Part shown: piece by piece, positions 1 to 64,000 of the stretch
How positions within the stretch are numbered: the first letter of the stretch is position 1
Layout: every line of letters starts with the position of its first letter
Virus record (IMG/VR): IMGVR_UViG_3300017917_001940
Coordinates: 1-64,000 of that record
Length of the DNA: 64,000 nt
From: a virus
Reading direction: 5' to 3' (one strand)
Notes under the pieces: generated by a model
Seen by the model: the letters and a program-made list of their open reading frames with translations, nothing else
Databases searched by the model: none
What the model was told of the DNA's origin: nothing
Made by a program: the position numbers and the translations under genes

Positions 1-45
1 AAGTAAAAGTTAGCTCCTGGACTGTGGCAACACAGTTCATTTTAC

Positions 46-76
46 CAGGTACCCCTAAAAAGGTACCTGTTTTTTT
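46..76 (+). terminator. Intrinsic terminator of the upstream gene
   Basis: An 8-bp perfect stem (CAGGTACC at 46-53 with GGTACCTG at 62-69) is followed by seven T. It should end transcription of a gene lying left of the window. Its T-tract runs into the -35 box of the next promoter. Confidence 0.85.
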
Positions 77-103
77 GACTTTTGTTGTTGTTATAGTTAC
101 AAT
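75..103 (+). promoter_or_regulatory. Sigma70-like promoter of the first SGNH gene
   Basis: TTGACT (75-80) and TACAAT (98-103) are 17 bp apart. The predicted transcription start, seven bases after the -10, is base 110, which is the A of the ATG. The message would therefore be leaderless. Confidence 0.65.
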
Positions 104-109
104 AATAAA

Positions 110-889
110 ATGACAAAGATTTTAGTAGTTGGTGACAGTATAACATTTGGCGCCGGGCTGGCCTTGGAAAATAACGATCCAAGACTTTGGGTTAATCAGC
201 TAGTCGCTCAAACTTTTACTCAGTACAAATTAACAAATCTCGCCGAGATTGGTCGCAACAATCAGTGGATTTTTAATGAATCTGCTAGTGAGTTGCTAAC
301 CAACGATTATGATATAGCTATCATTGGATGGAGTGAAATTTCTAGATTTAATTTTGATATAGGTTTAGAATTATATAAAACTACGTCAATGTTAAATGAC
401 ATGGATATTAATATTAATAACGGAGTTTGTGTGTCAGGTAAATGGTTGGAAGAAACCGGCAATCGATTGAGACGCTACTATAATGACCATTGGGCAATTC
501 TTGACTTGATTAAATATGTAAATATACTATATAATATACAAGTAGGTTGTAAAAATAAAAAAATATTTTTTGTAAATACCCTGGCTCTCTGGACACAGAA
601 CTATTTTGAGTATACCAATTTTTCTTTTCCTAACGAACTTTCGGAATTTCAACAGCAAATGTTAAATGTCGACACCAGAGATGATCTAGAGATTAAAAAG
701 TTATATAATATGACTCATCAACATTACAAAAAATATGGCGGAATACGAAATGAATGTTGGTTAAATTTATATCATCCTCTACATACGTTAAAAGTTGACC
801 AAGTATCATCAACTGATGCACACCCAGGATATGCCAGTCAAGATATCTTTGTAAAACATTTATTACCGGAGCTCCATGCGAGAATGTAA
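110..889 (+). CDS. SGNH/GDSL-type hydrolase
   Basis: The 259-aa protein opens with a beta-strand and the block-I motif GDSITFG (GDS at residues 8-10), where the Ser would be the nucleophile. Near the C-terminus STDAHP supplies a Asp-x-His pair that could complete the triad. SGNH enzymes remove acyl groups from lipids or sugars, but the substrate here is unknown. No signal peptide is visible, so action would be in the host cytoplasm or on the virion. It is one of three related proteins in the window (also 5204 and 8036). The start codon coincides with the predicted transcription start, and its 3' end overlaps the UvsW gene by 14 bases. Confidence 0.7.
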   Translation: MTKILVVGDSITFGAGLALENNDPRLWVNQLVAQTFTQYKLTNLAEIGRNNQWIFNESASELLTNDYDIAIIGWSEISRFNFDIGLELYKTTSMLNDMDININNGVCVSGKWLEETGNRLRRYYNDHWAILDLIKYVNILYNIQVGCKNKKIFFVNTLALWTQNYFEYTNFSFPNELSEFQQQMLNVDTRDDLEIKKLYNMTHQHYKKYGGIRNECWLNLYHPLHTLKVDQVSSTDAHPGYASQDIFVKHLLPELHARM

Positions 890-2348
890 AATAATAATCA
901 AGGACGAAGTAAACATTAAGTTGGAAGGACTAGAACTTGATGCTCGTAAAGCCCTGGTAAACCGATTCAAATACGACGTGCCGTATGCTAGGTATTTGCC
1001 GGCGGTGCGACTCGGACGTTGGGATGGTAAGGTCAGTTACTTTCAACTGGGCGGTAGCACATACACTAACCTGTTGCCAGAAATCGTGCCTATCTTAGAA
1101 GAATACAACTACGATATTGACTTAGAAGATCAGCGCGACTATCGGACAGTGTTTGAGTTTGAACCTGTGCGTGAGGATAGCTTTAGTCATATCATGTGGC
1201 CCAAAGGGCATCCGCAGGCCGGCGAACCAATGGCCTTGCGTGACTATCAAGTTGAGATCGTCAACAACTTCTTAGCTAACCCACAGTGTATTCAAGAGAT
1301 TGCCACTGGTGCAGGTAAAACAGTAATGACCGCGGCATTGTCAAATGCAGTTACACCATATGGACGTAGTATTGTTATTGTGCCTAACAAAAGCCTTGTG
1401 ACCCAAACATATAAAGATTATGTTAATATGGGTCTGGATGTGGGTGTGTACTTTGGCGACGACAAAGAGTGGGGTCGCCAACATACTATTTGCACTTGGC
1501 AAAGTTTAAACGTGTTACTTAAGAATACCAAAGCAGGTACCACCGATGATGACTGTACTATCATGGAGTTCTTGGAAGATGTAGTGTGCGTGATAGTTGA
1601 TGAAGTACACATGGCCAAAGCAGATGCACTAAAAACCTTGCTCACCGGAGTAATGTCGCGGGTGCCCATTCGTTGGGGACTAACAGGAACAATACCAAAA
1701 GAAGATTTTGAATTCCAAGCTCTGCGTGTTAGTCTAGGACCAGTTATCGGACACTTAAAAGCCAGCACACTACAAGACCAAGGTGTGCTAGCACAGTGTC
1801 ATGTAAACATCGTACAGTTACAAGATCACGTAGAATATTCTAACTATCAAAGCGAATTAAAATACTTGTTAGAAGAGTCTGGGCGCCTGGATACCATGGC
1901 TGAACTCATACAACGAGTGAATGAAACAGGCAACACCCTGGTATTGGTAGACCGTGTGGCAGCCGGAACAGAGCTTGTGAACAGACTTAAGAATGCTGTG
2001 TTTGTTTCGGGTGCAACTAAATCAAAAGAAAGGCAAAACGAGTATGATGAAGTGGCTGATGTCGATGACAAAATCATTGTGGCTACCTATGGAGTGGCTG
2101 CCGTTGGTATTAATATTCCTCGCATATTCAACCTTGTGCTTGTGGAACCTGGCAAGAGCTTTGTTCGGGTAATACAATCAATAGGACGAGGTATTCGCAA
2201 AGCTGAGGACAAAGACTTTGTGCAAATCTGGGACGTTACTAGCACATGTAAGTTTGCCAAACGTCATTTAACCAAACGCAAACAGTACTACAAAGAAGCC
2301 CGGTATCCGTTTACTCAAGAAAAACTTGAGTGGATGAAAATAAAATAA
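876..2348 (+). CDS. uvsW: UvsW-like superfamily 2 DNA/RNA helicase
   Basis: The 490-aa protein (T4 UvsW is about 500 aa) has an N-terminal substrate-binding region (about 1-100), a Q-like motif LRDYQ (121), Walker A ATGAGKT (143-149), DEVH box (242-245), motif III GLTGT (268-272) and motif VI QSIGRGIRK (434-442). UvsW in T4 unwinds branched DNA and R-loops. It drives recombination-dependent replication and shuts off origin-primed replication late in infection. All motifs needed for ATP hydrolysis are intact. The start overlaps the preceding gene, and the stop TAA shares its last A with the next ATG, suggesting coupled translation. Confidence 0.95.
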   Translation: MRECKIIIKDEVNIKLEGLELDARKALVNRFKYDVPYARYLPAVRLGRWDGKVSYFQLGGSTYTNLLPEIVPILEEYNYDIDLEDQRDYRTVFEFEPVREDSFSHIMWPKGHPQAGEPMALRDYQVEIVNNFLANPQCIQEIATGAGKTVMTAALSNAVTPYGRSIVIVPNKSLVTQTYKDYVNMGLDVGVYFGDDKEWGRQHTICTWQSLNVLLKNTKAGTTDDDCTIMEFLEDVVCVIVDEVHMAKADALKTLLTGVMSRVPIRWGLTGTIPKEDFEFQALRVSLGPVIGHLKASTLQDQGVLAQCHVNIVQLQDHVEYSNYQSELKYLLEESGRLDTMAELIQRVNETGNTLVLVDRVAAGTELVNRLKNAVFVSGATKSKERQNEYDEVADVDDKIIVATYGVAAVGINIPRIFNLVLVEPGKSFVRVIQSIGRGIRKAEDKDFVQIWDVTSTCKFAKRHLTKRKQYYKEARYPFTQEKLEWMKIK

Positions 2349-2941
2349 TGGGTAATTTATTTCGTTCTGTTGAAAAACATCTGGTAGTTAATGATAGAGA
2401 AGTATTTGTAGAAATTGGCACAGCTCGAGGCAGTGGAGGATCCACACAGTATTTTGATCAGTTAGCTAGACAACACAATACAAAACTACATACGGTTGAT
2501 ATTGATTCACGTGAGTATATTTTACAGTATACTCCAAACACTATTGGTTATCAAATGTCCGGTAGTATGTGGGCACAAGATGTCTTTCCTTTACTTGACA
2601 AACATATAGCATGTCTTTATTTGGACAATTATGATTACAATTATTGGATCGGCGATAATTGCGAAATGATTCAGAGTCAAAAAACTGAATACCAGGAGAA
2701 ATATAACATTGTATTAAGCAACAACGATTGCCAAGTTGAACACTTAAAACAAATGATTTCATTATTACCGTTTATAAGTGATACTGGTATAATTGTTTGC
2801 GATGACACTTATTTGTACAATGATTGTTGGATTGGCAAGTGTGGTGCTGTTGTTGTTTATCTATTGGCAAACAATTATAAAATTGTCGAGATTGACGATG
2901 TTCAGGGTCAAAGTTATGGAGTTATCCTCAAACGAGGTTGA
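2348..2941 (+). CDS. Putative class I SAM-dependent methyltransferase
   Basis: The 197-aa protein carries FVEIGTARGSGG near residues 22-33, which resembles the glycine-rich SAM loop of Rossmann-fold methyltransferases. A later IVCDDTYLYND segment resembles the acidic end of strand 4 in Methyltransf_24-type proteins. The start chosen is the ATG that overlaps the uvsW stop (TAATG); a start 18 bases upstream would lie inside uvsW. The substrate is not visible. The methyltransferase call rests on motif shape only. Confidence 0.5.
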   Translation: MGNLFRSVEKHLVVNDREVFVEIGTARGSGGSTQYFDQLARQHNTKLHTVDIDSREYILQYTPNTIGYQMSGSMWAQDVFPLLDKHIACLYLDNYDYNYWIGDNCEMIQSQKTEYQEKYNIVLSNNDCQVEHLKQMISLLPFISDTGIIVCDDTYLYNDCWIGKCGAVVVYLLANNYKIVEIDDVQGQSYGVILKRG

Positions 2942-2967
2942 CTTTTTGTTTATCAATCTGTTATATT
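2938..2967 (+). promoter_or_regulatory. Sigma70-like promoter with extended -10
   Basis: TTGACT (2938-2943) is 18 bp from TATATT (2962-2967), which is preceded by TG and one base (extended -10). Initiation would fall at about 2974, next to the ATG at 2975. Confidence 0.6.
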
Positions 2968-2974
2968 ACACAAT

Positions 2975-3475
2975 ATGAGAATACTCACCTTAGATAATAA
3001 ATCATTTGAACTAGATCATTTACCAGAAGAGGTTGATGATATGCGTTTTGCTATTTTAGACAATAGCAATCCACAAGACCCAGATTATCATTACATTCCG
3101 TTAATCTTCTTGGAAAGTTTTAACAGCCCGGCACTGGTGCTACGTATTGGTGAACACCGTGTTAAAATGCCTGTAGATTGGCAAATACTCATTGGCGAAC
3201 CTGACTTAGGTGATTTAGAAATTATTCCGCTAACATCAATTAATGATCGTGGATTTAAAGCATTTCAGTTTAACCCATTGGGTAGTTTCCGTCCTAGTTT
3301 CCCTAACATTGAAATTATTGACGTTTATCACGAAGTTAATTGGTATGCACCTAAACTAAAAAATGGACAGATGTTGTGTGTGCCATTAGGCGATAGTACT
3401 GACCCAGAATGTGTTTACTTTGTTAAAGACATCAGTCGTAATTGCGAAATAGTAGACTACAACAAGGCATGGTAG
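2975..3475 (+). CDS. Conserved T4-like phage protein, unknown function
   Basis: This soluble 166-aa protein has no recognisable catalytic motif. It is mixed alpha/beta, proline-rich and acidic, without membrane segments. It follows uvsW and starts a run of overlapping genes (3469, 3725, 4174, 4845, 5204, 5935) likely transcribed from the promoter at 2938. The tightly packed neighbours include a probable clamp-loader subunit, so a role around replication or late transcription is possible but not shown. Confidence 0.7.
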   Translation: MRILTLDNKSFELDHLPEEVDDMRFAILDNSNPQDPDYHYIPLIFLESFNSPALVLRIGEHRVKMPVDWQILIGEPDLGDLEIIPLTSINDRGFKAFQFNPLGSFRPSFPNIEIIDVYHEVNWYAPKLKNGQMLCVPLGDSTDPECVYFVKDISRNCEIVDYNKAW

Positions 3476-3732
3476 ACTTGGGTAAACTCAAACCCGGTGC
3501 AACATACATATATGAACGAGCTGATGGTATTATCTATGCTCGTGAATTTGGTGGAAATCCTAACGAACGACTTGTTGTAGGATACGAAAGCCCTCAGGAC
3601 TACGAACGCCTTTCGGGTATTAAAGAAGATCAACTATGGACAAAAATTAGACAAGCCGCTAACACTAATCCTGCTTTACAAGAAGCATTAGATCGTGTTA
3701 AAGTATTATATGAACTGACTAAAGATGAGTGA
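3469..3732 (+). CDS. Small conserved T4-like phage protein
   Basis: This 87-aa protein begins MVDLGKLKPG and contains a predicted beta-hairpin (ATYIYERADGIIYARE) followed by a helical C-terminus. The start is the ATG overlapping the TAG of the previous gene (ATGGTAG); an upstream in-frame ATG at 3442 lies inside that gene. It resembles small hypothetical proteins next to replication genes in marine T4-like phages. No function can be read from it. Confidence 0.7.
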   Translation: MVDLGKLKPGATYIYERADGIIYAREFGGNPNERLVVGYESPQDYERLSGIKEDQLWTKIRQAANTNPALQEALDRVKVLYELTKDE

Positions 3733-4174
3733 TAAACTAAGCATTAACAACGAGATGGCTGTGTTTGATCGTAAGGAACGTGATTTCTACGATAATCTAA
3801 CCGATGAAGAGCGCAAGAAGTTTAGTACGTTTCTAATGATTCGCTATGGATCAAGTGTACTCGGATCTCGTGACCTACAAGAGTTTTATGTAATCAGTTG
3901 CAATGAGCGACTAAACAAACACTTCTTTGCTCTACACAAGCATCCTAAACTACAGTGGCTCATGGCCACAACTGTTAGTCCTGGTTTGGGCACATTTAGA
4001 CACCAGTGGATTGCTCCTAAGAAGAAAGAAGCTGGCCCTGCAGGCAGTGTTAAAAAACAACTAGCTGAACTATTTCCTACTATGAAGTCAGATGAAATAG
4101 ACTTGCTAGCAGAAATAACTACCAAAAAAGAGTTAGATCAATATCTCAAGGATCATGGACAAGACAAGAAGTAA
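3725..4174 (+). CDS. Probable clamp-loader small subunit (gp62-like)
   Basis: The 149-aa helical protein opens MSDKLSINNEMAVFDRK and has a central HPKLQWLMATTVSPG segment. This pattern matches my memory of proteins called gp62 in marine T4-like phages. In T4, gp62 pairs with gp44 to load the gp45 sliding clamp. No ATPase motif is present, as expected for gp62. The gp44 and gp45 partners are not in this window. The start overlaps the previous gene by 8 bases. The assignment depends on remembered family resemblance, not on a diagnostic motif. Confidence 0.5.
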   Translation: MSDKLSINNEMAVFDRKERDFYDNLTDEERKKFSTFLMIRYGSSVLGSRDLQEFYVISCNERLNKHFFALHKHPKLQWLMATTVSPGLGTFRHQWIAPKKKEAGPAGSVKKQLAELFPTMKSDEIDLLAEITTKKELDQYLKDHGQDKK

Positions 4175-4845
4175 TGTTTACTTGCAATTATTGTAAAAAA
4201 GAGTTTGCTAAAGAAACTTCAATTGCGGTTCATATGTGTGAGCCAAAACGTCGTCGCATGGAAAAAGACGAGCGCGGAGTACAGTTAGGATTCCAGGCAT
4301 ACATTAAGTTTTACGAAACAATGCAAGGATCAGCACGTTTAAAAACATTTGAAGACTTTGCTGAAAGTGCATACTATAAAGCATTTGTTAAATTTGGTCG
4401 CTATTGTTTGGTCATACGTGCCGTTAACCCTGCACGTTTTATGGACTGGCTGTTAAAGAACAACAAGAAACTAGATCGGTGGTGCAGTGATCAACTGTAC
4501 ACAGAATACCTGGTGCACTATGTAAGAGTTGAGCATGTGGATGACGCACTGGCTCGTAGCATCGAGTGGAGTATAGCCTGGAGCGAGGAACATCAGGCAC
4601 CTGCACATGATTGCCTACGTTATGGCAATACTAATACCATATGCTATGCACTGACAACAGGACGCATAAGTCCTTGGTGCATTTATAATAGTGATTCGGG
4701 TGTAGAGTTTCTGGGCAGTTTAACAGAAGATCAAATTGCCATGATTTGGCCGTATATTGAAAGTGACGTTTGGCAGAAGAAGTTTAGAGACTATCCGGCT
4801 GACGTGGAGTACGTTAAAGACATATTGAAGAAAGCAGGTTGGTAA
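4174..4845 (+). CDS. C2H2 zinc-finger phage protein
   Basis: The first 22 residues hold CNYCKKEF followed by HMC, a classical Cys-x2-Cys...His zinc-finger arrangement. The rest of the 223 aa is helical, charged and rich in Trp and Tyr. Proteins of this shape (finger, then KRRRMEK and a helical body) occur near uvsW and clamp-loader genes in marine T4-like phages, but their function is unknown. Nucleic-acid or protein binding through the finger is an inference. The ATG overlaps the previous TAA (TAATG). Confidence 0.75.
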   Translation: MFTCNYCKKEFAKETSIAVHMCEPKRRRMEKDERGVQLGFQAYIKFYETMQGSARLKTFEDFAESAYYKAFVKFGRYCLVIRAVNPARFMDWLLKNNKKLDRWCSDQLYTEYLVHYVRVEHVDDALARSIEWSIAWSEEHQAPAHDCLRYGNTNTICYALTTGRISPWCIYNSDSGVEFLGSLTEDQIAMIWPYIESDVWQKKFRDYPADVEYVKDILKKAGW

Positions 4846-5207
4846 TGGACTTACTATTACTTGTAGGATTATTTGTAATAAAACATTTTATTGTGGACTT
4901 TGTGCTACAGACCCAAGAGGAAATTGAGCACAAAGGCACATACTTAGACTGGCGCGGTGTCAAGCACAGCGTAAAACATGGTATTGGCACACTGCTCATA
5001 CTCTGGGGCATCGGTGCTAGTTTTGAACTTTCTTGGATGTATGGTGGGCTAGACTTACTCATACACTATCACATTGATTGGGCCAAACAAAATATCACAC
5101 GTAATCTCACCGCTAACAATCGTTCATTCTGGATTTGGTTAGGTTTCGACCAAACTCTGCACTATTTGACTTACATCATATTCATTGCTATAATGATTAC
5201 AACATGA
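4845..5207 (+). CDS. DUF3307-like membrane protein
   Basis: The 120-aa protein has an N-terminal hydrophobic helix (LLLLVGLFVIKHFIVDF), a second in the middle and a third at the C-terminus. The sequence HFIVDFVLQTQ, a central HY-x2-D-x2-K pattern and a DQTLHY motif match DUF3307 membrane proteins. These conserved His and Asp residues lie close to membrane helices. The function is unknown. The ATG overlaps the previous stop (TAATG); a TTG two codons upstream is less likely. Confidence 0.7.
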   Translation: MDLLLLVGLFVIKHFIVDFVLQTQEEIEHKGTYLDWRGVKHSVKHGIGTLLILWGIGASFELSWMYGGLDLLIHYHIDWAKQNITRNLTANNRSFWIWLGFDQTLHYLTYIIFIAIMITT

Positions 5208-5938
5208 CACATCCATTGATTTATGTAAATGGATGCAGTTACAGTGATCAACACTATCATCCAAAGATGTTAGATAATACCTATGCTGAACATTATGGAC
5301 GTATGGTCAACGGTTATGTAATAAACCGAGCTCGAACCGGTAGTTGTAATCGACGCATTATTCGAACCACAGCACATGATGTTATTGAACAAAGAAAATT
5401 AAACCCTAGCCAGCATATTATCGCACTAATTCAATTAACATTCGAAATAAGAAATGAACTGTGGATCGATCATATTCAACCACCAGAGCCTGTAGAGTCA
5501 CACTTTCAAACACATCAATTTAGCAAGTTAATCAACTGGCGAGATCGATTATTAAAAAATGAATCCATATCCAATGATCAGGGTTTCTTAAAAAAGTGGA
5601 GCGAGGGGCGAGCGTTTTTCTACAATGCTTATGCTGAGCGCATAAACCTATTGCTCGATGTGTTAATGTTAACCAAACTATTCGATTCTCTTGATATAAA
5701 ATACTTAATTTTTCAAGGTCCAATTGCAGAAAAATTAGAAGATGAATATCTTAAAGATTTTTTCTTGGAGCAACTAGATAACACTAGAATACTTGATTTT
5801 GAAACGTTTGGTTTTTGTGACTGGGCCGACAAGCAAGGTTTTGATCCATTGGATCTAAGCGACCCTAGAGAAATTGGACATTACGGCCCAGATGCTCATA
5901 TTGCTTTTGCAAAAAAATTCTTGTATAATAAGTTATGA
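5204..5938 (+). CDS. SGNH-hydrolase-like protein (GCS variant)
   Basis: The 244-aa protein starts MTHPLIYVNGCSYSDQ, where GCS stands in place of GDS of SGNH hydrolases but keeps the Ser. A C-terminal GPDAHIAFA provides the Asp-x-His signature shared with the two other family members in the window. The start overlaps the stop of the DUF3307 gene (ATGA). Catalysis would use Ser-Asp-His, but replacement of the block-I Asp may change activity. The substrate is unknown. Confidence 0.6.
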   Translation: MTHPLIYVNGCSYSDQHYHPKMLDNTYAEHYGRMVNGYVINRARTGSCNRRIIRTTAHDVIEQRKLNPSQHIIALIQLTFEIRNELWIDHIQPPEPVESHFQTHQFSKLINWRDRLLKNESISNDQGFLKKWSEGRAFFYNAYAERINLLLDVLMLTKLFDSLDIKYLIFQGPIAEKLEDEYLKDFFLEQLDNTRILDFETFGFCDWADKQGFDPLDLSDPREIGHYGPDAHIAFAKKFLYNKL

Positions 5939-6504
5939 GCGCAGATATTGACATTGACTTGGCAGATAGAGAACAGTTACTCAAACTGATCAACGCTATT
6001 CCGGCACGTCAATCAAACGGACGTAAGCATAACTCAGGTGTTTACATAACAGACATACCTTATGATCCTATCAACCAGTGTGCCGCAATAGACTACGAAA
6101 CTGCTGAACAACTGGGTTACTTTAAAATTGACTTGCTAAACATGAGTGTTTATGAGTTGGTTACTAGCCCTGAGCACTATGAAGAAATGCTCAACAAGGA
6201 GCCACCATGGTCACGCTTGTGGACAGATCCTGAGTGGGCCAGCAAACTAGCACACGTGGGTAACTACACTGATTTACTTGCTTCAATGAAACCAGACAGC
6301 ATACCACGCATGGCCGCATTTATTTCAATCATACGTCCAGGTAAAGCACACTTACAAAATAAACCGTGGAAGGAAGTATTCGACACAGTTTGGGATGGTG
6401 ATGCTAGTAGAGGATTTGTGTTTAAGAAAGCCCACGCTATAAGTTACGCGGCACTGGTAGCACTACATATGAATTTACTCAACACGCCTAACGAGGGTAA
6501 TTGA
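5935..6504 (+). CDS. Miniature DNA polymerase III alpha-like protein
   Basis: The 189-aa protein lines up in order with widely spaced motifs of bacterial replicative polymerase alpha (DnaE/PolC). DIDID is at 4-8 (compare the catalytic PDIDIDF), GVYITD at 35-40 (compare PGGVVI), YFKIDLL at 62-68 (compare the KFDFLGL motif bearing the third catalytic Asp), AAFISIIRPG at 127-136 (compare the IAL-RPG segment) and FKKAHAISYA at 163-172 (compare FNKSHAVAY). The PHP, thumb and tau-binding parts are missing. Whether it polymerises DNA is unknown. It is probably a domesticated core or regulatory protein. Confidence 0.5.
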   Translation: MSADIDIDLADREQLLKLINAIPARQSNGRKHNSGVYITDIPYDPINQCAAIDYETAEQLGYFKIDLLNMSVYELVTSPEHYEEMLNKEPPWSRLWTDPEWASKLAHVGNYTDLLASMKPDSIPRMAAFISIIRPGKAHLQNKPWKEVFDTVWDGDASRGFVFKKAHAISYAALVALHMNLLNTPNEGN

Positions 6505-6852
6505 TTTACGCTTGGATTTTTTGCGAGCCATTTCTGCTAGACTGCACACAGGGCCGTGAAGTATTTCTAAATCTTTATTGATAAAAGTACGCAGGTAAGT
6601 TTTAAACGGATCCCATTCTTGCTTTAAGAAGATATTAATGGGTATGCTACGATTGCTTTCCCACCACCAAATGTTGGCTAATTCTACAAATTTACGCTTG
6701 AGATCAACGTCTTGTATGGCGCCAAAGTCGTAAATGGTAGTAATTAAATCGTCTTGATTTTGAATGATTCCTACATATTCATTAGTGGCGTAGACGCACA
6801 ACGTAATAAACGGATACTGATCAGTTAATTTTGCGAATAAGTCATTGCCCAT
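6475..6852 (-). CDS. Conserved T4-like phage protein, unknown function
   Basis: This 125-aa protein begins MGNDLFAKLTDQYPF, contains WWWESNRSIPINIFL and ends in a basic tail (ARKKSKRKS). Similar proteins occur in marine T4-like phages without a known role. It runs against the previous gene and overlaps its 3' end by 30 bases. A late-type octamer sits 9 bases upstream of its start, divergent from that of the next gene. Confidence 0.7.
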   Translation of the reverse strand: MGNDLFAKLTDQYPFITLCVYATNEYVGIIQNQDDLITTIYDFGAIQDVDLKRKFVELANIWWWESNRSIPINIFLKQEWDPFKTYLRTFINKDLEILHGPVCSLAEMARKKSKRKSITLVRRVE

Positions 6853-6861
6853 AATCAGAGA

Positions 6862-6869
6862 TATTTACC
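6862..6869 (-). promoter_or_regulatory. T4-type late promoter (minus strand)
   Basis: GGTAAATA on the minus strand, 6/8 to TATAAATA, with 9 bases to the ATG at 6852. It is divergent from the late octamer at 6882. Confidence 0.4.
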
Positions 6870-6881
6870 AATTTGTTTTAC

Positions 6882-6889
6882 GATAAATA
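6882..6889 (+). promoter_or_regulatory. T4-type late promoter, leaderless spacing
   Basis: GATAAATA, 7/8 to the T4 late consensus TATAAATA, ends 7 bases before the ATG at 6897. With T4 geometry transcription would start about 2 bases before that ATG. Confidence 0.6.
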
Positions 6890-6896
6890 ATAAACT

Positions 6897-8015
6897 ATGT
6901 ATTCAACCGCTGTTTATCTTTACCAACAAAAAACTCGAGTACTAATGATGGACACCGGTGCCGGCACTACATTCACATATAGGTATGATCCCGTGTACGC
7001 TAAAAAACTAACAATTAATAAAGGTGTTGACAACGTGATTTTGTTTGAATTTATCAACCAAGATCAAAAGCCTGTTAACATTACTGGTAGCACTCTTGTA
7101 TTCCGTTTGATCAGTCAAGACGGACTAGAGTTATTAAACGAAACTCCAATGGTTATATTAAACGCACAGTATGGACGTGCCAAAGTAACCATTCCAGCCA
7201 GCGATTTAAACACCATTGAGGCTCAACGTGCTAGTTACTCGATCAGCCGAGCAAGTGGTAACTTATACGAAGCAGTATTCACTGATGCACAAGCCGGCGC
7301 ACGTGCTGACGTGGACATTGTAGACAGCGTTTACCCAGAATTTGTACAAAGTGCGTTTTTAACCATACCTACCACCCAACTTGGAGCACAGGGACAAGCA
7401 GGTGGCAGTTCTAGTATGTTTTATCCAGACTGGGCACTGCAATCAAGCAACCCAATGCCTAACAGTTATGCACCTGTGCAATCAACCGAATACTTTTCCA
7501 GCTATATTGAGCCAACTAGTGCTGTGACCACTATCCAAATGGATCTAGTTGGATATACAGGATCGATCAAAGTACAAGCGGCAGAGAACTATCAAAGCAT
7601 TTGGTACAATGTTACAGAAAGTTTCCAATATCTAAACAAAACCGGTACAATTCATATTAATGTGCTAGGTTGGCATCCATTGTTACGTGTGGGCTTTAAT
7701 AACTCGGTTTATACCACTGGATTGGGCGGAAACCAACGCATGGGTTGGCCTGCACAAGCAAACGTCACTGTGGAAAACGGTGTGGTTACCAATGTAGGAG
7801 TTGTCATCGGCGGTTATGGATACCTAGCACCTCCACTATGTGAAATTGTGGGCGACGGTGCAGGTGCTGTACTCGAAGCCGAAGTTAATAACGGATCTGT
7901 ATCAGCCATTAATGTCGTTAGTGGTGGTGCAGGTTATCGTCCAAACCCTCCAACTAACATCGGCGCAAGTGTGGTAATTAGTTGTGGTCGTGCTGAGAAT
8001 TTACGCTATCGTTAA
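6897..8015 (+). CDS. Virion structural protein of marine T4-like phages
   Basis: The 372-aa protein begins MYSTAVYLYQQKTRVLMMD and is beta-rich throughout. Its N-terminal 150 residues (YRYDPVYAKKLT, GSTLVFRLISQDG, PASYSISRASGNL) follow a pattern seen in structural proteins of cyanophages and pelagiphages. The C-terminal 100 residues are glycine- and valine-rich, with two GGYGYL/GGAGYR-type repeats (VTNVGVVIGGYGYL and VSAINVVSGGAGYR) typical of phage tail or fibre proteins. Late expression is supported by the octamer at 6882. Its exact place in the particle is not known. Confidence 0.7.
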   Translation: MYSTAVYLYQQKTRVLMMDTGAGTTFTYRYDPVYAKKLTINKGVDNVILFEFINQDQKPVNITGSTLVFRLISQDGLELLNETPMVILNAQYGRAKVTIPASDLNTIEAQRASYSISRASGNLYEAVFTDAQAGARADVDIVDSVYPEFVQSAFLTIPTTQLGAQGQAGGSSSMFYPDWALQSSNPMPNSYAPVQSTEYFSSYIEPTSAVTTIQMDLVGYTGSIKVQAAENYQSIWYNVTESFQYLNKTGTIHINVLGWHPLLRVGFNNSVYTTGLGGNQRMGWPAQANVTVENGVVTNVGVVIGGYGYLAPPLCEIVGDGAGAVLEAEVNNGSVSAINVVSGGAGYRPNPPTNIGASVVISCGRAENLRYR

Positions 8016-8020
8016 CAACT

Positions 8021-8035
8021 GCTATAAATTATAGC
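8021..8035 (+). promoter_or_regulatory. Palindrome with an extended -10 box
   Basis: The 15-base inverted repeat GCTATAAATTATAGC ends one base before the ATG at 8036. It includes TATAAA (8023-8028) preceded by TGC, an extended -10. Initiation would fall at about 8035, again giving a leaderless message. No good -35 is visible. Confidence 0.4.
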
Positions 8036-8773
8036 ATGAAGTTTAAAAAGATAGTAGGCTTTGGCGACAGTTGGACCTACGGTGACGAACTATTAGATCC
8101 CAACTTACTTAAAGAACATCCAGACGCACATTTCTGTTGGGATCAAAATACTGACTATAGAGAACGCAACTGTTTTCTTGGCCAATTAGCTGATCATTAT
8201 AATATTCCATACGAAAACTTTGGTATCCCCGGCGGTAGTTTAACATCAACTGAGTGGACATTTCAATGGTGGTTAGATCACGAAACATTCGATCTTAGTG
8301 ATTGTTTGGTATTAATTGGACTTACCAATGCCGACCGCATTACACACTATAACCCTAATCACGTACATTATTCAAACGATCCACCGTGGAACAAGTTTAT
8401 TCATAGTAGCTGGGTAGAGTTTGGTTCCAGCGTTATTCCAGAAGAATGGCGCACCATGGTCAAACAAGAGATTGTATTAACCACTTGCCCAGAATTAGAA
8501 ATGATTAACTTCCACAATGCTGTGTTGTTCTTTGATGGTATTGCCGCTAGGAACAACATTAATCTATTACAATTTAACATCATGCCCGCACCACGTCCGA
8601 TTGAACATGCACCCACGTATATTTGGCCGGACTTTTCCTGGACCATGTATTTCAGAGATCATCCTGGAAACCAAAAAAGAGAATTAGTCAAACCAGATGG
8701 ACATCCAAATGAAATTGGACATGGTTTGATAAAAGACCGCTTGATCGCACACATAGAATCCTGTACAATGTAA
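8036..8773 (+). CDS. SGNH/GDSL-type hydrolase
   Basis: The 245-aa protein has block I IVGFGDSWTYGDEL (GDS around residues 10-12), a Gly-rich FGIPGGSLTS segment that could act as block II, and KPDGHPNEIGH near the C-terminus, which supplies the Asp-x-His pair. It is similar in plan to the proteins at 110 and 5204. It probably hydrolyses an ester, but the substrate is not visible and there is no signal peptide. The gene stands between a structural gene and primase. Confidence 0.7.
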   Translation: MKFKKIVGFGDSWTYGDELLDPNLLKEHPDAHFCWDQNTDYRERNCFLGQLADHYNIPYENFGIPGGSLTSTEWTFQWWLDHETFDLSDCLVLIGLTNADRITHYNPNHVHYSNDPPWNKFIHSSWVEFGSSVIPEEWRTMVKQEIVLTTCPELEMINFHNAVLFFDGIAARNNINLLQFNIMPAPRPIEHAPTYIWPDFSWTMYFRDHPGNQKRELVKPDGHPNEIGHGLIKDRLIAHIESCTM

Positions 8774-8775
8774 GG

Positions 8776-9747
8776 ATGCTTGACATCCTTGCTTATCTAC
8801 CTGCTAAACGTAAAAAGTCTTCTGGCGGGTGGATTTCATTTAACGCACCATGTTGTGTACACAATGGCGAAAGCCAAGATCGGCGTCAACGTGGCGGACT
8901 AATGTTAAATGATCAAGGTTGGAGTTATCACTGCTTTAATTGTGGATTTAAAACCAGCTTTGTATTAGGGCGCCATTTGTCGTTTAAGGCTCGTAGTTTG
9001 CTACGTTGGCTCAATGTGCCGCAAGAAGAAATTGAGCGAGTGAACTTAGAAAGTCTCAAACACAAAAGCATCATAGGCATATTAGATGATCGCCAGCGTG
9101 TGGCCAATGAGTTACAAAGCATACACTTTGACAATCGAGAAATAGTTAATGCTGACTTGATAGGTCCAGGTGATGAGCATTATTGGGAATATTTAAGTCG
9201 GCGTCGTGTGCCCATGGATTATCCATTTATGAGATCCTTGGATAATCTTGGACGTGATCGCATTATTATTCCATTTACATACGATAATCGCATTGTAGGA
9301 ACTGCTGTGCGTTTTTTAGACAATCACACACCCAAGTATATTAACGACATACAGCATGGATATGTGTTTGGCACAGACTTACAACGTGAATCATGGCAGT
9401 ACGCACTGGTAATGGAAGGTGTGTTTGATGCACTAAGCATAGGTGGTCTGGCTGTGTTACACGCTGACGTCAATGACGCACAGGTCAAGCTCATACGTAG
9501 TTTAGGCAAAGAAGTTATTGTCGTGCCCGATCAAGACGAAGCTGGTATGAAGCTAGTAGATCGCGCAGTGGAATTAAACTGGGCAGTATCAATGCCTGAA
9601 TGGCCCGGCTGTAAAGATGTAAATGATGCTGTGATAAAATATGGTCGAATGGCCACACTAATATCCATACTAGCGGCCAAGGAAACTAGCAAGATAAAGA
9701 TTGAATTAAGGAAGAAGCAAATTGCCAAACACTTGCGTAGTGAATAA
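8776..9747 (+). CDS. DNA primase (gp61-like)
   Basis: This 323-aa primase has an N-terminal CHC2-type zinc finger (C26/C27, H29, C53, C56) and a TOPRIM domain. The catalytic Glu lies in VMEGVFDAL (E214), the Asp pair is VPDQDEAG (D252, D254), and KDVNDAV is at 280-286. In the T4 replisome, primase works with the gp41 helicase, here encoded 1.7 kb downstream. It makes RNA primers for the lagging strand. The start follows the preceding stop by two bases. Confidence 0.9.
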   Translation: MLDILAYLPAKRKKSSGGWISFNAPCCVHNGESQDRRQRGGLMLNDQGWSYHCFNCGFKTSFVLGRHLSFKARSLLRWLNVPQEEIERVNLESLKHKSIIGILDDRQRVANELQSIHFDNREIVNADLIGPGDEHYWEYLSRRRVPMDYPFMRSLDNLGRDRIIIPFTYDNRIVGTAVRFLDNHTPKYINDIQHGYVFGTDLQRESWQYALVMEGVFDALSIGGLAVLHADVNDAQVKLIRSLGKEVIVVPDQDEAGMKLVDRAVELNWAVSMPEWPGCKDVNDAVIKYGRMATLISILAAKETSKIKIELRKKQIAKHLRSE

Positions 9748-11077
9748 ACCACGTGTGGTTATTGCTACTGTTCCATTTGTTGATGAGAATACTCCATTGG
9801 CGGCGCCCGCTGTGTTAAAAGCCGCGCTAACTGCCGCTGGTATCGAATGTGTGGGTTTGGATCTTAACATAGAGATTTATAATAAAATACAACACAATCC
9901 AAACAGACATTTGTTTCTTGACTTTTTCTATAGACAAATAATACATGAAGAAATAGTAGAAGATCTGACTAAAATGTTAGACTTTTATGCTCAAGAACTA
10001 CTAGCACACAGACCCACTATCATTGGATTAAGTTTATTTTCTAGTAATTCCCAAACTTTTACTGCATGGCTGAGTGCGGTTTTACGCAATCAAGAACCCA
10101 CAGTTAAAATAGTCATCGGCGGCCCTGGATTAGAAACCCTGGAAAATTCTTTATTTAAATTTCCTGATCGAATAAAACAGCTAGGGCTAATTGATGATTA
10201 CATTACCGGCGACGCAGAAACGTCTTTTGTAGAATATGTTCGTGGCAATTACAATTACCCTGGAATTAATTCTACTAATTGGCAAGCTAATGCTAACTTT
10301 GATCAATTGCCCATGCCAGATTATTCAGATTATAGGTTCTTTAGATATGGTTATCCATTATTGCCTATTATAGACAGCAGAGGTTGTGTACAAAATTGTG
10401 AGTTTTGTGATGTTATTGCATTTTGGAAAAAGTTTCAATATCGTACAGCTGACAACATTTTTAATCAAATGTTCGCGCTAATTGAAAAATATCGTGTGTA
10501 CCGGTTTCAATTTTCCAGTAGCATTTGTAATGGCAATTTAAGAGAATTTAAAAAACTTGTCAAGCTCATAGCAGATTATAATGACAGTGTAAATGACAGT
10601 GAGCAAATACACTGGGTTGGATCTTTTATAGTGCGTCCATCTAATCAACATCGAGAAGAGTTGTGGCAACTAATAAAGAAAAGCAACGGATTCTTATTAA
10701 CTGGTGTTGAAAGCATTGTAGAGCATGTGCGTATTAACCTAGGCAAGAATTTCACTAATGCAGATTTAGATTACCATTTGGCTATGGCTAAAAAGTACCA
10801 AGTGCCCACAAACTTATTAATGATAGCGGCTTACCCAACCGAAACTGATGAAGATTATCAAACAACAATTCAGTGGTTTAAAGATCATCAAGAATATGCT
10901 AATAATACCATAATGAAAGTACAGTGTACTTTACCGGCAATATTGCCCGGAACAAAATTAGAAGCAAACATCAACCCGGAGCAATTTAACAACAACCATA
11001 GCCGACGTCGTCAGCATGCCCAACATCTTGAAGAAGTAATAAAACAATGTGGATTCGAAATACAAACATTCTTTTAA
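9722..11077 (+). CDS. Radical SAM protein with B12-binding-like N-terminus
   Basis: The 451-aa protein has an N-terminal Rossmann-like region (about 10-180, with LSLFSSNS and VIGGPGLE) typical of cobalamin-binding domains. The radical SAM cluster motif is RGCVQNCEFCD (C222, C226, C229), followed by a TIM-barrel-like region. The motif binds a 4Fe-4S cluster and cleaves SAM. The closest form is the B12-binding radical SAM family, but the substrate is unknown. The start is a TTG placed 7 bases after AAGGAAG; a GTG at 9740 is the alternative. It is one candidate user of the Fe-S clusters that the phage IscU and IscA could build. Confidence 0.8.
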   Translation: MPNTCVVNKPRVVIATVPFVDENTPLAAPAVLKAALTAAGIECVGLDLNIEIYNKIQHNPNRHLFLDFFYRQIIHEEIVEDLTKMLDFYAQELLAHRPTIIGLSLFSSNSQTFTAWLSAVLRNQEPTVKIVIGGPGLETLENSLFKFPDRIKQLGLIDDYITGDAETSFVEYVRGNYNYPGINSTNWQANANFDQLPMPDYSDYRFFRYGYPLLPIIDSRGCVQNCEFCDVIAFWKKFQYRTADNIFNQMFALIEKYRVYRFQFSSSICNGNLREFKKLVKLIADYNDSVNDSEQIHWVGSFIVRPSNQHREELWQLIKKSNGFLLTGVESIVEHVRINLGKNFTNADLDYHLAMAKKYQVPTNLLMIAAYPTETDEDYQTTIQWFKDHQEYANNTIMKVQCTLPAILPGTKLEANINPEQFNNNHSRRRQHAQHLEEVIKQCGFEIQTFF

Positions 11078-11463
11078 CTCTTGCTATACAGGCCAGTGAT
11101 CAAACAAAAATTTCTGTATTTGATCAGGAATTTAATCCCCTGCCCACAACTAGCACATGTCAAAATAATATTATTAATGTTGAAATTTTAACTTATATGC
11201 CCAATCAAGTGCTATTGGTCCTATCCGGTCCGGCTCGTTTATCTAACATGTGGTTAGCTGGTATAAAAGTTAAAAATGATAAACTGTTAAATGTCCTGGA
11301 ATATAAACCGTCCGCACAGTCATTTAACTCACCGGGTGATTATATCAATAACGTATCAACCAAGACCCTGGATTGGACCCAACCTGGTTGCGTGTTAATT
11401 AATCTTTTTAACCCAAATCCATTTGCCTATCATATGTATATTGGCAATAAAATATCGTTCTGA
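11047..11463 (+). CDS. Hypothetical protein after the radical SAM gene
   Basis: This 138-aa, beta-rich protein has no motif I recognise. It overlaps the 3' end of the radical SAM gene by 31 bases in another frame, so the two are probably co-transcribed. The C-terminal half contains DWTQPGCVLINLFNPNP. The absence of a signal peptide or membrane helix suggests a cytoplasmic or virion location. Confidence 0.55.
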   Translation: MWIRNTNILLTLAIQASDQTKISVFDQEFNPLPTTSTCQNNIINVEILTYMPNQVLLVLSGPARLSNMWLAGIKVKNDKLLNVLEYKPSAQSFNSPGDYINNVSTKTLDWTQPGCVLINLFNPNPFAYHMYIGNKISF

Positions 11464-11480
11464 CTTGTGTTAGACTAAAT

Positions 11481-11494
11481 GTATATGTTATAAT
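11481..11494 (+). promoter_or_regulatory. Extended -10 promoter of the helicase gene
   Basis: TATAAT (11489-11494) is preceded by TGT. A weak TTGTGT lies 18 bp upstream. Seven bases beyond the -10 is base 11501, and the ATG is at 11500, so the message is probably leaderless. Confidence 0.55.
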
Positions 11495-11499
11495 ATCTT

Positions 11500-12900
11500 A
11501 TGCTTAAAGAATACGGACTAGAAGTACAACGCTTGTTTTTAGAAATGATGCTCCAAGATGCTGAGAGCTATGTGCGTGTACAAAACATTTATAATCCAGA
11601 GAACTTTGATAGAAGTTTGCGACCAGCCGCGGAATTTATTCGCAAGCATTGTGCTGATCACAAGACCATGCCTGCCCTGGAACAATTAAATGCTGTGACA
11701 GGATTAAAACTACAGCACGTTCCAGACTTAAACGAAGATCACTTTTCGTGGTTCATGCAGGAGTTTGAAGGTTTTACCAAGCGACAAGAACTAGAACGTG
11801 CTATTTTAAAATCAGCTGACTTGCTGGAAAAAGGCGAGTTTGATCCTGTAGAAAAACTTATTAAAGATGCTGTACAAATAAGTCTAACTAAAGACATGGG
11901 TACAGATTACTTTGCCAGTCCTAAGTCCAGACTGGAAAAGTATTTTAATTCAGGTGGACAAGTTTCAACAGGTTGGCCTAGCTTAGACAAATTGCTATAT
12001 GGTGGATTCAGCCGCGGAGAATTAAACATTTTTGCTGGTGGATCAGGTTCAGGTAAATCGCTTGTGATGATGAACATCGCACTGAGCTGGTTAAATCAAG
12101 GACTCAGCGGTGTGTATATTTCGCTTGAATTGTCAGAAGAACTGGTGAGTTTGCGTACAGATGCCATGTTGTCAGGAATGTCAACAAAAGATATTAGACG
12201 TGACATGGACACCGCAGAATTAAAAGTTAAATTATATTCCAAGAAGTCCGGACAGTATAGAATTAAAGCCCTACCAGCACAAAGCAACATCAATGATATT
12301 CGTGCGTATATTAAAGAAGTACAAGTACAAACTGGATTACGAGTAGACTTTGTCATGGTAGACTACTTGGACTTGTTAATGCCAATCAGTGCTAAGGTTA
12401 GCCCAAATGATTTGTTTGTCAAAGACAAGTATGTTTCTGAAGAACTGCGTAACTTGGCCAAAGAGCTGGGTGTATTAATGGTCACAGCAAGTCAGTTAAA
12501 TCGTAGTGCTGTGGAAGAAATTGAATTTGACCACAGTCATATTTCGGGTGGTATATCTAAGATTAATACTGCGGATAACGTGTTTGGTATCTTTACCAGT
12601 AGAGCCATGCGTGAACGTGGACGCTATCAAATACAGTGTATGAAGTCTCGTTCTAGTACAGGTGTAGGACAAAAGGTAGACTTGGAATACAATATTGAAA
12701 CCATGCGTATTACAGACTTGGGCGAGGAAGAACAACAGTCTAGCGGATTTGTTAAAAAGAATAATGTGCTAGATTCAATTAAAGCACAAAGCACGTTTAA
12801 ACCTGCTCATTCGGATGAAGAAGACAGCCCCAAGGTACAAGCAGACGTTAATAGTGCAAAATTAAAGCAATTATTAAACAATTTAAAACCAAATTTATAA
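11500..12900 (+). CDS. Replicative DNA helicase (gp41, DnaB-like)
   Basis: The 466-aa protein is a RecA-fold hexameric helicase. The N-terminal helical domain (1-130) is followed by Walker A GGSGSGKS (180-187), Walker B VMVDYLDLL (Asp288) and the sensor-type ASQLNRSAVEE. It unwinds DNA ahead of the fork and recruits primase. Length matches T4 gp41 (475 aa). The acidic C-terminal tail (SDEEDSPK) may be an interaction segment. Confidence 0.92.
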   Translation: MLKEYGLEVQRLFLEMMLQDAESYVRVQNIYNPENFDRSLRPAAEFIRKHCADHKTMPALEQLNAVTGLKLQHVPDLNEDHFSWFMQEFEGFTKRQELERAILKSADLLEKGEFDPVEKLIKDAVQISLTKDMGTDYFASPKSRLEKYFNSGGQVSTGWPSLDKLLYGGFSRGELNIFAGGSGSGKSLVMMNIALSWLNQGLSGVYISLELSEELVSLRTDAMLSGMSTKDIRRDMDTAELKVKLYSKKSGQYRIKALPAQSNINDIRAYIKEVQVQTGLRVDFVMVDYLDLLMPISAKVSPNDLFVKDKYVSEELRNLAKELGVLMVTASQLNRSAVEEIEFDHSHISGGISKINTADNVFGIFTSRAMRERGRYQIQCMKSRSSTGVGQKVDLEYNIETMRITDLGEEEQQSSGFVKKNNVLDSIKAQSTFKPAHSDEEDSPKVQADVNSAKLKQLLNNLKPNL

Positions 12901-12921
12901 TCACCAAACCTTTAAAAGATC

Positions 12922-12929
12922 AATAAATA
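12922..12929 (+). promoter_or_regulatory. T4-type late promoter
   Basis: AATAAATA, 7/8 to the T4 late octamer, lies between the arms of an inverted repeat (AACCTTT at 12907, AAAGGTT at 12934). A short leader containing AAAAAGG precedes the ATG at 12950. Confidence 0.5.
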
Positions 12930-12949
12930 ATAAAAAGGTTCTGGCCATT

Positions 12950-13198
12950 ATGCAAAAGAAAACTCGTAGTTTATTAGAAGAACTAGACTCAATGTATATT
13001 GAGCGTGAAAAACGCCATATCATTGAAACTCGTGCTAGTAATATCATTGCTGGGGCTATACGTTTGCTTGAAGAAATCGAATCGAGCTATACTCCTGAGC
13101 AAGCTGAGAACCTTACACGTAAATTGCTCAATGCTATTAAATTAAAAGATCCGGGTAAATTTACACGCACCGTAAGGAAAACAGATGCAAATTCATGA
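12950..13198 (+). CDS. Small helical conserved phage protein
   Basis: This 82-aa, almost wholly helical, highly charged protein (LLEELDSMYIEREKRHI) resembles small conserved proteins at the edge of structural regions in marine T4-like phages. The coiled-coil character suggests oligomerisation. The function is unknown. It overlaps the next gene by 14 bases. Confidence 0.65.
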   Translation: MQKKTRSLLEELDSMYIEREKRHIIETRASNIIAGAIRLLEEIESSYTPEQAENLTRKLLNAIKLKDPGKFTRTVRKTDANS

Positions 13199-13841
13199 AA
13201 TAACTATTAATGCTAAAACTAAATTAGATGAAGCACTGCCAAATTGGATGGACCCTGCGGCTATTGCACAAAAAGCTAAATCAGTTGGACAAGGCATTAA
13301 ATCAGTTGGACAAAATATTAAACAAACAGTAGCTCCAGCACAACAGGCATATAAATCCTATAGTCAAAATAAAAAAATAGCTGGTGTATCTGATACTGCC
13401 TTAAAGGCATGGAGTACCTATGCTACTAATTTAGCCAAAGCCAATCCAGATCCTGCACGTTTTGAACAATTATACAAACAAGCTCTAACATCTTTTGTGC
13501 AAAAAAATCTATTAAAAAATCAATCAATTAATTCAGCTATTAATTCTCAGGAAATTAATACATTGATTAATAATATTACTGCACAACGCAACAATGCACA
13601 AGCATTACCATTGTTATTTAATAAATTAATTCAACAAGCATCATTGAGCACACAAGATCCTAGTAGAGGAGCTGGATTGTTGGTTAAAGTTATCAGTGCT
13701 AATCCAGCTGTATTACAGTTTAGAAACAAAACCTATGTCATTGGCAACCAAGGTGAGTGGGTAGATAAAGATTCTGGACAAGTAGCGGATCCAACATTTC
13801 AGGCATTTTTAGATCAAGAATTATCCAAGGCAACTCCATGA
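13185..13841 (+). CDS. Hypothetical protein with an N-terminal KSVGQ repeat
   Basis: This 218-aa Gln/Asn/Ala-rich helical protein contains a short tandem repeat, KSVGQGIKSVGQNIKQ, around residues 30-45. The N-terminus MQIHEITINAKTKLDE resembles starts of several virion-associated proteins in such phages. The last 4 bases overlap the start of the 625-aa gene (ATGA). Virion location is an inference. Confidence 0.55.
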   Translation: MQIHEITINAKTKLDEALPNWMDPAAIAQKAKSVGQGIKSVGQNIKQTVAPAQQAYKSYSQNKKIAGVSDTALKAWSTYATNLAKANPDPARFEQLYKQALTSFVQKNLLKNQSINSAINSQEINTLINNITAQRNNAQALPLLFNKLIQQASLSTQDPSRGAGLLVKVISANPAVLQFRNKTYVIGNQGEWVDKDSGQVADPTFQAFLDQELSKATP

Positions 13842-15715
13842 ACTTAATCGAAGGCGGCAATGTATTCAAGGATGCCGACGGACATCCTGCAACACAACGT
13901 ATTAATCAAACCGATGTAAAACCTACATTAGCTTGGTTGGACATGATGTTGCCTGATTTAGATTTACAAAATAACACCCTAGGATCAACAGGAATCAAGC
14001 CAACAAGCGGTGATTTAGATTTAGCCATTGATGCTAATAAAATTTCTAAAGAACAATTAACCGACCTATTAGTCAAATGGGTAAAAAGCCAAGGTATTCC
14101 GGAGCAGGAAATTAGAAATTGGGTACAAAAGTCTGGGTCAGCTGTGCATTTTAAAACACCAATAACTGGACGTCCGGCCAATGGCTTTGTACAAACAGAT
14201 TTTATGTTTCTTAAAAAACCAAATTGGTCAAAGTTTGTGCTAGGCGCCATGCCGGTGGACAGTGAATATAAAGGTCGTGAGCGTAATGTATTAATGAACA
14301 GCATAGCCAAGAGTATGGGTTATAAATTAAATCAAGTCGACGGTATTGCTGACCGTGCTAGTAATCAAGTGATTACTGACGATCCAGATCAAGTGGCTAA
14401 ATTATTATTGAATAAACAAGCCACACGAGAAGATTTAGCCAGTGTGGAAAACATATATCAGGCCCTAGCACGTGACCCTCGACGTGATATTAAACTATCT
14501 GACTTTAGAGATCATTTAGCTCGTGAAAACTTACCCGAGCCAGGACAAATTGCCGAGACACATTTTTTAGCTCGATTGCGTGATCGTATAGTAAATCAGG
14601 GCATGTATGCATTAATTGAAAGTGAACAATTAACAGAAGGCGAAGTGCGTATTCCACACATTGAAGATTTAGTGTTTAAAAAAGGCACACGTGGAGTAGA
14701 AGAAGCACTGGCAATTATTAGTCATGCCGCAGAAGACACTGCCGGCACAACCACAGTTAAATGGGATGGCAAGCCAGCAATTATTTGGGGACGTAAAGCC
14801 ACTGGTGAATTTGTTCTAACTGATAAATCAGGATTTGGCGCCAAAGGATATGATGGTTTGGCCACTAGCCCGGACATGCTGGCTCAAATAATGAACATGC
14901 GTGGTGGTGAGCGTGGAGAATTAATTGACATTTATCGTAAATTATGGCCCATGCTAGAAGCCGCTACTCCTAAATCGTTCACTGGCTATATGCAAGGTGA
15001 TTTATTATATACAAATACCCCACCCGAAGTGCGTGGAGCATATCAATTTAAACCTAATTTTATTGAATATAATATTCCTGTAGAAAGTAAATTGGGCCAA
15101 GCCATTGGTGCTAGTGAAGTGGGCATTGCCGCACACACTTATTACAAGGATCCAGGCAGTAATCCAGAACCAATTAAACATATTACCTTAAAGAAAGTTC
15201 CAGGATTATTGGTAATTGAGCCCACAGTAAAAGATATTTCCAATGTTCGCCCAGACGCTAAAAAAGTAAAAGAACTGCGTCAATTAATGCGAACCAATGG
15301 TGCCGCTATTGATCAATTGTTTAATCCTGCTGATTTAAGAGCCATGCAAATTAGTGATTTACCTGCGCTGTGCGAACGTTATATTAATTCACGTATACAC
15401 GATGATTATTCTAACTTATTAAGCGACTTTGGCCCATGGTTACAAAAGGCAGTTAGCCCACGCAAATATAACAATATTGTAGAATACTTACAAAGTCCAC
15501 GGTCAAACATGGCGGGCATGACAGCGGCATTTCAAGCGTTTATGTTGCTACATGAAATTAAAACACACATGCTAGAACAACTAGATCGCCAACAGCCCGG
15601 ACAAGAAGGCTGGGTTATAGCCAGTCCAGCTGGACGTGCTAAACTTGTAAACCGCTTTGGTTTTTCCGCTGGAAATCGAATCCTCAACAACCCTAATTTG
15701 GCGTCTCCGGTATAA
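13838..15715 (+). CDS. DUF6267-like protein with a nucleotidyltransferase-type N-terminus
   Basis: The 625-aa protein has two recognisable parts. Residues 49-66 carry LGSTGIKPTSGDLDLAID and residue 121 an Asp in VQTDFMF. Together these form the GS...DxD...D pattern of Pol-beta-fold nucleotidyltransferases. Residues about 270-500 match DUF6267 of marine T4-like phages and include VKWDGKPAIIWGR (K308-W-D-G), reminiscent of the KxDG adenylation motif of ligases and capping enzymes. Its role is unknown. It lies among virion genes, so it may be carried in the particle. Confidence 0.6.
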   Translation: MNLIEGGNVFKDADGHPATQRINQTDVKPTLAWLDMMLPDLDLQNNTLGSTGIKPTSGDLDLAIDANKISKEQLTDLLVKWVKSQGIPEQEIRNWVQKSGSAVHFKTPITGRPANGFVQTDFMFLKKPNWSKFVLGAMPVDSEYKGRERNVLMNSIAKSMGYKLNQVDGIADRASNQVITDDPDQVAKLLLNKQATREDLASVENIYQALARDPRRDIKLSDFRDHLARENLPEPGQIAETHFLARLRDRIVNQGMYALIESEQLTEGEVRIPHIEDLVFKKGTRGVEEALAIISHAAEDTAGTTTVKWDGKPAIIWGRKATGEFVLTDKSGFGAKGYDGLATSPDMLAQIMNMRGGERGELIDIYRKLWPMLEAATPKSFTGYMQGDLLYTNTPPEVRGAYQFKPNFIEYNIPVESKLGQAIGASEVGIAAHTYYKDPGSNPEPIKHITLKKVPGLLVIEPTVKDISNVRPDAKKVKELRQLMRTNGAAIDQLFNPADLRAMQISDLPALCERYINSRIHDDYSNLLSDFGPWLQKAVSPRKYNNIVEYLQSPRSNMAGMTAAFQAFMLLHEIKTHMLEQLDRQQPGQEGWVIASPAGRAKLVNRFGFSAGNRILNNPNLASPV

Positions 15716-15718
15716 ATA
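15711..15718 (+). promoter_or_regulatory. T4-type late promoter, perfect TATAAATA
   Basis: A perfect TATAAATA begins just before the end of the upstream gene and precedes a stem-loop and a strong Shine-Dalgarno. The T4 late start position would be base 15724. Confidence 0.75.
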
Positions 15719-15724
15719 AAAGTA

Positions 15725-15738
15725 GGACGGCCACGTCC
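15725..15738 (+). promoter_or_regulatory. 5'-terminal stem-loop of the late message
   Basis: GGACG-GCCA-CGTCC forms a 5-bp stem whose first base is one base after the predicted start of transcription. It is a likely mRNA-stabilising cap. Confidence 0.5.
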
Positions 15739-15760
15739 ACTTAATTAAGGAGATTTAAAA

Positions 15761-16156
15761 ATGGCATATATTACACCCGTACACGGTACAGCACAACCAG
15801 TATTCCACCAAGACGTTGCTAACGGTGCAGTTGCTGGTTCAGCAAACGTAGCCGCTCAATCGGTTACTAACCCAGCTGGTCCTAAGTTAGACTTCTTTGC
15901 TTTGACAGCTAACGCCGCTTTGACAAGCACAGGTAACACATGGCAATATTTGGGTAACGTTTTGAACGCTATCCAGCAAATCGGTACAGTTGCTTTCTAT
16001 CAAGTTAGCCCAACTGATGCTACAGTATTGAATATCGCTTTGTATCCAACTGGTATTCCAGCTGCCAACGTTGTTGCTGCCGCTCAGTCTGCTAACGCTA
16101 CTATCGGTATCCCAACAGCTAACATCAGCACAACAGCTAGTTTCACAACTCAGTAA
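15761..16156 (+). CDS. Small, probably abundant virion protein
   Basis: This 131-aa protein is rich in Ala, Val, Thr and Asn with few charges, and starts MAYITPVHGTAQPV. It has a perfect late promoter, a 5' stem-loop, a strong AAGGAG Shine-Dalgarno and its own terminator, and its codons are strongly biased (GCT, GTT, AAC). This package implies very high late expression. A head decoration or other repeated virion protein is the best guess, but no family is recognised. Confidence 0.6.
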   Translation: MAYITPVHGTAQPVFHQDVANGAVAGSANVAAQSVTNPAGPKLDFFALTANAALTSTGNTWQYLGNVLNAIQQIGTVAFYQVSPTDATVLNIALYPTGIPAANVVAAAQSANATIGIPTANISTTASFTTQ

Positions 16157-16179
16157 TCTGAGCTGTACTCAGCACAAGA

Positions 16180-16206
16180 AACCCTGGTTTAATTCCAGGG
16201 TTTTTT
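16180..16206 (+). terminator. Intrinsic terminator
   Basis: An 8-bp perfect stem (AACCCTGG at 16180-16187 with CCAGGGTT at 16195-16202) with a 7-base loop is followed by a T run. Confidence 0.9.
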
Positions 16207-16212
16207 ATTGAC

Positions 16213-16220
16213 CTTAAATA
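16213..16220 (+). promoter_or_regulatory. T4-type late promoter, leaderless spacing
   Basis: CTTAAATA, 6/8 to TATAAATA, ends 7 bases before the ATG at 16228. The predicted message start is 2 bases before that ATG. Confidence 0.5.
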
Positions 16221-16227
16221 TCTACAG

Positions 16228-16629
16228 ATGAAGATTCAATGTAGAACAACTTTTGATATCACTGCTACAGGTGTGACTGGGCATTTTAGAAGTAGCCGCT
16301 TGCCCTTTACTGATCTTGCGGGTAAAGCCATTGCCAATGAACGCGACTGGAATCGTTCTAGAAATCAACAGCGTAACTGGGAAACACTACAGCAATTAAT
16401 TAGTTTAAGAACACAGGTCAACATACAACAACCAATTAAAACAGCTGATTGTTGGGAGTTTGAATTTGACTTTGAAACTCACAGCGTATTTGATGACGGT
16501 ACTGATCTATTAGGTACATTAAAAGCTGATTGTTTTGGAGTACCTATGTTAACTCGACTAGAAGAATCGCAAGATCCTGGATCAACATTATGCTCTGATC
16601 AAAACATTTGGTTTACTGTATTAGAATAA
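16228..16629 (+). CDS. Conserved T4-like virion-associated protein
   Basis: The 133-aa protein starts MKIQCRTTFDITATGV and contains NQQRNWETLQQLISLRTQ and an acidic FEFDFETHS segment. The same order of features is familiar from hypothetical proteins of cyanophages and pelagiphages, where the start codon agrees. It has no Shine-Dalgarno and sits directly behind a late octamer. The function is unknown. Confidence 0.7.
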   Translation: MKIQCRTTFDITATGVTGHFRSSRLPFTDLAGKAIANERDWNRSRNQQRNWETLQQLISLRTQVNIQQPIKTADCWEFEFDFETHSVFDDGTDLLGTLKADCFGVPMLTRLEESQDPGSTLCSDQNIWFTVLE

Positions 16630-16632
16630 ATA
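16625..16632 (+). promoter_or_regulatory. T4-type late promoter, leaderless spacing
   Basis: AATAAATA, 7/8 to the consensus, ends 7 bases before the ATG at 16640 and overlaps the previous stop codon. Confidence 0.5.
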
Positions 16633-16639
16633 TAATGTT

Positions 16640-16903
16640 ATGACTGAAACCACTGAAATCGAAAAGAAAAGTCTAGAAGCACACGTTGAATTGTGTGCTG
16701 AACGCTATCGCAGTTTAGACGAGCGTTTGGATAACCTTGGAGAGAAAATCTCCAAGGTTGAAACAGTTACCAATGATATTAAATCGGCTGTGAGTAAAAT
16801 GGCCGAGAAGAACAACGATCGATTAATTAATTGGGGAATAGGTATAATTGTGTTTCTACTGGGCATTGTTGGCTGGATGACAACACATTTTTTAGTTAAA
16901 TGA
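16640..16903 (+). CDS. Coiled-coil protein with a C-terminal membrane anchor
   Basis: The 87-aa protein has a charged helix with heptad-like pattern (LDERLDNLGEKISKVETV) followed by one membrane helix at about 64-85 (WGIGIIVFLLGIVGWMTTHF). This one-helix tail-anchored layout is seen in phage lysis-associated and hemolysin XhlA-type proteins. A membrane role in lysis is possible but unproven. Its 3' end overlaps the next gene (ATGA). Confidence 0.6.
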   Translation: MTETTEIEKKSLEAHVELCAERYRSLDERLDNLGEKISKVETVTNDIKSAVSKMAEKNNDRLINWGIGIIVFLLGIVGWMTTHFLVK

Positions 16904-17394
16904 AAAATCAAGAATTAGAACAACTAATTCGTAATGAATTACGTACAATCATGCCCAATATGATTTGGCGCAATGATAATGGTGATTACGAATTGTTTGG
17001 AAGATATTTAATATGCCCCGAAGCTAATGGATTTAGGGTTTATTGTAGTGCAACTGAAATAGGATTATTTGGTAGTACAAAATCAGCTCTGAGCTGGTGC
17101 ATAGCAGACAAATATCAAAAATTCAATTTAGCACGTGATATATTACGTACTGACAATAGATTAAATGCCGTTAGTAACGATATATTTGTGCGTGTGGGCA
17201 TTAGCAATCGGAGTAAACGAGCTGAATTTAAAGAAAGTATTGATATTAAATTAGAAAATAAAATAATACGTAAAAAAGAGCTGGAACAACAATTAGACAA
17301 ATTGATTAATTCGGCTAAATATTTACAACAAAGAGGATTTGATAATGAAACTGCACGATCTGGCCGCGCCACAACAAACAAAACAAGTCGCTAA
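16900..17394 (+). CDS. Conserved phage protein, unknown function
   Basis: This 164-aa basic protein has an alpha/beta N-terminal half (FGRYLICPEANGFRVYC) and a lysine-rich helical C-terminal half with coiled-coil tendency (KIIRKKELEQQLDKL). It overlaps its neighbours at both ends, indicating translation coupling within the virion gene block. No known domain was recognised. Confidence 0.65.
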   Translation: MKNQELEQLIRNELRTIMPNMIWRNDNGDYELFGRYLICPEANGFRVYCSATEIGLFGSTKSALSWCIADKYQKFNLARDILRTDNRLNAVSNDIFVRVGISNRSKRAEFKESIDIKLENKIIRKKELEQQLDKLINSAKYLQQRGFDNETARSGRATTNKTSR

Positions 17395-18184
17395 AGTAAT
17401 GGAAAGTTACTTTGGACAATCAGTAGCTTTTGACAAGCTCACACCAACACAAGCACGTACAATGCTTAAAAAAGTGCGTGGTTTAATTGCTGAACAACGA
17501 CGTCAACCTGACTTCCATTTTAGTGAGCAAAATCCTGCTTACTTAAAGTTAATGATGATGGAACAAGGTTTACAAGCCGCTAGTGTTCAAGCTGACCCTG
17601 CTAAATCAGCCGCACTGCAAACTGCACAAGCTCAACAGGCTAAACGTCAAATACAAGATCAGATTAAAGACAAAACAGCACAGTTGACTCAACTTCAACA
17701 AGAAATTCAACAATTACGTCAGCAGGCAAATAACCCAACAATGCCAGTTCAGGAAACTCGCCTGGCACGTCGTTTGCGTGAAGCCAGTGAAGTTCAACAA
17801 GCTCAAGTTGTATTGGCCAGCCAGGACATGGTAGACCAAGTGCAAAAGATGATTGAACAAACTACATCAGTTCAGTTCAAAGACTTGCCAGCACTGGTAG
17901 ATCAAATCCGCAACGAAGTTGGTTACGATCAAGCAACTCAATTCAATGGTGATGCCACAGCCGCATTAAGTGGGTTGGTACAAAACTTGCAACAGGCCAA
18001 AGGTCAATTAGAGCAAGCTCTTGGTGTTGTCACAGGTCAAGCTCCACAAATTCCCGGTGAAGAACTAGGTGCAGAAGTTCCTGAGGTTCCTGAATTACCA
18101 GCTGGTGAAGAAGCGGAATTAGACATCGATACCGAAGAAGAGCCAAGCTCACTAGAGACAACATTAGGACGTGGTAAGCGTTAA
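17345..18184 (+). CDS. Gln-rich coiled-coil protein with an acidic tail
   Basis: This 279-aa protein starts MKLHDLAAPQQ and has a conserved LTPTQARTMLKKVRGLI segment, a long Gln-rich coiled coil (about 85-140) and a Pro/Glu acidic C-terminal tail (EVPEVPELPAGEEAELD). It resembles hypothetical proteins in marine T4-like virion clusters. The acidic tail and coiled coil would suit a scaffold or assembly helper, but that is inference. The ATG at 17345 is preceded by AGAGGA; a TTG at 17339 is less likely. Confidence 0.6.
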   Translation: MKLHDLAAPQQTKQVAKVMESYFGQSVAFDKLTPTQARTMLKKVRGLIAEQRRQPDFHFSEQNPAYLKLMMMEQGLQAASVQADPAKSAALQTAQAQQAKRQIQDQIKDKTAQLTQLQQEIQQLRQQANNPTMPVQETRLARRLREASEVQQAQVVLASQDMVDQVQKMIEQTTSVQFKDLPALVDQIRNEVGYDQATQFNGDATAALSGLVQNLQQAKGQLEQALGVVTGQAPQIPGEELGAEVPEVPELPAGEEAELDIDTEEEPSSLETTLGRGKR

Positions 18185-18522
18185 TGTTAATTTTTGAAGT
18201 AGAAGATCAGAACACAAGTAAACTGGCCGCTTTGAGCCAGTTTCTTGTTGGACGTAGCGATGATACTACTGCTAAAAAAGAAATCTCCTCTGATGCTTTT
18301 ATTGATCTCGCCAACCAACTTGGTGTAGTAGTAAGTCAAGGTAATCTTGGCGAAATGATTGCCAAACCACCACTAAGCAATATCCTTGAACCATATGAAC
18401 CTAATTCTGGCGTGGTTCGATTCAAAGGCAATTATGAAAAGTCTGCCAAAATGGATACTGACAAAGCCCAGGATATTGTAGACAAGAATGCCAAAGCCGC
18501 TATGAAGCGCGGCATGAAATAA
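18184..18522 (+). CDS. Conserved T4-like phage protein
   Basis: The 112-aa soluble protein contains PPLSNILEPYEPNSGVVRFKG and ends in a basic DKNAKAAMKRGMK helix, a layout seen in marine T4-like virion clusters. The start shares one base with the previous stop. The function is unknown. Confidence 0.65.
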   Translation: MLIFEVEDQNTSKLAALSQFLVGRSDDTTAKKEISSDAFIDLANQLGVVVSQGNLGEMIAKPPLSNILEPYEPNSGVVRFKGNYEKSAKMDTDKAQDIVDKNAKAAMKRGMK

Positions 18523-18564
18523 CCAAATCTATTGTAAATTTAGTGCCACGTGCTGGTGCGCCAA

Positions 18565-18572
18565 GATAAATA
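18565..18572 (+). promoter_or_regulatory. T4-type late promoter, leaderless spacing
   Basis: GATAAATA, 7/8 to the consensus, ends 5 bases before the ATG at 18578, so the predicted +1 is the A of that ATG. Confidence 0.55.
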
Positions 18573-18577
18573 ACTAT

Positions 18578-19333
18578 ATGAAATATAATATAGAAAAATC
18601 TTGCCCTTATTGTAACAAGACATTTATCACCCGTCCTCGATATGTAACATATTGCTCCTCGTATTGTAAAAACCCCAACAATAGACCCGGTCATACTCCA
18701 TGGAACAAAGGTATAAAGTTATCTGAAGAACAAAAGGCTAAACAAAATACTAGCGGGCTCAAAAAGGGGCATGGATGGAATAAAGGACTTCCAAATCCAG
18801 CCGCACGTGAAAGAATGACAGGAGAAAAAAATCCAAACTGGAATGGCGGGGTTAACAAACAACGACAGAAAGATGGATCTTTGTCTCGCCCAGGTGAATT
18901 AAACGGTATGTACGGACGCAATCATTCCGAAGAATCTAAAGAAAAAATAAGGTTAGCAAAATTAAAGAATTATGAAGATGGTATCTACAAATCAAAATCA
19001 GCCGGAGAATGTGAACTGGCAGAACACCTCATGAGGCAGTTTCCAGATTTAGTTTGGCAATATATTATACCAAATTACTATAGGGTTTATGATTTTTATA
19101 TCCCGTCTTTGAATTTAATAATTGAATACGATGGCGACTATTGGCATCGAGAGGAAAAGTACCATAATAAGGATTACAAAGACACAACTTACGCAATTAA
19201 AGAAGGTTATCAAATATTTCGGTATTGGGAATCGACAATTAAAGAAATAGGAGTTGACAATATCCTAGAGGATATTGTAAAATTAGAAGGTAAGCATCAA
19301 CGAATAATAAAGGAGGATGTTTATGTCATATAG
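18578..19333 (+). CDS. Homing endonuclease, NUMOD3 plus EDxHD/Vsr-like nuclease
   Basis: The 251-aa protein has an N-terminal zinc-ribbon-like part (CPYCNK...YCSSYC), several NUMOD3 DNA-binding motifs (NPNWNGG, NGMYGRNHSEESKEKI) and a C-terminal nuclease domain with YDFYIPSLNLIIEYDGDYWH (about 172-191), typical of DUF559/EDxHD homing nucleases related to Vsr. It lies directly before iscU and overlaps it by 11 bases. This suggests insertion at, or co-mobilisation with, iscU. Late leaderless transcription is predicted. Confidence 0.85.
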   Translation: MKYNIEKSCPYCNKTFITRPRYVTYCSSYCKNPNNRPGHTPWNKGIKLSEEQKAKQNTSGLKKGHGWNKGLPNPAARERMTGEKNPNWNGGVNKQRQKDGSLSRPGELNGMYGRNHSEESKEKIRLAKLKNYEDGIYKSKSAGECELAEHLMRQFPDLVWQYIIPNYYRVYDFYIPSLNLIIEYDGDYWHREEKYHNKDYKDTTYAIKEGYQIFRYWESTIKEIGVDNILEDIVKLEGKHQRIIKEDVYVI

Positions 19334-19706
19334 TGAAAAAGTACTAGAACATTATGAAAATCCCAGAAATGTTGGATCGTTTGATAAAAACGACGCTGGG
19401 GTGGGCGTAGGATTAGTCGGGGCCCCTTCGTGCGGAGATGTTCTTAAGTTAAGTATTAAAGTTGAAGATGGAGTAATCACAGATGCGAAATTTAAAACCT
19501 ACGGCTGCGGATCGGCTATTGCGAGCTCGTCACTCGTTACCGAATGGGTCAAGGGCAAGACGCTTGACCAGGCAAGCACAATTAAGAACAGCGATATTGC
19601 TCAAGAACTGGCGCTCCCCCCTGTTAAAATCCACTGTAGCATCCTCGCTGAGTCAGCAATATCGGCGGCAATCGAAGATTACAAAAAGAAACAAAACCTA
19701 ACATAG
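19323..19706 (+). CDS. iscU: IscU-type iron-sulfur cluster scaffold
   Basis: The 127-aa protein aligns with bacterial IscU (128 aa). The cluster ligands are all present: C37 in GAPSCGD with D39, C62 in YGCGSA, and H104-C105. The LPPVK motif (98-102), by which HscA recognises IscU, is intact. IscU builds 2Fe-2S and 4Fe-4S clusters from sulfur supplied by IscS. Neither IscS nor HscA/B is here, so host partners would be needed. The start is the ATG 5 bases after a perfect AAGGAGGA. G+C is roughly half by eye in its second part, above the AT-rich neighbours, suggesting recent acquisition from a host. Confidence 0.9.
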   Translation: MSYSEKVLEHYENPRNVGSFDKNDAGVGVGLVGAPSCGDVLKLSIKVEDGVITDAKFKTYGCGSAIASSSLVTEWVKGKTLDQASTIKNSDIAQELALPPVKIHCSILAESAISAAIEDYKKKQNLT

Positions 19707-19730
19707 AACAAATAAGAGCGTGTTGATTAT

Positions 19731-19759
19731 TTGACTAGTCTGGGGTATACTGTTACAAT
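19731..19759 (+). promoter_or_regulatory. Sigma70-like promoter with extended -10
   Basis: TTGACT (19731-19736), a 17-bp spacer ending in TGT, and TACAAT (19754-19759). A leader of about 33 bases with AAGGA precedes the iscA-like gene. Confidence 0.75.
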
Positions 19760-19798
19760 AGTATGGGAAGATAATCTTAAGGAATTTATAAAGACATT

Positions 19799-20119
19799 AT
19801 GATACAAGTAACTGAAGCCGCCGCTAAAAAGATCAAGCAACAACTAACCAAGCGTGGCTCGGGTATAGGTATTCGTGTGGGTGTTCGAACCACAGGTTGC
19901 TCTGGCTTGGCTTATGTGCTAGAATATGTTGACGAACTAGATGTCGGCGACGATGCTGAATTGTTCGATGGATTTAGTGTGGTCGTTAACAAGAAGGATC
20001 AACCTTATCTTGCAGGCATGGAAGTAGACTATGTACGTCAAGGTCTAAACGAAGGCTTTGAATTTAATAATCCCAACTCTAAAGATCAATGTGGTTGCGG
20101 AGAAAGTTTTAGAATTTGA
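19799..20119 (+). CDS. iscA: A-type iron-sulfur carrier (IscA/HesB-like)
   Basis: The 106-aa protein has the three conserved cysteines of A-type carriers: C34 in TGCSGLAY and C98/C100 in DQCGCGESF. These proteins carry Fe-S clusters from the scaffold to target enzymes. HesB/IscA-like genes are known from marine T4-like phages. Having a scaffold gene (iscU) next to the carrier is less usual. Possible local clients are the radical SAM protein and host enzymes. It has its own early-type promoter, and its stop overlaps the next gene. Confidence 0.9.
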   Translation: MIQVTEAAAKKIKQQLTKRGSGIGIRVGVRTTGCSGLAYVLEYVDELDVGDDAELFDGFSVVVNKKDQPYLAGMEVDYVRQGLNEGFEFNNPNSKDQCGCGESFRI

Positions 20120-20550
20120 AAGAAAAACTAAAACAAGCGTACATGGACACAGCGAAGATATTTGCTGAACTAAGTCATGCTCGTCGCTTACACGTTGGTG
20201 CTATAGTAGTTAAAGATGATCGCATTATCAGCATTGGTTACAATGGCATGCCCGCAGGTTGGGACAACAACTGCGAAGATGAATTACACCAACCCATTGG
20301 ACGTGTAGACTTAAAAACAAAACCAGAGGTACTCCATGCAGAATCGAACGCAATTTCTAAACTTGCCCGTAGTCAAGAAAGCGGGCTTGGTGCTGATATC
20401 TTTATCACTCATGCTCCTTGTTTGGATTGTGCCAAGCTCATATATCAAAGTGGTATTAAGCGTGTTTATTTTGGCATGGCTTATCGAGATGATGCGGGCA
20501 TAAACTTTCTAACAAAGTCTGGACTAGAAGTAGAACATGTACAATCCTAA
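20116..20550 (+). CDS. dCMP deaminase
   Basis: The 144-aa enzyme has zinc ligands H74 (HAE, with catalytic E76), C102 and C105 (PCLDC), plus GAIVVKDDRIISIGYNGMPAG typical of dCMP deaminases. It converts dCMP to dUMP for thymidylate synthesis and fits with the phage ribonucleotide reductase. The start is a TTG overlapping the previous stop, favoured because cyanophage relatives have the same N-terminal MKE...AYMDTA extension; the ATG at 20143 is the alternative. Confidence 0.9.
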   Translation: MKEKLKQAYMDTAKIFAELSHARRLHVGAIVVKDDRIISIGYNGMPAGWDNNCEDELHQPIGRVDLKTKPEVLHAESNAISKLARSQESGLGADIFITHAPCLDCAKLIYQSGIKRVYFGMAYRDDAGINFLTKSGLEVEHVQS

Positions 20551-21253
20551 ATTTAACTATCAACCCATTCCCCGCGAGCAAGTCAACGGGCAAAGACTTT
20601 ATGCCACCCCTAGCGGACGTGTGCCCAGTGTGACTACCATACTAGACAAAACTAAACCCGAAGAGAAAAAGAAGGCCTTACAAGAGTGGCGTAATCGTGT
20701 GGGTGTAGAACGTGCTCAACAGATTACCACAGAAGCAGCTAATCGTGGCACTCGTATGCACAACTATCTAGAACACTATGTAAAAACAGGTGAGCGTAAA
20801 GAGCGTGGGACAAACCCTATGAGTTGGCCTAGTCATGTCATGGCCGATTGTGTTATTGAACAAGGGCTTGCTGACAAAGTTAATGAGTTTTGGGGAGTAG
20901 AAGTTCCGCTATATTTCCCTAGCATTTATGCCGGAACCACAGACGGATGTGGCATACACTTAAATGAAGAAGCCATACTAGACTACAAACAAACTAACAA
21001 GCCTAAAAAGCGTGAGTGGATTGAAGACTATTTCCTACAGCTTTGTGCGTATGCTGAAGCACACAATGAGCTACATGGTACAAACATTAAAAAAGGTGTG
21101 ATTTTAATGTGTGTTAAACCCGAAGTAGATGAAAACTTTAACATTGTTGTGCCACCTGAATATCAAGAATTTGTATTAGAAGGCGCACAGTTTGAGCTAT
21201 ATCGACAGTTGTGGTGGCAACGTGTAGAGCAGTATTATCTGCTAAATACGTAA
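20537..21253 (+). CDS. PD-(D/E)XK nuclease (RecB/Cas4-like)
   Basis: This 238-aa nuclease shows the family order: a helix with GTRMHNYLEHYV (His/Glu), then AGTTDGCGIHLNEEAILDYKQTN, which gives the D...(D/E)xK core (Asp in TTDG, DYK), then a QLCAYAEAHN helix. Such phage nucleases act as exonucleases in recombination or host DNA breakdown. It overlaps the deaminase gene by 14 bases. Confidence 0.8.
   Translation: MYNPKFNYQPIPREQVNGQRLYATPSGRVPSVTTILDKTKPEEKKKALQEWRNRVGVERAQQITTEAANRGTRMHNYLEHYVKTGERKERGTNPMSWPSHVMADCVIEQGLADKVNEFWGVEVPLYFPSIYAGTTDGCGIHLNEEAILDYKQTNKPKKREWIEDYFLQLCAYAEAHNELHGTNIKKGVILMCVKPEVDENFNIVVPPEYQEFVLEGAQFELYRQLWWQRVEQYYLLNT
21241..21248 (+). promoter_or_regulatory. T4-type late promoter
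   Basis: GCTAAATA, 6/8 to the consensus, followed by a leader with CGGAGA and the ATG at 21268. It overlaps the end of the nuclease gene. Confidence 0.5.
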
Positions 21254-21267
21254 TCGGAGAATAACAG

Positions 21268-22875
21268 ATGGCTATCGTACAAATATCAAGAATTACCCAC
21301 CGTAAAGGGTTACAAGAGAACTTACCACAACTAGCTGGTGCTGAATTAGGCTGGAGTATAGATGAACGACGTTTGTTTATTGGTAATGGTACACTTGAAG
21401 AAGGTGCTCCTGTAATTGGTAATACCGAAATTCTTACAGAATTTAGTGATATATTAGCGTTTCAAACCAATTATACCTACAAAGGACAAGCCGCTGGATA
21501 TACCGTGCAAACTGGAGTTACACCCGGAACTCCTATAACACAAAGTTTACAATCATGGTTAGATCAGTTTGCCACAGTTAAAGACTTTGGCGCAACCGGT
21601 GATGGTGTAACTGATGACACCGCGGCAATTAATCGTGCATTGTATCAATTGTATTGTCGAGAAGTAAATCCTCAAATCCGTCGTGGATTATTTTTCCCAG
21701 CTGGTGTTTATCGAGTTACTGAAACAATATTAATACCACCATATGCTTATTTGTATGGTGAAGGAACCGACAGTTCAATTATTCGTTTAGAAGATGGCAG
21801 TGCTGTTGATTATGTTGCACAAACTTGCGACAGCCAAGCTCAAACTGGTGTGAATATAGGTAACGGTGGTGCAATAACACCAACACAAGTGACCATTGCT
21901 AATATGGCATTTGAAACAATGGATAATAATGCCGATGTCTTTTTAGTTGAAGATGCGACTGATTTTATTTTTACTAATGTGAGTTTTATTGGACCTCGCA
22001 CCACAGCCAATTTAACAACAGATTCAAATCCTATCACAGGTGTAGCATTTGCCAGTACGGTCAGCTTGGTTACCACAAACATTGTATTTGACGAATGTTT
22101 ATTTTCTGGATTGACTTATGGTATCGCAACCAACGTCAACTCAAGAGCCGTTACAGTTTCTAGCAGTAAGTTTGACACACTATATCAGGGCGTGTTGCTC
22201 AATGGTACCAATCCAAACAGTTTGGCATATTCTGGCCCGAGCGGTTATAAATTTGTGCAAAATATATTTGACAATATCTATGCTGAAGGTATTAGTTTTT
22301 TAAATGTTAACCTCAATGCTACCGGATATAATATTTTTTATGATGTAGGCAACCACTTTGGTGGTATTACCAATCCATATACAGCATGTCTTAATTTTGA
22401 TAATAACAATAACGTTAGTATCGGAGATATGTATCAAAGACCCGATGATTATTCCGACGGTGAAGTTCTTGGTTCTAAGTGGCCGCGTGTTAATCTTAAT
22501 AACACAACTTCAATTGCTACAACCAATGGTTCTGAAATCAGAATGGGTAACTACGTTCGTAAATCTGGCTTAATCGCAACATTGATTAATAATGAAGCCA
22601 GTCCTATTACAGCGTTTACAGTTACAGACACAGCATTTTCTATTAACTACAAAATTACTCGAGACGTTACTATGCGAACTGGGGTGATCACTGTGGCTAA
22701 TGTTAATGGTACTGGTTCGTTGACCTGGACGGATGATTATGTAGAAAATGCTAGTACTGGTATTGTGTTATCTTTAACACAAAGCAGTGGCGTGGTAAGT
22801 ATAAAATATACCTCAACTAACACAGGCGTTGATGCTGAACTTACCTATTCTGTTACTTCTCTTAGTCTTACCTAA
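21268..22875 (+). CDS. Tail protein with pectate-lyase (right-handed beta-helix) fold
   Basis: The 535-aa protein has an N-terminal virion-attachment-like part (LGWSIDERRLFIGNGT, residues about 28-45). Next comes a Pectate_lyase_3 signature, TVKDFGATGDGVTDDTAAIN, near 107-126, and long beta-helix repeats rich in Asn, Thr and Gly. Proteins of this design are tail spikes or fibres that bind, and sometimes cut, host surface polysaccharide. It is late-expressed judging from the promoter. The active site cannot be assigned from sequence alone. Confidence 0.8.
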   Translation: MAIVQISRITHRKGLQENLPQLAGAELGWSIDERRLFIGNGTLEEGAPVIGNTEILTEFSDILAFQTNYTYKGQAAGYTVQTGVTPGTPITQSLQSWLDQFATVKDFGATGDGVTDDTAAINRALYQLYCREVNPQIRRGLFFPAGVYRVTETILIPPYAYLYGEGTDSSIIRLEDGSAVDYVAQTCDSQAQTGVNIGNGGAITPTQVTIANMAFETMDNNADVFLVEDATDFIFTNVSFIGPRTTANLTTDSNPITGVAFASTVSLVTTNIVFDECLFSGLTYGIATNVNSRAVTVSSSKFDTLYQGVLLNGTNPNSLAYSGPSGYKFVQNIFDNIYAEGISFLNVNLNATGYNIFYDVGNHFGGITNPYTACLNFDNNNNVSIGDMYQRPDDYSDGEVLGSKWPRVNLNNTTSIATTNGSEIRMGNYVRKSGLIATLINNEASPITAFTVTDTAFSINYKITRDVTMRTGVITVANVNGTGSLTWTDDYVENASTGIVLSLTQSSGVVSIKYTSTNTGVDAELTYSVTSLSLT

Positions 22876-23300
22876 TGTGGATTAATATTTTTGAAGACAG
22901 GCTTAAAGCCTGGAATGATCTACGTTCAAAAATTTTGGATGCAGATACCGAAACTGCTCTGCAAAACATCAATGAGTGGTGGTTTGATGCCCCATGGAAA
23001 CCATATTACTTACATTGGGATGATATTCGAGAATGGCCAGATCCCTGGCAACTTTTGAGCGATAACTGGTATTGTGATCTTGCTCGCGCACTAGGAATAC
23101 TGTATACTATCAGTTTGTTAGATCGTGCAGATTTAGGCGATGCAAGGCTGGTTTTGACGGAAGATGGCAGTAATTTAGTCCTAGTTGCAAAAGAAAAATA
23201 TATACTTAATTGGGACAGAGATTCAATCGTAAATACCAACCAAGCAGTAAAAATCAAACGGCAGTACACACAAGAAGAAGTAAAAAAGCAATATCTATAA
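22875..23300 (+). CDS. Conserved T4-like phage protein
   Basis: The 141-aa protein is rich in Trp (WWFDAPWKPYYLHWDD, WPDPWQLL) and mostly helical. It matches a hypothetical family found next to tail genes in marine T4-like phages. The ATG overlaps the stop of the spike-like gene, so it may be a chaperone or small structural partner of it. That is inference from position. Confidence 0.65.
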   Translation: MWINIFEDRLKAWNDLRSKILDADTETALQNINEWWFDAPWKPYYLHWDDIREWPDPWQLLSDNWYCDLARALGILYTISLLDRADLGDARLVLTEDGSNLVLVAKEKYILNWDRDSIVNTNQAVKIKRQYTQEEVKKQYL

Positions 23301-23316
23301 CTTAAACGAGTAACGA

Positions 23317-24792
23317 ATGACGCAGATAACAGTAGTTAAACGAAGCGGAGCCCGTGAGCCTCTGCACATTGAGAAATGGCAAGCGCAAGTAGCCAAGGTT
23401 TGCCAGGGCATCGCAGACGTAAGTCAGTCGATGATCGAAATCAAAGCACAGCTACATTTTTACGATGGAATTACCACTCAAGAAATTGATGGTATTACCC
23501 TACGTGCTATCGTAGATCTCATTGACGTAGAACAAAATCCTGACGTAGGACATACCAACTATCAATACGTAGCAGGCAAACAACGCTTGAGCATGTTACG
23601 CAAAGACGTTTATGGTGATTACACTCCTCCACCATTGTACGAAATTATCAAGAAGAATGTAGGCGTGGGTCTTTATTCCTCTGAACTCCTCGAGTGGTAC
23701 ACTGAAGAAGAGTGGAACAAGATGGACGAGATTATTGATCATGAAAAAGATGAGCAATATTCATATGCGGCCATTGAGCAGTTGATTGAAAAGTATTTGG
23801 TACGCAATCGTGCTACAAAGGAAATTTATGAAACTCCACAAGTGCGTTACATGGTGGCAGCCGCTACTGTGTTTCACAAAGAAGAACCTGCATCCGCTCG
23901 TTTACGTTATATTAAAGAATATTACAACTGTGCTAGTGATGGCTTGTTTACTTTGGCTACTCCTGTCCTGGCCGGACTTGGAACTCCAACTAAGCAATTT
24001 AGTAGTTGCGTTCTTATACGTAGTGATGATGATTTGGATAGCATTTTTGCCAGTGGAGAAATGATGGCCAAGTATGCCAGCAAACGTGCAGGCATTGGTT
24101 TGGAAATTGGTCGCTTACGTCCACTAGGATCACCTATTCGTGGTGGCGAGATCATGCACACAGGTATGATCCCATTCCTTAAGAAGTGGTTTGGTGACTT
24201 GCGCTCTTGTTCACAAGGAGGTATTCGTAATGCTAGTGCTACTGTGTTTTATCCTATTTGGCATCATCAGTTTGACGATCTTATCGTGCTCAAGAACAAC
24301 CAAGGAACAGAAGAGACACGAGTACGTCACATGGACTACGGCGTGGTCTTATCCGCATTGTTTTGGCGCAGATTTAAGAACAAAGAAAACATAACATTCT
24401 TTGATCCAAACGAAGTACCAGATTTGTTTGAAGCGTTCTATAGCAATACAGAACTGTTTGAAGACTTGTATAAGAAATATGAAAAGCGCAGTGACTTGCG
24501 TAAGAAAGTAATGACTGCTGAAGAAGTATTCAAAGGTGGCATACTTAAAGAGCGTACAGACACAGGACGCATTTATCTTGTGTATATCGATAATGTGATG
24601 AATCAAGGACCGTTTGATCCAGAGTACCACACAATCTATCAGTCAAATTTGTGCCTGGAGATTTTGCTTCCGACCAAGCCGTTTAAGAAACTTGACCCTG
24701 AAAGAAAACTAATCAGAGTTAAGAAAACAGATGTTGAGAAGTTTATGGCGAATAAATCAAACGACATTGTATCAATAAGGAAGATAAAATAG
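23317..24792 (+). CDS. nrdA: Ribonucleotide reductase alpha subunit, N-terminal piece (NrdA-a)
   Basis: The 491-aa product is the first part of a class Ia alpha subunit. It includes the ATP-cone-like N-terminus (VKRSGAREPLHIEKW), C231 in FSSCVLI, and the catalytic N444-C446-E448 in SNLCLEI. Homology stops after LLPTKPFKKL. The last 30 residues are a lysine-rich tail ending SIRKIK with no counterpart in intact NrdA. The rest of the enzyme is encoded at 25890. Ribonucleotide reductase makes dNTPs for phage replication. Splitting by a homing endonuclease gene is known from Aeromonas phage Aeh1, where the pieces form an active enzyme. Confidence 0.95.
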   Translation: MTQITVVKRSGAREPLHIEKWQAQVAKVCQGIADVSQSMIEIKAQLHFYDGITTQEIDGITLRAIVDLIDVEQNPDVGHTNYQYVAGKQRLSMLRKDVYGDYTPPPLYEIIKKNVGVGLYSSELLEWYTEEEWNKMDEIIDHEKDEQYSYAAIEQLIEKYLVRNRATKEIYETPQVRYMVAAATVFHKEEPASARLRYIKEYYNCASDGLFTLATPVLAGLGTPTKQFSSCVLIRSDDDLDSIFASGEMMAKYASKRAGIGLEIGRLRPLGSPIRGGEIMHTGMIPFLKKWFGDLRSCSQGGIRNASATVFYPIWHHQFDDLIVLKNNQGTEETRVRHMDYGVVLSALFWRRFKNKENITFFDPNEVPDLFEAFYSNTELFEDLYKKYEKRSDLRKKVMTAEEVFKGGILKERTDTGRIYLVYIDNVMNQGPFDPEYHTIYQSNLCLEILLPTKPFKKLDPERKLIRVKKTDVEKFMANKSNDIVSIRKIK

Positions 24793-24811
24793 TAGGTAAT
24801 AGTATTTCAGT

Positions 24812-24819
24812 CATAAATA
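24812..24819 (+). promoter_or_regulatory. T4-type late promoter of the endonuclease gene
   Basis: CATAAATA, 7/8 to the consensus, followed by a 16-base leader with AGGAGA before the ATG at 24836. It would make the inserted endonuclease a late gene. Confidence 0.6.
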
Positions 24820-24835
24820 AGTGTAGGAGAATAAT

Positions 24836-25600
24836 ATGAAATACATTGTTTATTGTCATACACTTAATGGTAAGAAGTATGTAGGCTACACTAAGAAGAC
24901 TATGGTAGAACGGTTAGAAGAACATATCAAAGGAGCATTAGAAGGGTCAGAAAGACACTTCCATCGTGCTATTCGTAAATATGGTGTAGAGAACATAGTA
25001 TCTGAACAGTTATGCGAAACTACTACTAAACAAGCGGCTAAGCGTAAAGAGCGTTATTATGTTAAGCAGTTCGATACATTTAAAAACGGCTACAATATGA
25101 CGCACGGTGGAGATGGTGGTAATACTACTGAGAAGTATTCGGACGAAGAAATGAAAGATTTAAGTAATCGTAGGTCAATGCTACAATCGGGTATGAAAAA
25201 TAGTCGTGCTAAACCCGATATTACTAAACAGATGATAGTAGATGCTGTAGTAAAGTATGCAATTGAGAATAACAAGAGCGGCAACTACATTCTGCGTAAA
25301 GAGATGGACGATGCTCTCAAGCAGGAGTTAGATGTTAGTGTTATGATTATGAAGCAGAGATTTACTAACGGCAGAACAGAACTGTTAGAAGAAGTAAATG
25401 CTAAACTGAGTAAGGCGGGATTAGCGGAAGTAAAGTATGACCCTTACTACAGAAGTGAAGAACAGCGTAAGCAACTATCCTCTGCGACTTCGAGTCATAG
25501 ATGGGTGACAAACGGTGTTAAGAATGTTAAACTTAACGCTGAAGATTTAGAAAAGTTCCTACAAGAGAACAAGACATACAAACAAGGTAGAACATTATGA
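24836..25600 (+). CDS. GIY-YIG homing endonuclease inserted in nrdA
   Basis: The 254-aa protein begins with a GIY-YIG-type catalytic domain (YIVYCHTLNGKKYVGYTKK, then the R of ERLEEH and a later YNMTHGGDGG). Behind it is a helical DNA-binding region ending with SHRWVTNGVKNVK, a motif seen in phage GIY-YIG proteins. It sits between the two nrdA pieces and so probably caused, or now maintains, the split. Its stop overlaps the next start (ATGA). Confidence 0.85.
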   Translation: MKYIVYCHTLNGKKYVGYTKKTMVERLEEHIKGALEGSERHFHRAIRKYGVENIVSEQLCETTTKQAAKRKERYYVKQFDTFKNGYNMTHGGDGGNTTEKYSDEEMKDLSNRRSMLQSGMKNSRAKPDITKQMIVDAVVKYAIENNKSGNYILRKEMDDALKQELDVSVMIMKQRFTNGRTELLEEVNAKLSKAGLAEVKYDPYYRSEEQRKQLSSATSSHRWVTNGVKNVKLNAEDLEKFLQENKTYKQGRTL

Positions 25601-25893
25601 AAACATTAAGAGAGATGATTGATATCGTAGAAGGCCAAAAAGAGCCGTTAGCACAAGTCGGCGACACAGTGGTCTATCACGACTTTACCGGATTTAAGCA
25701 AAAGAAATCAGTTGTTGTATCTATTCACAAAAGAGATTGGGGTTATCAATATCATCTGAAAAATGATGATATCTTAGATGATCTTAGCTTCGAAGAACCC
25801 GGCGGAGCAGAAGTGATCCACAATGAACTCGAAGAAGAAATAACTCCTGAAGCAATAGAAAAAGTAGAATCACTCTACAAGGACAATAAATGA
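25597..25893 (+). CDS. Small acidic protein between endonuclease and nrdA-b
   Basis: This 98-aa acidic protein starts MKTLREMIDIVEG, a head seen in several small phage proteins. It has a beta-rich centre that could be an SH3-like barrel (GDTVVYHDFTGFKQKKSVVV) and an acidic helix at the end. It overlaps both neighbours by 4 bases, so nrdA-b is probably translated by reinitiation after it. It is not part of NrdA. It may be cargo that came with the endonuclease. Confidence 0.6.
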   Translation: MKTLREMIDIVEGQKEPLAQVGDTVVYHDFTGFKQKKSVVVSIHKRDWGYQYHLKNDDILDDLSFEEPGGAEVIHNELEEEITPEAIEKVESLYKDNK

Positions 25894-26921
25894 ATCAGCA
25901 AGTGACCTACTATGAAGTAATCGACCAGTTACCCGAAGAGTTAGACGACGAATACGAATACTACGAAATCGATGAAGCCGAAGGTCGTATTGCACTTTGC
26001 ACATTAGGATCGATCAACTGGGGTGCATTCCGTAACCCAGAAGACATGCGTCGTGCTTGCCGCATACTACAGCGTAGTCTATGTAATATATTAGATTACC
26101 AAGATTTCTTAAGTATTCAATCAAAATTATCAAACGAAGAAATTCAACCACTAGGTATTGGTGTGACTAACTTGGCTTATTGGCATGCTAAACGAGGCAT
26201 GAAGTATGGTGAAGCAGATGCACTAGCAGAAGTAAAGAGCTGGATGGAACACCAGGCTTATTATCTTACTGAAGCAACTGTGGAATTGGCCAAAGAACGT
26301 GGCCCATGTAAAGACAGTGCCAAGACCTGGTATGGTAAAGGAATATTTCCTTGGGAGCGACGTGCTCCGGGTGTAAATGAACTAGCAGATTTTACCCCTG
26401 AGCTAGATTGGAACAGCTTGCGAGAATCCATGCAAACGTACGGTGTAAGGAACGCAACGCTGATGGCCATCGCCCCAGTGGAAAGCTCTAGCGTGGTAAT
26501 CAACTCAACTAATGGTATTGAAATGCCTATGAGTTTGATTACAGTTAAAGAATCTAAAGCAGGTTCATTAACACAAGTAGTTCCTGAGTATCACAAGCTC
26601 AAGAACAAATATCAACTCATGTGGGACCAACCTAACTGTGAAGGATACATTAAAACTGCCGCAGTGTTAGCCGCTTATGTTGACCAAAGCATAAGTACTA
26701 ATACATTCTATTCGCCAAAGCATTTTAAGGACAGAAAAGTGCCTACTACTTTAATTGCTAAGAATTTAATGTTAGCCCACTATTGGGGTCTAAAAACCTT
26801 TTATTACAGTCTAATGGATAAGCAAGGTAGTAAAGGGTTTGACGAAACACCAAAGGTCATTACAACTCATGAAGAAGATAGTGATTTGTTAGAAGAAGAT
26901 TGTATCGCTTGTAAGCTATAA
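25890..26921 (+). CDS. nrdA: Ribonucleotide reductase alpha subunit, C-terminal piece (NrdA-b)
   Basis: The 343-aa product resumes NrdA homology at GRIALCTLGSINWG, where C37 corresponds to the cysteine that pairs with the one in FSSCVLI. It contains the Tyr-Tyr radical-transfer pair (LKTFYYSLMD) and a redox tail ending DCIACKL (C338, C341). The first 30 residues are acidic (PEELDDEYEYYEIDEAEG) and are not found in intact NrdA. The active site is therefore shared between two polypeptides. Translation starts in the overlap AATGA with the small gene upstream. Confidence 0.95.
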   Translation: MNQQVTYYEVIDQLPEELDDEYEYYEIDEAEGRIALCTLGSINWGAFRNPEDMRRACRILQRSLCNILDYQDFLSIQSKLSNEEIQPLGIGVTNLAYWHAKRGMKYGEADALAEVKSWMEHQAYYLTEATVELAKERGPCKDSAKTWYGKGIFPWERRAPGVNELADFTPELDWNSLRESMQTYGVRNATLMAIAPVESSSVVINSTNGIEMPMSLITVKESKAGSLTQVVPEYHKLKNKYQLMWDQPNCEGYIKTAAVLAAYVDQSISTNTFYSPKHFKDRKVPTTLIAKNLMLAHYWGLKTFYYSLMDKQGSKGFDETPKVITTHEEDSDLLEEDCIACKL

Positions 26922-27610
26922 TGGATTATCAAAAAATATACAACAATTTAATAGATCGTGCTAGAAGCAGGATTGGCGTAGGATATGTTGAAAAACATCA
27001 TATCCTACCTCGTTGCCTTGGCGGTACTGATGCTAAAGAAAATATTGTAAGTCTGTATCCCGAAGAACACTATCTTTCTCATTTGTTGTTATGTAAAATC
27101 TATACAGGAAATCAAAAGTTATTATATGCCACAATGAATATGACTACTGGGTCGATGAGTAATAACGGTAAAAGAAACAATAAAGCATACGGCTGGCTTC
27201 GAAGACAATACGCAGAATCAATGTCAGGCGATAAAAATCCTGCTCGGCAAAATCCTAACTTACAAAAAGAAGCCTCTAAGAAAAGAGTAGGACAAAAGCG
27301 CACAGAAGAAACAAAGGCACGAATGTCAGCGGCACAAAAAGGTCGAACATTTACAGAAGAAACAAAAAAGAAAATGTCACTGGCTGCAAAAAATAAACCT
27401 CCGGTTAGTGAAGAAACAAGAGCAAAATTATCTGAAAAATCTAAAGGTCGAGTTGGCCCGTGGACAGGTAAAACAATGACATTAGAAACCAAAGCAAAAA
27501 TGTCAGCATCTCACAAAGGTAAAAAGATGTCAGACGAGTCAAAGGCAAAAATGAGAATCGCGGCAAAGATTAGAGAAGAAAATAAACGTAAACAAAGAGA
27601 ATTAATATAA
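26921..27610 (+). CDS. HNH homing endonuclease with NUMOD3 repeats
   Basis: The 229-aa protein has an HNH-type core (EKHHILPRCLGGTDAKENIV, then EEHYLSHLLLC) followed by several NUMOD3-type DNA-binding repeats (NPARQNP, RTEETKARMSAAQKG, VSEETRAKLSEKSKG and similar) and a basic tail. It lies between nrdA-b and nrdB, touching both with one-base overlaps, so it interrupts the operon without breaking it. Confidence 0.88.
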   Translation: MDYQKIYNNLIDRARSRIGVGYVEKHHILPRCLGGTDAKENIVSLYPEEHYLSHLLLCKIYTGNQKLLYATMNMTTGSMSNNGKRNNKAYGWLRRQYAESMSGDKNPARQNPNLQKEASKKRVGQKRTEETKARMSAAQKGRTFTEETKKKMSLAAKNKPPVSEETRAKLSEKSKGRVGPWTGKTMTLETKAKMSASHKGKKMSDESKAKMRIAAKIREENKRKQRELI

Positions 27611-28710
27611 TGTCAAAAGCCCAATATAATTTAAACACAAAAACTAACTACTTACAACGTAAGATGTTCTTAGATCCTGCCGGTCCTGTAACAATACAAA
27701 GATTCGAGGAGGTAAAATATCAGAAGATTGCCAAGTATGAGCAAGAGGCACGTGGATTCTTCTGGGTGCCCGAAGAGATCTCATTGACCAAGGATGCCGC
27801 GGACTTTAAAGATGCCTCGGACACAGTGCGTCACATTTTCACCAGTAACTTGTTACGCCAAACAGCACTAGATAGTTTACAAGGTCGCGGCCCTAGTCAA
27901 ATCTTCACACCAGTAGTGGGGTTGCCTGAGTTAGAAGCGTTAGTGTATTGTTGGACATTCTTCGAAACCAATATTCACTCACGTAGTTACAGCCACATCA
28001 TTCGTAACATTTACAATGTGCCTAAGGATGTGTTTAACACTATCCATGACACAAAAGAGATTGTTGATATGGCCAGCAGTATTGGCAAGTATTATGATCA
28101 GTTACACGTAATTAACTGTCGTAAAGAAGCCGGTGAACAAGTTGACGAGCGTGAACACGTCAAAGCCATCTGGTTAGCACTCAACGCTAGTTATGGCTTA
28201 GAAGCATTCCGCTTTATGGTTAGCTTTGCCACAAGCCTTGCCATGGTTGAGAATCGTATCTTTATTGGCAACGGTAACATTATCAGCTTGATTTTACAAG
28301 ATGAGATTTTACACAAAGATTGGACAGCCTATTTGATTAACCAAGTGGTCAAAGAAGATCCACGATTCAAAGCCGCCCAGGTAGAGTGTGAAGAAGAAGT
28401 GTATGCCATGTACATGGATGTAATCCGCGAGGAAAAACTTTGGGCAGATTATTTGTTTAAGAAAGGTCCTGTGATTGGTTTGAACGCCGGCATTCTTAAA
28501 GAGTTTGTTGACTACACAGCCGTTGGTGCTCTAAAGGAGATTGGTATTAAATATCAACATCCTGCGCCAAAGACCACACCTATTCCTTGGTTCAACAAAC
28601 ACGTGAACACAAGCAATAAACAAACAGCACTACAAGAAAACGAATCAACCAATTACGTTATCGGAGTTATGAGTGATACTCTTGACTATGATGCGTTACC
28701 ACAATTATAA
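27610..28710 (+). CDS. nrdB: Ribonucleotide reductase beta subunit
   Basis: The 366-aa class I radical subunit has the di-metal ligands visible in LDSLQGR (Asp), FFETNIHSRSY (Glu, His and the radical Tyr), YGLEAFRF (Glu) and LQDEILH (Glu and His). Compared with E. coli R2, the Glu and His in the second motif are separated by three residues instead of two (ETNIH versus ETIH). The C-terminus YDALPQL should dock into the alpha subunit. It works with both NrdA pieces to make deoxynucleotides. Confidence 0.95.
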   Translation: MSKAQYNLNTKTNYLQRKMFLDPAGPVTIQRFEEVKYQKIAKYEQEARGFFWVPEEISLTKDAADFKDASDTVRHIFTSNLLRQTALDSLQGRGPSQIFTPVVGLPELEALVYCWTFFETNIHSRSYSHIIRNIYNVPKDVFNTIHDTKEIVDMASSIGKYYDQLHVINCRKEAGEQVDEREHVKAIWLALNASYGLEAFRFMVSFATSLAMVENRIFIGNGNIISLILQDEILHKDWTAYLINQVVKEDPRFKAAQVECEEEVYAMYMDVIREEKLWADYLFKKGPVIGLNAGILKEFVDYTAVGALKEIGIKYQHPAPKTTPIPWFNKHVNTSNKQTALQENESTNYVIGVMSDTLDYDALPQL

Positions 28711-28723
28711 TAAGGAGATGAAC

Positions 28724-28945
28724 ATGCGAGCTATTGTATGGAGTAAAGATAATTGCCCCTTCTGTGAACAGGCCAAAGGTTTGTTAAAAATGAAAGGCAT
28801 TGAGTTTGAAGAAAAACGTATCGGACACGGTTACACACGTGAACAATTATTAGAAGCAGTTCCAACTGCCCGAACAGTACCACAGATCTTCTTAGATGAT
28901 CAACTGATCGGTGGTTTTACAGAACTTAAAAAACACTTAGGATAA
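28724..28945 (+). CDS. Glutaredoxin
   Basis: The 73-aa thioredoxin-fold protein has the redox motif CPFC and the cis-Pro segment TVPQIF. T4-like phages use such a protein (NrdC) to re-reduce ribonucleotide reductase, which fits its place after nrdB. The ATG at 28724, six bases after TAAGGAG, is preferred over the one at 28718. Confidence 0.9.
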   Translation: MRAIVWSKDNCPFCEQAKGLLKMKGIEFEEKRIGHGYTREQLLEAVPTARTVPQIFLDDQLIGGFTELKKHLG

Positions 28946-28946
28946 T

Positions 28947-29252
28947 ATGAATCAAATTGAAAAAGACTTAGTATACACAATCAAGATCGCTAACGGTGAT
29001 GAAGTTATTACAAAAGTAGTAGATATTGATGCCGAAGGCAATTATATCATTCAAAAACCACTAACTATTGTACCCACACGAGAAGGCATTCAAATGATTG
29101 CCAGTTTGTTTACTGCAAATCCTGACAAAAATGCCACACTAAATAAAAGTCAGTGCTCATTAATTGCACTAGCACGTGATGAAGTTCGCGATAGTTATAT
29201 TGAAGCGACCACAGGAATTAAACCTGTAAGCAGTAAAATTTTAATGGGATAA
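28947..29252 (+). CDS. Conserved small phage protein, possibly Sm-like
   Basis: The 101-aa protein begins with a beta-rich part (LVYTIKIANGDEVITKVVDID) that recalls the strand pattern of Sm/LSm-type barrels, then a helical C-terminus. This is a weak fold-level impression. It is common in this position class among marine phages and has no known role. Confidence 0.6.
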   Translation: MNQIEKDLVYTIKIANGDEVITKVVDIDAEGNYIIQKPLTIVPTREGIQMIASLFTANPDKNATLNKSQCSLIALARDEVRDSYIEATTGIKPVSSKILMG

Positions 29253-29255
29253 ACA

Positions 29256-29543
29256 ATGCCAGCAGTACAGAGACAAGGTGATGCTAATGGAGCAGGTGGA
29301 GTCATCACAGGCGGGGTTGGATCTGTACGAGTAAATGGTCGTCCTATCGCTGTAGCTGGGTTAGGTGTAACGCCACACCCATGTTGTGGTCAGCAAGGTT
29401 GTCCCTCAGTACACTGTTTTGCCAGCACAACAGGCGGAGCCAGAACTGTAAGAGCCGGCGGAGTTCCTGTTAGTCTTACTGGAGCACCTGATACCTGCGG
29501 TGATAGTCGTGCCGGCGGTAGCCCGAATGTAAGGGCTATATAA
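29256..29543 (+). CDS. PAAR-domain spike-tip protein
   Basis: The 95-aa protein is Gly/Val rich with PAAR-like repeats (GDANGAGGVITGGVGSVRVNGRPIAVAG) and several Cys/His residues (HPCCGQQGC, HCFAST, DTCGD) that could bind the metal at the tip. PAAR proteins sharpen the end of contractile-tail spikes. The next gene starts at its last base and is probably a partner. Confidence 0.85.
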   Translation: MPAVQRQGDANGAGGVITGGVGSVRVNGRPIAVAGLGVTPHPCCGQQGCPSVHCFASTTGGARTVRAGGVPVSLTGAPDTCGDSRAGGSPNVRAI

Positions 29544-31480
29544 TGGCTGTTAATGGAATACTAAGTTCGGTTAATCTCATTGCGGGCGCCGGCATCCTAG
29601 GCAACGTCAATGGCCCTACATTTGGAGCTAATACTGGATTAACATCAAACATTAGTTCTTACACTAGTGTAGCAGTAGTAAGTCAATTTGCCAATGTTGC
29701 TACCTCTGGATTTGTTACTGCAAATGTTGTATCAAATACCTTTCCTGCATTAACTAATGGTATTCCGACAAGCTATCAAAGTTCCCTAGGCAACGGTACT
29801 ATGACCGGAGCCATCCAGTATCAATCCAATCGAATTCTAGGCGGGGGAGATAACGGCAAGTTTAGCCAAATACTTTCTTCTGCCAGTGGGTACATGGTCA
29901 CAATAAATCAGTTGATCAAAAGCATGCTCAATGCTAATAGTCCTGAAAATAAAACTAATTTTGTCAGTCAAGACAATGTTATCAGCGGAAGTCTTAGTGG
30001 TTGGACACTGGCATTTTCTGCAACTGGCCAAGATCTTGTTCAACTAGGAAACTTAATTGATTTTGCAAATCTTGGACAACTTGGTAGCCCGTATGCTTTA
30101 TTAAAACAGATTTTTGCACAGACAGCATCAACACCTTCGTTAAACAATGCATTGATATTGGCAGGCATTAGTGAAGAAACATTAACTACATTTGGTAGCA
30201 CAACGTTAAGTGATGCAGAACAAAAGTTAATTTATCAAGCAATGACTAATATCAAAGGGTCTGATCTTACACAAATTTTGAGATTGTTAAAGGTAACAAC
30301 TTCAGGATTGGAAACAATGGCCGATTTGCTAAATCCTATAAAGATTTTTCCAAGAAGTTTTACTACTTTTACAACTACAACTAAAAATGGGCTTCGTGCT
30401 ATCTATCTTGATAATATTGGCACTATTAATTCGTTGCTCTTAACCGAACTTCCTCAAGAGGTTCTTAGACCATTACAAGGTATACCTCAGGCAAGTACTA
30501 CCACTTACGAACAACTTAAAAAGATCATTCCACCCGACCAGGCTTTGGCCAACAAAGCATTACAGGTAGCACTTGAACAAGTTAAAACTATTTTTAACAC
30601 AACGGCGGTGAAACTCGGTCGCTCCATGATAAATTTAGAAACCGACATTGGTCTTGGATTGATTAATGCCCTCACTCAACCATTACCAGCTAACGTTGCG
30701 GCATTTTATCAAAATAATCTCACATTGGGCACAGGCCCAGATGGTTTGTTATTATTAACAGATATTATCGGAACTCCATCCGGTTGGGTACACAATGATA
30801 ACCTCACTAATACTGTAGTTGAATTAAACTACATGACATCGGTAAATGCCTTTGCTAATTTAACCAATGGTTCCAATGGTGTGTACACAACTATGGCTAA
30901 CACAGCCAATGGTGATTATACAACAAGTTCTGGGTTTCCGTTAGTGACATGGTCTACAGTAATTCCTGCTGGTCAACCCGGGTCTGGTACTTACACAGGA
31001 AATACAGCATCAGAATCAATACAACTGGCATTTAATAATGGATTAATTCCAAACATGATTGCTAATGTTAATTCTATCGTTATCAGCTATTCGGGTAACG
31101 TAACACAATTGAATAATAACTGGTCCAATATTGCAACTCAAATCAATCGTGAAAATTACATACTCGCAAATGCTCAAGTTGATTTTGCTAATTTAGCACC
31201 AAATGTTACTCCTACTTCCATGGTAAGCAGTTTATCTTATTATGGTTTAGACACAGCTGAGGGCGGTGCGGCTTACATATTACAGAGTGTTGCTGATATA
31301 TCAACACTAAGTGGTCAAGCGGTAATCTCAACCATGAGAGAAGCTCGTAATCAAGTATTGTTAAGTAATGCTGGAATCGAAACTAACATTGTAATAAGTG
31401 ATCAATATCCAGAGACTCAAGCCAATTTGGGCACAACGCAGTATACCGTTTCACAAGCTTCAAGTCAAAAAATCATTTGA
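29543..31480 (+). CDS. Large virion protein next to the PAAR spike
   Basis: The 645-aa protein is rich in Asn, Thr, Ser, Ala and Leu, with low charge and alternating helical and beta regions. Its position directly behind the PAAR gene and its composition suggest a baseplate or spike-associated structural protein. I recognise no catalytic motif. Late-gene style codon use (GCT, ACT, AAT) resembles other structural genes here. Confidence 0.6.
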   Translation: MAVNGILSSVNLIAGAGILGNVNGPTFGANTGLTSNISSYTSVAVVSQFANVATSGFVTANVVSNTFPALTNGIPTSYQSSLGNGTMTGAIQYQSNRILGGGDNGKFSQILSSASGYMVTINQLIKSMLNANSPENKTNFVSQDNVISGSLSGWTLAFSATGQDLVQLGNLIDFANLGQLGSPYALLKQIFAQTASTPSLNNALILAGISEETLTTFGSTTLSDAEQKLIYQAMTNIKGSDLTQILRLLKVTTSGLETMADLLNPIKIFPRSFTTFTTTTKNGLRAIYLDNIGTINSLLLTELPQEVLRPLQGIPQASTTTYEQLKKIIPPDQALANKALQVALEQVKTIFNTTAVKLGRSMINLETDIGLGLINALTQPLPANVAAFYQNNLTLGTGPDGLLLLTDIIGTPSGWVHNDNLTNTVVELNYMTSVNAFANLTNGSNGVYTTMANTANGDYTTSSGFPLVTWSTVIPAGQPGSGTYTGNTASESIQLAFNNGLIPNMIANVNSIVISYSGNVTQLNNNWSNIATQINRENYILANAQVDFANLAPNVTPTSMVSSLSYYGLDTAEGGAAYILQSVADISTLSGQAVISTMREARNQVLLSNAGIETNIVISDQYPETQANLGTTQYTVSQASSQKII

Positions 31481-31505
31481 CATTTTAAGTAAATTCTCTT
31501 ATACT
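31477..31505 (+). promoter_or_regulatory. Sigma70-like promoter
   Basis: Perfect TTGACA (31477-31482), a 17-bp spacer, and TATACT (31500-31505), 5/6 to consensus. It reads into the small-gene operon starting at 31530. Confidence 0.8.
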
Positions 31506-31529
31506 ATCTTCATTGTTAAGGAGAATATT

Positions 31530-31799
31530 ATGACTGACGAAAACGGTATCAACCCAGAAAATCTACAACCAGAAGACACTGTAAAACCCAAACGAGTTCG
31601 CAAACCAAAAGTTGAGAAAACGGAAGAGCCAGCAGTAGAAGCCAAAGAAGAAACTATCGAAGCTGGGTGGCAATACACATATAATCATCCAGAATATGAT
31701 ATGTACAAAGCATATCAAAAATATTTTGAAGAGCAGTCTAAAACGGTTTTGGATTATTGGACAGCGGTTATGAAGAACTTGTGGAACCCGTGGAAATGA
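31530..31799 (+). CDS. Small charged phage protein
   Basis: The 89-aa protein has a Lys/Glu/Pro-rich N-terminal half (KPKRVRKPKVEKTEEP) and an aromatic C-terminal half (WQYTYNHPEYDMYKAYQKYF, YWTAVMKNLWNPWK). The ATG follows AAGGAG at the usual distance. The upstream in-frame extension is rejected because it lacks a ribosome site and lies inside the previous gene. The function is unknown, and the basic start could bind nucleic acid. Confidence 0.7.
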   Translation: MTDENGINPENLQPEDTVKPKRVRKPKVEKTEEPAVEAKEETIEAGWQYTYNHPEYDMYKAYQKYFEEQSKTVLDYWTAVMKNLWNPWK

Positions 31800-32014
31800 T
31801 CCCAGATCGAGACGTAAACGAACCATACGAAATACTAGGCAGAGTAACCCACACTCTTTGTGAAGATTATGAACCTCTAGCAGTAGCCGCAGTGCTTATG
31901 GTCATGGGCATGAGAATTTATAAGACCATTCTCGAAGATGGTGAGTACGAACAAATCATTCGAGATGTACTAGCACGTCAGGACAAAGTTTTTCCTTTTA
32001 AATTTGGGAGGTAG
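31796..32014 (+). CDS. Small conserved phage protein
   Basis: This 72-aa protein (MIPDRDVNEPYEILGRV) has a hydrophobic helix in the middle (LAVAAVLMVMGMRIYKTIL) and an acidic/basic C-terminus. The ATG overlaps the previous stop (ATGA). The function is unknown. Confidence 0.65.
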   Translation: MIPDRDVNEPYEILGRVTHTLCEDYEPLAVAAVLMVMGMRIYKTILEDGEYEQIIRDVLARQDKVFPFKFGR

Positions 32015-32015
32015 C

Positions 32016-32177
32016 ATGAGCGAGTTTAGAGCGTGGGTTTACCAAGTGTGGCAAGACAACTGTAGCGAGCACGATGCATATAACGAGCTACCTTTTACCC
32101 AACAAGAGTATTTTAATCGTTACAAATACTGGCTCAAGCGAGAATTCCGCTATAAAAAATCCCTTATAAATCAATGA
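32016..32177 (+). CDS. Very small protein, 53 aa
   Basis: The reading frame MSEFRAWVYQVWQDNCSEHD... to KKSLINQ follows GGGAGG directly. It is aromatic and basic, and it ends just before a terminator. Gene spacing and ribosome site support it as real. The function is unknown. Confidence 0.6.
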   Translation: MSEFRAWVYQVWQDNCSEHDAYNELPFTQQEYFNRYKYWLKREFRYKKSLINQ

Positions 32178-32182
32178 CTTAC

Positions 32183-32208
32183 AACCCCTAGAAATAGGGG
32201 TTTCTTTT
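32183..32208 (+). terminator. Intrinsic terminator with GNRA loop
   Basis: Stem AACCCCTA (32183-32190) pairs with TAGGGGTT (32195-32202) around a GAAA tetraloop, followed by TCTTTT. It ends the 31530-32177 operon. Confidence 0.88.
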
Positions 32209-32210
32209 GG

Positions 32211-32239
32211 TCGACCACTAATGCCAAAAGTGCTACAAT
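32211..32239 (+). promoter_or_regulatory. Sigma70-like promoter with extended -10
   Basis: TCGACC (32211-32216), a 17-bp spacer ending TGC, and TACAAT (32234-32239). It directly follows the terminator. Confidence 0.65.
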
Positions 32240-32276
32240 TATACTATAAATTAATACTTCGGAAAGGAAATTGTAA

Positions 32277-32495
32277 ATGGACAAATATACAGTTAAAGCA
32301 ACAGCTCAACTCGCAGGTTATGCCCTAGCGGTAGCCACAGTAGGTTTTATCACAGCCGCGGTGCTTGATTACTTCAAACCCACCCCAGAACAAGGTATTT
32401 TTGCTATTGCAATGGCGGTTTTAGCATATACAGCATATAATCTTGTTAAAATTCAAGCAGATATACTTAGATTCCGCGATAAAAATCGCAAGTAA
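32277..32495 (+). CDS. Small two-helix membrane protein
   Basis: The 72-aa protein has two hydrophobic helices (about 12-33 and 42-58: AVATVGFITAAVLDYF and IFAIAMAVLAYTAYNLV) joined by a short polar turn, and a basic C-terminus (FRDKNRK). It is expressed alone from an early-type promoter, which fits a host-membrane takeover function. That is inference. Confidence 0.65.
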   Translation: MDKYTVKATAQLAGYALAVATVGFITAAVLDYFKPTPEQGIFAIAMAVLAYTAYNLVKIQADILRFRDKNRK

Positions 32496-32500
32496 AACGG

Positions 32501-32529
32501 TTGACCAGAATTACCCATTTTGTTAAAAT
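32501..32529 (+). promoter_or_regulatory. Sigma70-like promoter, copy 1 of a duplicated cassette
   Basis: TTGACC (32501-32506), a 17-bp spacer ending TGT, and TAAAAT (32524-32529). From the -10 to the ATG it is nearly identical to the copy at 32777. Confidence 0.8.
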
Positions 32530-32561
32530 ATTACTATACAGTTAAGAAATAGGAGCTAAAA

Positions 32562-32765
32562 ATGGAATTCGAAAAAGCAGTGTTAGGCACAGTAGCAGTA
32601 ACTTTGGGCAACTGGATTCCTGCCAGTTTCACTTGCGGTAGTTTGTTCGTTGAGTGTGACCAAGCAGATTCAGACGCATTGTTTGAAGTGTTGCGAAAAA
32701 ACTACACCGGTCGCTTGATCAAAAGCGGTCCTATCCAAGGCGAATACGCCTACGACTTTGTATAA
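32562..32765 (+). CDS. Small early-type phage protein
   Basis: The 67-aa soluble protein contains TCGSLFVECDQADSDALFEVLRKNY and ends YAYDFV. It has a strong early-type promoter and an AGGAGC ribosome site that it shares, as a repeated cassette, with the following gene. The function is unknown. Confidence 0.65.
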   Translation: MEFEKAVLGTVAVTLGNWIPASFTCGSLFVECDQADSDALFEVLRKNYTGRLIKSGPIQGEYAYDFV

Positions 32766-32770
32766 AAACC

Positions 32771-32796
32771 AAACGGTTGACCAAAATCAACCGTTT
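32771..32796 (+). terminator. Hairpin overlapping the next promoter
   Basis: A perfect 10-bp stem (AAACGGTTGA with TCAACCGTTT) has a 6-base loop and is followed by TTGTT. It can end the upstream message, and its left arm contains the first bases of the -35 box of the next promoter. Confidence 0.6.
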
Positions 32797-32805
32797 TGTT
32801 ATAAT
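32777..32805 (+). promoter_or_regulatory. Sigma70-like promoter, copy 2 of the cassette
   Basis: TTGACC (32777-32782), a 17-bp spacer ending TGT, and perfect TATAAT (32800-32805). The leader to the ATG at 32836 repeats that of the previous gene. Confidence 0.85.
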
Positions 32806-32835
32806 ATTACTATAGTTAAGAAATAGGAGCTAAAA

Positions 32836-33189
32836 ATGGCAACATTAGATTATACAGCAGAACAAATCAAAGACATCGTGGCAGAAGCCAAGGCTGAAGC
32901 CAGCAAGGCCGCAGAGGCTTATTTCCAAAAAGAACTAGGTGGTGTTGATCAATACGCCTGTGGTTTTGGTTGGTTAGAAATTTACGGCATTCGAGGCAAC
33001 ACCAAACTAGGCAAAGCATTCAAGGCCGCTGGTGTTGAGAAAAACTACAATGGTGCGTTTAGCATTTGGAATCCATCAGGACACGGTGCCCAAAACATTG
33101 ATGTCAAATACGAAGGTGCCCGTGCCGCTCAAAAGGTATTCGAGAAATATGGTTTCACTCGTGCCTTTGCTTGCTCGAGGTTAGATTAA
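32836..33189 (+). CDS. Small early-type phage protein
   Basis: The 117-aa protein has an Ala/Glu/Lys helix at the start (IVAEAKAEASKAAEAYFQK) and a compact C-terminal part with GFGWLEIYGIRGNTKLG and YEGARAAQKVFEKYGF. It is found as a single small domain and I recognise no family. A strong early-type promoter suggests high expression soon after infection. Confidence 0.65.
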   Translation: MATLDYTAEQIKDIVAEAKAEASKAAEAYFQKELGGVDQYACGFGWLEIYGIRGNTKLGKAFKAAGVEKNYNGAFSIWNPSGHGAQNIDVKYEGARAAQKVFEKYGFTRAFACSRLD

Positions 33190-33551
33190 TGCGTAACAGC
33201 AAACTACCTGGATTCATGGATCGTCATGGCGGTCCATCAACAGAGTATAATGTTCCAGTACATACTCAAGAAGCACTGGAACATTATTTGATCTCAGGAT
33301 TTCAGCCAGGCGGATTCTTATCATCTATGTTGGCAATGAATATGGAACGAGCAGTATATAACGCAGACGTGGCAAATAAACAAGCGTTCGTTAGTATTGC
33401 TCGTTGGATTATAGAATATGCTCCTAAAGCCAGCTGGGGCAGTTATCAAGCAATCGACGATTGGTGTGCTGATAAAGATGGTCGTAGAACCAAGTACGGC
33501 ACAAACATTGAAAAAGAATACGTTGCACGAGTATTGAAAGAAGGTGTGTAG
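33189..33551 (+). CDS. Conserved phage protein
   Basis: The 120-aa helical protein starts MRNSKLPGFMDRHGGPSTEYNVP and has FQPGGFLSSMLAMNMERAV, a pattern I associate with small proteins of marine T4-like phages. The ATG overlaps the previous TAA. The function is unknown. Confidence 0.65.
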   Translation: MRNSKLPGFMDRHGGPSTEYNVPVHTQEALEHYLISGFQPGGFLSSMLAMNMERAVYNADVANKQAFVSIARWIIEYAPKASWGSYQAIDDWCADKDGRRTKYGTNIEKEYVARVLKEGV

Positions 33552-33919
33552 TGCTAAAGATTGATAAAACTGATCGCCGTATGAATGGTCACCGTGACTT
33601 CAAATATCGCATTAAGTTTGACCTACACAGTTTCCTCAACAATGATTATAGCATAGAAGCAACAATGGCGGCCTGGAATAATGCCAACCGTGCGTTTTTG
33701 ATGTGTTCCAAATACATGACTGAGACACACGGATACGGCCCAGAACTGAAGTTAGTTAATTACATGAAAGAAAATGGCGAGGGTGTTCCGTTGTGGGCCA
33801 CCCGTCATGCTTATAGTGTATTACATACCAAGCAACCAGATACCATCTATCTACGCGATGATGATGCACGTGAGAAGATTGAAAAGGTATTTGTGTTTTT
33901 ACAATTAAAATATAATTGA
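33551..33919 (+). CDS. Conserved phage protein with GTG start
   Basis: The 122-aa basic protein begins at a GTG that overlaps the previous TAG (TAGTG). It contains DFKYRIKFDLHSF and LKLVNYMKENGEGVPLW. It has no recognised domain. The gene lies in the small-gene run leading to DNA ligase. Confidence 0.6.
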   Translation: MLKIDKTDRRMNGHRDFKYRIKFDLHSFLNNDYSIEATMAAWNNANRAFLMCSKYMTETHGYGPELKLVNYMKENGEGVPLWATRHAYSVLHTKQPDTIYLRDDDAREKIEKVFVFLQLKYN

Positions 33920-33926
33920 GGTTACA

Positions 33927-34109
33927 ATGAATCCAGAAAAGAAACAGCACTTGTTTAACAGCATTAAAATGACGTTGAGTAAAGATCAGATCGCTTCGTT
34001 TGTAGCTGGCTTGCATGAAGTTCAAGAAGAAATGTTGGAAGAACTTGTACGCAGAGCCGAAGCAAAAGGCTTTCCTGAAGCCAACGAACTAATCAAGCGA
34101 GTTAAATAA
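33927..34109 (+). CDS. Small helical protein
   Basis: The 60-aa charged helical protein starts MNPEKKQHLFNSIKMTL, after GAGG, and ends one base before the ligase gene, so the two are likely co-translated. The function is unknown. Confidence 0.65.
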   Translation: MNPEKKQHLFNSIKMTLSKDQIASFVAGLHEVQEEMLEELVRRAEAKGFPEANELIKRVK

Positions 34110-34110
34110 T

Positions 34111-35523
34111 ATGTCAGCAGTATACAACACATACATTGACAAACCACATGAAATCATCTATGAAAGATTAGATGAACACGAAGGATTAAAGTTGGCCGCA
34201 GATTGGATTAGAGATTTAGAATCAAGCGACAGCAGAATTCACAAGGAAAAAGTTATTGAGAAAGCCTTGATGGCATCCAAACTTGGTAGTCTTAATGCTC
34301 AATGTTTCTTGTTTAACTGCTACCTAGCCTACAATCCATTTTTCATTTACAATATTAAACAAGTTCCGGAGACCGAGGGGCTTGTTGGCCAGGAAAATCC
34401 ATGGCCACGTTTCTGGGCACTAGCTGAATCATTACGCACTCGTAGCGTGACAGGTGGTATGGCAAGAAACGCTATTCACACAATCAGTCAACAATTTGAC
34501 AGCGAAGAATGGAATGGCCTAGCTCGTCGTGTGCTGATCAAGGACTTGCGTTGTGGCATCAGTGAAAAGACTTTAAACAAAGTACTAGGCAAGACTGAAT
34601 GGAAGATTCCTGTGTTTGCTTGTCAGTTAGCCACAGACTCTAACGATCATCCAAACAAAATGAAAGGTCGTAAGCGTTTAGAGTGTAAACTAGATGGTGT
34701 GCGTGTGTTGGCAGTGGTCACAGGCCCAGCAGTCAACTTGTACAGTCGTAATGGTAAAGCATTTGACAACTTTCCACAGGTTGCCGAAGCGATCAATCGC
34801 ATTAGACACAGACTAGAAACAGGTTATGGTGCCAGTGGTCGTTTTGTATTAGATGGCGAAATCGTTGGAGAAAGTTTCCAACAGTTAATGCGTCAAGCAC
34901 ATCGTAAGAGTGATGCTCAAACGGATGGTATGGTGTATAATATATTTGACGTTATTCCATTGGAAGACTTTGAGCGTGGTTGGTGGAATGCCCAACAATT
35001 CAAACGCACCAAGTGGTTAGAAAAAGTCAAAGAAGTTATTGAAAGCGAAGATTGCTTACAAGTCATGCCTGGATTAGATGTGGATTTGGACACCGCCGAA
35101 GGACAAGACATCATGCGTCGTTATGCTAACGAAGCAGTTAACCAAGGCTACGAAGGCATTATGATTAAAAACCTCGAAGCACCATATGAGTGCAAGCGTA
35201 GCAGTTTTTGGATGAAATGGAAACCGGTTATGAGTGTGGACCTGACTGTAATCGGTGTTGAAGAAGGTACAGGTCGTAATGCGGGCCGTTTAGGTGCCCT
35301 AATTTGTGAAGGAGTAGACAATGAGCGACATATTCGCGTTAATGTTGGTAGTGGTCTGTCTGACAGCGATCGTGACGTTTTCTGGACCGACCGCGATTCA
35401 ATTCTTGGTCACTTGGTTGAAGTCCAAGCTGATGCGGTAACCCAAAACCAAGACGGAACTTACAGTTTACGCTTTCCCCGATTCATGAGATTTAGAGATT
35501 TCGATGCGGGCGATAAACTGTAA
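34111..35523 (+). CDS. ATP-dependent DNA ligase (gp30-like)
   Basis: The 470-aa ligase (T4 gp30 is 487 aa) has the adenylation motif KLDGVR (Lys193), VLDGEIVGE (motif III), EGIMIKN (motif IV), and WMKWKP (motif V). A C-terminal OB-fold region follows. It seals nicks between Okazaki fragments and in repair. All nucleotidyl-transfer motifs are intact. Confidence 0.93.
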   Translation: MSAVYNTYIDKPHEIIYERLDEHEGLKLAADWIRDLESSDSRIHKEKVIEKALMASKLGSLNAQCFLFNCYLAYNPFFIYNIKQVPETEGLVGQENPWPRFWALAESLRTRSVTGGMARNAIHTISQQFDSEEWNGLARRVLIKDLRCGISEKTLNKVLGKTEWKIPVFACQLATDSNDHPNKMKGRKRLECKLDGVRVLAVVTGPAVNLYSRNGKAFDNFPQVAEAINRIRHRLETGYGASGRFVLDGEIVGESFQQLMRQAHRKSDAQTDGMVYNIFDVIPLEDFERGWWNAQQFKRTKWLEKVKEVIESEDCLQVMPGLDVDLDTAEGQDIMRRYANEAVNQGYEGIMIKNLEAPYECKRSSFWMKWKPVMSVDLTVIGVEEGTGRNAGRLGALICEGVDNERHIRVNVGSGLSDSDRDVFWTDRDSILGHLVEVQADAVTQNQDGTYSLRFPRFMRFRDFDAGDKL

Positions 35524-35524
35524 G

Positions 35525-35553
35525 TTGACAGGAAAATAAACTTATGTTAATCT
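35525..35553 (+). promoter_or_regulatory. Possible sigma70-like promoter, weak -10
   Basis: Perfect TTGACA (35525-35530), a 17-bp spacer ending TGT, and TAATCT (35548-35553). The -10 is poor. Initiation would fall inside the small gene at 35544, so it may serve the genes after it. Confidence 0.35.
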
Positions 35554-35633
35554 ATACTATATCAGTAGTGTTAGCTATTGTAGCAGTTATTGGTATTGCT
35601 AAAATTTGTGATTGTTTAGGAGATTGGCGATGA
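35544..35633 (+). CDS. Tiny membrane peptide, 29 aa
   Basis: The reading frame MLIYTISVVLAIVAVIGIAK ends CDCLGDWR and is a single membrane helix. Its stop overlaps the next start (ATGA). Small single-helix proteins are frequent in such phages. It is supported by overlap only. Confidence 0.4.
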   Translation: MLIYTISVVLAIVAVIGIAKICDCLGDWR

Positions 35634-35716
35634 TTCAACGTAAAGAATGGCTACACTATATCAAGTGGCGTATTAAAAAGTTTTTTAAAAGAAAGAACAT
35701 CAAGTGGCAACAATGA
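35630..35716 (+). CDS. Tiny basic peptide, 28 aa
   Basis: The frame MIQRKEWLHYIKWRIKKFFK ends with RKNIKWQQ. It is strongly basic and aromatic. It starts in the ATGA overlap with the previous frame and ends in an ATGA overlap with the next gene, which supports it. Confidence 0.45.
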   Translation: MIQRKEWLHYIKWRIKKFFKRKNIKWQQ

Positions 35717-35952
35717 TCACTGTGCCTAATGGTGCTACTGTTCACAGTCGTGTAGAATATGAGTTTGCTGATGCTAACACACAGCCAAACACTATTACAT
35801 GTCTCGCGGGTGGTAAGGAAATGTTAAGAGTTGGCCCAGATGGATTTTGGGTTCGTGGTGTAAAAGTCGAGCAAGATGATCAAGAAGCACAGGCAGTATA
35901 TAACGCATTTAAACAATGGATGGCTTGGATGAGCCTACAAGGACAATACTGA
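35713..35952 (+). CDS. Small conserved T4-like phage protein
   Basis: The 79-aa protein starts MITVPNGATVHSRVEYEFAD and has GPDGFWVRGVKVEQDD, a familiar hypothetical family in marine T4-like phages. The beta-rich start and helical end suggest a small domain. The start is the ATG in the overlap with the previous stop; a GTG three codons earlier is less likely. Confidence 0.7.
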   Translation: MITVPNGATVHSRVEYEFADANTQPNTITCLAGGKEMLRVGPDGFWVRGVKVEQDDQEAQAVYNAFKQWMAWMSLQGQY

Positions 35953-36176
35953 TGTCAAAAAAAGATAAAAAAGTAAAGATTGAATTTGCACCCGGTTGCT
36001 TTGACAATGTAGATCTTACACAAGAAGAATTAGATGGTATTGTTGCCATGCTTGAAAACATGACTGAGGAAGAATTCCTAGCCAATAGTACCGAATTAAC
36101 TGATGAGGATATCAATGATATTCCTGATGAAGTCGTTGAACAACTGTTTAATCAATCTAAAAGGACATTACAGTAA
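35952..36176 (+). CDS. Small acidic phage protein
   Basis: The 74-aa acidic protein starts MSKKDKKVKIEFAPGCFDN and continues in Glu/Asp-rich helices (LTQEELDGIVAMLENMTEEEF). It is typical of small acidic proteins in T4-like phages. The function is unknown. Confidence 0.65.
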   Translation: MSKKDKKVKIEFAPGCFDNVDLTQEELDGIVAMLENMTEEEFLANSTELTDEDINDIPDEVVEQLFNQSKRTLQ

Positions 36177-37333
36177 TGGCTACTAAAAAAGAGCAAGAAC
36201 AATTAATGGAAACATTAAAGTTCACACCTCGCACTTATAAGATCAGCTTGTGGGGCTACGGTGGTGAAAAGGTTATGGGCACAGTAAACCAAGAAGTCTG
36301 GGATTACTGTATGGACAATCAAGTTAACCTACAAGATATTGCTTGGAACTACGATGTTGAAGAAGAAATGGGCCTTGATCCAGATATGTTACCATTTCCA
36401 CCAGGATCCTGGTATGAATGTGACGACATGGCACACGTTAATGGTGTAAGTCGTAGCGCCGGTACTATTCAAATTGAAGACGAAAACGGCAATGAAATTA
36501 TTCAAAAGTCGTTAGATGATTGTGACGGTTGCGAAGACAGCCCTACTTGGTGTTGCAATGATGAAGTTTGGGTTGGCATGAAGAAAAAGGGTGAGATTGT
36601 TTTTATTGGATCGAGCAACGAAAAAGGCACATTCTTTGAAGGAGATATTAATCTCAGGTCTCCATTTAATATTGAGTTGTTAGAACTACACTATGATGAA
36701 ATAGATGGTGAAGAAATTGTCAATGCTGTTTATTATGACGGCGAAGAAATTGATAACTATGGCGGTAGCACCGATGGTAAGAGCTCAGACTTTAACATGG
36801 TACGTCTAACTAGCGACGATGGTGAATGGGAACGATATGAACCTGGTGAAAAAGATTGGGGTCATCCTGAATTTGGTCCTAGTCCTAGTGACTGGGAAAG
36901 CTCTCCTAAGTTTAAGTTTAAACAACATAAACCGGTGTATCCAGGTTACTATAGTTTAAACTATGGTTATGGATCTAGTTACAGTAGTATGTATTGGGAC
37001 GGTAAAGAGTTTGGCGATTGGGAGTTTGGTAAATTTCATCCTATTGACCAAAAAGGTATTGTTACTTGGCAAGGGTATAATTGGGACACTAGTTCATGGG
37101 TTAACCAACCACCAGCGCCACCGGGATTTGAATGTAAGTGTGGTTGGGTAGGTAACCGTGATCAACTAGTCGAAGACGAAGAATATAACGATCATTGTCC
37201 TGCATGTAATAGTACTGATGTTTATTGGATTGATTACGATCCTGAAACTGCTAAAGGTCGTAAGAATCGAACAAAGTATTGTAAACCATGGGATCCAGCT
37301 CTAGCACTAGAACGTATTGCTGTACCAGAATGA
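36176..37333 (+). CDS. Large acidic, aromatic phage protein with zinc ribbon
   Basis: The 385-aa protein is very rich in Asp, Glu, Gly, Tyr and Trp. It has a Cys-rich stretch (DDCDGCEDSPTWCC, about 123-136) and a C-terminal zinc ribbon (CKCGW...CPACN). It shares composition and a KISLWGYGGE-type start with proteins of unknown role in large T4-like phages. The acidic surface could mimic DNA or bind basic proteins. That is conjecture. Confidence 0.65.
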   Translation: MATKKEQEQLMETLKFTPRTYKISLWGYGGEKVMGTVNQEVWDYCMDNQVNLQDIAWNYDVEEEMGLDPDMLPFPPGSWYECDDMAHVNGVSRSAGTIQIEDENGNEIIQKSLDDCDGCEDSPTWCCNDEVWVGMKKKGEIVFIGSSNEKGTFFEGDINLRSPFNIELLELHYDEIDGEEIVNAVYYDGEEIDNYGGSTDGKSSDFNMVRLTSDDGEWERYEPGEKDWGHPEFGPSPSDWESSPKFKFKQHKPVYPGYYSLNYGYGSSYSSMYWDGKEFGDWEFGKFHPIDQKGIVTWQGYNWDTSSWVNQPPAPPGFECKCGWVGNRDQLVEDEEYNDHCPACNSTDVYWIDYDPETAKGRKNRTKYCKPWDPALALERIAVPE

Positions 37334-37497
37334 GCGAACAAGTAACCGATTGGTTTGACAAAAGATACAAGCCACGTTATACTGGATTGTATCAAGTTAT
37401 GCTTGCACATTGGCCCTGGCCTACATTGTTAATGTGGAATAACAAAACGGGTTGGGCAAATAACGATTTTGTAAAATGGAGGGGTATTAGTAAATGA
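37330..37497 (+). CDS. Small Trp-rich phage protein
   Basis: The 55-aa protein starts MSEQVTDWFDKRYKPRYTG and has MLAHWPWPTLLMWNNKTGW. The ATG overlaps the previous stop and the end overlaps the next gene. The function is unknown. Confidence 0.55.
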   Translation: MSEQVTDWFDKRYKPRYTGLYQVMLAHWPWPTLLMWNNKTGWANNDFVKWRGISK

Positions 37498-37820
37498 TTG
37501 GAACAATTAAGAAGTATGGTGACTTGGCTCGCTCGGCCAGTCGTAGCGAATATTGGGGAGTTGTACTCAGTGTATTTGCTTTGAGCTTTTTGCTTGGCAT
37601 TGTATCGTTAATCATGATGTTCGGCGGAGTGTTTGGAATGATGGTTGCTATTCCTGTATTGCTCGCTGGTACATTGATCCTTACCTGGGTAAGTATCGCA
37701 ACTATTGTGGCACGTTGTCGTGATGCTGGTATCAACCCTTGGTTTACTGCCGCATGCTTTATACCTTATATCGGTACAATCGTTATGATTGTCATTGGAT
37801 GTATTGGAACTAAGAAATGA
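37494..37820 (+). CDS. DUF805-like membrane protein
   Basis: The 108-aa protein matches DUF805 in having an SRSEYWGV start motif, two long hydrophobic segments (about 25-70), and an ARCRDAGINPWF motif before a third membrane helix. DUF805 proteins are common small inner-membrane proteins of bacteria with unknown function. It overlaps both neighbours by 4 bases. Confidence 0.75.
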   Translation: MIGTIKKYGDLARSASRSEYWGVVLSVFALSFLLGIVSLIMMFGGVFGMMVAIPVLLAGTLILTWVSIATIVARCRDAGINPWFTAACFIPYIGTIVMIVIGCIGTKK

Positions 37821-37954
37821 ATGGATTTGTTGTTTTTGGAGTTATTGTATTAGTTGTTCTTGGTGCATTATACGCACTGAGAAATATTCCTGGCTGTACA
37901 GGCGACTGTGAGCAAGGACGTAAGCCTTGTAACTGTGAAAAAGGAAAACGATAA
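37817..37954 (+). CDS. Single-helix membrane protein with Cys-rich tail
   Basis: The 45-aa frame starts MNGFVVFGVIVLVVLGALYA, one membrane helix, and ends CTGDCEQGRKPCNCEKGKR with four cysteines. Overlaps at both ends (ATGA and TAATG) support it. The tail could bind metal. Confidence 0.6.
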   Translation: MNGFVVFGVIVLVVLGALYALRNIPGCTGDCEQGRKPCNCEKGKR

Positions 37955-38502
37955 TGGCCTGGCCCTTTGGACCTGATGAAGTAACACAAACTGAAGTTGA
38001 GAAAAATTTAACTACTTGGACAGTACAACCGCGTTATAAGAAATCTATTGAAGAGCGTGAGTTATGGTCTAAAGATGGCGAACAAATTGTTCGTGTAACC
38101 GGTTGGCGTGGCGGTTCTTGGACTGTAACTACTAACGACGGTAATCCACCAGAGTTCGAATTTACCTATGTTCCTGGCGGCGATGGCAACTGTGACAGTA
38201 TTGATATGAACTTTTGCTGTTCTAATAACATCGAAGAATGTGAAATGAATGAAACATGGGACGGCTGGTACGGTGATGTACAGTATCCTGATGACATGGA
38301 TGATGATGAACAAGAGCGTCTCAATGAACTCTGGGAAGAGGAATTCTACGACGGTTGGGAAAGTGACGGTTGGAGCAACGATGACACAGAAATGTGGATT
38401 TGGGGCGATATCGAAATTTTAAACGAAGCCGGTGATCTTGTTAAAGTTATTCGTGCTGATGAAGATGGTAATGTTGTCGATGTAACTGATGACGCTGAGT
38501 AA
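37954..38502 (+). CDS. Acidic Trp-rich phage protein
   Basis: The 182-aa protein is strongly acidic, with many Trp residues (WDGWYGDVQYPDDMDDDEQE, FYDGWESDGWSND). It is similar in composition to the 385-aa protein at 36176 and may be a distant paralogue. No catalytic motif is visible. A DNA-mimic or binding surface is possible. Confidence 0.6.
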   Translation: MAWPFGPDEVTQTEVEKNLTTWTVQPRYKKSIEERELWSKDGEQIVRVTGWRGGSWTVTTNDGNPPEFEFTYVPGGDGNCDSIDMNFCCSNNIEECEMNETWDGWYGDVQYPDDMDDDEQERLNELWEEEFYDGWESDGWSNDDTEMWIWGDIEILNEAGDLVKVIRADEDGNVVDVTDDAE

Positions 38503-38614
38503 GTTATTAGATGTTGCATTAGGCTTAGTTGAGGCAGGATTTTTCTTTGCTTTGATTATAATGTATGCTATAATATTAGGTAAGTTAATCCAACCAACTA
38601 AGAAGATCAAATGA
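38489..38614 (+). CDS. Small membrane peptide, 41 aa
   Basis: The frame MTLSKLLDVALGLVEAGFFF continues as one membrane helix and ends IQPTKKIK. It overlaps the previous gene by 14 bases and the next by 4 (ATGA). Confidence 0.5.
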   Translation: MTLSKLLDVALGLVEAGFFFALIIMYAIILGKLIQPTKKIK

Positions 38615-38826
38615 ATGTAGTAGCAGAAAGTTTAGAATATCTTTGGTATAGCTTTTATGGCTTGATTGCAGGTTGGGGATTAACCACAACCTTTTTTGCT
38701 ATTGTGGCCATAACATTATTTGTTAAAGTTGTTCGCCTTGACAAGAAAGTTGAACGACTTGAAAATCGTTTGGTACATGCCGAACGTGATTATAACATTA
38801 CCTTGGCAAAATGGCAGAAGAAATAA
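38611..38826 (+). CDS. Membrane-anchored coiled-coil protein
   Basis: The 71-aa protein has one long hydrophobic segment (about 12-40, LIAGWGLTTTFFAIVAITLF) and a charged coiled-coil tail (LDKKVERLENRLVHAERDY). This signal-anchor plus coiled-coil shape is seen in phage spanin- or XhlA-like proteins, but the match is only architectural. It overlaps both neighbours. Confidence 0.55.
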   Translation: MNVVAESLEYLWYSFYGLIAGWGLTTTFFAIVAITLFVKVVRLDKKVERLENRLVHAERDYNITLAKWQKK

Positions 38827-39251
38827 ATCGTTGCGTGTGTTGCGGCCACGAGATCACTAAAGAGCAACACACATTCCAAAAGTTAAAGGGCATTCGAGAA
38901 GTTGTAGTAAATGCTCGGCATGGTGGATTTAGTTTGAGTCACGAGGCAGAACTGGAGTACCTACGTCGTGCCGGCATCGATTATACTTTAGAGTCTCGGG
39001 GTAGTAGAGACGATGATAATAGATATGGTTTAACTATTCGTGTTGATGGCAATCATTGGTCTGGTAGACATGATATTGCTCGCGACGATCCTATATTAGT
39101 TCGTTTGATTAAAGACTGGGGTGATGATGTAGATGGCGAGTATGCTGATCTTGCCATAGTACAGATTCCTGGCAATGTTGATTGGATTATAGAAGAATAT
39201 GATGGATTAGAATGGGTAGCAGAGGACCATAGAACCTGGCACGCCCGCTAA
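38811..39251 (+). CDS. Conserved phage protein with zinc knuckle
   Basis: The 146-aa protein starts MAEEINRCVCCGHEITKEQH, where CVCC and the nearby His could hold zinc. The remainder is acidic alpha/beta. It has no recognised function. Confidence 0.6.
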   Translation: MAEEINRCVCCGHEITKEQHTFQKLKGIREVVVNARHGGFSLSHEAELEYLRRAGIDYTLESRGSRDDDNRYGLTIRVDGNHWSGRHDIARDDPILVRLIKDWGDDVDGEYADLAIVQIPGNVDWIIEEYDGLEWVAEDHRTWHAR

Positions 39252-39254
39252 ATA
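39247..39254 (+). promoter_or_regulatory. T4-type late promoter, leaderless spacing
   Basis: GCTAAATA, 6/8 to the consensus, overlaps the previous stop and ends 7 bases before the ATG at 39262. Confidence 0.5.
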
Positions 39255-39261
39255 TTTAGAT

Positions 39262-40869
39262 ATGATTTTAAGTTATTGGACATTATTTGTAGCACTATCA
39301 CTGAGCCTTATTGCCGCTTGGTATAGTATCGCCGGCCTAACAGCCATCTTTGCCGCGGCCGCAGTGCCTATTATGATCATGGGCGGCATCATGGAAGTGG
39401 CCAAGATCACTGTTACTGTATGGTTACATGAATACTGGCAATACTGTAAACGCAGTCTTAAGGCGCAGTTGACTGTTAGTGTGGTCCTACTCATGTTTAT
39501 TACCAGCATGGGTATCTTTGGATTCCTATCAAAAGCACACAGCGATCAAGCACTGGTATCAGGCGATGTACAGGCTAAGATTAGCATATACGATGAAAAG
39601 ATTCGTATTGCCCGCGAGAACATTGAGGCAAGCCGTAAGGCATTGACACAAATGGATGCCGCAGTTGATCAAACCATGGGTCGTTCGACGGATGAAAAAG
39701 GTGCTGATCGAGCAGTGGCCATACGACGTAGTCAAAGTGCTGAACGCTCACGTTTATTAAAAGAAATTGATCAAGAACAAAAGAAGATTCAAAAACTTAA
39801 CGAAGAAGCCGCCCCTATTCGTGCAGAAGTGCGTAAGGTAGAAGCCGAAGTTGGTCCTATCAAATATATTGCCGCACTGATCTATGGCGACAATCCTGAT
39901 GCTAACTTGTTAGAACGTGCTGTTCGTTGGGTTATTATTATACTGGTTATTGTATTTGATCCGTTGGCTATTGCCATGGTATTAAGTTCTACAGAAAGTA
40001 TCAAATGGGAAAAACAATGGAAGGGTCGCAAACCTGATCCTGTTGATGACTCTGAAGATCATGAAGTTGAATCTTGGTTTGATCGTGCTAAAGAACGTGC
40101 CCGCTTTTGGGACAAACAACCCAAGGTAGGTGACCTTGTTGAACAAATAACTCCAGAGAATGTTCACAAGGAACAGTTAACTGATTTGGTTATAGATGAA
40201 CCACAAACTGAAGATCAACATACACACATTCCTGTATCAACATACTACTCAAGTATCAGACCAAGTAGTCAGTTTGAACCTAAGCCAGAAGAAGATCAAG
40301 AGCTTGCTCAAGATCCAATGATCAATAAAGAAGCCAATGCAGATCTATCAATGTATAACGATGAAAGGTTAGTTTCAAAGTTTGACAAAGAGTCAGGATT
40401 TGTGAGTCCTAATGCACCAGAATTAGATGCTAGTGATGAACGCCCAGGCGACTATCTAAATGATAATGACAAAGCTCTACGCACCGCATGGAAAGAAGCT
40501 AATCCAAAAGATACACTCAAGCATCAACGTGACTTGTATGATAAAGGACTAATTGATCAATTGCCTTGGCTAGGTCTAGATGCTGACAACGAGCCACACA
40601 CTGGAGAGGTAAAAGGATTTGGTACAGCTTTCCCAAATGATCCTGCTAAAGGCGACATGTTCTTACGTGTAGATCAAATACCAAGTATCTTGTTTAAGTT
40701 TAATGGATCACATTGGATTGAGGTTGACAAAAACCGAACAGACCAGTATGCTTATGATGAAGCATACATTGATCATCTTATTGCCAAAATTGATTCTGGG
40801 GAATATGATCCAGACCTGCTTAGTGATGCCGAACGCGATCAAATTGAACATAGACTAAAGAATGCCTGA
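39262..40869 (+). CDS. Large membrane protein with coiled coil
   Basis: The 535-aa protein has three hydrophobic segments in the first 95 residues, a charged coiled coil (about 115-200: KIRIARENIEASRKAL, EQKKIQKLNEEAAPIRAEV), and a fourth membrane helix (about 220-240, VRWVIIILVIVFDPLAIAMV). A long acidic cytoplasmic tail follows. Similar multi-domain membrane proteins of unknown role occur in marine T4-like phages. A late octamer lies directly before the start codon. Confidence 0.65.
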   Translation: MILSYWTLFVALSLSLIAAWYSIAGLTAIFAAAAVPIMIMGGIMEVAKITVTVWLHEYWQYCKRSLKAQLTVSVVLLMFITSMGIFGFLSKAHSDQALVSGDVQAKISIYDEKIRIARENIEASRKALTQMDAAVDQTMGRSTDEKGADRAVAIRRSQSAERSRLLKEIDQEQKKIQKLNEEAAPIRAEVRKVEAEVGPIKYIAALIYGDNPDANLLERAVRWVIIILVIVFDPLAIAMVLSSTESIKWEKQWKGRKPDPVDDSEDHEVESWFDRAKERARFWDKQPKVGDLVEQITPENVHKEQLTDLVIDEPQTEDQHTHIPVSTYYSSIRPSSQFEPKPEEDQELAQDPMINKEANADLSMYNDERLVSKFDKESGFVSPNAPELDASDERPGDYLNDNDKALRTAWKEANPKDTLKHQRDLYDKGLIDQLPWLGLDADNEPHTGEVKGFGTAFPNDPAKGDMFLRVDQIPSILFKFNGSHWIEVDKNRTDQYAYDEAYIDHLIAKIDSGEYDPDLLSDAERDQIEHRLKNA

Positions 40870-42061
40870 TACTAATTCAGTAGATAATTGCAGTTTTTGT
40901 AACAAACATAAAGATCAAGTTGATAAACTTATTGTTGGTCATTCAGTGGCCATTTGTAATGAGTGCGTTGATCTGTGTGGGTCCTTATTAAAGGATTCTA
41001 AAAAACTTAAAATCAAAAGTCAAGACGTTAAACTCGATCCTCGACAAATTAAATCATATCTCGATGAACATGTAATTGGTCAAGATACCGCAAAGATTGT
41101 TCTAAGTGTGGCAATTGTCAATCATTACAAGAGAATTCAAAACAAAGATAATCAGATACAAAAAGCCAACATACTAATGGTTGGTCCAACGGGTACTGGT
41201 AAAACACTAATGGCTCGAACAGTGGCCAAGTATCTTAATGTTCCATTTGTAGTTGCTGACGCAACAACATTAACCGAGGCGGGTTATGTAGGAGATGATG
41301 TTGAAACATTAATATCTCGATTGTATGCTAATGCCAATGGAGATATTGAACAAACTCAAAAAGGCATTGTCTTTTTAGATGAAGTTGATAAAATCGCTCG
41401 AAAGAGTGAAAGTGCCAGTGTATCAAGAGATGTGTCGGGCGAGGGTGTGCAACAGGCTCTACTAAAATTAGTAGAAGGAACAAAATGTCGCATTCCAACG
41501 CTAAACTCGAGAAAAATGAGCGGTGCCGAAACCGTCGAAATTGACACAACTAACATTTTGTTTGTTGCCGGCGGTGCATTCGTTGGATTAGAAGACGTAA
41601 TTAAAAAACGATTGCAAGGTACATCCATTGGGTTTGGTGCTAGTTTAAACACCCAGGAAAAAATCAGTACAGAAGATTTAATACCAGAAGACCTAGTAGG
41701 ATTTGGAATGATCCCAGAATTTGTTGGACGTTTCCCTACTTGTGTAAGTTTAAAACCATTAGATAAATCACAGTTAATAAACATACTCACAGAGGTAAAA
41801 AATAACTTTGTAGAGCAATACCAATGGTTATTTGACCAAGATGGTGTAAAGTTAGAATTTGATACCGAAAGTTTGGATCTCATTGCCGAAAGAACACTTA
41901 AAACTAACACCGGAGCTCGTGGGTTACACAGTGAATTAGAACGTGTATTACTACCGCATATGTTTAACTTAGGGCAATACAAGGAACAGAATGTATTGCG
42001 TGTGGTCATAGATAAAACCCAGGTAAATACTCCTACAAAATTAGAACAGGGAAATAAGTGA
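40862..42061 (+). CDS. clpX: ClpX-type AAA+ unfoldase
   Basis: The 399-aa protein is a complete ClpX. It has an N-terminal zinc-binding domain (C10, C13, C32, C35), Walker A GPTGTGKT (108-115), pore loop GYVGDD (141-146) and Walker [11 protein letters not shown] (Asp173-Glu174). The IGF loop SIGFGAS (256-258), by which ClpX docks on ClpP, is present, and a C-terminal small AAA domain with [10 protein letters not shown] follows. It should unfold proteins and feed host ClpP, since no clpP is in the window. The RKH loop region is shortened (SRKMSG), so substrate choice may differ from the host enzyme. Confidence 0.95.
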
Positions 42062-42282
42062 AACCAATTTACGGAAACAGCGTACTTGTTAAGGACGGAA
42101 ACGTAGAAAAAGCTCTACGCAAGTTCAAGAAGAAAGTGCAGGAATCTGGCTTACTTCAAGAGTTACGTGATCGTGAAACTTATGAAAAACCCACAACCGT
42201 GCGTAAGCGTAAAAAAGCCGCGGCAAAGAACCGTTTACGCAAACAACTAGCATCACAAAGTTTGCCAAAAAAATTGTATTAA
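42058..42282 (+). CDS. rpsU: Ribosomal protein bS21 homologue
   Basis: The 74-aa basic protein follows bS21 along its length: [19 protein letters not shown] (compare the VE-ALR-FKR-CE-AG core), [20 protein letters not shown] and a KKLY end. bS21 sits at the anti-Shine-Dalgarno end of 16S rRNA on the small subunit. Phage copies are thought to enter host ribosomes and favour phage messages. The start is a GTG overlapping the clpX stop (GTGA). Confidence 0.9.
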
Positions 42283-42296
42283 TTTGAAATTTGTTG

Positions 42297-42304
42297 TATA
42301 AATA
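42297..42304 (+). promoter_or_regulatory. T4-type late promoter, perfect TATAAATA
   Basis: Perfect octamer in the gap before groES. The predicted +1 is 42310, next to a stem-loop. Confidence 0.75.
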
Positions 42305-42310
42305 ATTTTT

Positions 42311-42329
42311 GTAGCGCCTAATGGGCTAC
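42311..42329 (+). promoter_or_regulatory. 5'-terminal stem-loop of the groES late leader
   Basis: GTAGC (42311-42315) pairs with GCTAC (42325-42329), with an inner CC/GG and a TAAT loop. The stem begins one base after the predicted transcription start. Confidence 0.5.
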
Positions 42330-42363
42330 AGTAACTTTTAACTTGCTTTTAGGAGGAGATAAA

Positions 42364-42390
42364 ATGATCAAAACAATCTTATCAAGCTGA
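42364..42390 (+). CDS. Possible 8-aa leader peptide
   Basis: The frame MIKTILSS lies behind one of the best ribosome sites of the region (AGGAGGAG), between the late promoter and the early promoter of groES. It could control translation of the following operon. It is equally possible that it is the remnant of a lost gene. Confidence 0.35.
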   Translation: MIKTILSS

Positions 42391-42415
42391 CCACAGCAAT
42401 TCCTGATTATAAAGT

Positions 42416-42444
42416 TTGACACGTACTTGTGCGTGTGTTATACT
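42416..42444 (+). promoter_or_regulatory. Sigma70-like promoter of groES-groEL
   Basis: Perfect TTGACA (42416-42421), a 17-bp spacer ending TGT, and TATACT (42439-42444). The spacer contains an inverted repeat ACACG/CGTGT that could be an operator. Confidence 0.82.
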
Positions 42445-42470
42445 ATTCTATTGTTACATAAGGAGAAATT

Positions 42471-44395
<1,925 letters not shown>

Positions 44396-44424
44396 TTGAC
44401 AGGTATTTGATATTCTGTCATAAT
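44396..44424 (+). promoter_or_regulatory. Sigma70-like promoter of hsp20
   Basis: Perfect TTGACA (44396-44401), a 17-bp spacer ending TGT, and CATAAT (44419-44424). TGACAG and CTGTCA form an inverted repeat between the boxes. The -10 overlaps the late octamer. Confidence 0.75.
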
Positions 44425-44429
44425 AAATA
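44422..44429 (+). promoter_or_regulatory. T4-type late promoter of hsp20
   Basis: AATAAATA, 7/8 to the consensus, shares bases with the sigma70-like -10. The predicted late +1 is about 44435. Confidence 0.6.
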
Positions 44430-44432
44430 CAT

Positions 44433-44461
44433 GTGTGGATGCCCAATGGTGGGGTCCACAC
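44433..44461 (+). promoter_or_regulatory. 5' stem-loop of the hsp20 message
   Basis: GTGTGGA (44433-44439) pairs with TCCACAC (44455-44461), with an inner CCC/GGG. It lies at the 5' end of either transcript, well before the AAGGAG ribosome site. Confidence 0.55.
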
Positions 44462-44496
44462 TGTATAGTCAACTTGCTTAATAAAGGAGAAAACAA

Positions 44497-44934
44497 ATGA
44501 CTAAAATCACATCTTTTGATCTAACCCCATTCTATCGTAATACCATTGGTGTAGATAGACTCTTTGATCGCATCACACAACAGATCGATCATGCCGCAGG
44601 TAATAACTACCCTCCATATAACATTGTAGAAACAGGCGAGAATCTTTATGAGATTCAAGTGGCTGTTGCTGGCTTCACACAAGGTGAAGTTACAATCAAT
44701 GTTAAAGACGGTGAGTTAATTATCACTGGAGAAAAAACAGAAGCTATTCCAGAAGGACATGTATATCGTCACCAAGGTATTAGTGCTCGTAAGTTTATTC
44801 GTACATTTAGTCTTGCTGATCATGTAGAAGTGCGTGAGGCTGTAAGTAAGGATGGTATCCTAACTGTTAAGTTAGAGCGTATTATTCCTGAGTCAGCCAA
44901 GCCAAAAACTATTGCGATCACATACGCAAATTAA
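44497..44934 (+). CDS. Hsp20 small heat-shock protein (IbpA-like)
   Basis: The 145-aa protein has an alpha-crystallin domain (PPYNIVETGENLYEIQVAVA through DGILTVKLERI), with the helical FDLTPFYRNTIGVDRLF start of the IbpA/B type and KTIAI near the end. Small heat-shock proteins hold unfolded proteins without ATP. Hsp20 is common in T4-like cyanophages. It forms part of the chaperone block here, with two overlapping promoters. Confidence 0.92.
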   Translation: MTKITSFDLTPFYRNTIGVDRLFDRITQQIDHAAGNNYPPYNIVETGENLYEIQVAVAGFTQGEVTINVKDGELIITGEKTEAIPEGHVYRHQGISARKFIRTFSLADHVEVREAVSKDGILTVKLERIIPESAKPKTIAITYAN

Positions 44935-44942
44935 TATAATGT

Positions 44943-44950
44943 AGTAAATA
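44943..44950 (+). promoter_or_regulatory. T4-type late promoter of clpS with adjacent -10 box
   Basis: AGTAAATA, 6/8 to the late consensus. A perfect TATAAT (44935-44940), with a weak TTGCGA 17 bp upstream, lies just before it, so an early and a late promoter may be stacked here too. Confidence 0.5.
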
Positions 44951-44951
44951 C

Positions 44952-44976
44952 AGTGGAGGGCGTGGTGCTCTCCACT
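44952..44976 (+). promoter_or_regulatory. Stem-loop in the clpS leader
   Basis: AGTGGAG (44952-44958) pairs with CTCCACT (44970-44976). It is at the 5' end if the sigma70-like -10 is used, and AAGGAC follows. Confidence 0.5.
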
Positions 44977-44995
44977 AACTGATAAAGGACTAAGG

Positions 44996-45298
44996 ATGTC
45001 ACAAGCAGAAGTAAAAACAAGAACAAGCCTAGAGATTAAAGAACCTCCTATGTTCAAGGTCATTTATCTCAATGATAACCAAACTACTATGGAATTTGTT
45101 ATTGAGACTTTAGTTGACTTTTTTGATTACAATACAGAAACAGCACTAAAAATTACTGAAGATATTCACCACGAAGGTTCAGCAGTAGTGGCTGTTTTAC
45201 CTTATGAGGTAGCTGAACAAAAAGGCATTGAAGTTACTGTTTGTGCTAGATCCAACAACTATCCTCTTCAAATTAAACTTGAACCTGAGTCTGATTAA
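44996..45298 (+). CDS. clpS: ClpS-type N-degron adaptor
   Basis: The 100-aa protein matches ClpS: EPPMFKVIYLNDNQTTMEFV (N26, D27, T30 and M32 of the N-degron pocket), HHEGSAVVAVLPYEVAE (His59) and a C-terminal YPLQIKLE strand. E. coli ClpS has Asp where this protein has N28, so the pocket may differ. ClpS delivers N-end rule substrates to ClpA, which is not encoded here, so it would act on host ClpAP. It runs tail to tail with the phosphoesterase gene, overlapping by 4 bases. Confidence 0.9.
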   Translation: MSQAEVKTRTSLEIKEPPMFKVIYLNDNQTTMEFVIETLVDFFDYNTETALKITEDIHHEGSAVVAVLPYEVAEQKGIEVTVCARSNNYPLQIKLEPESD

Positions 45299-46077
45299 AA
45301 ATCTATTTCAATACGTTTAGGATAATATACTGATTGTTTCCAGGGGGTGTCACCTCGCCCCCGACAATTATTAACAAATCTAATTCCATCTATGTAGCGA
45401 TCAACACCTTTATGGTAGTGACCAAAACACCATGCTTTAATTTTATCTTCAGTATCTTCGTTGATAGCTAATCTCATGTGTTTATTGCCTAGAGTGTTAA
45501 ATCTGTAGGTATCGACTAAATCAATGTCATGATTAACTAATGCAGGGTCTGGTACAGTATGAGTTACAATCACAACAGCCTTAACATCTTTATGAGTTTG
45601 AAGTTTTTCTAGGCTGTTAATAAGGTAAGCCGCATCATTAAATGAAATTCCGGTTATTGAATCAGCTGCCGAGTCTATTTTATCTTGATACCATAAGACA
45701 CTTTCTTCGTAACTTATTGATGAGTCAAAATCATAACCCCACCAACCATTTGTAGCAATGATAGCAACACCATTAATAATTACCACATTGTTTTGCAAAT
45801 ATACTACATTGTCGATATTTTTAAGCACATGATTGAGTTCTCGATAACTTCTTCCTAAATCATTTAGATAATATGCATGTTCATCATTACCGTCGATATA
45901 AAAAACACCCCCGGGATAACAACGACCCAAGTGGCCAAGTGTTTCAACTAATACTCCTCGATCTCTTGCGATGTCTCCTGCTACTACACAATACGGACTC
46001 GTGGCTTGTCCAGTCCAGTTGAACTCATTCCAAGTTTCAATATGTAGGTCAGAAATTAAATCAAATGCAAAAGTCAT
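45295..46077 (-). CDS. Calcineurin-like metallophosphoesterase
   Basis: The 260-aa enzyme shows the metal-binding order SDLHIE, AGDIARD, GNDEH, THTVPD and GHYHKG. Such phage enzymes hydrolyse phosphodiesters of nucleotides, nucleic acid ends or signalling molecules. The substrate here is unknown. In view of the adenylate cyclase at 52388, a cyclic nucleotide cannot be excluded. A late octamer sits 6 bases before the start. Confidence 0.88.
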   Translation of the reverse strand: MTFAFDLISDLHIETWNEFNWTGQATSPYCVVAGDIARDRGVLVETLGHLGRCYPGGVFYIDGNDEHAYYLNDLGRSYRELNHVLKNIDNVVYLQNNVVIINGVAIIATNGWWGYDFDSSISYEESVLWYQDKIDSAADSITGISFNDAAYLINSLEKLQTHKDVKAVVIVTHTVPDPALVNHDIDLVDTYRFNTLGNKHMRLAINEDTEDKIKAWCFGHYHKGVDRYIDGIRFVNNCRGRGDTPWKQSVYYPKRIEIDF

Positions 46078-46083
46078 GATACA

Positions 46084-46091
46084 TATTTAAA
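46084..46091 (-). promoter_or_regulatory. T4-type late promoter (minus strand), leaderless spacing
   Basis: TTTAAATA on the minus strand, 7/8 to the consensus, ends 6 bases before the ATG at 46077. Confidence 0.5.
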
Positions 46092-46103
46092 AGGATTAAA
46101 CAT

Positions 46104-46469
46104 ATGAACATAATAATGGGAACCGAGAACGCACAATCATTTGCTGAGAAATATACAGTATTAGAACTTGATATTATTAAGATCATGCCCGAAGGACATT
46201 GTATACCAGCTTATTGTGTAGTTGAAAACATTCCAATACTAGATCTCAATCGAGTTGATAATATGCGCCGATTGCATCGCGGATTGTTGGAAAACTATCG
46301 CCAAAAAAATTGGAACTATTGTATTCAGGCAATTGAGAATCTAACAGGCTTTTGGGGAGGAGAGTTAGACTCGTTCTACGCTGATTTACAGCAACGTATC
46401 AATAAATACTCAGAACAAGATCCAGGGGAGGATTGGGATGGTACAATTGAAAAACATCCTGTTGGTTAG
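46104..46469 (+). CDS. Conserved T4-like phage protein
   Basis: The 121-aa protein contains LELDIIKIMPEGH, IPAYCVVENIPI and LTGFWGGELDSFYADLQQRI, a family present in many marine T4-like phages without known function. It follows AAAGGA and overlaps the next, lipoprotein, gene by 32 bases. Confidence 0.7.
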   Translation: MNIIMGTENAQSFAEKYTVLELDIIKIMPEGHCIPAYCVVENIPILDLNRVDNMRRLHRGLLENYRQKNWNYCIQAIENLTGFWGGELDSFYADLQQRINKYSEQDPGEDWDGTIEKHPVG

Positions 46470-46836
46470 TGCCTTAGCATTTCTAACAGCATGTGCCGCT
46501 AAATTTGATCCGTTGGAATACGGACGTGTAGTTGACATTAGACATACTGTCAGCGTAGCACAACAAGAAAACACCTGTGCCAAACCAGCTCAAGCACGTA
46601 CAGTAGCCGATAGCATTTATAGTGATGTTCGTTGGTTAATGATGTACGCTCAATATCTTCCTGATAACAGCCCAGGCGAACAAATGGCAGTGGCACTGTT
46701 TAACACAGCGGCAGAATTTAGCAAACGATACGAAGCTCCGGAACCTGTAAGCAAAGTCTACTGTGATCTTAAACTTAAAACACTTGCGGTACAAGTAGAA
46801 ACAATACAAAAATCACATGGCGGGAGACCTAGATGA
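46438..46836 (+). CDS. Lipoprotein at the head of the curli-like module
   Basis: The 132-aa protein has a signal peptide ending in the lipobox FLTAC (Cys19). It should be exported and lipidated. The mature part is helical with two further cysteines (NTCAKP, VYCDL). Its place before the csgF/csgG-like genes suggests a periplasmic or outer-membrane partner. The function is not known from sequence. Confidence 0.7.
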   Translation: MVQLKNILLVSALAFLTACAAKFDPLEYGRVVDIRHTVSVAQQENTCAKPAQARTVADSIYSDVRWLMMYAQYLPDNSPGEQMAVALFNTAAEFSKRYEAPEPVSKVYCDLKLKTLAVQVETIQKSHGGRPR

Positions 46837-47075
46837 GCATAGCACAACAAATTAATGAAATTTTAGGTCATATTGACCTATCTAACTTTTTAGCCGAACA
46901 AACAGATGCTATTAACAATGCCTATGCCACACAGCAAATATCTGCTGAAGAACGTGATGCATTATTGACTGATCTTGTTAATACAAATGTAGTATTTCAG
47001 GGTGCTAGTGATCAGGATATTCGAGTTTTTCTAGATCGTGTGCTCACAGTAATTAAATCCGCACCACTTCCGTAA
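46833..47075 (+). CDS. Small helical phage protein
   Basis: The 80-aa helical protein starts MSIAQQINEILGHIDLSNF. It overlaps the lipoprotein gene by 4 bases (ATGA). No signal peptide or motif is visible. The function is unknown. Confidence 0.65.
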   Translation: MSIAQQINEILGHIDLSNFLAEQTDAINNAYATQQISAEERDALLTDLVNTNVVFQGASDQDIRVFLDRVLTVIKSAPLP

Positions 47076-47105
47076 AAACCCAGCACTAAATTTGTTCTAG
47101 ATCCT

Positions 47106-47113
47106 GTTAAATA
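47106..47113 (+). promoter_or_regulatory. T4-type late promoter of the curli-like genes
   Basis: GTTAAATA, 6/8 to the consensus, followed by AGGAGC and the ATG at 47129. It marks the csgF/csgG/curlin-like genes as late phage genes. Confidence 0.5.
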
Positions 47114-47128
47114 CTAATAGGAGCTAGA

Positions 47129-47575
47129 ATGAGAAAAATAATAATAACAATTCTCGCTGGTTTTACTGTTAATGTGTGGGCCGACACCTTAGTTCACCAA
47201 TTTCAATCGCCAGCTTTTATACCGGGTAATGGGTATTCCACTCATGTGCTAACCATTGAACAGCTCGAAGCAAACCGTAAAAAAGCTATACAGGATGCTA
47301 AAAAAGCCGAAGCTGATGCTGCCGCAAGAGCCGCCGCAAATACTAATCTACAAAAATTCCTAAACAACTTTGAAAGTCGTGTTTATGCTCAATTGTCCAA
47401 ACAATTAGCAGACGCTATGTTTTCCTCCACCTCCGGAACCACAGGTACTATAGAATTCCAAGGCACTACTATTACTTGGGACAAGGACACGGTTACCAAT
47501 CAGGTCACGCTAACTATTGTTAGTCCTACAGGAACCACTACGGTTACTGTACCAATAGCGAGCTTTGCATTTTAA
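47129..47575 (+). CDS. csgF: CsgF-like curli assembly protein
   Basis: The 148-aa protein has a signal peptide (to about VWA|D18) followed by LVHQFQSPAFIPGNG. This matches the mature start of E. coli CsgF (FQFRNPNFGG), which plugs into the CsgG channel. A helical FESRVYAQLSKQLADAMF and a C-terminal beta-rich part (VTLTIVSPTGTTTVTVPI) follow the CsgF layout, with an added Ala/Lys helix in the middle. In bacteria CsgF extends the channel and couples secretion to fibre nucleation. Confidence 0.78.
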   Translation: MRKIIITILAGFTVNVWADTLVHQFQSPAFIPGNGYSTHVLTIEQLEANRKKAIQDAKKAEADAAARAAANTNLQKFLNNFESRVYAQLSKQLADAMFSSTSGTTGTIEFQGTTITWDKDTVTNQVTLTIVSPTGTTTVTVPIASFAF

Positions 47576-48354
47576 TGCGAGGCTTAATGACTCTTCTACT
47601 AGCTTTAACCTTAACCGGTTGTGCTGGTCTGCAACTTGATCTTCTCAAAGAAGAACCTGTAGCACTAAAACCCAAAGAAAACTTAATTGCTAAACTGCCC
47701 AAGTTAGATGGTCCACCTATGACCATTGCTGTATACGGATTTATAGATAAAACAGGTCAAAAGAAACCTAGCCAAAACTTAGCGTTGTTTAGTTCAGCAG
47801 TGACACAAGGTGCCGAAGTATTTTTAATTAAAGCACTACAAGATTCACCAGGTTGGTTTAGAGTTGTAGAACGTGTAGGACTAGACAATTTGGTTAAAGA
47901 ACGTCAACTTATTCGAAATCAACGAGAAGTTTACGAAGGTAAGGATGCCAAACCATTAAAGCCATTAACTGTGGCTGGCATTATGATTGAAGGTGGTATT
48001 ATTGGCTATGACAGTAATATCCGTTCAGGTGGTAACGGTGCTCGATTCTTGGGTATCGGAGCCAGCCAACAATATCGAGTCGACGAAGTAGTTATTAGTC
48101 TTAGAATAGTAAGTATTTCGTCAGGTGAGGTATTGTTGACAAACGCTGTGAGCAAAACAATATACAGCACACAGCACGATGTCGCAGTGTTAAAATTCGT
48201 TGATGGTGGCACCAAAGCACTTGAAATGGAAAACGGCTCGGCATTGAATGAACCCACTACCTACGCAGTTCGTGTGGCAATTGAACAAGCGGTATACGAA
48301 TTAATTGTAGAAGGGGAAAAGAAAGGGCTCTGGAGATTTCAGGGCAAACAATAA
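47575..48354 (+). CDS. csgG: CsgG-like outer-membrane secretion channel
   Basis: The 259-aa lipoprotein (E. coli CsgG 277 aa) has lipobox LTGC (Cys16) and strong matches along its length: VYGFIDKTGQKKP, FRVVERVGLDNLVKERQLIR, IMIEGGIIGYDSNIRSGG, GARFLGIGASQQYRVD and LWRF at the end. CsgG forms a nonameric pore that lets curli subunits cross the outer membrane. The ATG overlaps the csgF stop. It is the clearest gene of the module. Confidence 0.93.
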   Translation: MRGLMTLLLALTLTGCAGLQLDLLKEEPVALKPKENLIAKLPKLDGPPMTIAVYGFIDKTGQKKPSQNLALFSSAVTQGAEVFLIKALQDSPGWFRVVERVGLDNLVKERQLIRNQREVYEGKDAKPLKPLTVAGIMIEGGIIGYDSNIRSGGNGARFLGIGASQQYRVDEVVISLRIVSISSGEVLLTNAVSKTIYSTQHDVAVLKFVDGGTKALEMENGSALNEPTTYAVRVAIEQAVYELIVEGEKKGLWRFQGKQ

Positions 48355-48965
48355 TGATAAGAAGTATTTTAATACTCACAATGATGATGTTAGCTGGCGT
48401 TGGAGTCGTTAGTGCCAATGAGGTGTATATTGAACAAATTGGTGATGGTACAAGCATCTCAGTTACTCAAGAAGGATCTAACAACAACATGGGTAGTGCC
48501 AATGCATCGGCATATATCGGTGGTGATGCGAATGATGTAACTGTTAGCCAAGTTGGTTCAAATAATAGTTTGACAATGACCATTGGTGGTAACACTAATA
48601 CTGTTAACGTGAATACTACTGGTAGTAATAATACGCAAGAAATTACCTGCGGTACCAGTGCAAGCCAAACTTGTAGTAGTTCGACTATTACCCAAACAGT
48701 CACTGGTGACTCAAACACTGTGACACAAACTTTAGGTAGTGGTGCAACACGTACAAGTAATATAAACATTACAGGTGATTACAACACTGTAACACATACT
48801 GCTAGTGGTGTTGGCTCTCATAGTGCTGACATTACAGTTAGCGGCAGTGGTACATCGTTGCTTAATAACCATGTTAGCGTAACACAAGAAGGTGCAAATG
48901 CTAAGACAGCAGTGGTTAACGCCACGGGTAATAATATCAATATTGGTATTACTCAGCGCGATTGA
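48354..48965 (+). CDS. Curlin-repeat amyloid-like protein
   Basis: The 203-aa protein has a signal peptide (about 1-21, ending VVSA) and a mature part made of Gln/Asn/Ser/Thr/Gly repeats (ITQTVTGDSNTVTQ, VSQVGSNNSLT, VTQEGANAK) spaced like the CsgA/CsgB repeat. It has a single Cys pair. Such repeats stack into amyloid strands outside the cell. It ends with ITQRD. Which of major subunit or nucleator it is cannot be told. The overlap with csgG (one base) indicates one operon. Confidence 0.85.
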   Translation: MIRSILILTMMMLAGVGVVSANEVYIEQIGDGTSISVTQEGSNNNMGSANASAYIGGDANDVTVSQVGSNNSLTMTIGGNTNTVNVNTTGSNNTQEITCGTSASQTCSSSTITQTVTGDSNTVTQTLGSGATRTSNINITGDYNTVTHTASGVGSHSADITVSGSGTSLLNNHVSVTQEGANAKTAVVNATGNNINIGITQRD

Positions 48966-49995
48966 TAGTTGGGCCGGTGTTGGAAAAGTGACAGAACAAA
49001 CAGGCCCAACTGAAATCGTTAGATCAAAAAAGTCACTGCCGTCGGCGGTGAATACCCCTGTGGAGATGAACGATACCATCATCACTGCCAAGGCTCGGGC
49101 ACAGTTGACCTTTGAGGATAATACCACTGTAAAGATTACTGAACAAAGCAAATTAGTCATAGACGACTTTGTCTATGATCCTAAAAAAGGCACAGGCAAA
49201 GTTGCTATGAAAGTTGTTCTGGGCACAGCTCGCTATTCTTCAGGACAAATAGCCAAGACAAATCCACAAGCAGTGGATGTTAAAACTCCTACTGCTACCG
49301 TGGCTGTTCGCGGCACAGATTTTTCTATGACTGTAGACGAACTAGGGCGCAGTCTTGTTATGTTATTGCCCAGTTGCGATGACAAAGGTTGTGTAACTGG
49401 TGCGATTTTAGTTAAAAATGACGCAGGTGAAGTTTTTATGGATCAGCCATATCAAGCCACACTAGTTGCTACGCTAACCACACCGCCTACAGCTCCTGTA
49501 TTTGTAACCTTAGATCAGGCTAATATTAACAACATGTTAATTGTCAGTCCACCTAAACAGTTTAAAGATGAAGAGCTACAAAAAGAATCAAAGTCAGCAC
49601 TAGATATAAACTTTCTTAATCAAGACTTTTTAAAGTATAGTAAACTTGACGAAGATGAACTTAAAAAGTTTAGAGAATTAGACATGAATTATCTTGACAC
49701 AGATTTTTTGGCCAACATGCTAGATTTAGCCAACGCACAGTTGTCTGCTAGCCAAGAGCAAATGCTCAGTCAAAATACCATGTTGCCTGGCTATAATGCC
49801 GCTACAGGTTTAACGTATGGTATTGATGCAGATGACGACAGTAAACTTGTGCTACGCAGAGGCAACGATCATATTGCTCAAGTTACCGTAAATCGCGAAG
49901 CAAATTTAGTATTAAATATTACACAATCAGGCAACCCATTAACACAGCAGGTTAATCGCGGAGGAACGACGGTAATTACTATTAATCAACGATGA
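48898..49995 (+). CDS. Secreted FecR-domain protein with curlin-like tail
   Basis: The 365-aa protein has a signal peptide (VIISILVLLSAIDSWAG) encoded inside the 3' end of the curlin gene in another frame. Next is a FecR-type domain (ARAQLTFEDNTTVKITEQS, VKTPTATVAVRGTDFSM; about 55-130), then a helical linker. The C-terminal part (LVLNITQSGNPLTQQVNRGG, ending ITINQR) again resembles curlin repeats. It may anchor or seed the fibre. The ATG at 48898 is preferred; GTG 48892 is possible. Confidence 0.8.
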   Translation: MLRQQWLTPRVIISILVLLSAIDSWAGVGKVTEQTGPTEIVRSKKSLPSAVNTPVEMNDTIITAKARAQLTFEDNTTVKITEQSKLVIDDFVYDPKKGTGKVAMKVVLGTARYSSGQIAKTNPQAVDVKTPTATVAVRGTDFSMTVDELGRSLVMLLPSCDDKGCVTGAILVKNDAGEVFMDQPYQATLVATLTTPPTAPVFVTLDQANINNMLIVSPPKQFKDEELQKESKSALDINFLNQDFLKYSKLDEDELKKFRELDMNYLDTDFLANMLDLANAQLSASQEQMLSQNTMLPGYNAATGLTYGIDADDDSKLVLRRGNDHIAQVTVNREANLVLNITQSGNPLTQQVNRGGTTVITINQR

Positions 49996-50005
49996 GGAGA
50001 TTAGT

Positions 50006-50152
50006 ATGAACGGCAAGACCATGAAACTATTAGTTGAGTATATTGCAGATCAACATAGAAAAGAGCGTGAACGTTATGCTCAAACCTATCGAACAATATA
50101 TCAAAAACCCAGTGATACTAAAGAAGTTAATCAAACTAAGGATAATAAATGA
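50006..50152 (+). CDS. Small helical phage protein, 48 aa
   Basis: The frame MNGKTMKLLVEYIADQHRKE follows GAGGAGA. It is basic and helical. Its stop overlaps the next start (ATGA). The function is unknown. Confidence 0.6.
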   Translation: MNGKTMKLLVEYIADQHRKERERYAQTYRTIYQKPSDTKEVNQTKDNK

Positions 50153-50241
50153 GCTGGTTTAGACACAGGCCGCCAAGGTACCCACCAGAACCACAACAAG
50201 ACCCGGTACCTGACACGTTTTGGCCACCCGAAAACGAATAA
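50149..50241 (+). CDS. Pro-rich peptide, 30 aa
   Basis: The frame MSWFRHRPPRYPPEPQQDPV ends FWPPENE. It starts in the ATGA overlap with the upstream stop and ends inside a late octamer. It is probably translated, and its function is unknown. Confidence 0.45.
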   Translation: MSWFRHRPPRYPPEPQQDPVPDTFWPPENE

Positions 50242-50244
50242 ATA
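50237..50244 (+). promoter_or_regulatory. T4-type late promoter
   Basis: AATAAATA, 7/8 to the consensus, followed by a 27-base leader with AAGGGG and the ATG at 50272. Confidence 0.5.
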
Positions 50245-50271
50245 CCTACATAATAACAATAAGGGGCTATC

Positions 50272-50553
50272 ATGGGTGACATTTTTAAACTCATAGGTGA
50301 TCTTGGTTTTCCAATTGCTGTAGCACTAGCAGGCGGATACTTTGTTTATCTAACAATCAAACTATTATTGCAGGGTGTATTAGGCAGTATTCGCGGCATG
50401 GCGGGTATTATTACTGCACTAGATAACCGTGTAAAGACAATGAATCATGATGTTATACGTATTGATACTGTGGTATCAAATGCACTAGGTCTGCGTCCAG
50501 ACGTAGATCGTATTAGTCGAGCTGATGGCAAAAACGACGCACGGAGAGATTAG
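50272..50553 (+). CDS. Small membrane protein, YvrJ/holin-like
   Basis: The 93-aa protein starts MGDIFKLIGDLGFPIAVALAGGYF, one membrane helix with the GFPIxVA pattern seen in YvrJ-type and phage holin-like proteins. An amphipathic helix (IITALDNRVKTMNHDVIRIDTVV) follows. It shares this plan with the gene at 51362, so the two are paralogues. A role in lysis is possible but unproven. Confidence 0.6.
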   Translation: MGDIFKLIGDLGFPIAVALAGGYFVYLTIKLLLQGVLGSIRGMAGIITALDNRVKTMNHDVIRIDTVVSNALGLRPDVDRISRADGKNDARRD

Positions 50554-50554
50554 T

Positions 50555-50692
50555 ATGTTAATGTTTACAATTATTGCTGTAATTGCTGTACTTTTGTACA
50601 TCAACGAACGAGAAGAATCTCCTAATCAACACCAAGAAGATTTAAAATTAGCCAAAGAATTTTATCTTAAACAACGCTACTATCGTGGATAA
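50555..50692 (+). CDS. Single-helix membrane protein, 45 aa
   Basis: The frame MLMFTIIAVIAVLLYINERE has one membrane helix and a charged tail. GAGA precedes it, and its end overlaps the next frame by 8 bases. The function is unknown. Confidence 0.5.
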   Translation: MLMFTIIAVIAVLLYINEREESPNQHQEDLKLAKEFYLKQRYYRG

Positions 50693-50822
50693 CAATAACC
50701 AACGATTAGTTTTGGTAGAAAATAAAGAGGACGACACCCTCGAGTTTAAATATGTAACGGATCAAGAGTATGCTTGGATGCTATTACAAGAGCAAACTAA
50801 ACAGCCGAAGGATTTAACTTAA
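50685..50822 (+). CDS. Small acidic protein, 45 aa
   Basis: The frame starts at GTG (VDNNNQRLVLVENKEDDTLE) and ends KQPKDLT. The overlap with the previous frame and a ribosome site directly after it support the gene chain. The function is unknown. Confidence 0.4.
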   Translation: MDNNNQRLVLVENKEDDTLEFKYVTDQEYAWMLLQEQTKQPKDLT

Positions 50823-50833
50823 GGAGACGTAGT

Positions 50834-50995
50834 ATGAAATTTGTAGATTATACTTTTACAAGGACTTTTGATGATAACATCTTATTTGATCCAGAACTAA
50901 CACCCGAGCAGTTAGGAGTTAAGACTGGTGATTGTTTTGAAGTTAAAATAAGAGACAACGTCATTATTTTAGAAAAGAAACAATACAATGAATAA
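50834..50995 (+). CDS. Small protein with AbrB/MazE-like segment
   Basis: The 53-aa frame MKFVDYTFTRTFDDNILFDP has LTPEQLGVKTGDCFEVKIRD, which resembles the swapped-hairpin half of AbrB/MazE DNA-binding proteins. The match is short. AAGGAG precedes the ATG. A transcription regulator is possible. Confidence 0.5.
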   Translation: MKFVDYTFTRTFDDNILFDPELTPEQLGVKTGDCFEVKIRDNVIILEKKQYNE

Positions 50996-51353
50996 ATTAT
51001 TAGCCCTGGTCTTGTTGCTTGTCAGTACCTTGACTTGGGCTGATAATCGTTCCTGGACTCCTGAAGAGCAAGCACGGTTGGCTACAGCTGCCGCGGTTAC
51101 AGTAGCCGACTGGTCAACTACAAGAGATTTATCTCGACGATACAACGAGGGATATCACGAGAATAATCCTATTCTTGTCAAGCACCCAAGTACAGGTCGT
51201 GTGGATTTGTATTTTGTCTCAGCTGGACTGTTAGGCTATGCAATCGCCGACAATTTAGATCAATATAGAAAACCATTTCTACAAACATGGACTGCTGTGG
51301 AAATATATTATACAAACAGAAACCTTAACATAGGTTTAAGAATGAAATTTTAG
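50988..51353 (+). CDS. Secreted or membrane phage protein
   Basis: The 121-aa protein has a signal peptide (MNKLLALVLLLVSTLTWA|D) and a mature part with WSTTRDLSRRYNEGYHENNPILVKHP and a hydrophobic segment (YFVSAGLLGYAIADNL). Similar proteins in bacteria and phages are small membrane proteins of unknown function. The start overlaps the previous gene by 8 bases. Confidence 0.65.
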   Translation: MNKLLALVLLLVSTLTWADNRSWTPEEQARLATAAAVTVADWSTTRDLSRRYNEGYHENNPILVKHPSTGRVDLYFVSAGLLGYAIADNLDQYRKPFLQTWTAVEIYYTNRNLNIGLRMKF

Positions 51354-51361
51354 GAGTTAAC

Positions 51362-51688
51362 ATGGATGTAGTAGGATTGATAAACAAGTATGGATTTCCA
51401 ATTGTCATGGCAGTTGGAATGGGATATATTATAAAATATGTGTGGGAATGGTCAACTAAAGAAGTTAAGCCAGTTATCTCTGAAGCAAACACAGTGCTTA
51501 TCGCTCTTATTGATCGTATCCGCATGTTGGATAATGATCTCATCCGCTTAAATCAAAAAGTAAACACCGTATTACATCTTCGTGGTAAGACTATTGAATA
51601 TGAGCGTGTGGAAGCTGAGATGGAAATTAATAAAACTGTACACAAAAAATCTGAAGATGATCAAACTGCAAGTGCAGGTGAAGGTTGA
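51362..51688 (+). CDS. Small membrane protein, paralogue of the 50272 gene
   Basis: The 108-aa protein starts MDVVGLINKYGFPIVMAVGMGYIIKYV (one membrane helix with GFPI). A helical segment IALIDRIRMLDNDLIRLNQKVNTVL follows, which parallels TALDNRVKTMNHDVIRIDTVV of the 50272 protein. It ends in a charged tail. It is likely an ancient duplicate with holin-like shape. The function is unproven. Confidence 0.6.
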   Translation: MDVVGLINKYGFPIVMAVGMGYIIKYVWEWSTKEVKPVISEANTVLIALIDRIRMLDNDLIRLNQKVNTVLHLRGKTIEYERVEAEMEINKTVHKKSEDDQTASAGEG

Positions 51689-51692
51689 TTTA

Positions 51693-51700
51693 ACTAAATA
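51693..51700 (+). promoter_or_regulatory. T4-type late promoter, leaderless spacing
   Basis: ACTAAATA, 6/8 to the consensus, ends 5 bases before the ATG at 51706, so the predicted +1 is the start codon. Confidence 0.55.
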
Positions 51701-51705
51701 TTATT

Positions 51706-52221
51706 ATGAGATTAAAAGAGATTACTAACGAAGGAAAAGTCGGCGGATTCCCATCATCATTGCAAAGAATCACCGCACCGTATACAGGTGGAGGTCCTCG
51801 AGTAAATGAACCAGCATTTGTAAAAGCCGGCAAGCAAAAAAAATATCAACGAACTGTTGATTTTAATGATTTAAAAACCGACAAAGAAAAATTTGAATTC
51901 ATATACAACTTAAAAGTTGGTAAAACTACAAATAAAGCGGTGTTCGAAATTCCAGGGACCAACGGAAGTAAAGTTATCAGTTATGATCCACAAACTGGCA
52001 ACATTGAACTTGAAGTTGCTAGAGGAAAGAATGTTGATTTGTACTCTGGTAATGCTAATAATTTTAAATTTTTGGGTAGAGAAAAATCTCCTAGCACTCC
52101 GTTAATAAAGTATAAGTTTAGTCCTGGGGCTCTTGAAGATCTGGGTCCGGCTGTCCGTAAAACAAAAACTCAAGCAAACCCTTTTAGCAAACCATCGACT
52201 CTTACTAAGTTACCTTGGTAA
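51706..52221 (+). CDS. Phage protein with virion-type N-terminus
   Basis: The 171-aa basic protein starts MRLKEITNEGKVGGFPSS, a head resembling that of other late proteins here (LREMIDIVEG, MQIHEITINA). It could be a signal for packing into the head, but that is speculation. The middle is beta-rich. It has no known domain. It runs tail to tail with the next minus-strand gene, overlapping by 12 bases. Confidence 0.6.
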   Translation: MRLKEITNEGKVGGFPSSLQRITAPYTGGGPRVNEPAFVKAGKQKKYQRTVDFNDLKTDKEKFEFIYNLKVGKTTNKAVFEIPGTNGSKVISYDPQTGNIELEVARGKNVDLYSGNANNFKFLGREKSPSTPLIKYKFSPGALEDLGPAVRKTKTQANPFSKPSTLTKLPW

Positions 52222-52440
52222 ACAAATACCTGAACCAATCCACGGGCCCAAACTGGCTCTAGTAGGTTCAAACAATAAATTCCATTGCGGTTGTGTGCCT
52301 GTTAGTATATTACCTGGCAAGTAATGCCAGAATAAAAAACTACTAATCATACTATCAACAATCCAGTCGCTAATCTTACCGACAGGACTATTTGCTAGTT
52401 GCTCGGTATACTGAGTCCCAATCTGATGGTAGTTCAACAT
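52210..52440 (-). CDS. Small hypothetical protein after the cyclase
   Basis: The 76-aa protein starts MLNYHQIGTQYTEQLANSP and has DWIVDSMISSFLFWHYLPG. It begins 7 bases after GAGGAG inside the 3' end of the cyclase gene, in another frame, which is a typical coupled arrangement. It fills what would otherwise be an empty stretch. The function is unknown. Confidence 0.5.
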   Translation of the reverse strand: MLNYHQIGTQYTEQLANSPVGKISDWIVDSMISSFLFWHYLPGNILTGTQPQWNLLFEPTRASLGPWIGSGICLPR

Positions 52441-54439
52441 TTTTCATCTCCTCGCATCTTTCAATCCATATATCATAGTAGTGATCCATTGCACCTTCAA
52501 ATCGACCTTTAAGTTCACGACATTGTTTAATCGCTTGGTCAAACTTCTGTTTGCGGTACAGTGCCAACATAGCATCGTGTAACTGATGGTCGCCTGTGTC
52601 AGCGTTTATTTCATCCTTACGTCCTAGTACAGTATAGATATGTACTCCTTCTGTTTTGCCTTTAACAGCAATACAATCTAGTTCGAGTACATAGTATTCG
52701 TCTGCTACATATTCTGCCGTCTTCGGGCCCAATACGATTTTGACACCATACGGTTTACTTTGCCCTTCAAGACGCGATGCGAGATTGACGCTATCTCCAA
52801 GGCAAGTATAATCGAAACGCTGATCACTGCCCATATTCCCAACAACAACAATCCCGGTATTAATACCAAGACCCATTCCAAAAGGTGGAACACCTTCAGC
52901 AGTAATTTCTTTATTAAATTCATCTAAACTCCCTAACATTTCTAATCCTGTGCGTACAGCATGTTTGGCGTGGTCTGCATCTTTAATCGGTGCGTTCCAA
53001 AATGCCATTTGAGCATCACCAATATATTTGTCCAGTGTGCCGCGATTCTCTAAAATCTTTTTAGTCATGGCAGTCATGTAACGATTCATGATCTTGGTCA
53101 AGCCTTGTACATCTCTACCATAGTGTTCACTGATGCTGGTAAAGCCACGCACATCTGTAAACATAATAGTCAACTCTTGTTCCTCACCACCTAGGCGTAG
53201 TAAGTCTGGACTGCGCTGTAGTTGTGCTACTAGGTCTGGACTCAAGTATGTGCCAAATTGTTTCTTTATTTGTTGCTTTTGCAAGAACTCGCTGACGAAC
53301 TTGACACCGTATGCGTGGAGGGACACAATAAGAATTGCGCCAACAAAGGCAGTGACATCATATAGATACAAACCGTAGCGGTAAGCAAGATGACTACCAA
53401 CCACGGCAATAAGTGTTGTTCCCACAACTGTCGCCAATCCAACATAAACATACCTCGTTAAAAATAATAAACCTACACCTGCTAATAATATAGCAAGTAA
53501 CTCTACACCATCTGCGTAATCAGGACGTTTGATAGTTACACCATTAATCATTGTGCTGATAGCACTAGCTTGAAACTCTTGTGGCCACATAGCACCTTGA
53601 GCAGTTGGCACAGGATTACCCAACCCTGCGGCAGCCGGCCCTACAATAACAATAGCATTACCAAAGTCTTTGGGCAAGTTAGTTAAACTTACGCTCTTTG
53701 ATTTTTGACTTAGGTCAACCCACACACGACCTAGGTTATCTGTTGTGATAGGACCAAATGCTGGCACACGCATCTTCTCTACACCAAGTTCATTTAACTT
53801 AACTTGGAATGTATTGTCACCTGCGGCCACCCGCAAAGTTTCCATCGACAAACTTGGGTATAGTTTATCACCCACTGCTACGACCATTGGCAAGCGACGA
53901 TTAACACCATCTACTTCTGGTAGTGTGCCGACAATTCCCACGCCCACTGCACTTGCTTCTAGAGGGCGAATGTTGGCAATTAATCCTGGATATTGTACAA
54001 CTTGTCCTAAGTATTCTGCACCAATAACAGCCGACCCTGGTTGCTTAGGTGGGTTCTTAGTTTTCTCACTTGGAACACTTGGTAGAATGACTGGATATTG
54101 TTTAAGTGCGTTGGCTAATACAGCATCGCCGCCTGTGCGATCTGGCTCAGCCATAAGGACATTAAACACAACAAGACCAGCATTACGACGATACAAATCT
54201 TTAATGATTTCAGCATATTGATCCCTTGGTAAAGGCCATTGGCCATATCGGTCTAATGTTGCTTCATCTATATTAACTGTGTATATATTGTTTTCTGTAG
54301 GAGCCTTGCTGGTAATCAGTGTGTCAAAATATTTTAAACGAACTGATTCTACAAATGCGGGATCTGCTACTCGCACACATAACACCAGGGCTAATGTAAC
54401 CAACGCAGTCCATGGGTTAATTAGAAGTTTTTTAAGCAT
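52388..54439 (-). CDS. CHASE2-domain class III adenylate cyclase
   Basis: The 683-aa protein has a membrane helix (about 10-25), an extracytoplasmic CHASE2 sensor (about 35-300), a three-helix membrane region (about 310-380) and a class III cyclase domain (about 420-600). The metal Asp residues are D429 (FTDVRGF) and D475 (YIGDAQMAF), base-specifying K471 and T545, and transition-state N552 and R556 (VNLASRLEG). All are present, so cAMP synthesis is expected. Such full-length receptors are bacterial signalling proteins and are very unusual in a phage. A T4-type late octamer precedes the start. Confidence 0.93.
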   Translation of the reverse strand: MLKKLLINPWTALVTLALVLCVRVADPAFVESVRLKYFDTLITSKAPTENNIYTVNIDEATLDRYGQWPLPRDQYAEIIKDLYRRNAGLVVFNVLMAEPDRTGGDAVLANALKQYPVILPSVPSEKTKNPPKQPGSAVIGAEYLGQVVQYPGLIANIRPLEASAVGVGIVGTLPEVDGVNRRLPMVVAVGDKLYPSLSMETLRVAAGDNTFQVKLNELGVEKMRVPAFGPITTDNLGRVWVDLSQKSKSVSLTNLPKDFGNAIVIVGPAAAGLGNPVPTAQGAMWPQEFQASAISTMINGVTIKRPDYADGVELLAILLAGVGLLFLTRYVYVGLATVVGTTLIAVVGSHLAYRYGLYLYDVTAFVGAILIVSLHAYGVKFVSEFLQKQQIKKQFGTYLSPDLVAQLQRSPDLLRLGGEEQELTIMFTDVRGFTSISEHYGRDVQGLTKIMNRYMTAMTKKILENRGTLDKYIGDAQMAFWNAPIKDADHAKHAVRTGLEMLGSLDEFNKEITAEGVPPFGMGLGINTGIVVVGNMGSDQRFDYTCLGDSVNLASRLEGQSKPYGVKIVLGPKTAEYVADEYYVLELDCIAVKGKTEGVHIYTVLGRKDEINADTGDHQLHDAMLALYRKQKFDQAIKQCRELKGRFEGAMDHYYDIWIERCEEMKNVELPSDWDSVYRATSK

Positions 54440-54443
54440 CTAA

Positions 54444-54454
54444 TATTTATTTAC
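54444..54454 (-). promoter_or_regulatory. T4-type late promoter of the cyclase gene
   Basis: On the minus strand GTAAATAAATA holds two overlapping late octamers, ending 4 or 8 bases before the ATG at 54439. This marks the cyclase as a late phage gene with a near-leaderless message. Confidence 0.5.
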
Positions 54455-55760
54455 GGCTAGCTAGGTATCTGTTGTAGTATTTTCTGGCTTTGGATAGAAT
54501 GGCTATATTCTGCTCGAGTGTTAGTGGAGTAATACCTCGGGGAAAAAATTGATTATATAATTTTGGTATACCTGCTAATTTTTTTCTAATTGTTAGATAG
54601 ATTTCGCTTGTATTTGTATTTTCAAGAGTATTGAGCCCAGTTTTAAGATTCTCTCTTAATTCACCAGATACTAAGTTAAAGAATGCATCACTGAAAAAAT
54701 GTTGTTGATTATAGATAGCAATGGTTTTGAGTTGTTGCATCTTATACTGTCGTTCTTCTGATGTCCAATTTTTAATGGTTTTCATAACTTCAATTATTGC
54801 TTCTAATCGAGTGTAATGATCTTCAATTTTATCATAACTTTCATCAATGATACCATCAAATGTTTTAAACCCGTAGCTGTGCAAATATTCTAGAGACCTT
54901 GGAGTACCAGCAAGTATAAACGGTTGTTGGCAAGCAATTGGACGCAATACCTTCTCTGTTAAGTGATTTCTTGGATCTTGAAATAATGTTTCAAGTACAA
55001 TTTCAAAGTTAGTCGACTTATAATCCTCTACATCAAAATCAGCACTATAACAACTAGTGGTGAGGTTTTCTTGAAAATGTTTCTCGAGTTGATTATTTGG
55101 TTTCCATTGTTTATTGATGAATTTGTAATTTGTGTAATGGGTATTGTTATCTGTAAACCCAATGGACGTTTGACATTCGTTAATTAGGTTGTGTTCTATT
55201 AGTAAGTCGGCAAACTTTAATCGATATTCTCTTGTTCCACTCCAAGCCCGGTTGTAAACTAAAAACAGTTTGGTATTATCGTGCTTTCTAAAGTCAACAT
55301 GTTGAGCATATCTAAACCAGTCTCGAGAAATTAATGCATGACTCCAATAATATATCGGAATAAAATTCATTCTTTTATATACGTCAACTTGTGGGGAATT
55401 TCTTTCGCTATGTAACAATAAACATAAATCGTAAATATTTCCAGGGAAGTACCGAAGATTTCTCATCAATGTTGGAGCATTGTTTTCGGTAAAAATTTTA
55501 CACACAAACTCGTTTTCTCCTAACTTTGGATTTAATGTTGGTTTTTGATCTTGATAAAGTTGATAATTTAACGGTTCTTGGTCGTTACAGTATAATTCAG
55601 CAGTTGTCAATTGAGTTACCTCATCGACAATTTTTAATAATGTTAAATCTTCTATTTTTTTACTCCCATGGGGCAAAAAACGATAAATTAGTACATCGCC
55701 GTAAACATCTTGGGCGACACTTTCAATATAGTGATACAATCTATCTAAAGGAATACTCAT
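54447..55760 (-). CDS. Putative glycosyltransferase-like protein
   Basis: This 437-aa protein starts MSIPLDRLYHYIESVAQD. Its C-terminal part LTEKVLRPIACQQPFILAG followed by SLEYLHSYGFKTF resembles the nucleotide-sugar-binding end of GT-B-like or exostosin-like transferases in phages and bacteria. It may add sugars to cell surface or virion components. The start is the ATG whose CAT complement overlaps the divergent ATG at 55759. A 24-residue N-terminal extension to 55832 would be antisense to the next gene and is rejected. Confidence 0.55.
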   Translation of the reverse strand: MSIPLDRLYHYIESVAQDVYGDVLIYRFLPHGSKKIEDLTLLKIVDEVTQLTTAELYCNDQEPLNYQLYQDQKPTLNPKLGENEFVCKIFTENNAPTLMRNLRYFPGNIYDLCLLLHSERNSPQVDVYKRMNFIPIYYWSHALISRDWFRYAQHVDFRKHDNTKLFLVYNRAWSGTREYRLKFADLLIEHNLINECQTSIGFTDNNTHYTNYKFINKQWKPNNQLEKHFQENLTTSCYSADFDVEDYKSTNFEIVLETLFQDPRNHLTEKVLRPIACQQPFILAGTPRSLEYLHSYGFKTFDGIIDESYDKIEDHYTRLEAIIEVMKTIKNWTSEERQYKMQQLKTIAIYNQQHFFSDAFFNLVSGELRENLKTGLNTLENTNTSEIYLTIRKKLAGIPKLYNQFFPRGITPLTLEQNIAILSKARKYYNRYLASRK

Positions 55761-57006
55761 GAAAAATATTGGTTTTATTGGATTAGGAAAATTAGGCCTT
55801 GACTGCGCCGAAGTTATGGCTGAAAAACACACAGTACGGGGTTATGATATTTACCCACGTACAAGTGATGCGGTAAAAGTTTGCTCCATTGAAGAAACAG
55901 TGAACGAAAGCGAATGGATCTTTATCGCAGTTCCTACTCCACACGAAGAAGGTTATGATGGTAGTGTGCCTAGCTCACACATGACTCCAAAGGACTTTGG
56001 GCATGATGCTGTTAAGGATGCTATCCAGAAGGTAAACCAATATGCTACAAGTCCTAAAAAAGTTGTGTTAATTAGTACAGTACTACCGGGCACAACTCGC
56101 AGGCACTTTATTACGTTACTAGACAAAAAGCATCAGTTCTTATACAACCCATATTTGATTGCCATGGGCAGTGTTAAGTGGGACATGGTTAATCCAGAAA
56201 TGATCATGATTGGTACAGAAGATGGTAACCCAAACACCTTAGCTGGTGAGTTGATTGACATTTACAAAACAATCATGCAAAACAATCCACGCTATGAAAT
56301 TGGCACATGGGATGAATGTGAAGCAATCAAGATTTTCTATAACACATTTATTTCGGCTAAAGTTGGCTTGGCCAACATGATCCAAGACTTTGCTCTTAAA
56401 ATTGGCAACATCAACGTTGACGTAGTTACCAATGCATTGGCCCGTAGTACCATGCGTATTATGGGTCCTAAGTATATGACAGCAGGTATGGGAGATGCAG
56501 GTGCTTGCCACCCACGTGATAATATTGCCTTGCGTTGGTTAGCACAAGAATACGAAGTAGGCTACGACTTGTTCGACACTATCATGCATGCTCGCGAAAT
56601 CCAAGCAAAGAACTTGGCACTATTCTTAGTTGATCAAGCCAAGAAATCTAACTTGCCTATTGCTATTCACGGTAAAGCATACAAGCCCGACGTTCCGTAC
56701 TGTATTGGAAGTTATTCAACATTAGTTGGTTATTATGTTGAAGAGGCAGGATTGCCTGTTGTTTACGTAGATCCATTAGCTGACGATGCTACTAAAGTTG
56801 TTGCTAGTGTGGATACACCAGCAGTTTATTTGTGGGCACACAATCGTAAAGTAACCTACGAATACACAGGTGATCAAGAAGCAACTAAACCATATTGTGA
56901 AATCAAGCCAGGTTCAGTTATCGTAGATCCATGGCGTCAATTGCCATTAGACATGGCAGATATTAAGGTTGTACACTATGGTAACACACGCAATAGCCAA
57001 GTATAA
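55759..57006 (+). CDS. UDP-glucose/GDP-mannose dehydrogenase family protein
   Basis: This 415-aa protein has an N-terminal NAD-binding Rossmann fold (GFIGLGKLG), VPTPHEEG and STVLPGTTRRHF. The catalytic region includes KIFYNTF (Lys191, Asn195) and GACHPRDNIALRW (Cys250), plus a C-terminal substrate domain (GKAYKPDVPYCIGS). The family oxidises nucleotide sugars to uronic acids. The nearby glycosyltransferase-like gene suggests sugar-polymer or virion decoration. AAAGGA lies 6 bases before the start. Confidence 0.88.
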   Translation: MKNIGFIGLGKLGLDCAEVMAEKHTVRGYDIYPRTSDAVKVCSIEETVNESEWIFIAVPTPHEEGYDGSVPSSHMTPKDFGHDAVKDAIQKVNQYATSPKKVVLISTVLPGTTRRHFITLLDKKHQFLYNPYLIAMGSVKWDMVNPEMIMIGTEDGNPNTLAGELIDIYKTIMQNNPRYEIGTWDECEAIKIFYNTFISAKVGLANMIQDFALKIGNINVDVVTNALARSTMRIMGPKYMTAGMGDAGACHPRDNIALRWLAQEYEVGYDLFDTIMHAREIQAKNLALFLVDQAKKSNLPIAIHGKAYKPDVPYCIGSYSTLVGYYVEEAGLPVVYVDPLADDATKVVASVDTPAVYLWAHNRKVTYEYTGDQEATKPYCEIKPGSVIVDPWRQLPLDMADIKVVHYGNTRNSQV

Positions 57007-57496
57007 TCTTGACGTCTTTTGGGACGACGAATACAAACATTTAGACTATATTCAAGAACCATTCAACGATCCTGATGATGTAGCTCGATGGATCGAACAA
57101 GGTTACCACACTAAGATATGTGGTGATCTTGCTGACATGCGTGGACGTCAACCCAGTTGGAATCACAAGTTTGTTGAACATTTTGAACGCATGGGTTGGA
57201 AAAACATTGGTACAGCATACTATCGCATGACATCAGGTACAGTCATGCCGGTACACAGTGATCGTTATGTAAAGTATATTGACTTGTTTAATCTTCAAGG
57301 GCGCGAGAATCGTATTCGCCGAGCTTTAGTTTTACTAGAAGATTGGCGTTCGGGTCACTATCTTGAAGTGATGGACATTCCATTTGTCAAATGGTCGGCT
57401 GGACAAGTAGTTGAATGGAATTACGATACTCCACACATGGCCGCCAACATTGGACTAGAAGATCGATATACACTACAAATAACAGGGTGGGCATGA
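56978..57496 (+). CDS. 2-oxoglutarate/Fe(II) oxygenase-like protein
   Basis: The 172-aa protein has the double-stranded beta-helix pattern of Asp/Asn-hydroxylase-type oxygenases: VHSD (H93, D95), HMAANIG (H153) and RYTLQITG (R163, 2-oxoglutarate binding). The substrate is unknown. The gene overlaps the dehydrogenase by 29 bases and the amidinotransferase by 4, which argues for one pathway. The ATG at 56978 is preferred over a TTG at 56969. Confidence 0.7.
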   Translation: MVTHAIAKYNLDVFWDDEYKHLDYIQEPFNDPDDVARWIEQGYHTKICGDLADMRGRQPSWNHKFVEHFERMGWKNIGTAYYRMTSGTVMPVHSDRYVKYIDLFNLQGRENRIRRALVLLEDWRSGHYLEVMDIPFVKWSAGQVVEWNYDTPHMAANIGLEDRYTLQITGWA

Positions 57497-58407
57497 TAGA
57501 TAGTCGTAACGAATGGGATCCATTAGAAGAAATTATTATTGGTCGTGCTGACTATGCTAACTGGCCCAGTGACGATCCTGTGTTTGCACAAGAAGCAGAA
57601 AAAACAGCCTGGAAAGATTCTCCCGTTCCTGGTGGTCCTGTGCCACAGTGGATTATAGATGAAGCCAACGAAGATTTAGATGCACTAGCCGATGTATGTC
57701 GCAAGTATGGTGCTGTAGTTTATCGTCCACAGCCCTACAATTATGTTGAACGTCAAGGTATGTATGGTTATTGCCCACGTGATCGTGTGTTAGTTGCTGG
57801 CAAACAAATAGTTGATGTTTCAATGATGTATCCCTGTCGTAATCAAGAGATTGGAGCACTGGAACATGCCTGGGTAGGACATCAAACACTGCGCATGCCT
57901 AAAACTTCTGAGTTTGTTTGTGATGCCGCAAACATCGCTCGCCTGGGCGACACATGGTTATTCCTTGAAAGTTGGTCTGGTAACCGCAGAGCATACGAGT
58001 GGTTGTGTGAACAGTTTCCTAACATAAACATCGAATTGGTAAATTTCTATGCTGGTGTACACATAGATAGCACAGTAATACCCTTGCGTGAGGGTTTGGT
58101 CCTGCTCAATGGTGCTAGAGTCAACGATGATACTTGCCCAAAAGCATTCAAAGATTGGGAAAAGATATACGCACATGATGTAGTGCCTCAGGGCTTTTAC
58201 AATTATCCCTATGCCAGTAAATGGATTGCCTTAAATATGCTAGTATTAGATCCACACACGGTTATTGTTGATCGGCATCAAAAAACGCTAATTAATATAC
58301 TGGAGAAATATAAGTTTACAGTTATACCTTTGGAACTGCGCCACAGCCGTACATTAGGGGGTGGATTCCATTGTGTTACATTAGATACACGGAGACGTCA
58401 TGCTTGA
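57493..58407 (+). CDS. Amidinotransferase-family enzyme
   Basis: The 304-aa protein belongs to the glycine amidinotransferase/arginine deiminase superfamily. It shows NEWDPLEEIIIG, CDAANIARLGDTWL (Asp144), GVHIDSTVIPL (His190) and the catalytic GGGFHCVTLDTRR (Cys294). These enzymes move an amidino group from arginine to an amine, or hydrolyse guanidines. The product is unknown. It could modify a small molecule, sugar or nucleotide together with the adjacent oxygenase and dehydrogenase. Confidence 0.88.
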   Translation: MIDSRNEWDPLEEIIIGRADYANWPSDDPVFAQEAEKTAWKDSPVPGGPVPQWIIDEANEDLDALADVCRKYGAVVYRPQPYNYVERQGMYGYCPRDRVLVAGKQIVDVSMMYPCRNQEIGALEHAWVGHQTLRMPKTSEFVCDAANIARLGDTWLFLESWSGNRRAYEWLCEQFPNINIELVNFYAGVHIDSTVIPLREGLVLLNGARVNDDTCPKAFKDWEKIYAHDVVPQGFYNYPYASKWIALNMLVLDPHTVIVDRHQKTLINILEKYKFTVIPLELRHSRTLGGGFHCVTLDTRRRHA

Positions 58408-59677
58408 TCCACAAGTAGTAACAAAATTAGTTGAACAACATATTGCTGACTCAGTTGATGGTCAAGTGACTGACCTCTTTTCCAAAGAAGAATGGTTAAA
58501 CCCAATTGAGGACAAGATTGTTCGATTTACACAAGATACTATCTTAAGAAAATTTGCTAATTCTAGCTCAATGCCTGAAATTATTGAAGCAGTTAAAAAG
58601 AGTGTTGAGAAGATGTTTGCAGATGGATACATTCCTGGAATTGAAAATTTTGTAGATTCTCAAATTATCAAAAAAGCCACCGATGAATCTATCAGTGAAA
58701 TTGTAAAAAAATCAATATCTAGACTAGAAAAAGATCCACAATGGATTAAAAACGTCGAAGGAATGATTAACCAGGTTGTAGTTAATCGTGTGTTAAGTGC
58801 AATGAGCACTGTCGATGTTAGTGCAGTAATCAATCGTCGTGTCGACGAAAGACTTAATAAACTTAAAGATGAGATTGTCGAAAGGACCACACTTAAGGGC
58901 ATTCAAAATGCCGCTGGACAAGTAGAGCTCACAGTGTTGGATCAACACGTTGTTGTGGAAAATCAGTTCACCACTAAAAATCTTGAAGTGGTTGACACCG
59001 CAGTAGTTAACAATCTTAACATCACCGGAGATGTGAATATTTCTGGCCCTAGTTGGAAAAATGTTAGAATAGAAGTGGCAAAAGACGCAGTTAATTTATT
59101 AACTGATGCTTGGAAGGATCAACTGATAAAGGACTTATCTGCAGAAATTAAAACTAACGGCATTAACTTTGAAAGTGTGATGATAGATAATATTCCATTG
59201 GTTGCCGACGGCAAATTGTCAGATGCGATTGTGTCTAGTAGTATTCAAGAACTTGGAACCCTGAAAAAATTAAAAGTCAGCGGAGAATCTCACATCTATG
59301 ATACATTTAGTGTGGTAAACAAACGTGTAGGTATTAACACTCCTGAGCCCGAAATGGCACTGGGATTATGGGACGAAGAAGTTAGTGTTGTAATTGGTAA
59401 ACTTAAAAACAAGACCGGTTATATTGGCACCGGTCGAGCACAAAATTTGGCTATTGGTGTTAACAAAGATGCCGCAATAGAGATTGATTCTACAGGATTA
59501 ACTGTAGTTAAAAAGTTACAAGTGGGTGTAAATCGAATTGGTTACGACAAACAAGTTCCCGGTTGGTCTGGATCAAAAGGAGACATTGTTTTTAATAATA
59601 ATATAAACAATGAAAATAATGTATTTGCTTGGATATGCCTCGGCGAATACAAATGGAAATCGCTTAGAAGTATATGA
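58400..59677 (+). CDS. Tail-fibre-like virion protein
   Basis: The 425-aa protein has a helical N-terminal half (1-170), then beta-repeat segments (DQHVVVENQFTTKNLEVVDT, LNITGDVNISG) and a C-terminal part with RVGINTPEPEMALGLWDEEVSV and PGWSGSKGDIVFNN. This is a pattern of fibre or baseplate proteins in marine T4-like phages. It is probably trimeric. The ATG overlaps the previous gene by 8 bases. Confidence 0.75.
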   Translation: MLDPQVVTKLVEQHIADSVDGQVTDLFSKEEWLNPIEDKIVRFTQDTILRKFANSSSMPEIIEAVKKSVEKMFADGYIPGIENFVDSQIIKKATDESISEIVKKSISRLEKDPQWIKNVEGMINQVVVNRVLSAMSTVDVSAVINRRVDERLNKLKDEIVERTTLKGIQNAAGQVELTVLDQHVVVENQFTTKNLEVVDTAVVNNLNITGDVNISGPSWKNVRIEVAKDAVNLLTDAWKDQLIKDLSAEIKTNGINFESVMIDNIPLVADGKLSDAIVSSSIQELGTLKKLKVSGESHIYDTFSVVNKRVGINTPEPEMALGLWDEEVSVVIGKLKNKTGYIGTGRAQNLAIGVNKDAAIEIDSTGLTVVKKLQVGVNRIGYDKQVPGWSGSKGDIVFNNNINNENNVFAWICLGEYKWKSLRSI

Positions 59678-60219
59678 GAATAAGTTGGGTTTTAGCCAAT
59701 CAAACACATCTCGATCCCACCGTTGATATCAGTCAACTTAAAGATATTGGTAGTATCTGGGGAGGTTGGCAAACCTGGAGATCATATCAAACCGATAATG
59801 TAATTTGTTATGATCCGACGAAAGCAGCCGAACTCTTAAAAAGAAACTTTCAACAGAAATGTAATTTCTACCTACCTAATAATCAGTATCAATTTTTGGG
59901 CCGCCCGGAAGGTGTGCGATTGTTTGAAGGAGAAATTAAACACGAAGTAGATAATGTTGATGATTTAGTTAGCTTAAATTTAGCCAGTACTGTAAGCGAT
60001 GTTATTGCTATATTAGGGTTTAACTTAGAGGAATTAGAGGAAACACCCGACAGATTGGCACACCATAAGAAATTTAATTACCAAAACCTTATCTATCGCA
60101 CTATTGAAGATAATCCAGAAGTACAGTGGGTTATTGTGGATCATCCGGGACCACTGGCTAAAATTTTTGGTAAACTTACCAATTTAACCCAAGATACTTT
60201 AGATAACATATTGGGTTGA
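59674..60219 (+). CDS. Conserved T4-like phage protein
   Basis: The 181-aa protein starts MRISWVLANQTHLDPTVDI and has WGGWQTWRSYQTDNVICYD. It resembles a hypothetical family encoded near fibre genes in marine T4-like phages. The start overlaps the fibre gene (ATGA). The function is unknown. Confidence 0.65.
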   Translation: MRISWVLANQTHLDPTVDISQLKDIGSIWGGWQTWRSYQTDNVICYDPTKAAELLKRNFQQKCNFYLPNNQYQFLGRPEGVRLFEGEIKHEVDNVDDLVSLNLASTVSDVIAILGFNLEELEETPDRLAHHKKFNYQNLIYRTIEDNPEVQWVIVDHPGPLAKIFGKLTNLTQDTLDNILG

Positions 60220-60244
60220 CGCATAAGTCAACTAGCTATATAAT
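60216..60244 (+). promoter_or_regulatory. Sigma70-like promoter of uvdE, leaderless spacing
   Basis: TTGACG (60216-60221), a 17-bp spacer, and perfect TATAAT (60239-60244). Seven bases on is 60251, exactly the ATG of the next gene. TTGAC and GTCAA form an inverted repeat at the -35. Confidence 0.75.
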
Positions 60245-60250
60245 GCTAAC

Positions 60251-61312
60251 ATGACTACTTCTATTACACCTCGTATTGGCTTTTGTTGCAAATGGATCGA
60301 TCGTCCAGATCAAGTTGATGGCATCAAGCCTCTTGACGAAGCCAAACAATACAACACCGGTACCACTACTGTGGCCTGGCTCAAACGACAAACTAAAGAA
60401 GTAGCTGAACAGCGACTATGGGACCTAATGGTACAGAACATTGAGTCCACACGCAAATTAGTAGAAAGAGTAGGTACCTTAGATGAACGTTTACGAATGG
60501 TTCGTATCAGCAGTGACATTCTCCCCGTTTACACCCAGCCTGATTTTAGTTATTTTTGGCGCCTTCCTGATGTTCGTGCCTATTCCGAAAAGCATTTCGG
60601 AGACGTTGGTGTTTTGGCTCGTAATGGGGGCGTTCGCCTTAGCTATCATCCTGGCCAGTTCTGTGTTCTTGCATCCGCTGATGACGGCATCGTCGAACGC
60701 AGTATAGAAGAATTTGAGTATCATGCTGATATGGCTCGTTGGATGGGCTATGGAAAATCATGGCATGATCATGGATTTAAGATAAATGTACATTTAAGTG
60801 GTCGCGGTGGTGCCACTAAGTTCCTAGAGACATTGGGTCGCCTCAGTCCAGAGGCTAGGAATCTAATTACCGTCGAGAATGATGAGATGGCAAATGGTTT
60901 GGACGTTACTTTGGCTGTGGCTGAGCATGTGGCTCTGGTATTGGATATACATCACCACTGGGTCAACTCAGGTGAATACATTTCTCCGCAAGACAGTCGT
61001 ACGCGGCGGGTTATTGACAGCTGGCGCGGTACCCGTCCTGTACTTCACTATTCAGTTAGCCGTGAAGATATTCTTGTGGACCATTGCACCCGAACTAGAC
61101 CAGATCATGCCCAGCTCTTGGCAAGTGGTTACACTAAACAGAAACTTAGAGCCCATAGTGACTTTATGTGGAATGACGCAGTTAATGACTGGGCTTTAGA
61201 ATTTTTGCCAAACTTTGACATTCAGGTTGAGTGTAAATCAAAAAATCTAGGAGCTCAAAAGTTGTTTGAGTTCTGGAAAGATCGACAAAATTCTATGCTT
61301 GCCGGTTTTTAA
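60251..61312 (+). CDS. UV damage endonuclease (UvdE/UvsE)
   Basis: The 353-aa TIM-barrel enzyme shows RIGFCCKW, RMVRISSDILP, SYHPGQFCVL, KINVHLSGRGG, ITVENDEM, LVLDIHHHW and HYSVSR. These are the metal-binding His/Glu pattern of UvdE. It nicks DNA 5' of UV photoproducts and is common in phages of sunlit waters. Its last 66 bases overlap the convergent GIY-YIG gene. Confidence 0.92.
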   Translation: MTTSITPRIGFCCKWIDRPDQVDGIKPLDEAKQYNTGTTTVAWLKRQTKEVAEQRLWDLMVQNIESTRKLVERVGTLDERLRMVRISSDILPVYTQPDFSYFWRLPDVRAYSEKHFGDVGVLARNGGVRLSYHPGQFCVLASADDGIVERSIEEFEYHADMARWMGYGKSWHDHGFKINVHLSGRGGATKFLETLGRLSPEARNLITVENDEMANGLDVTLAVAEHVALVLDIHHHWVNSGEYISPQDSRTRRVIDSWRGTRPVLHYSVSREDILVDHCTRTRPDHAQLLASGYTKQKLRAHSDFMWNDAVNDWALEFLPNFDIQVECKSKNLGAQKLFEFWKDRQNSMLAGF

Positions 61313-61951
61313 TTTTTTAATAGTAGCATAATCGGCTTTGATGTCTTTTTGAATTTCGGTAATAGTAAGATTGCGGTTTAATAATTCGAGTATAGTTTTA
61401 TATTTGTTATAGTTTGCAGTATATCTAATCTTCCATGTCTTTTCCGCTCGACTTTTGAGAATTTCAGGATTGTCTATGCACCACTGCTTGGTTGATTGTC
61501 TTTGCTTTTCTATCACTTCAAGTGGTCGAGTTCGACCCGACAACGCCAGAGAAACTTTAGGATTTGGTCTGCCTCTTGTTGTAGAAGCCTGATTCTCAGT
61601 ATGTTCGGGCGTTCTTGAAGGTTTCTTTTTACCTAATTGTTGTTTTCGAAATAGTTCTTTTCTTTCTGGAGTATGATTACCACCTCCGCCGGTTTCTGGA
61701 ATACGATTTGCCCATCCACAATCTTCAACAACATTCCATAATTTACTATAATATCTCCCCCAGTGAGATAGTTCTTCGTTTGAATGGCATTCTCTTAAAA
61801 TCTCAGTATCATAATATGGACCGTGTTCAGCCAGGTGTTGCCTCCATAATAACCCAGAACCTTTGTATTTGTGAGGATCGGTAGATGATGTTTTACCTAG
61901 ATATTTGAATCCAGTTTTTTTGTGTGTTTTAATATACAAGTAAATAAGCAT
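61247..61951 (-). CDS. GIY-YIG homing endonuclease
   Basis: The 234-aa protein has a GIY-YIG-like start (YLYIKTHKKTGFKYLGKT, where Y-x-Y and YLG replace GIY and YIG). Basic DNA-binding segments with NUMOD3-like pattern follow (LGKKKPSRTPEHTENQAS), and the C-terminal helical part (LTITEIQKDIKADYATIKKL) looks like a helix-turn-helix. It is in the opposite direction to, and overlaps, uvdE. Late expression with a 5' stem-loop is predicted. Confidence 0.75.
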   Translation of the reverse strand: MLIYLYIKTHKKTGFKYLGKTSSTDPHKYKGSGLLWRQHLAEHGPYYDTEILRECHSNEELSHWGRYYSKLWNVVEDCGWANRIPETGGGGNHTPERKELFRKQQLGKKKPSRTPEHTENQASTTRGRPNPKVSLALSGRTRPLEVIEKQRQSTKQWCIDNPEILKSRAEKTWKIRYTANYNKYKTILELLNRNLTITEIQKDIKADYATIKKLKTGKHRILSIFPELKQLLSS

Positions 61952-61976
61952 GCTGACATGGTCCTTTCATGTTAGA

Positions 61977-62006
61977 GTAGTTGGGAGTTCCTGCTCCGCG
62001 AACTAC
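61977..62006 (-). promoter_or_regulatory. 5'-terminal stem-loop of the GIY-YIG message
   Basis: AACTAC (62001-62006) pairs with GTAGTT (61977-61982), with inner CTCC/GGAG. On the minus strand its first base is the predicted transcription start. Confidence 0.5.
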
Positions 62007-62011
62007 ACTTT

Positions 62012-62019
62012 TATTTAGT
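62012..62019 (-). promoter_or_regulatory. T4-type late promoter of the GIY-YIG gene
   Basis: ACTAAATA on the minus strand, 6/8 to the consensus, 5 bases before the stem-loop. Confidence 0.5.
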
Positions 62020-62025
62020 TAAAAA

Positions 62026-62307
62026 ATGATTGAAAATATTTTTGGGTGGATTGCACGAGATTATCGTGAACATCCTGTTCGTTGTGTAGCAGAAATATTA
62101 GGTTGGGCAATGAGTGTGGGTGCCAACATTATGTTTATGTTGACTGTGCCAGCTGTGCCCTTCGTTTGGTTTTTAACATTAACTGTATCAAGCAGTGCCA
62201 TCTTTGCCTGGGCACTGTGGACTAGAAATAGTCTAGGTGGTTTGGCCAACTATGCCTTCCTGGTTACAGTAGACACAGTGGCCTTGATCAAACTATTGTT
62301 ATTTTGA
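62026..62307 (+). CDS. Small multi-helix membrane protein
   Basis: The 93-aa protein has three hydrophobic segments (about 20-42, 45-63, 73-93) after a polar start (MIENIFGWIARDYREHP). It is common in marine T4-like phages as a hypothetical membrane protein. It runs tail to tail with the next minus-strand gene, overlapping by 9 bases. Confidence 0.65.
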   Translation: MIENIFGWIARDYREHPVRCVAEILGWAMSVGANIMFMLTVPAVPFVWFLTLTVSSSAIFAWALWTRNSLGGLANYAFLVTVDTVALIKLLLF

Positions 62308-62580
62308 TTTTTTTGGTGCTGACTTCTTAGCAGGTGCCTTTTTAGCAGTGGCTTTGGCTGGTGCTTTTTTACCCTTGTTAGACTTGGCTTTGACTGCTGG
62401 TTTCATTTCTTTAACAGGAAATGATTTTTCAGCTTCTACTTGAGCACGCATTTCTTCGTGGAACTCTAACCCTTTTTTAGGTTGTTCTAATGCTGTAACA
62501 TAATCTGTGTTAAAAGCAGGTTTGCCCACTGGTGCTTGAGCTTCGGTTTTACCAAAAAGTTTCTTAATAAAGTTTAACAT
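62299..62580 (-). CDS. Protein with histone-H1-like Lys/Ala tail
   Basis: The 93-aa protein starts MLNFIKKLFGKTEAQAPVG and ends in about 30 residues of Lys, Ala and Pro (KKAPAKATAKKAPAKK). Such tails bind DNA non-specifically in histone-like bacterial proteins. A DNA-packaging or DNA-protecting role is possible. GAGGAG precedes the start. Confidence 0.65.
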   Translation of the reverse strand: MLNFIKKLFGKTEAQAPVGKPAFNTDYVTALEQPKKGLEFHEEMRAQVEAEKSFPVKEMKPAVKAKSNKGKKAPAKATAKKAPAKKSAPKKSK

Positions 62581-62597
62581 ATAAATCTCCTCGCATT

Positions 62598-62605
62598 TAT
62601 TTAAC
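62598..62605 (-). promoter_or_regulatory. T4-type late promoter (minus strand)
   Basis: GTTAAATA on the minus strand, 6/8 to the consensus, followed by a leader with GAGGAG and the ATG at 62580. Confidence 0.45.
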
Positions 62606-62633
62606 CCAATATAATAGATACTGGCAAAAATAC

Positions 62634-62662
62634 TTGACTTTTGTGCGGTTGCAACATAAACT
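62634..62662 (+). promoter_or_regulatory. Sigma70-like promoter
   Basis: TTGACT (62634-62639), a 17-bp spacer, and TAAACT (62657-62662). It reads into the small gene at 62699, the GNAT gene and the desaturase. Confidence 0.6.
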
Positions 62663-62698
62663 GTATAAGTATATTAGTAGAAACCATGAGAGGCTTGT

Positions 62699-62797
62699 AT
62701 GTTTAAAACAATTTGTAAGGCAATCAAGATAACTATAACTAGTATTTGCGATAGAATCGAATATCATAAGAAGTCCAAACAATCAGACTGGGAATAA
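62699..62797 (+). CDS. Tiny basic peptide, 32 aa
   Basis: The frame MFKTICKAIKITITSICDRI ends KQSDWE. It starts 30 bases after the predicted transcription start and ends one base before the GNAT gene. It is probably translated, and its function is unknown. Confidence 0.4.
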   Translation: MFKTICKAIKITITSICDRIEYHKKSKQSDWE

Positions 62798-62798
62798 T

Positions 62799-63341
62799 AT
62801 GTTATCCACAATGTTTTTACCACGCAGCGAGTATGACTTGTATAAGTTATGGCTCAAGCAACAAGATCCGGAAACACTTCGTATGTATTTTGGAGTGAGT
62901 GTAACCAGTGGATATATTGATCAGGTAATGGCACGCATTGATGCTGATAGATCAAAACACCACTTTTTAGTGGCATTTGACCACGACCAATGGATCGGCA
63001 TAGTACACATAGCCGACATACCCAATGGTGGCGCCGAGTTTGGATTTATAGTAGATACTGATCATAGACAACAAGGTGTTGCTGATAGACTAATGGACGA
63101 AGCAACCACCTGGTGTAGAAATCGAGGTTATACCAAGTTATTTCTACACTGCTTGAGTCGTAACGAACCTATTAAAAAGTTGTGTTTGAGACACGGTCTT
63201 GAAATACACAATGTAGATGGAGATGCAGAAGTTGCAGTTGAACTTCCTCCTCCTAGCTTTTTTACCTTGGGTAAAGAAGTATCAGCATGCCAGCGTAACT
63301 TGTTTACCATGATGTTAAACAAGACTCTGCATATAACCTAA
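62799..63341 (+). CDS. GNAT-family acetyltransferase
   Basis: The 180-aa protein has the GNAT core: FLVAFDHDQWIGIVHIAD (strands 2-4), then AEFGFIVDTDHRQQGVADRL (acetyl-CoA loop Q-x-x-G-V-A) and LFLHCLSRNEPIKKLCLRHG (C-terminal helix). It transfers an acetyl group to an amine. The target is unknown. GNAT genes are common in marine T4-like phages. Confidence 0.85.
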   Translation: MLSTMFLPRSEYDLYKLWLKQQDPETLRMYFGVSVTSGYIDQVMARIDADRSKHHFLVAFDHDQWIGIVHIADIPNGGAEFGFIVDTDHRQQGVADRLMDEATTWCRNRGYTKLFLHCLSRNEPIKKLCLRHGLEIHNVDGDAEVAVELPPPSFFTLGKEVSACQRNLFTMMLNKTLHIT

Positions 63342-63349
63342 GGAAAAAT

Positions 63350-64000
63350 ATGTCAACAATCATAGCCGCACTGGTGATGGTACAAATCACCATAGCCTGT
63401 GTTACACTCTACTTACATAGAAGTCAGGCACATAGAGCAGTTGAGTTTCATCCTGTAGTCGCCCATTTCATGCGTTTTTGGTTGTGGTTAACCACAGGCA
63501 TGGTCACCCGGGAATGGGTAGCCATACACAGGAAACATCATCAAAAATCGGATACACCCGAAGATCCACATAGTCCAGCAGTGTATGGTATTTGGAGAGT
63601 ATTATTTGGAGGAGCACTATTATATGTTAAAGCTAAACAAGACAAAGGTATGGTTGATAAACTTGGGATTGGCTGTCCTAATGATTGGGTTGAGCGCAAT
63701 GTTTATAGTCGCTACCCTAGCACAGGAATCGCCCTCTTACTCATTATTGATACGCTAGTATTTGGCTGGACAGGCTTGCTAGTGTGGGGAATTCAAGTGC
63801 TTTGGATTCCATTTTGGGCCGCTGGTGTTATCAACGGGCTAGCACATTGGGTTGGTTATCGTAATGTAGATACTAAAGATACATCAAGAAACCTTTGGCC
63901 GTTGGCTGTATGGATCGGCGGCGAAGAATTACATAACGGGCATCACGCTAACGGCACCAGTCCAAAATTCAGCCAAAAGTGGTGGGAGTTTGATATCGGT
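63350..64000 (+). CDS. Fatty acid desaturase (acyl-CoA delta-9 type), partial
   Basis: At least 217 aa are visible before the window ends, without a stop. The three histidine boxes of membrane desaturases are present: HRSQAH (23-28), HRKHH (60-64) and HNGHH (195-199). Long hydrophobic segments lie at the start and at about 125-165. It should introduce a double bond into acyl chains. Cyanophages carry related lipid desaturases, so the aim may be to adjust host membrane fluidity. AAGGAA precedes the ATG. Confidence 0.9.
   Translation, partial: MSTIIAALVMVQITIACVTLYLHRSQAHRAVEFHPVVAHFMRFWLWLTTGMVTREWVAIHRKHHQKSDTPEDPHSPAVYGIWRVLFGGALLYVKAKQDKGMVDKLGIGCPNDWVERNVYSRYPSTGIALLLIIDTLVFGWTGLLVWGIQVLWIPFWAAGVINGLAHWVGYRNVDTKDTSRNLWPLAVWIGGEELHNGHHANGTSPKFSQKWWEFDIG

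Follow-up and report, generated by a model that had tools for sequence, protein, structure and literature searches.

Curli modules have already been published for Pelagibacter phage HTVC008M, Methylophilales phage Melnitz and pelagiphage podoviruses (Zaragoza-Solas et al. 2020, PMC7029224; Buchholz et al. 2022, PMC9004378; Wittmers et al. 2022, PMC9599517), with proposed uses in sibling capture, lysis timing, superinfection defence and uptake. In HTVC008M (NC_020484) and Melnitz (MZ577097), csgF, csgG, curlin, fecR and cyclase genes lie in the order described below, and all of them share one strand with the cyclase gene. Both phages also have a further curlin gene, and two small membrane protein genes stand directly upstream of csgF. 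For podoviruses of small genome size, PMC9599517 describes a single module that encodes CsgF, CsgG, curlin, FecR and a cyclase but lacks CsgE. In the reading of that paper, csgF is preceded by "histidine kinases", one or two in number, and FecR is an iron-dependent regulator. A literature search that covered few subscription journals and preprints returned no paper on curli in jumbo phages. Two bacterial systems offer further comparison. The E. coli csgBAC/csgDEFG system has the CsgG channel, CsgF and curlin repeats, and the Burkholderia BiofilmReg operon (PMC5192318) encodes a secreted FecR-domain protein (LysM-FecR) beside a CHASE2 sensor, together with a histidine kinase and a response regulator; it affects biofilm, and the operon as described holds no curli genes.

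We analysed a 64,000-nucleotide stretch (the window; positions 1 to 64,000 of IMG/VR record IMGVR_UViG_3300017917_001940, a viral record of 129,829 bp) in which csgF, csgG, a curlin-repeat gene and fecR are consecutive at 47129-49995. The features of the locus are as follows.

47107-47114, plus strand: late-promoter-like octamer TTAAATAC before csgF, marked by TAAATA enrichment
47129-47575, plus strand: csgF, 148 aa with a signal peptide (Pfam CsgF, phrog_35372)
47575-48354, plus strand: csgG, 259 aa with a lipoprotein signal (LTGC) (Pfam CsgG, E. coli CsgG structures)
48354-48965, plus strand: curlin-repeat protein, 203 aa, CsgA/B-like fibre subunit (Curlin_rpt, structure model, dN/dS)
48898-49995, plus strand: secreted FecR-domain protein with a curlin-like C-terminal repeat (Pfam FecR, tail comparison, structure model)
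50238-50245, plus strand: late-promoter-like octamer ATAAATAC before the gene for small membrane protein A
50272-50553, plus strand: small membrane protein A, 93 aa (phrog_18771, linkage to the module)
51362-51688, plus strand: small membrane protein B, 108 aa, paralogue of A (phrog_18771, E = 5e-29)
52388-54439, minus strand: CHASE2-domain adenylate cyclase, 683 aa (Pfam, phrog_35576, catalytic residues)
54447-54454, minus strand: late-promoter-like octamer GTAAATAA before the cyclase gene

The csgF/csgG and csgG/curlin joins are one-base overlaps with TAATG at each, and fecR, which starts at GTG 48892 or, more likely, at ATG 48898, overlaps the curlin gene by 68-74 bases rather than one. The initial annotation had read this row, with fecR next, as a four-gene curli-like module with a late octamer ahead of csgF. 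The open reading frames and TTAAATAC bear it out: the four genes are real and the module reading is right, but the module is larger, with the cyclase and the small membrane pair linked to it. TAAATA lies upstream of 22 of the 91 called genes against 2.3 expected (9.6-fold enriched), is the most enriched of 15 anagrams (22 sense vs. 6 antisense), and is present before csgF, the small protein A gene and the cyclase gene. This enrichment and placement fit late T4-type transcription, which we infer for the module genes.

All four proteins of the row score above their Pfam cut-offs: CsgF with 54 bits (cut-off 25.8, E = 2e-14), CsgG with 184 bits (cut-off 20.8, E = 2e-54), the curlin-repeat protein with 29 bits against Curlin_rpt (cut-off 20.7, E = 9e-7) and the FecR protein with 46 bits (cut-off 24, E = 8e-12). 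These scores rule out chance or misannotation of the module genes. The alignment of CsgG with E. coli CsgG structures (E = 7e-48) covers almost the whole protein, and CsgF matches phrog_35372 (E = 2e-44) but nothing in the PDB in a single-sequence search. As the initial annotation had noted, csgE is missing: no match at E ≤ 1 was obtained in the whole record, in five jumbo relatives or in two Caulobacteraceae genomes. The CsgE gate is common in curli systems and absent from some lineages. The locus differs from E. coli curli in this respect and in its additional FecR protein and CHASE2 cyclase. Many related phages have a CsgG that is extended at its C-terminus by a long linker and a bacterial SH3 domain, an extension that the window CsgG lacks; SH3_3 scores above its cut-off in L008 and L018, and the csgG genes of L008, L017, L018 and L038 lie near 9959-11206. 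Such a domain could tie the channel to peptidoglycan.

The curlin gene is single-copy, with no second curlin gene in the whole record. Its AlphaFold model (mean pLDDT 89.9, pTM 0.81) shows strand pairs about every 22 residues and, as the model of a monomer, is no proof of amyloid formation. A fold search of this model against solved structures in the PDB gave nothing significant. Median dN/dS is 0.07-0.11 across all five genes, which indicates purifying selection on each, the curlin gene (0.11) among them. Conservation of, and selection on, the fibre subunit argue that selection may be keeping fibres and not only a pore.

In the FecR-domain protein, a signal-peptide-like start helix leads directly into the FecR domain; no cytoplasmic anti-sigma domain was found before a membrane helix. 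The protein has two near-invariant cysteines. The structure model comprises a FecR-like domain whose fold matches 4m0h and PupR 6ovk, a helical linker of low prediction quality and, at the C-terminus, a beta domain modelled with confidence. Foldseek also returned a 61-residue match to a "cell surface anchoring domain" (5ix9; E = 0.0095, target TM-score 0.72). The last 30-36 or so residues (about 49900-49992) resemble a curlin repeat, with a profile-profile score against curlin of 18.5-19.7, a level that none of 150 column-permuted controls reached; 154 unrelated windows gave 10.5 at most. A plain HMM search of FecR proteins with the curlin C-terminus gave no match, so the likeness stays a short, profile-level similarity. 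FecR genes adjoin cyclase genes in several bacterial genomes that lack curli, and this adjacency, together with the secreted FecR-domain protein beside the CHASE2 sensor of the Burkholderia biofilm operon (PMC5192318), leads us to see in the FecR protein a partner of the CHASE2 sensor that is exported and also contacts the fibre or channel of the curli system, and not a classical FecR regulator.

The cyclase matches CHASE2 (E = 1e-38), Guanylate_cyc (E = 2e-20) and phrog_35576 (E = 3e-230). Its metal-binding Asp, Lys and Arg are conserved in 47/47 relatives, and the window protein keeps the class III residues (both metal Asp, Lys, Asn and Arg) as well as the nearby Thr. In 33 of the 47 relatives the transition-state Asn is replaced by Ser and that Thr by Asp. 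Upstream of the module, a 121-aa protein (46104-46469) looks like a free-standing copy of the cyclase C-terminal region, with matches in relatives to the cyclase family.

The small membrane proteins match no Pfam family, and B shows a weak 20-residue match to the holin family phrog_4898 (E = 0.0019). Among 50,697 phage records the pair occurs only in Melnitz isolates and HTVC008M, and these sole carriers also have the module. When viral contigs were collected through protein A alone, B was present in 37/37 and the cyclase in 36/37, and every one of the 37 had at least one curli, FecR or cyclase gene. The pair lies downstream of the curli genes in the window. In HTVC008M and Melnitz it fills the place ahead of csgF, and at about 93 residues these proteins are too short for kinases. 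The "histidine kinases" of PMC9599517 may be this pair. The window proteins do not support a reading as histidine kinases, nor one of FecR as an iron-dependent regulator.

A single scan of viral contigs with the window CsgG found 87 relatives, the best 80 of which share 51-82% CsgG identity with it. Where the flanks were long enough, csgF was present in 78/78 loci, curlin in 71/71, fecR in 71/71 and the cyclase in 48/49. A CsgG match in "Salmonella phage S.Kent 1-2-1", a 1.5-kb unannotated record, was left out. The initial annotation had held that a failed CsgG profile match, or occurrence of the four genes only here beside bacterial chromosome genes, would undo the phage assignment; CsgG scores far above its cut-off, and the module recurs in many related phages. 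Bacterial contamination is ruled out by the phage genes of the window and by over 80 viral contigs with the module, which is truly phage-borne.

In the CsgG tree the phage proteins form one clade (98/93), in which the window branch (93/87) stands apart from the HTVC008M/Melnitz branch (90/80). The window CsgG is 52-54% identical to those of HTVC008M and Melnitz, from which the locus also differs in its single curlin gene, its cyclase on the opposite strand and its jumbo-phage background. It is likewise of a different phage family from the podoviruses of PMC9599517. Sister to all phages are the Caulobacteraceae proteins of two MAG contigs, L088 and L089, a rooting that is provisional because of long branches in some bacterial rows. 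Both contigs carry csgF-csgG-curlin-curlin-fecR-cyclase, with a CHASE2 cyclase as in the window, flanked by ordinary chromosomal genes; unlike the window they have two curlin genes, and the 10 kb around the operon showed no small membrane pair. At three other curli loci of Alphaproteobacteria neither a FecR nor a cyclase gene lies nearby, and among 348 genomes of the order of L088 this FecR type occurs in one, L088's own. These data point to the Caulobacteraceae operon as the nearest bacterial operon, close to the source of the phage module. A PycTM (Pycsar effector-like) gene follows the operon at L088:13554-14147; we attribute this to chance, as L089 has a TetR-like gene there instead.

The DnaB-like helicase of the window has its nearest counterparts, at about 50% identity, in jumbo phages of Pseudomonas such as PA5oct, and the window also encodes a second DNA helicase, an ATP-dependent ligase, both ribonucleotide reductase subunits, a primase and homing endonucleases. 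The gene at 39262-40869, a weak match to a virion structural family, is common to seven contigs of 278-364 kb, where its homologues sit near the module, and this suggests that the record is probably one part of a larger, jumbo phage genome. A row of chaperone-related genes at 42471-45298 encodes GroES, GroEL, a small heat-shock protein (Hsp20) and ClpS, and small heat-shock protein and ClpS genes are found upstream of csgF in 38 related loci. The phage GroEL is nearest to those of Betaproteobacteria (71-73% identity, vs. 62-64% in two Alphaproteobacteria), a weak hint that the host may be betaproteobacterial.

Our favoured reading, with a probability of roughly 0.6, is that infected cells export curli (type VIII) late, in the service of adhesion or aggregation, and that FecR and CHASE2 form a sensing branch. 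A horizontally acquired export module would be expressed late in infection. CsgG, the predicted outer-membrane channel on which CsgF would sit, would release the 203-aa curlin-repeat protein, which would stack into amyloid fibres on the infected cell. The FecR protein would be exported too, and its curlin-like last repeat makes the fibre or the secretion channel its most likely docking site. The FecR domain of this protein would most likely talk to the periplasmic CHASE2 domain of the linked cyclase, whose predicted output is cAMP, and the two small membrane proteins are candidate further parts of this inner-membrane branch, which would sense or tune fibre export. The most likely benefit would be a sticky late-infection surface that holds together sibling cells, surfaces or progeny virions; the next most likely would be that the infected cell is protected against other phages. 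It had been proposed at the outset that channel, plug and fibre subunit suffice to export an amyloid; the parts are indeed co-conserved and under purifying selection, and export itself may reasonably be supposed. The second curlin protein of HTVC008M, gp018 (L083:10638-11963), joins a PA14 domain to curlin repeats and looks like a fibre-borne adhesin, which fits adhesion. We count against the favoured explanation the missing CsgE, the short FecR-tail similarity and the empty curlin fold search, and also the report that cultures of Melnitz-infected cells showed no clumping (PMC9004378).

The uses listed in the initial annotation (clumping, superinfection blocking, a virion coat, a lysis pore) are hypotheses that earlier authors have also proposed, and the strict conservation of curlin and FecR makes use of CsgG in lysis less likely. 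Fibres might mainly keep superinfecting phages or grazers off the infected cell instead of holding cells or virions together, as suggested in PMC9599517. Surface fibres could mask receptors, and the molecular evidence is identical to that for adhesion and aggregation; the late promoter motif, however, suggests expression when exclusion is least useful, and we judge shielding as the main function to be rather unlikely. Still less probable is that lysis is timed by a gated CsgG/CsgF pore in a pinholin- or secretin-like manner, with an incidental curlin and the small pair as holin-like helpers. Such a pore was proposed for Melnitz (PMC9004378) on the basis of gene order and of a model in which the CsgG neck is narrow, and the late-type motif and the weak holin-family match of protein B agree with it. 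The strict retention of curlin and fecR (71/71 loci), both under purifying selection, nevertheless makes pore-only lysis less likely, and an outer-membrane CsgG by itself would not depolarise the inner membrane. The proposal is further weakened because it presumed a Melnitz without csgA/B, whereas the GenBank record annotates two curlin-repeat proteins.

A slim chance may be given to a tighter coupling, in which the FecR-curlin hybrid is an export gauge: its periplasmic FecR domain would hold or trigger the CHASE2 cyclase, and upon its exit through CsgG or joining of the fibre a changed cyclic-nucleotide signal would act on the small pair, so that the phage would tie the building of fibres to an event at the membrane, lysis timing for instance. 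Least probable of all, and in our estimate very improbable, is that an open CsgG channel takes up nutrients or cofactors and that the FecR protein is a regulator linked to iron, as suggested in PMC7029224 and PMC9599517. Absence of the CsgE gate would suit such a channel, but the strict retention of curlin and of the curlin-tailed FecR protein is left unexplained, and the FecR protein has no anti-sigma domain.

Although the phage curli module itself is already known, the window belongs to a different phage lineage, with contigs of up to 364 kb. Added here are the CHASE2 cyclase and the small membrane pair as linked parts, the curlin-tailed FecR protein and the Caulobacteraceae operon. The phage-specific membrane pair and the curlin-tailed FecR protein are parts that were missed or read differently earlier. 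The phage curli module is a stable one that also occurs in a separate lineage of very large phages, and it is no oddity of marine pelagiphages; why phages would make amyloid can be tested in cultured HTVC008M and Melnitz.

Follow-up and report, generated by a model that had tools for sequence, protein, structure and literature searches.

What does a phage gain from a membrane receptor with a second-messenger output that is encoded beside a set of curli genes? To our knowledge, phage-encoded transmembrane receptors of this kind have rarely been studied. The stretch of DNA analysed here (the window) comprises positions 1-64,000 of IMGVR_UViG_3300017917_001940, a virus record of 129,829 bases in its entirety, and encodes a CHASE2 receptor cyclase close to a curli (T8SS) gene cluster. 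Such a cassette with its cyclase is already known in print: PMC9599517 (2022), in its available text, precedes this work in describing a pelagiphage T8SS cluster with an adenylate cyclase, FecR and a histidine kinase before CsgF, and suggests an alphaproteobacterial origin of the cluster. Phage curli genes are also discussed in PMC7029224 and PMC9004378, in whose accessible portions the word "cyclase" does not occur. None of the three papers, in its available parts, settles what the phage curli cassette does.

The receptor cyclase gene lies at 52388..54439 on the minus strand and encodes 683 amino acids, with an ATG start and without internal stop. The earlier note had described a complete CHASE2 receptor cyclase carried by a phage, which was borne out by Pfam domains, catalytic positions and a structural model; it had placed the gene at 52388-54454, with an upper coordinate 15 bases past the ATG at 54439. 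The CHASE2 sensor domain covers residues 15-321 (53477..54397, minus strand; PF05226, E 1.3e-38) and the class III catalytic domain residues 421-602 (52634..53179, minus strand; Guanylate_cyc, PF00211, E 1.6e-20). The protein matches PHROG 35576, a family of unknown function, over its full length (E 3.4e-230), and is the single match to the cyclase family in the 129,829-base record. Its catalytic set is complete (D429, K471, D475, T545, N552 and R556), comprising what we take to be two metal-binding Asp residues (D429, D475), a base-contact Lys (K471), and the class III Asn (N552) and Arg (R556). The D/K/D/R positions were invariant in 240/240 phage and 43/43 bacterial homologues of the aligned set.

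The AlphaFold2 model of the receptor cyclase (mean pLDDT 89.4) contains one helix before CHASE2 (residues 9-25) and three after it (309-327, 331-356 and 363-395), all compatible with membrane spans, followed on the C-terminal side by the cyclase domain and a helical tail. From this layout of helices and domains we infer a membrane topology in which CHASE2 would be periplasmic. The closest solved folds to the catalytic part were bacterial CyaC (1wc3) and CyaB (3r5g), with target TM values of 0.85-0.88. The likeness to CyaB (3r5g) and CyaC (1wc0) extends to residues, CyaB having Lys, Thr, Asn and Arg at the aligned positions; unlike the window cyclase, the solved chains consist of the catalytic part, have no CHASE2 and are not phage proteins. 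The position aligned with K471 is Glu in the guanylyl cyclase Cya2 (2w01) and Lys in the window cyclase, and ATP is therefore favoured as the substrate. Judging from conserved residues and fold, the product should be cAMP made from ATP. A chimeric assembly was rejected: the order UGD, gene 54447-55832, cyclase, 51362-type gene, 50272-type gene and curli genes recurs in locus L004, which comes from a separate contig, and the same synteny in independent contigs makes a chimera unlikely.

The link to curli that the earlier note had suspected takes the form of four plus-strand genes at 47129-49995. These encode CsgF, the first gene recognised in the curli unit (47129..47575; PF10614, E 2.1e-14), the outer-membrane secretion pore CsgG (47575..48354; PF03783, E 2.1e-54), a curlin-repeat protein (48354..48965; PF07012, E 8.9e-7) and a FecR-domain protein (48892..49995), the last recognised by PF04773, its model, a fold match and the C-terminal motif of the family. 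Further along the same strand lies a conserved pair of small membrane/coiled-coil proteins, A (93 amino acids, 50272..50553) and B (108 amino acids, 51362..51688; phrog_18771, with a weak holin-family match). The holin and YvrJ matches of the pair are weak (E 0.0019 and 0.0041), and Pfam found no HisKA/HATPase domain in either protein. The cyclase stands on the strand opposite to the curli genes, 2.4 kb from FecR, in a layout shared with relatives. A cyclase on the FecR/curlin strand, immediately after these genes, is the common layout though not a universal one; the window arrangement is a variant of it, and the phage curli gene set itself is complete. As far as the available text of PMC9599517 goes, the window resembles that cluster in its CsgF, CsgG, curlin-repeat, FecR and adenylate cyclase genes, in their conserved order and in alphaproteobacterial affinity, and differs from it in the inversion of the cyclase and its 2.4 kb distance from FecR.

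The earlier note had counted absence of the gene from every related phage against its own reading, and hundreds of phage relatives were found to carry it. A cyclase unique to this phage was likewise rejected on homologues, annotated as adenylate/guanylyl cyclases, in the cultured phages HTVC008M (Pelagibacter) and Melnitz (Methylophilales). Like the window, both encode a CHASE2 cyclase, theirs lying directly behind CsgF-CsgG-curlin-FecR-curlin; the window protein is 37% identical to that of HTVC008M and 41% identical to that of Melnitz. From each scan the top 80 loci entered the locus sets, which favours near relatives. Where the flanks of the cyclase exceeded 6 kb in both directions, FecR, CsgF, CsgG and curlin were present together in 88/88 cyclase-anchored phage loci (bacterial locus L087 left out; not deduplicated, so that for example HTVC008M is counted twice), and the small membrane pair in 87 of them. 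Conversely, all 39 CsgG-anchored phage loci whose flanks exceeded 9 kb in both directions contained cyclase and FecR, and 34 of them the small pair; some of their contigs overlap the cyclase-anchored set. The cyclase is thus practically obligatory in the phage curli cassette.

Bacterial CHASE2 cyclases (those of SAR116, S. meliloti CyaD1/SMc02177 and Campylobacterota clusters) share with the phage proteins a FecR-domain protein nearby, and clusters of this type in bacteria are described in the available parts of PMC9239204 and PMC5498481. The bacterial set comprised 43 loci, namely 40 stretches at the best alphaproteobacterial matches and three from SAR116, several of them cut by contig ends. 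A FecR-domain protein was found within the fetched flank in 12 of these loci, in some of them not adjacent, so the pairing in bacteria is frequent and not fixed; in the SAR116 loci L087-L089 FecR is next to the cyclase. In contrast to the phage loci, CsgF, CsgG and curlin were found in 0/43. On these counts, the pairing of cyclase with FecR seems to be older and bacterial, and the combination of both with curli is the phage arrangement. A search of genome contigs for close bacterial relatives gave only seven loci, of which L084-L086 are phage-like contigs in MAG bins, with the cassette whole or in part. When the search was widened to 385 genomes of a single class, 226 contained a match.

Comparison of the homologues revealed that sensor and catalytic head have separate histories. 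Positions 545 and 552 define three active-site classes, T/N (the class of the window cyclase), D/S (Melnitz) and S/N (HTVC008M). The 240 phage proteins fall into 68 T/N, 94 D/S and 78 S/N, and the 43 bacterial ones into 39 S/N, three D/S (SAR116) and one T/N, class sizes that depend on the queries chosen. Among relatives fetched with the window protein, the heads of D/S members are 44-55% identical to that of the window and their sensors 62-74% identical, and the heads of T/N relatives are 73-87% identical to the window head. With 125 representatives and quick trees, 3 changes of active-site class are counted on the cyclase-domain tree vs 15 on the CHASE2 tree; within the CHASE2 clade of the window (n=49), the corresponding values are 1 and 8. 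For these proteins the D/S heads are monophyletic on the cyclase tree with a support of 100, and the CHASE2 data reject a single D/S clade (log-likelihood difference 264, p 1.9e-8). The phage sensors form one clade on the CHASE2 tree (support 100), and on the cyclase tree the phage D/S heads cluster with SAR116 heads (support 99). Identity profiles place the junction of head and sensor in a linker at about residues 381-400, which ranks among the most conserved stretches. These trees indicate that the catalytic domain is repeatedly swapped beneath one phage-specific CHASE2 sensor, and a single-protein tree of the cyclase family therefore mixes two histories.

The candidate partner of the sensor is the FecR protein. 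In its model (mean pLDDT 76.3), a signal-peptide-like helix (residues 3-21) is directly followed by the FecR beta domain. A linker modelled with low confidence connects this domain to a small C-terminal beta domain of six strands that ends in a curlin-like strand. The FecR domain matches the cell-surface-signalling domain of PupR (6ovk; Z 15.3, 136 residues, rmsd 2.7). The phage model has no cytoplasmic anti-sigma part N-terminal to the membrane helix, and for this reason a reading of FecR as iron-citrate regulator is unsupported. A C-terminal h-x-h-x-Q motif was found in 199/206 distinct phage FecR proteins, in 238/312 curlins, and in 13/177 CsgF, 2/219 CsgG and 3/193 cyclases. The curlin spacing G-x2-N-x-h-x3-Q occurs within the last 16 residues of 61/216 phage FecR proteins vs 1.6 in shuffles, and a relaxed curlin half-repeat in 147/216 vs 3.7, the motif having been chosen after inspection of the alignment. 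By eye, none of nine uncut bacterial FecR proteins has a curlin-like end in its last 30 residues (12 were looked at; L289, L297 and L317, cut by the end of the locus, were left out). As a true curlin repeat the tail was rejected, since Pfam finds none and hhalign gives a weak match (E 0.065). According to these post hoc motif statistics, the C-termini of phage FecR proteins appear to carry a curlin-like half-repeat motif.

Sensor and FecR also vary together. Given CsgG, CHASE2 was correlated with FecR over 111 non-redundant loci (partial Mantel r 0.42, p 0.002) and over the 43 loci in which the genes are more than 2 kb apart (r 0.44, p 0.002); the values for CHASE2 and CsgG given FecR were -0.14 and -0.10, respectively. 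The catalytic half showed a weak signal with FecR in the full set (r 0.19, p 0.002) and in the window clade (r 0.12, p 0.010), and 0.03 (p 0.22) where the genes are more than 2 kb apart, all p values coming from 500 permutations. It has to be noted that a partial Mantel test cannot fully strip linkage and that FecR lies nearer to the cyclase than CsgG does in collinear loci. With residual linkage possible, the data suggest that CHASE2 covaries with FecR beyond the linkage of the curli genes, also in detached loci.

The earlier note had read a late octamer before the ATG as a sign of phage control, and the positional statistics in relatives agree with it. The late-promoter-like octamer AATAAATA is located at 54451-54444 on the minus strand, at -12 to -5 before the cyclase ATG, a fixed position in relatives, and recurs upstream of small protein A (50237..50244, plus strand). 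In the window, NATAAATA precedes genes at 7/39 intergenic starts vs 0.3 expected from its density, in a list that left out gene 54447-55832, so that the cyclase entered with a 1,320-base upstream region; TATAAATA, tried as a late motif, was not enriched (2 in the window vs 5.9 expected). For cyclases that do not directly follow FecR or curlin, 103 distinct upstream regions of 60 bases were compared: NATAAATA starts at -13/-12 in 25 of them and at some other position in 3. Across families, the octamer was found before 56/226 cyclase genes (45 of them at -13/-12), 98/216 CsgF genes and 109/405 small-pair genes, and was rare or missing before CsgG (0/219), FecR (0/219) and curlin genes (9/376), a distribution that suggests three separately started units; the CsgF gene of the window is not among the octamer-bearing ones. 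Other ORFs of at least 150 amino acids in the same loci have it at -13 in 77/1638 cases and at -12 in 14, with 0-8 octamers at any remaining position, and it was found at -13/-12 in 0/1277 ORFs of bacterial loci.

In T4, late octamers occupy about -13 to -6 relative to the start of the transcript. With this spacing, an octamer at -13/-12 would place the transcript start on or next to the ATG. The fixed position thus suggests a simple prediction, that octamer-bearing genes give rise to leaderless late mRNAs. Co-transcription of the cyclase with gene 54447..55832 (minus strand, no family match) is also possible, since this gene ends 7 bases upstream. No report of leaderless late transcripts with the octamer was found in the open-licence PMC literature, and none of modular evolution, sensor-FecR covariation, the FecR tail or promoter placement in the literature searched; head exchange, covariation, tail and fixed octamer were not found in the available text of PMC9599517.

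Altogether, we favour, with a probability of about 0.4, a late-expressed outside-in relay in which a signal would pass from curli and FecR through CHASE2 to cAMP, for which the host would supply the receptors. The phage would make CsgG/CsgF pores and a curlin-type protein at the surface of the infected cell, the proteins being assigned by homology and the fibres presumed. With one end the secreted FecR may contact curlin or the pore, and with the other the periplasmic CHASE2, as co-evolution and the tail motif suggest. CHASE2 would in turn govern how active the cytoplasmic class III domain is, a domain that, from its residues and fold, would make cAMP from ATP. Receptors of the host would read this cAMP, since a cNMP-binding protein encoded by the phage was looked for and not found: the cNMP-binding domain PF00027 was detected in 0/24 phage records and not in the phage's own record, which may be incomplete, and any cAMP effect would therefore be exerted via the host or an unrecognised protein. 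The sensor would be kept for its FecR partner, while recombination in the conserved linker around residues 381-400 would bring in new heads. Among the points against the relay are that PMC9004378 reports no clumping of Melnitz-infected cells under its culture conditions and that the bacterial FecR pairing is not fixed. A more ambitious version, which we consider doubtful, is that the phage senses its own secreted amyloid via the curlin-tailed FecR and the phage-specific CHASE2, and swaps heads according to the cAMP-reading machinery or defences of each host, perhaps with different cyclic nucleotide products. Covariation and curlin-like tail would recast curli genes without an assigned use as a specific relay, and the natural head swaps offer ready pairs, one sensor with different heads, for probing what the phage gains from a change of cyclase.

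Other explanations account for part of these data. The cyclase could simply raise host cAMP late in infection for metabolism, with CHASE2 and FecR as a bacterial unit that adds little sensing; the invariance of the metal, Lys and Arg positions in all 240 phage homologues, the cyclase's own late octamer (at -12/-13 in 45/226) and the presence of FecR neighbours in bacteria would all fit. Nevertheless, heads are swapped under a conserved sensor that follows FecR, so that it is the sensor end that looks selected, and every full phage locus with curli genes has the cyclase (39/39), which makes this explanation unlikely. Somewhat less likely still is a release clock formed by the CsgGF pore, the holin-like pair, FecR and the cyclase, which would extend the lysis-timing role for CsgGF proposed in the accessible part of PMC9004378. 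The pair accompanies the cassette in 87/88 loci with its holin and YvrJ matches, and late octamers mark cyclase, CsgF and pair while CsgG and FecR have none; these matches are weak, however, and a pore alone leaves the curlin-repeat proteins and the curlin-like FecR tail unexplained.

Head exchange could also be mosaicism of the T4 type, in which homologous recombination at the conserved linker swaps heads with no functional meaning. The conservation of residues 381-400 is what such a process would need, yet the exchanged heads are only about 44-55% identical and the pairing of sensor and FecR is retained, and we regard it as improbable. The relay differs from Pycsar: the window protein shares with the cyclase PycC a class III domain (PADLOC, E 3.1e-25) and, unlike Pycsar, is a CHASE2 membrane receptor with no cNMP-binding effector found, so that membership was rejected on the lack of a PF00027 effector in its own record or the 24 records; the anti-defence effect put forward in the earlier note is unsupported, PADLOC matching the cyclase domain only, and so is the altered host carbon metabolism that the note had suggested. 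An arms race over cyclic nucleotides, with the heads as a Pycsar/CBASS-like decoy or interference and possibly class-specific products, is very improbable, for although heads are replaced repeatedly, the D/S class alters two catalytic positions together and PycC models match, such models may match class III cyclases generally, the invariant base-contact Lys points to ATP in all classes, and no cNMP-binding partner was found (0/24 records).

Neither structured RNA at the Rfam gathering score nor tRNA or tmRNA was found in the window, and no structural genes were recognised among 10 proteins in the right half of the phage. A 535-aa protein (tblastn) is tail-spike-like and uninformative for phage typing. 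The metallophosphoesterase at 45295..46077 on the minus strand (phrog_1649, E 5.3e-25; TIGR03729 below cut-off), which the earlier note had listed as of unknown substrate, has calcineurin-like motifs by eye and no tie to cyclic nucleotides, so a role as cAMP phosphodiesterase is unsupported. A 121-aa protein encoded at 46104..46469 on the plus strand is a stand-alone homologue of the last ~110 residues of the cyclase (E 6.6e-19, with a model built from full-length phage and SAR116 cyclases) and in relatives usually adjoins the phosphoesterase or CsgF. Our guess is that it may tune the cyclase; with a median dN/dS of 0.33 over 103 pairs, it looks to be under purifying selection.

Quantification of the T4-type late octamer NATAAATA in the homologous loci L002-L250 revealed that, besides the CHASE2 receptor cyclase gene, 77 of 1638 other ORFs of at least 150 aa carry this motif at exactly −13 from the ATG; in the window, the sites listed for it are 18578 and 54439, the latter being the cyclase start. 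On the basis of this recurrent spacing, leaderless late mRNAs are predicted to be pervasive across this phage group.

The curli-type cassette that includes the cyclase is accompanied in 87 of the 88 phage loci with more than 6 kb on both sides of the cyclase by two mutually related small membrane/coiled-coil proteins (50272-50553 and 51362-51688 in the window), which showed weak matches to holin families. Within the cassette, the curlin (48354-48965) and FecR (48892-49995) genes share a stretch of 74 bases, which each reads in a different frame. A stand-alone homologue of the C-terminal ~110 residues of the cyclase is encoded at 46104-46469, adjoining a metallophosphoesterase gene, and is kept in about 30 loci (not deduplicated).

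The cassette was also found in viral contigs of 264-364 kb (L003, L009, L010, L058, L075, L342, L350, L380, and L396), far bigger than the cultured isolates (141-147 kb). Three further contigs with a full or partial phage cassette (L084, L085, and L086), two assigned by binning to Rhodobacteraceae and one to Pirellulales, are probably phage contigs inside MAG bins.

Elsewhere in the window, the ribonucleotide reductase large subunit seems to be encoded by two ORFs (23317-24792 and 25890-26921) separated by a gap of ~1.1 kb containing two other ORFs, a split possibly due to an intron or homing-gene insertion.
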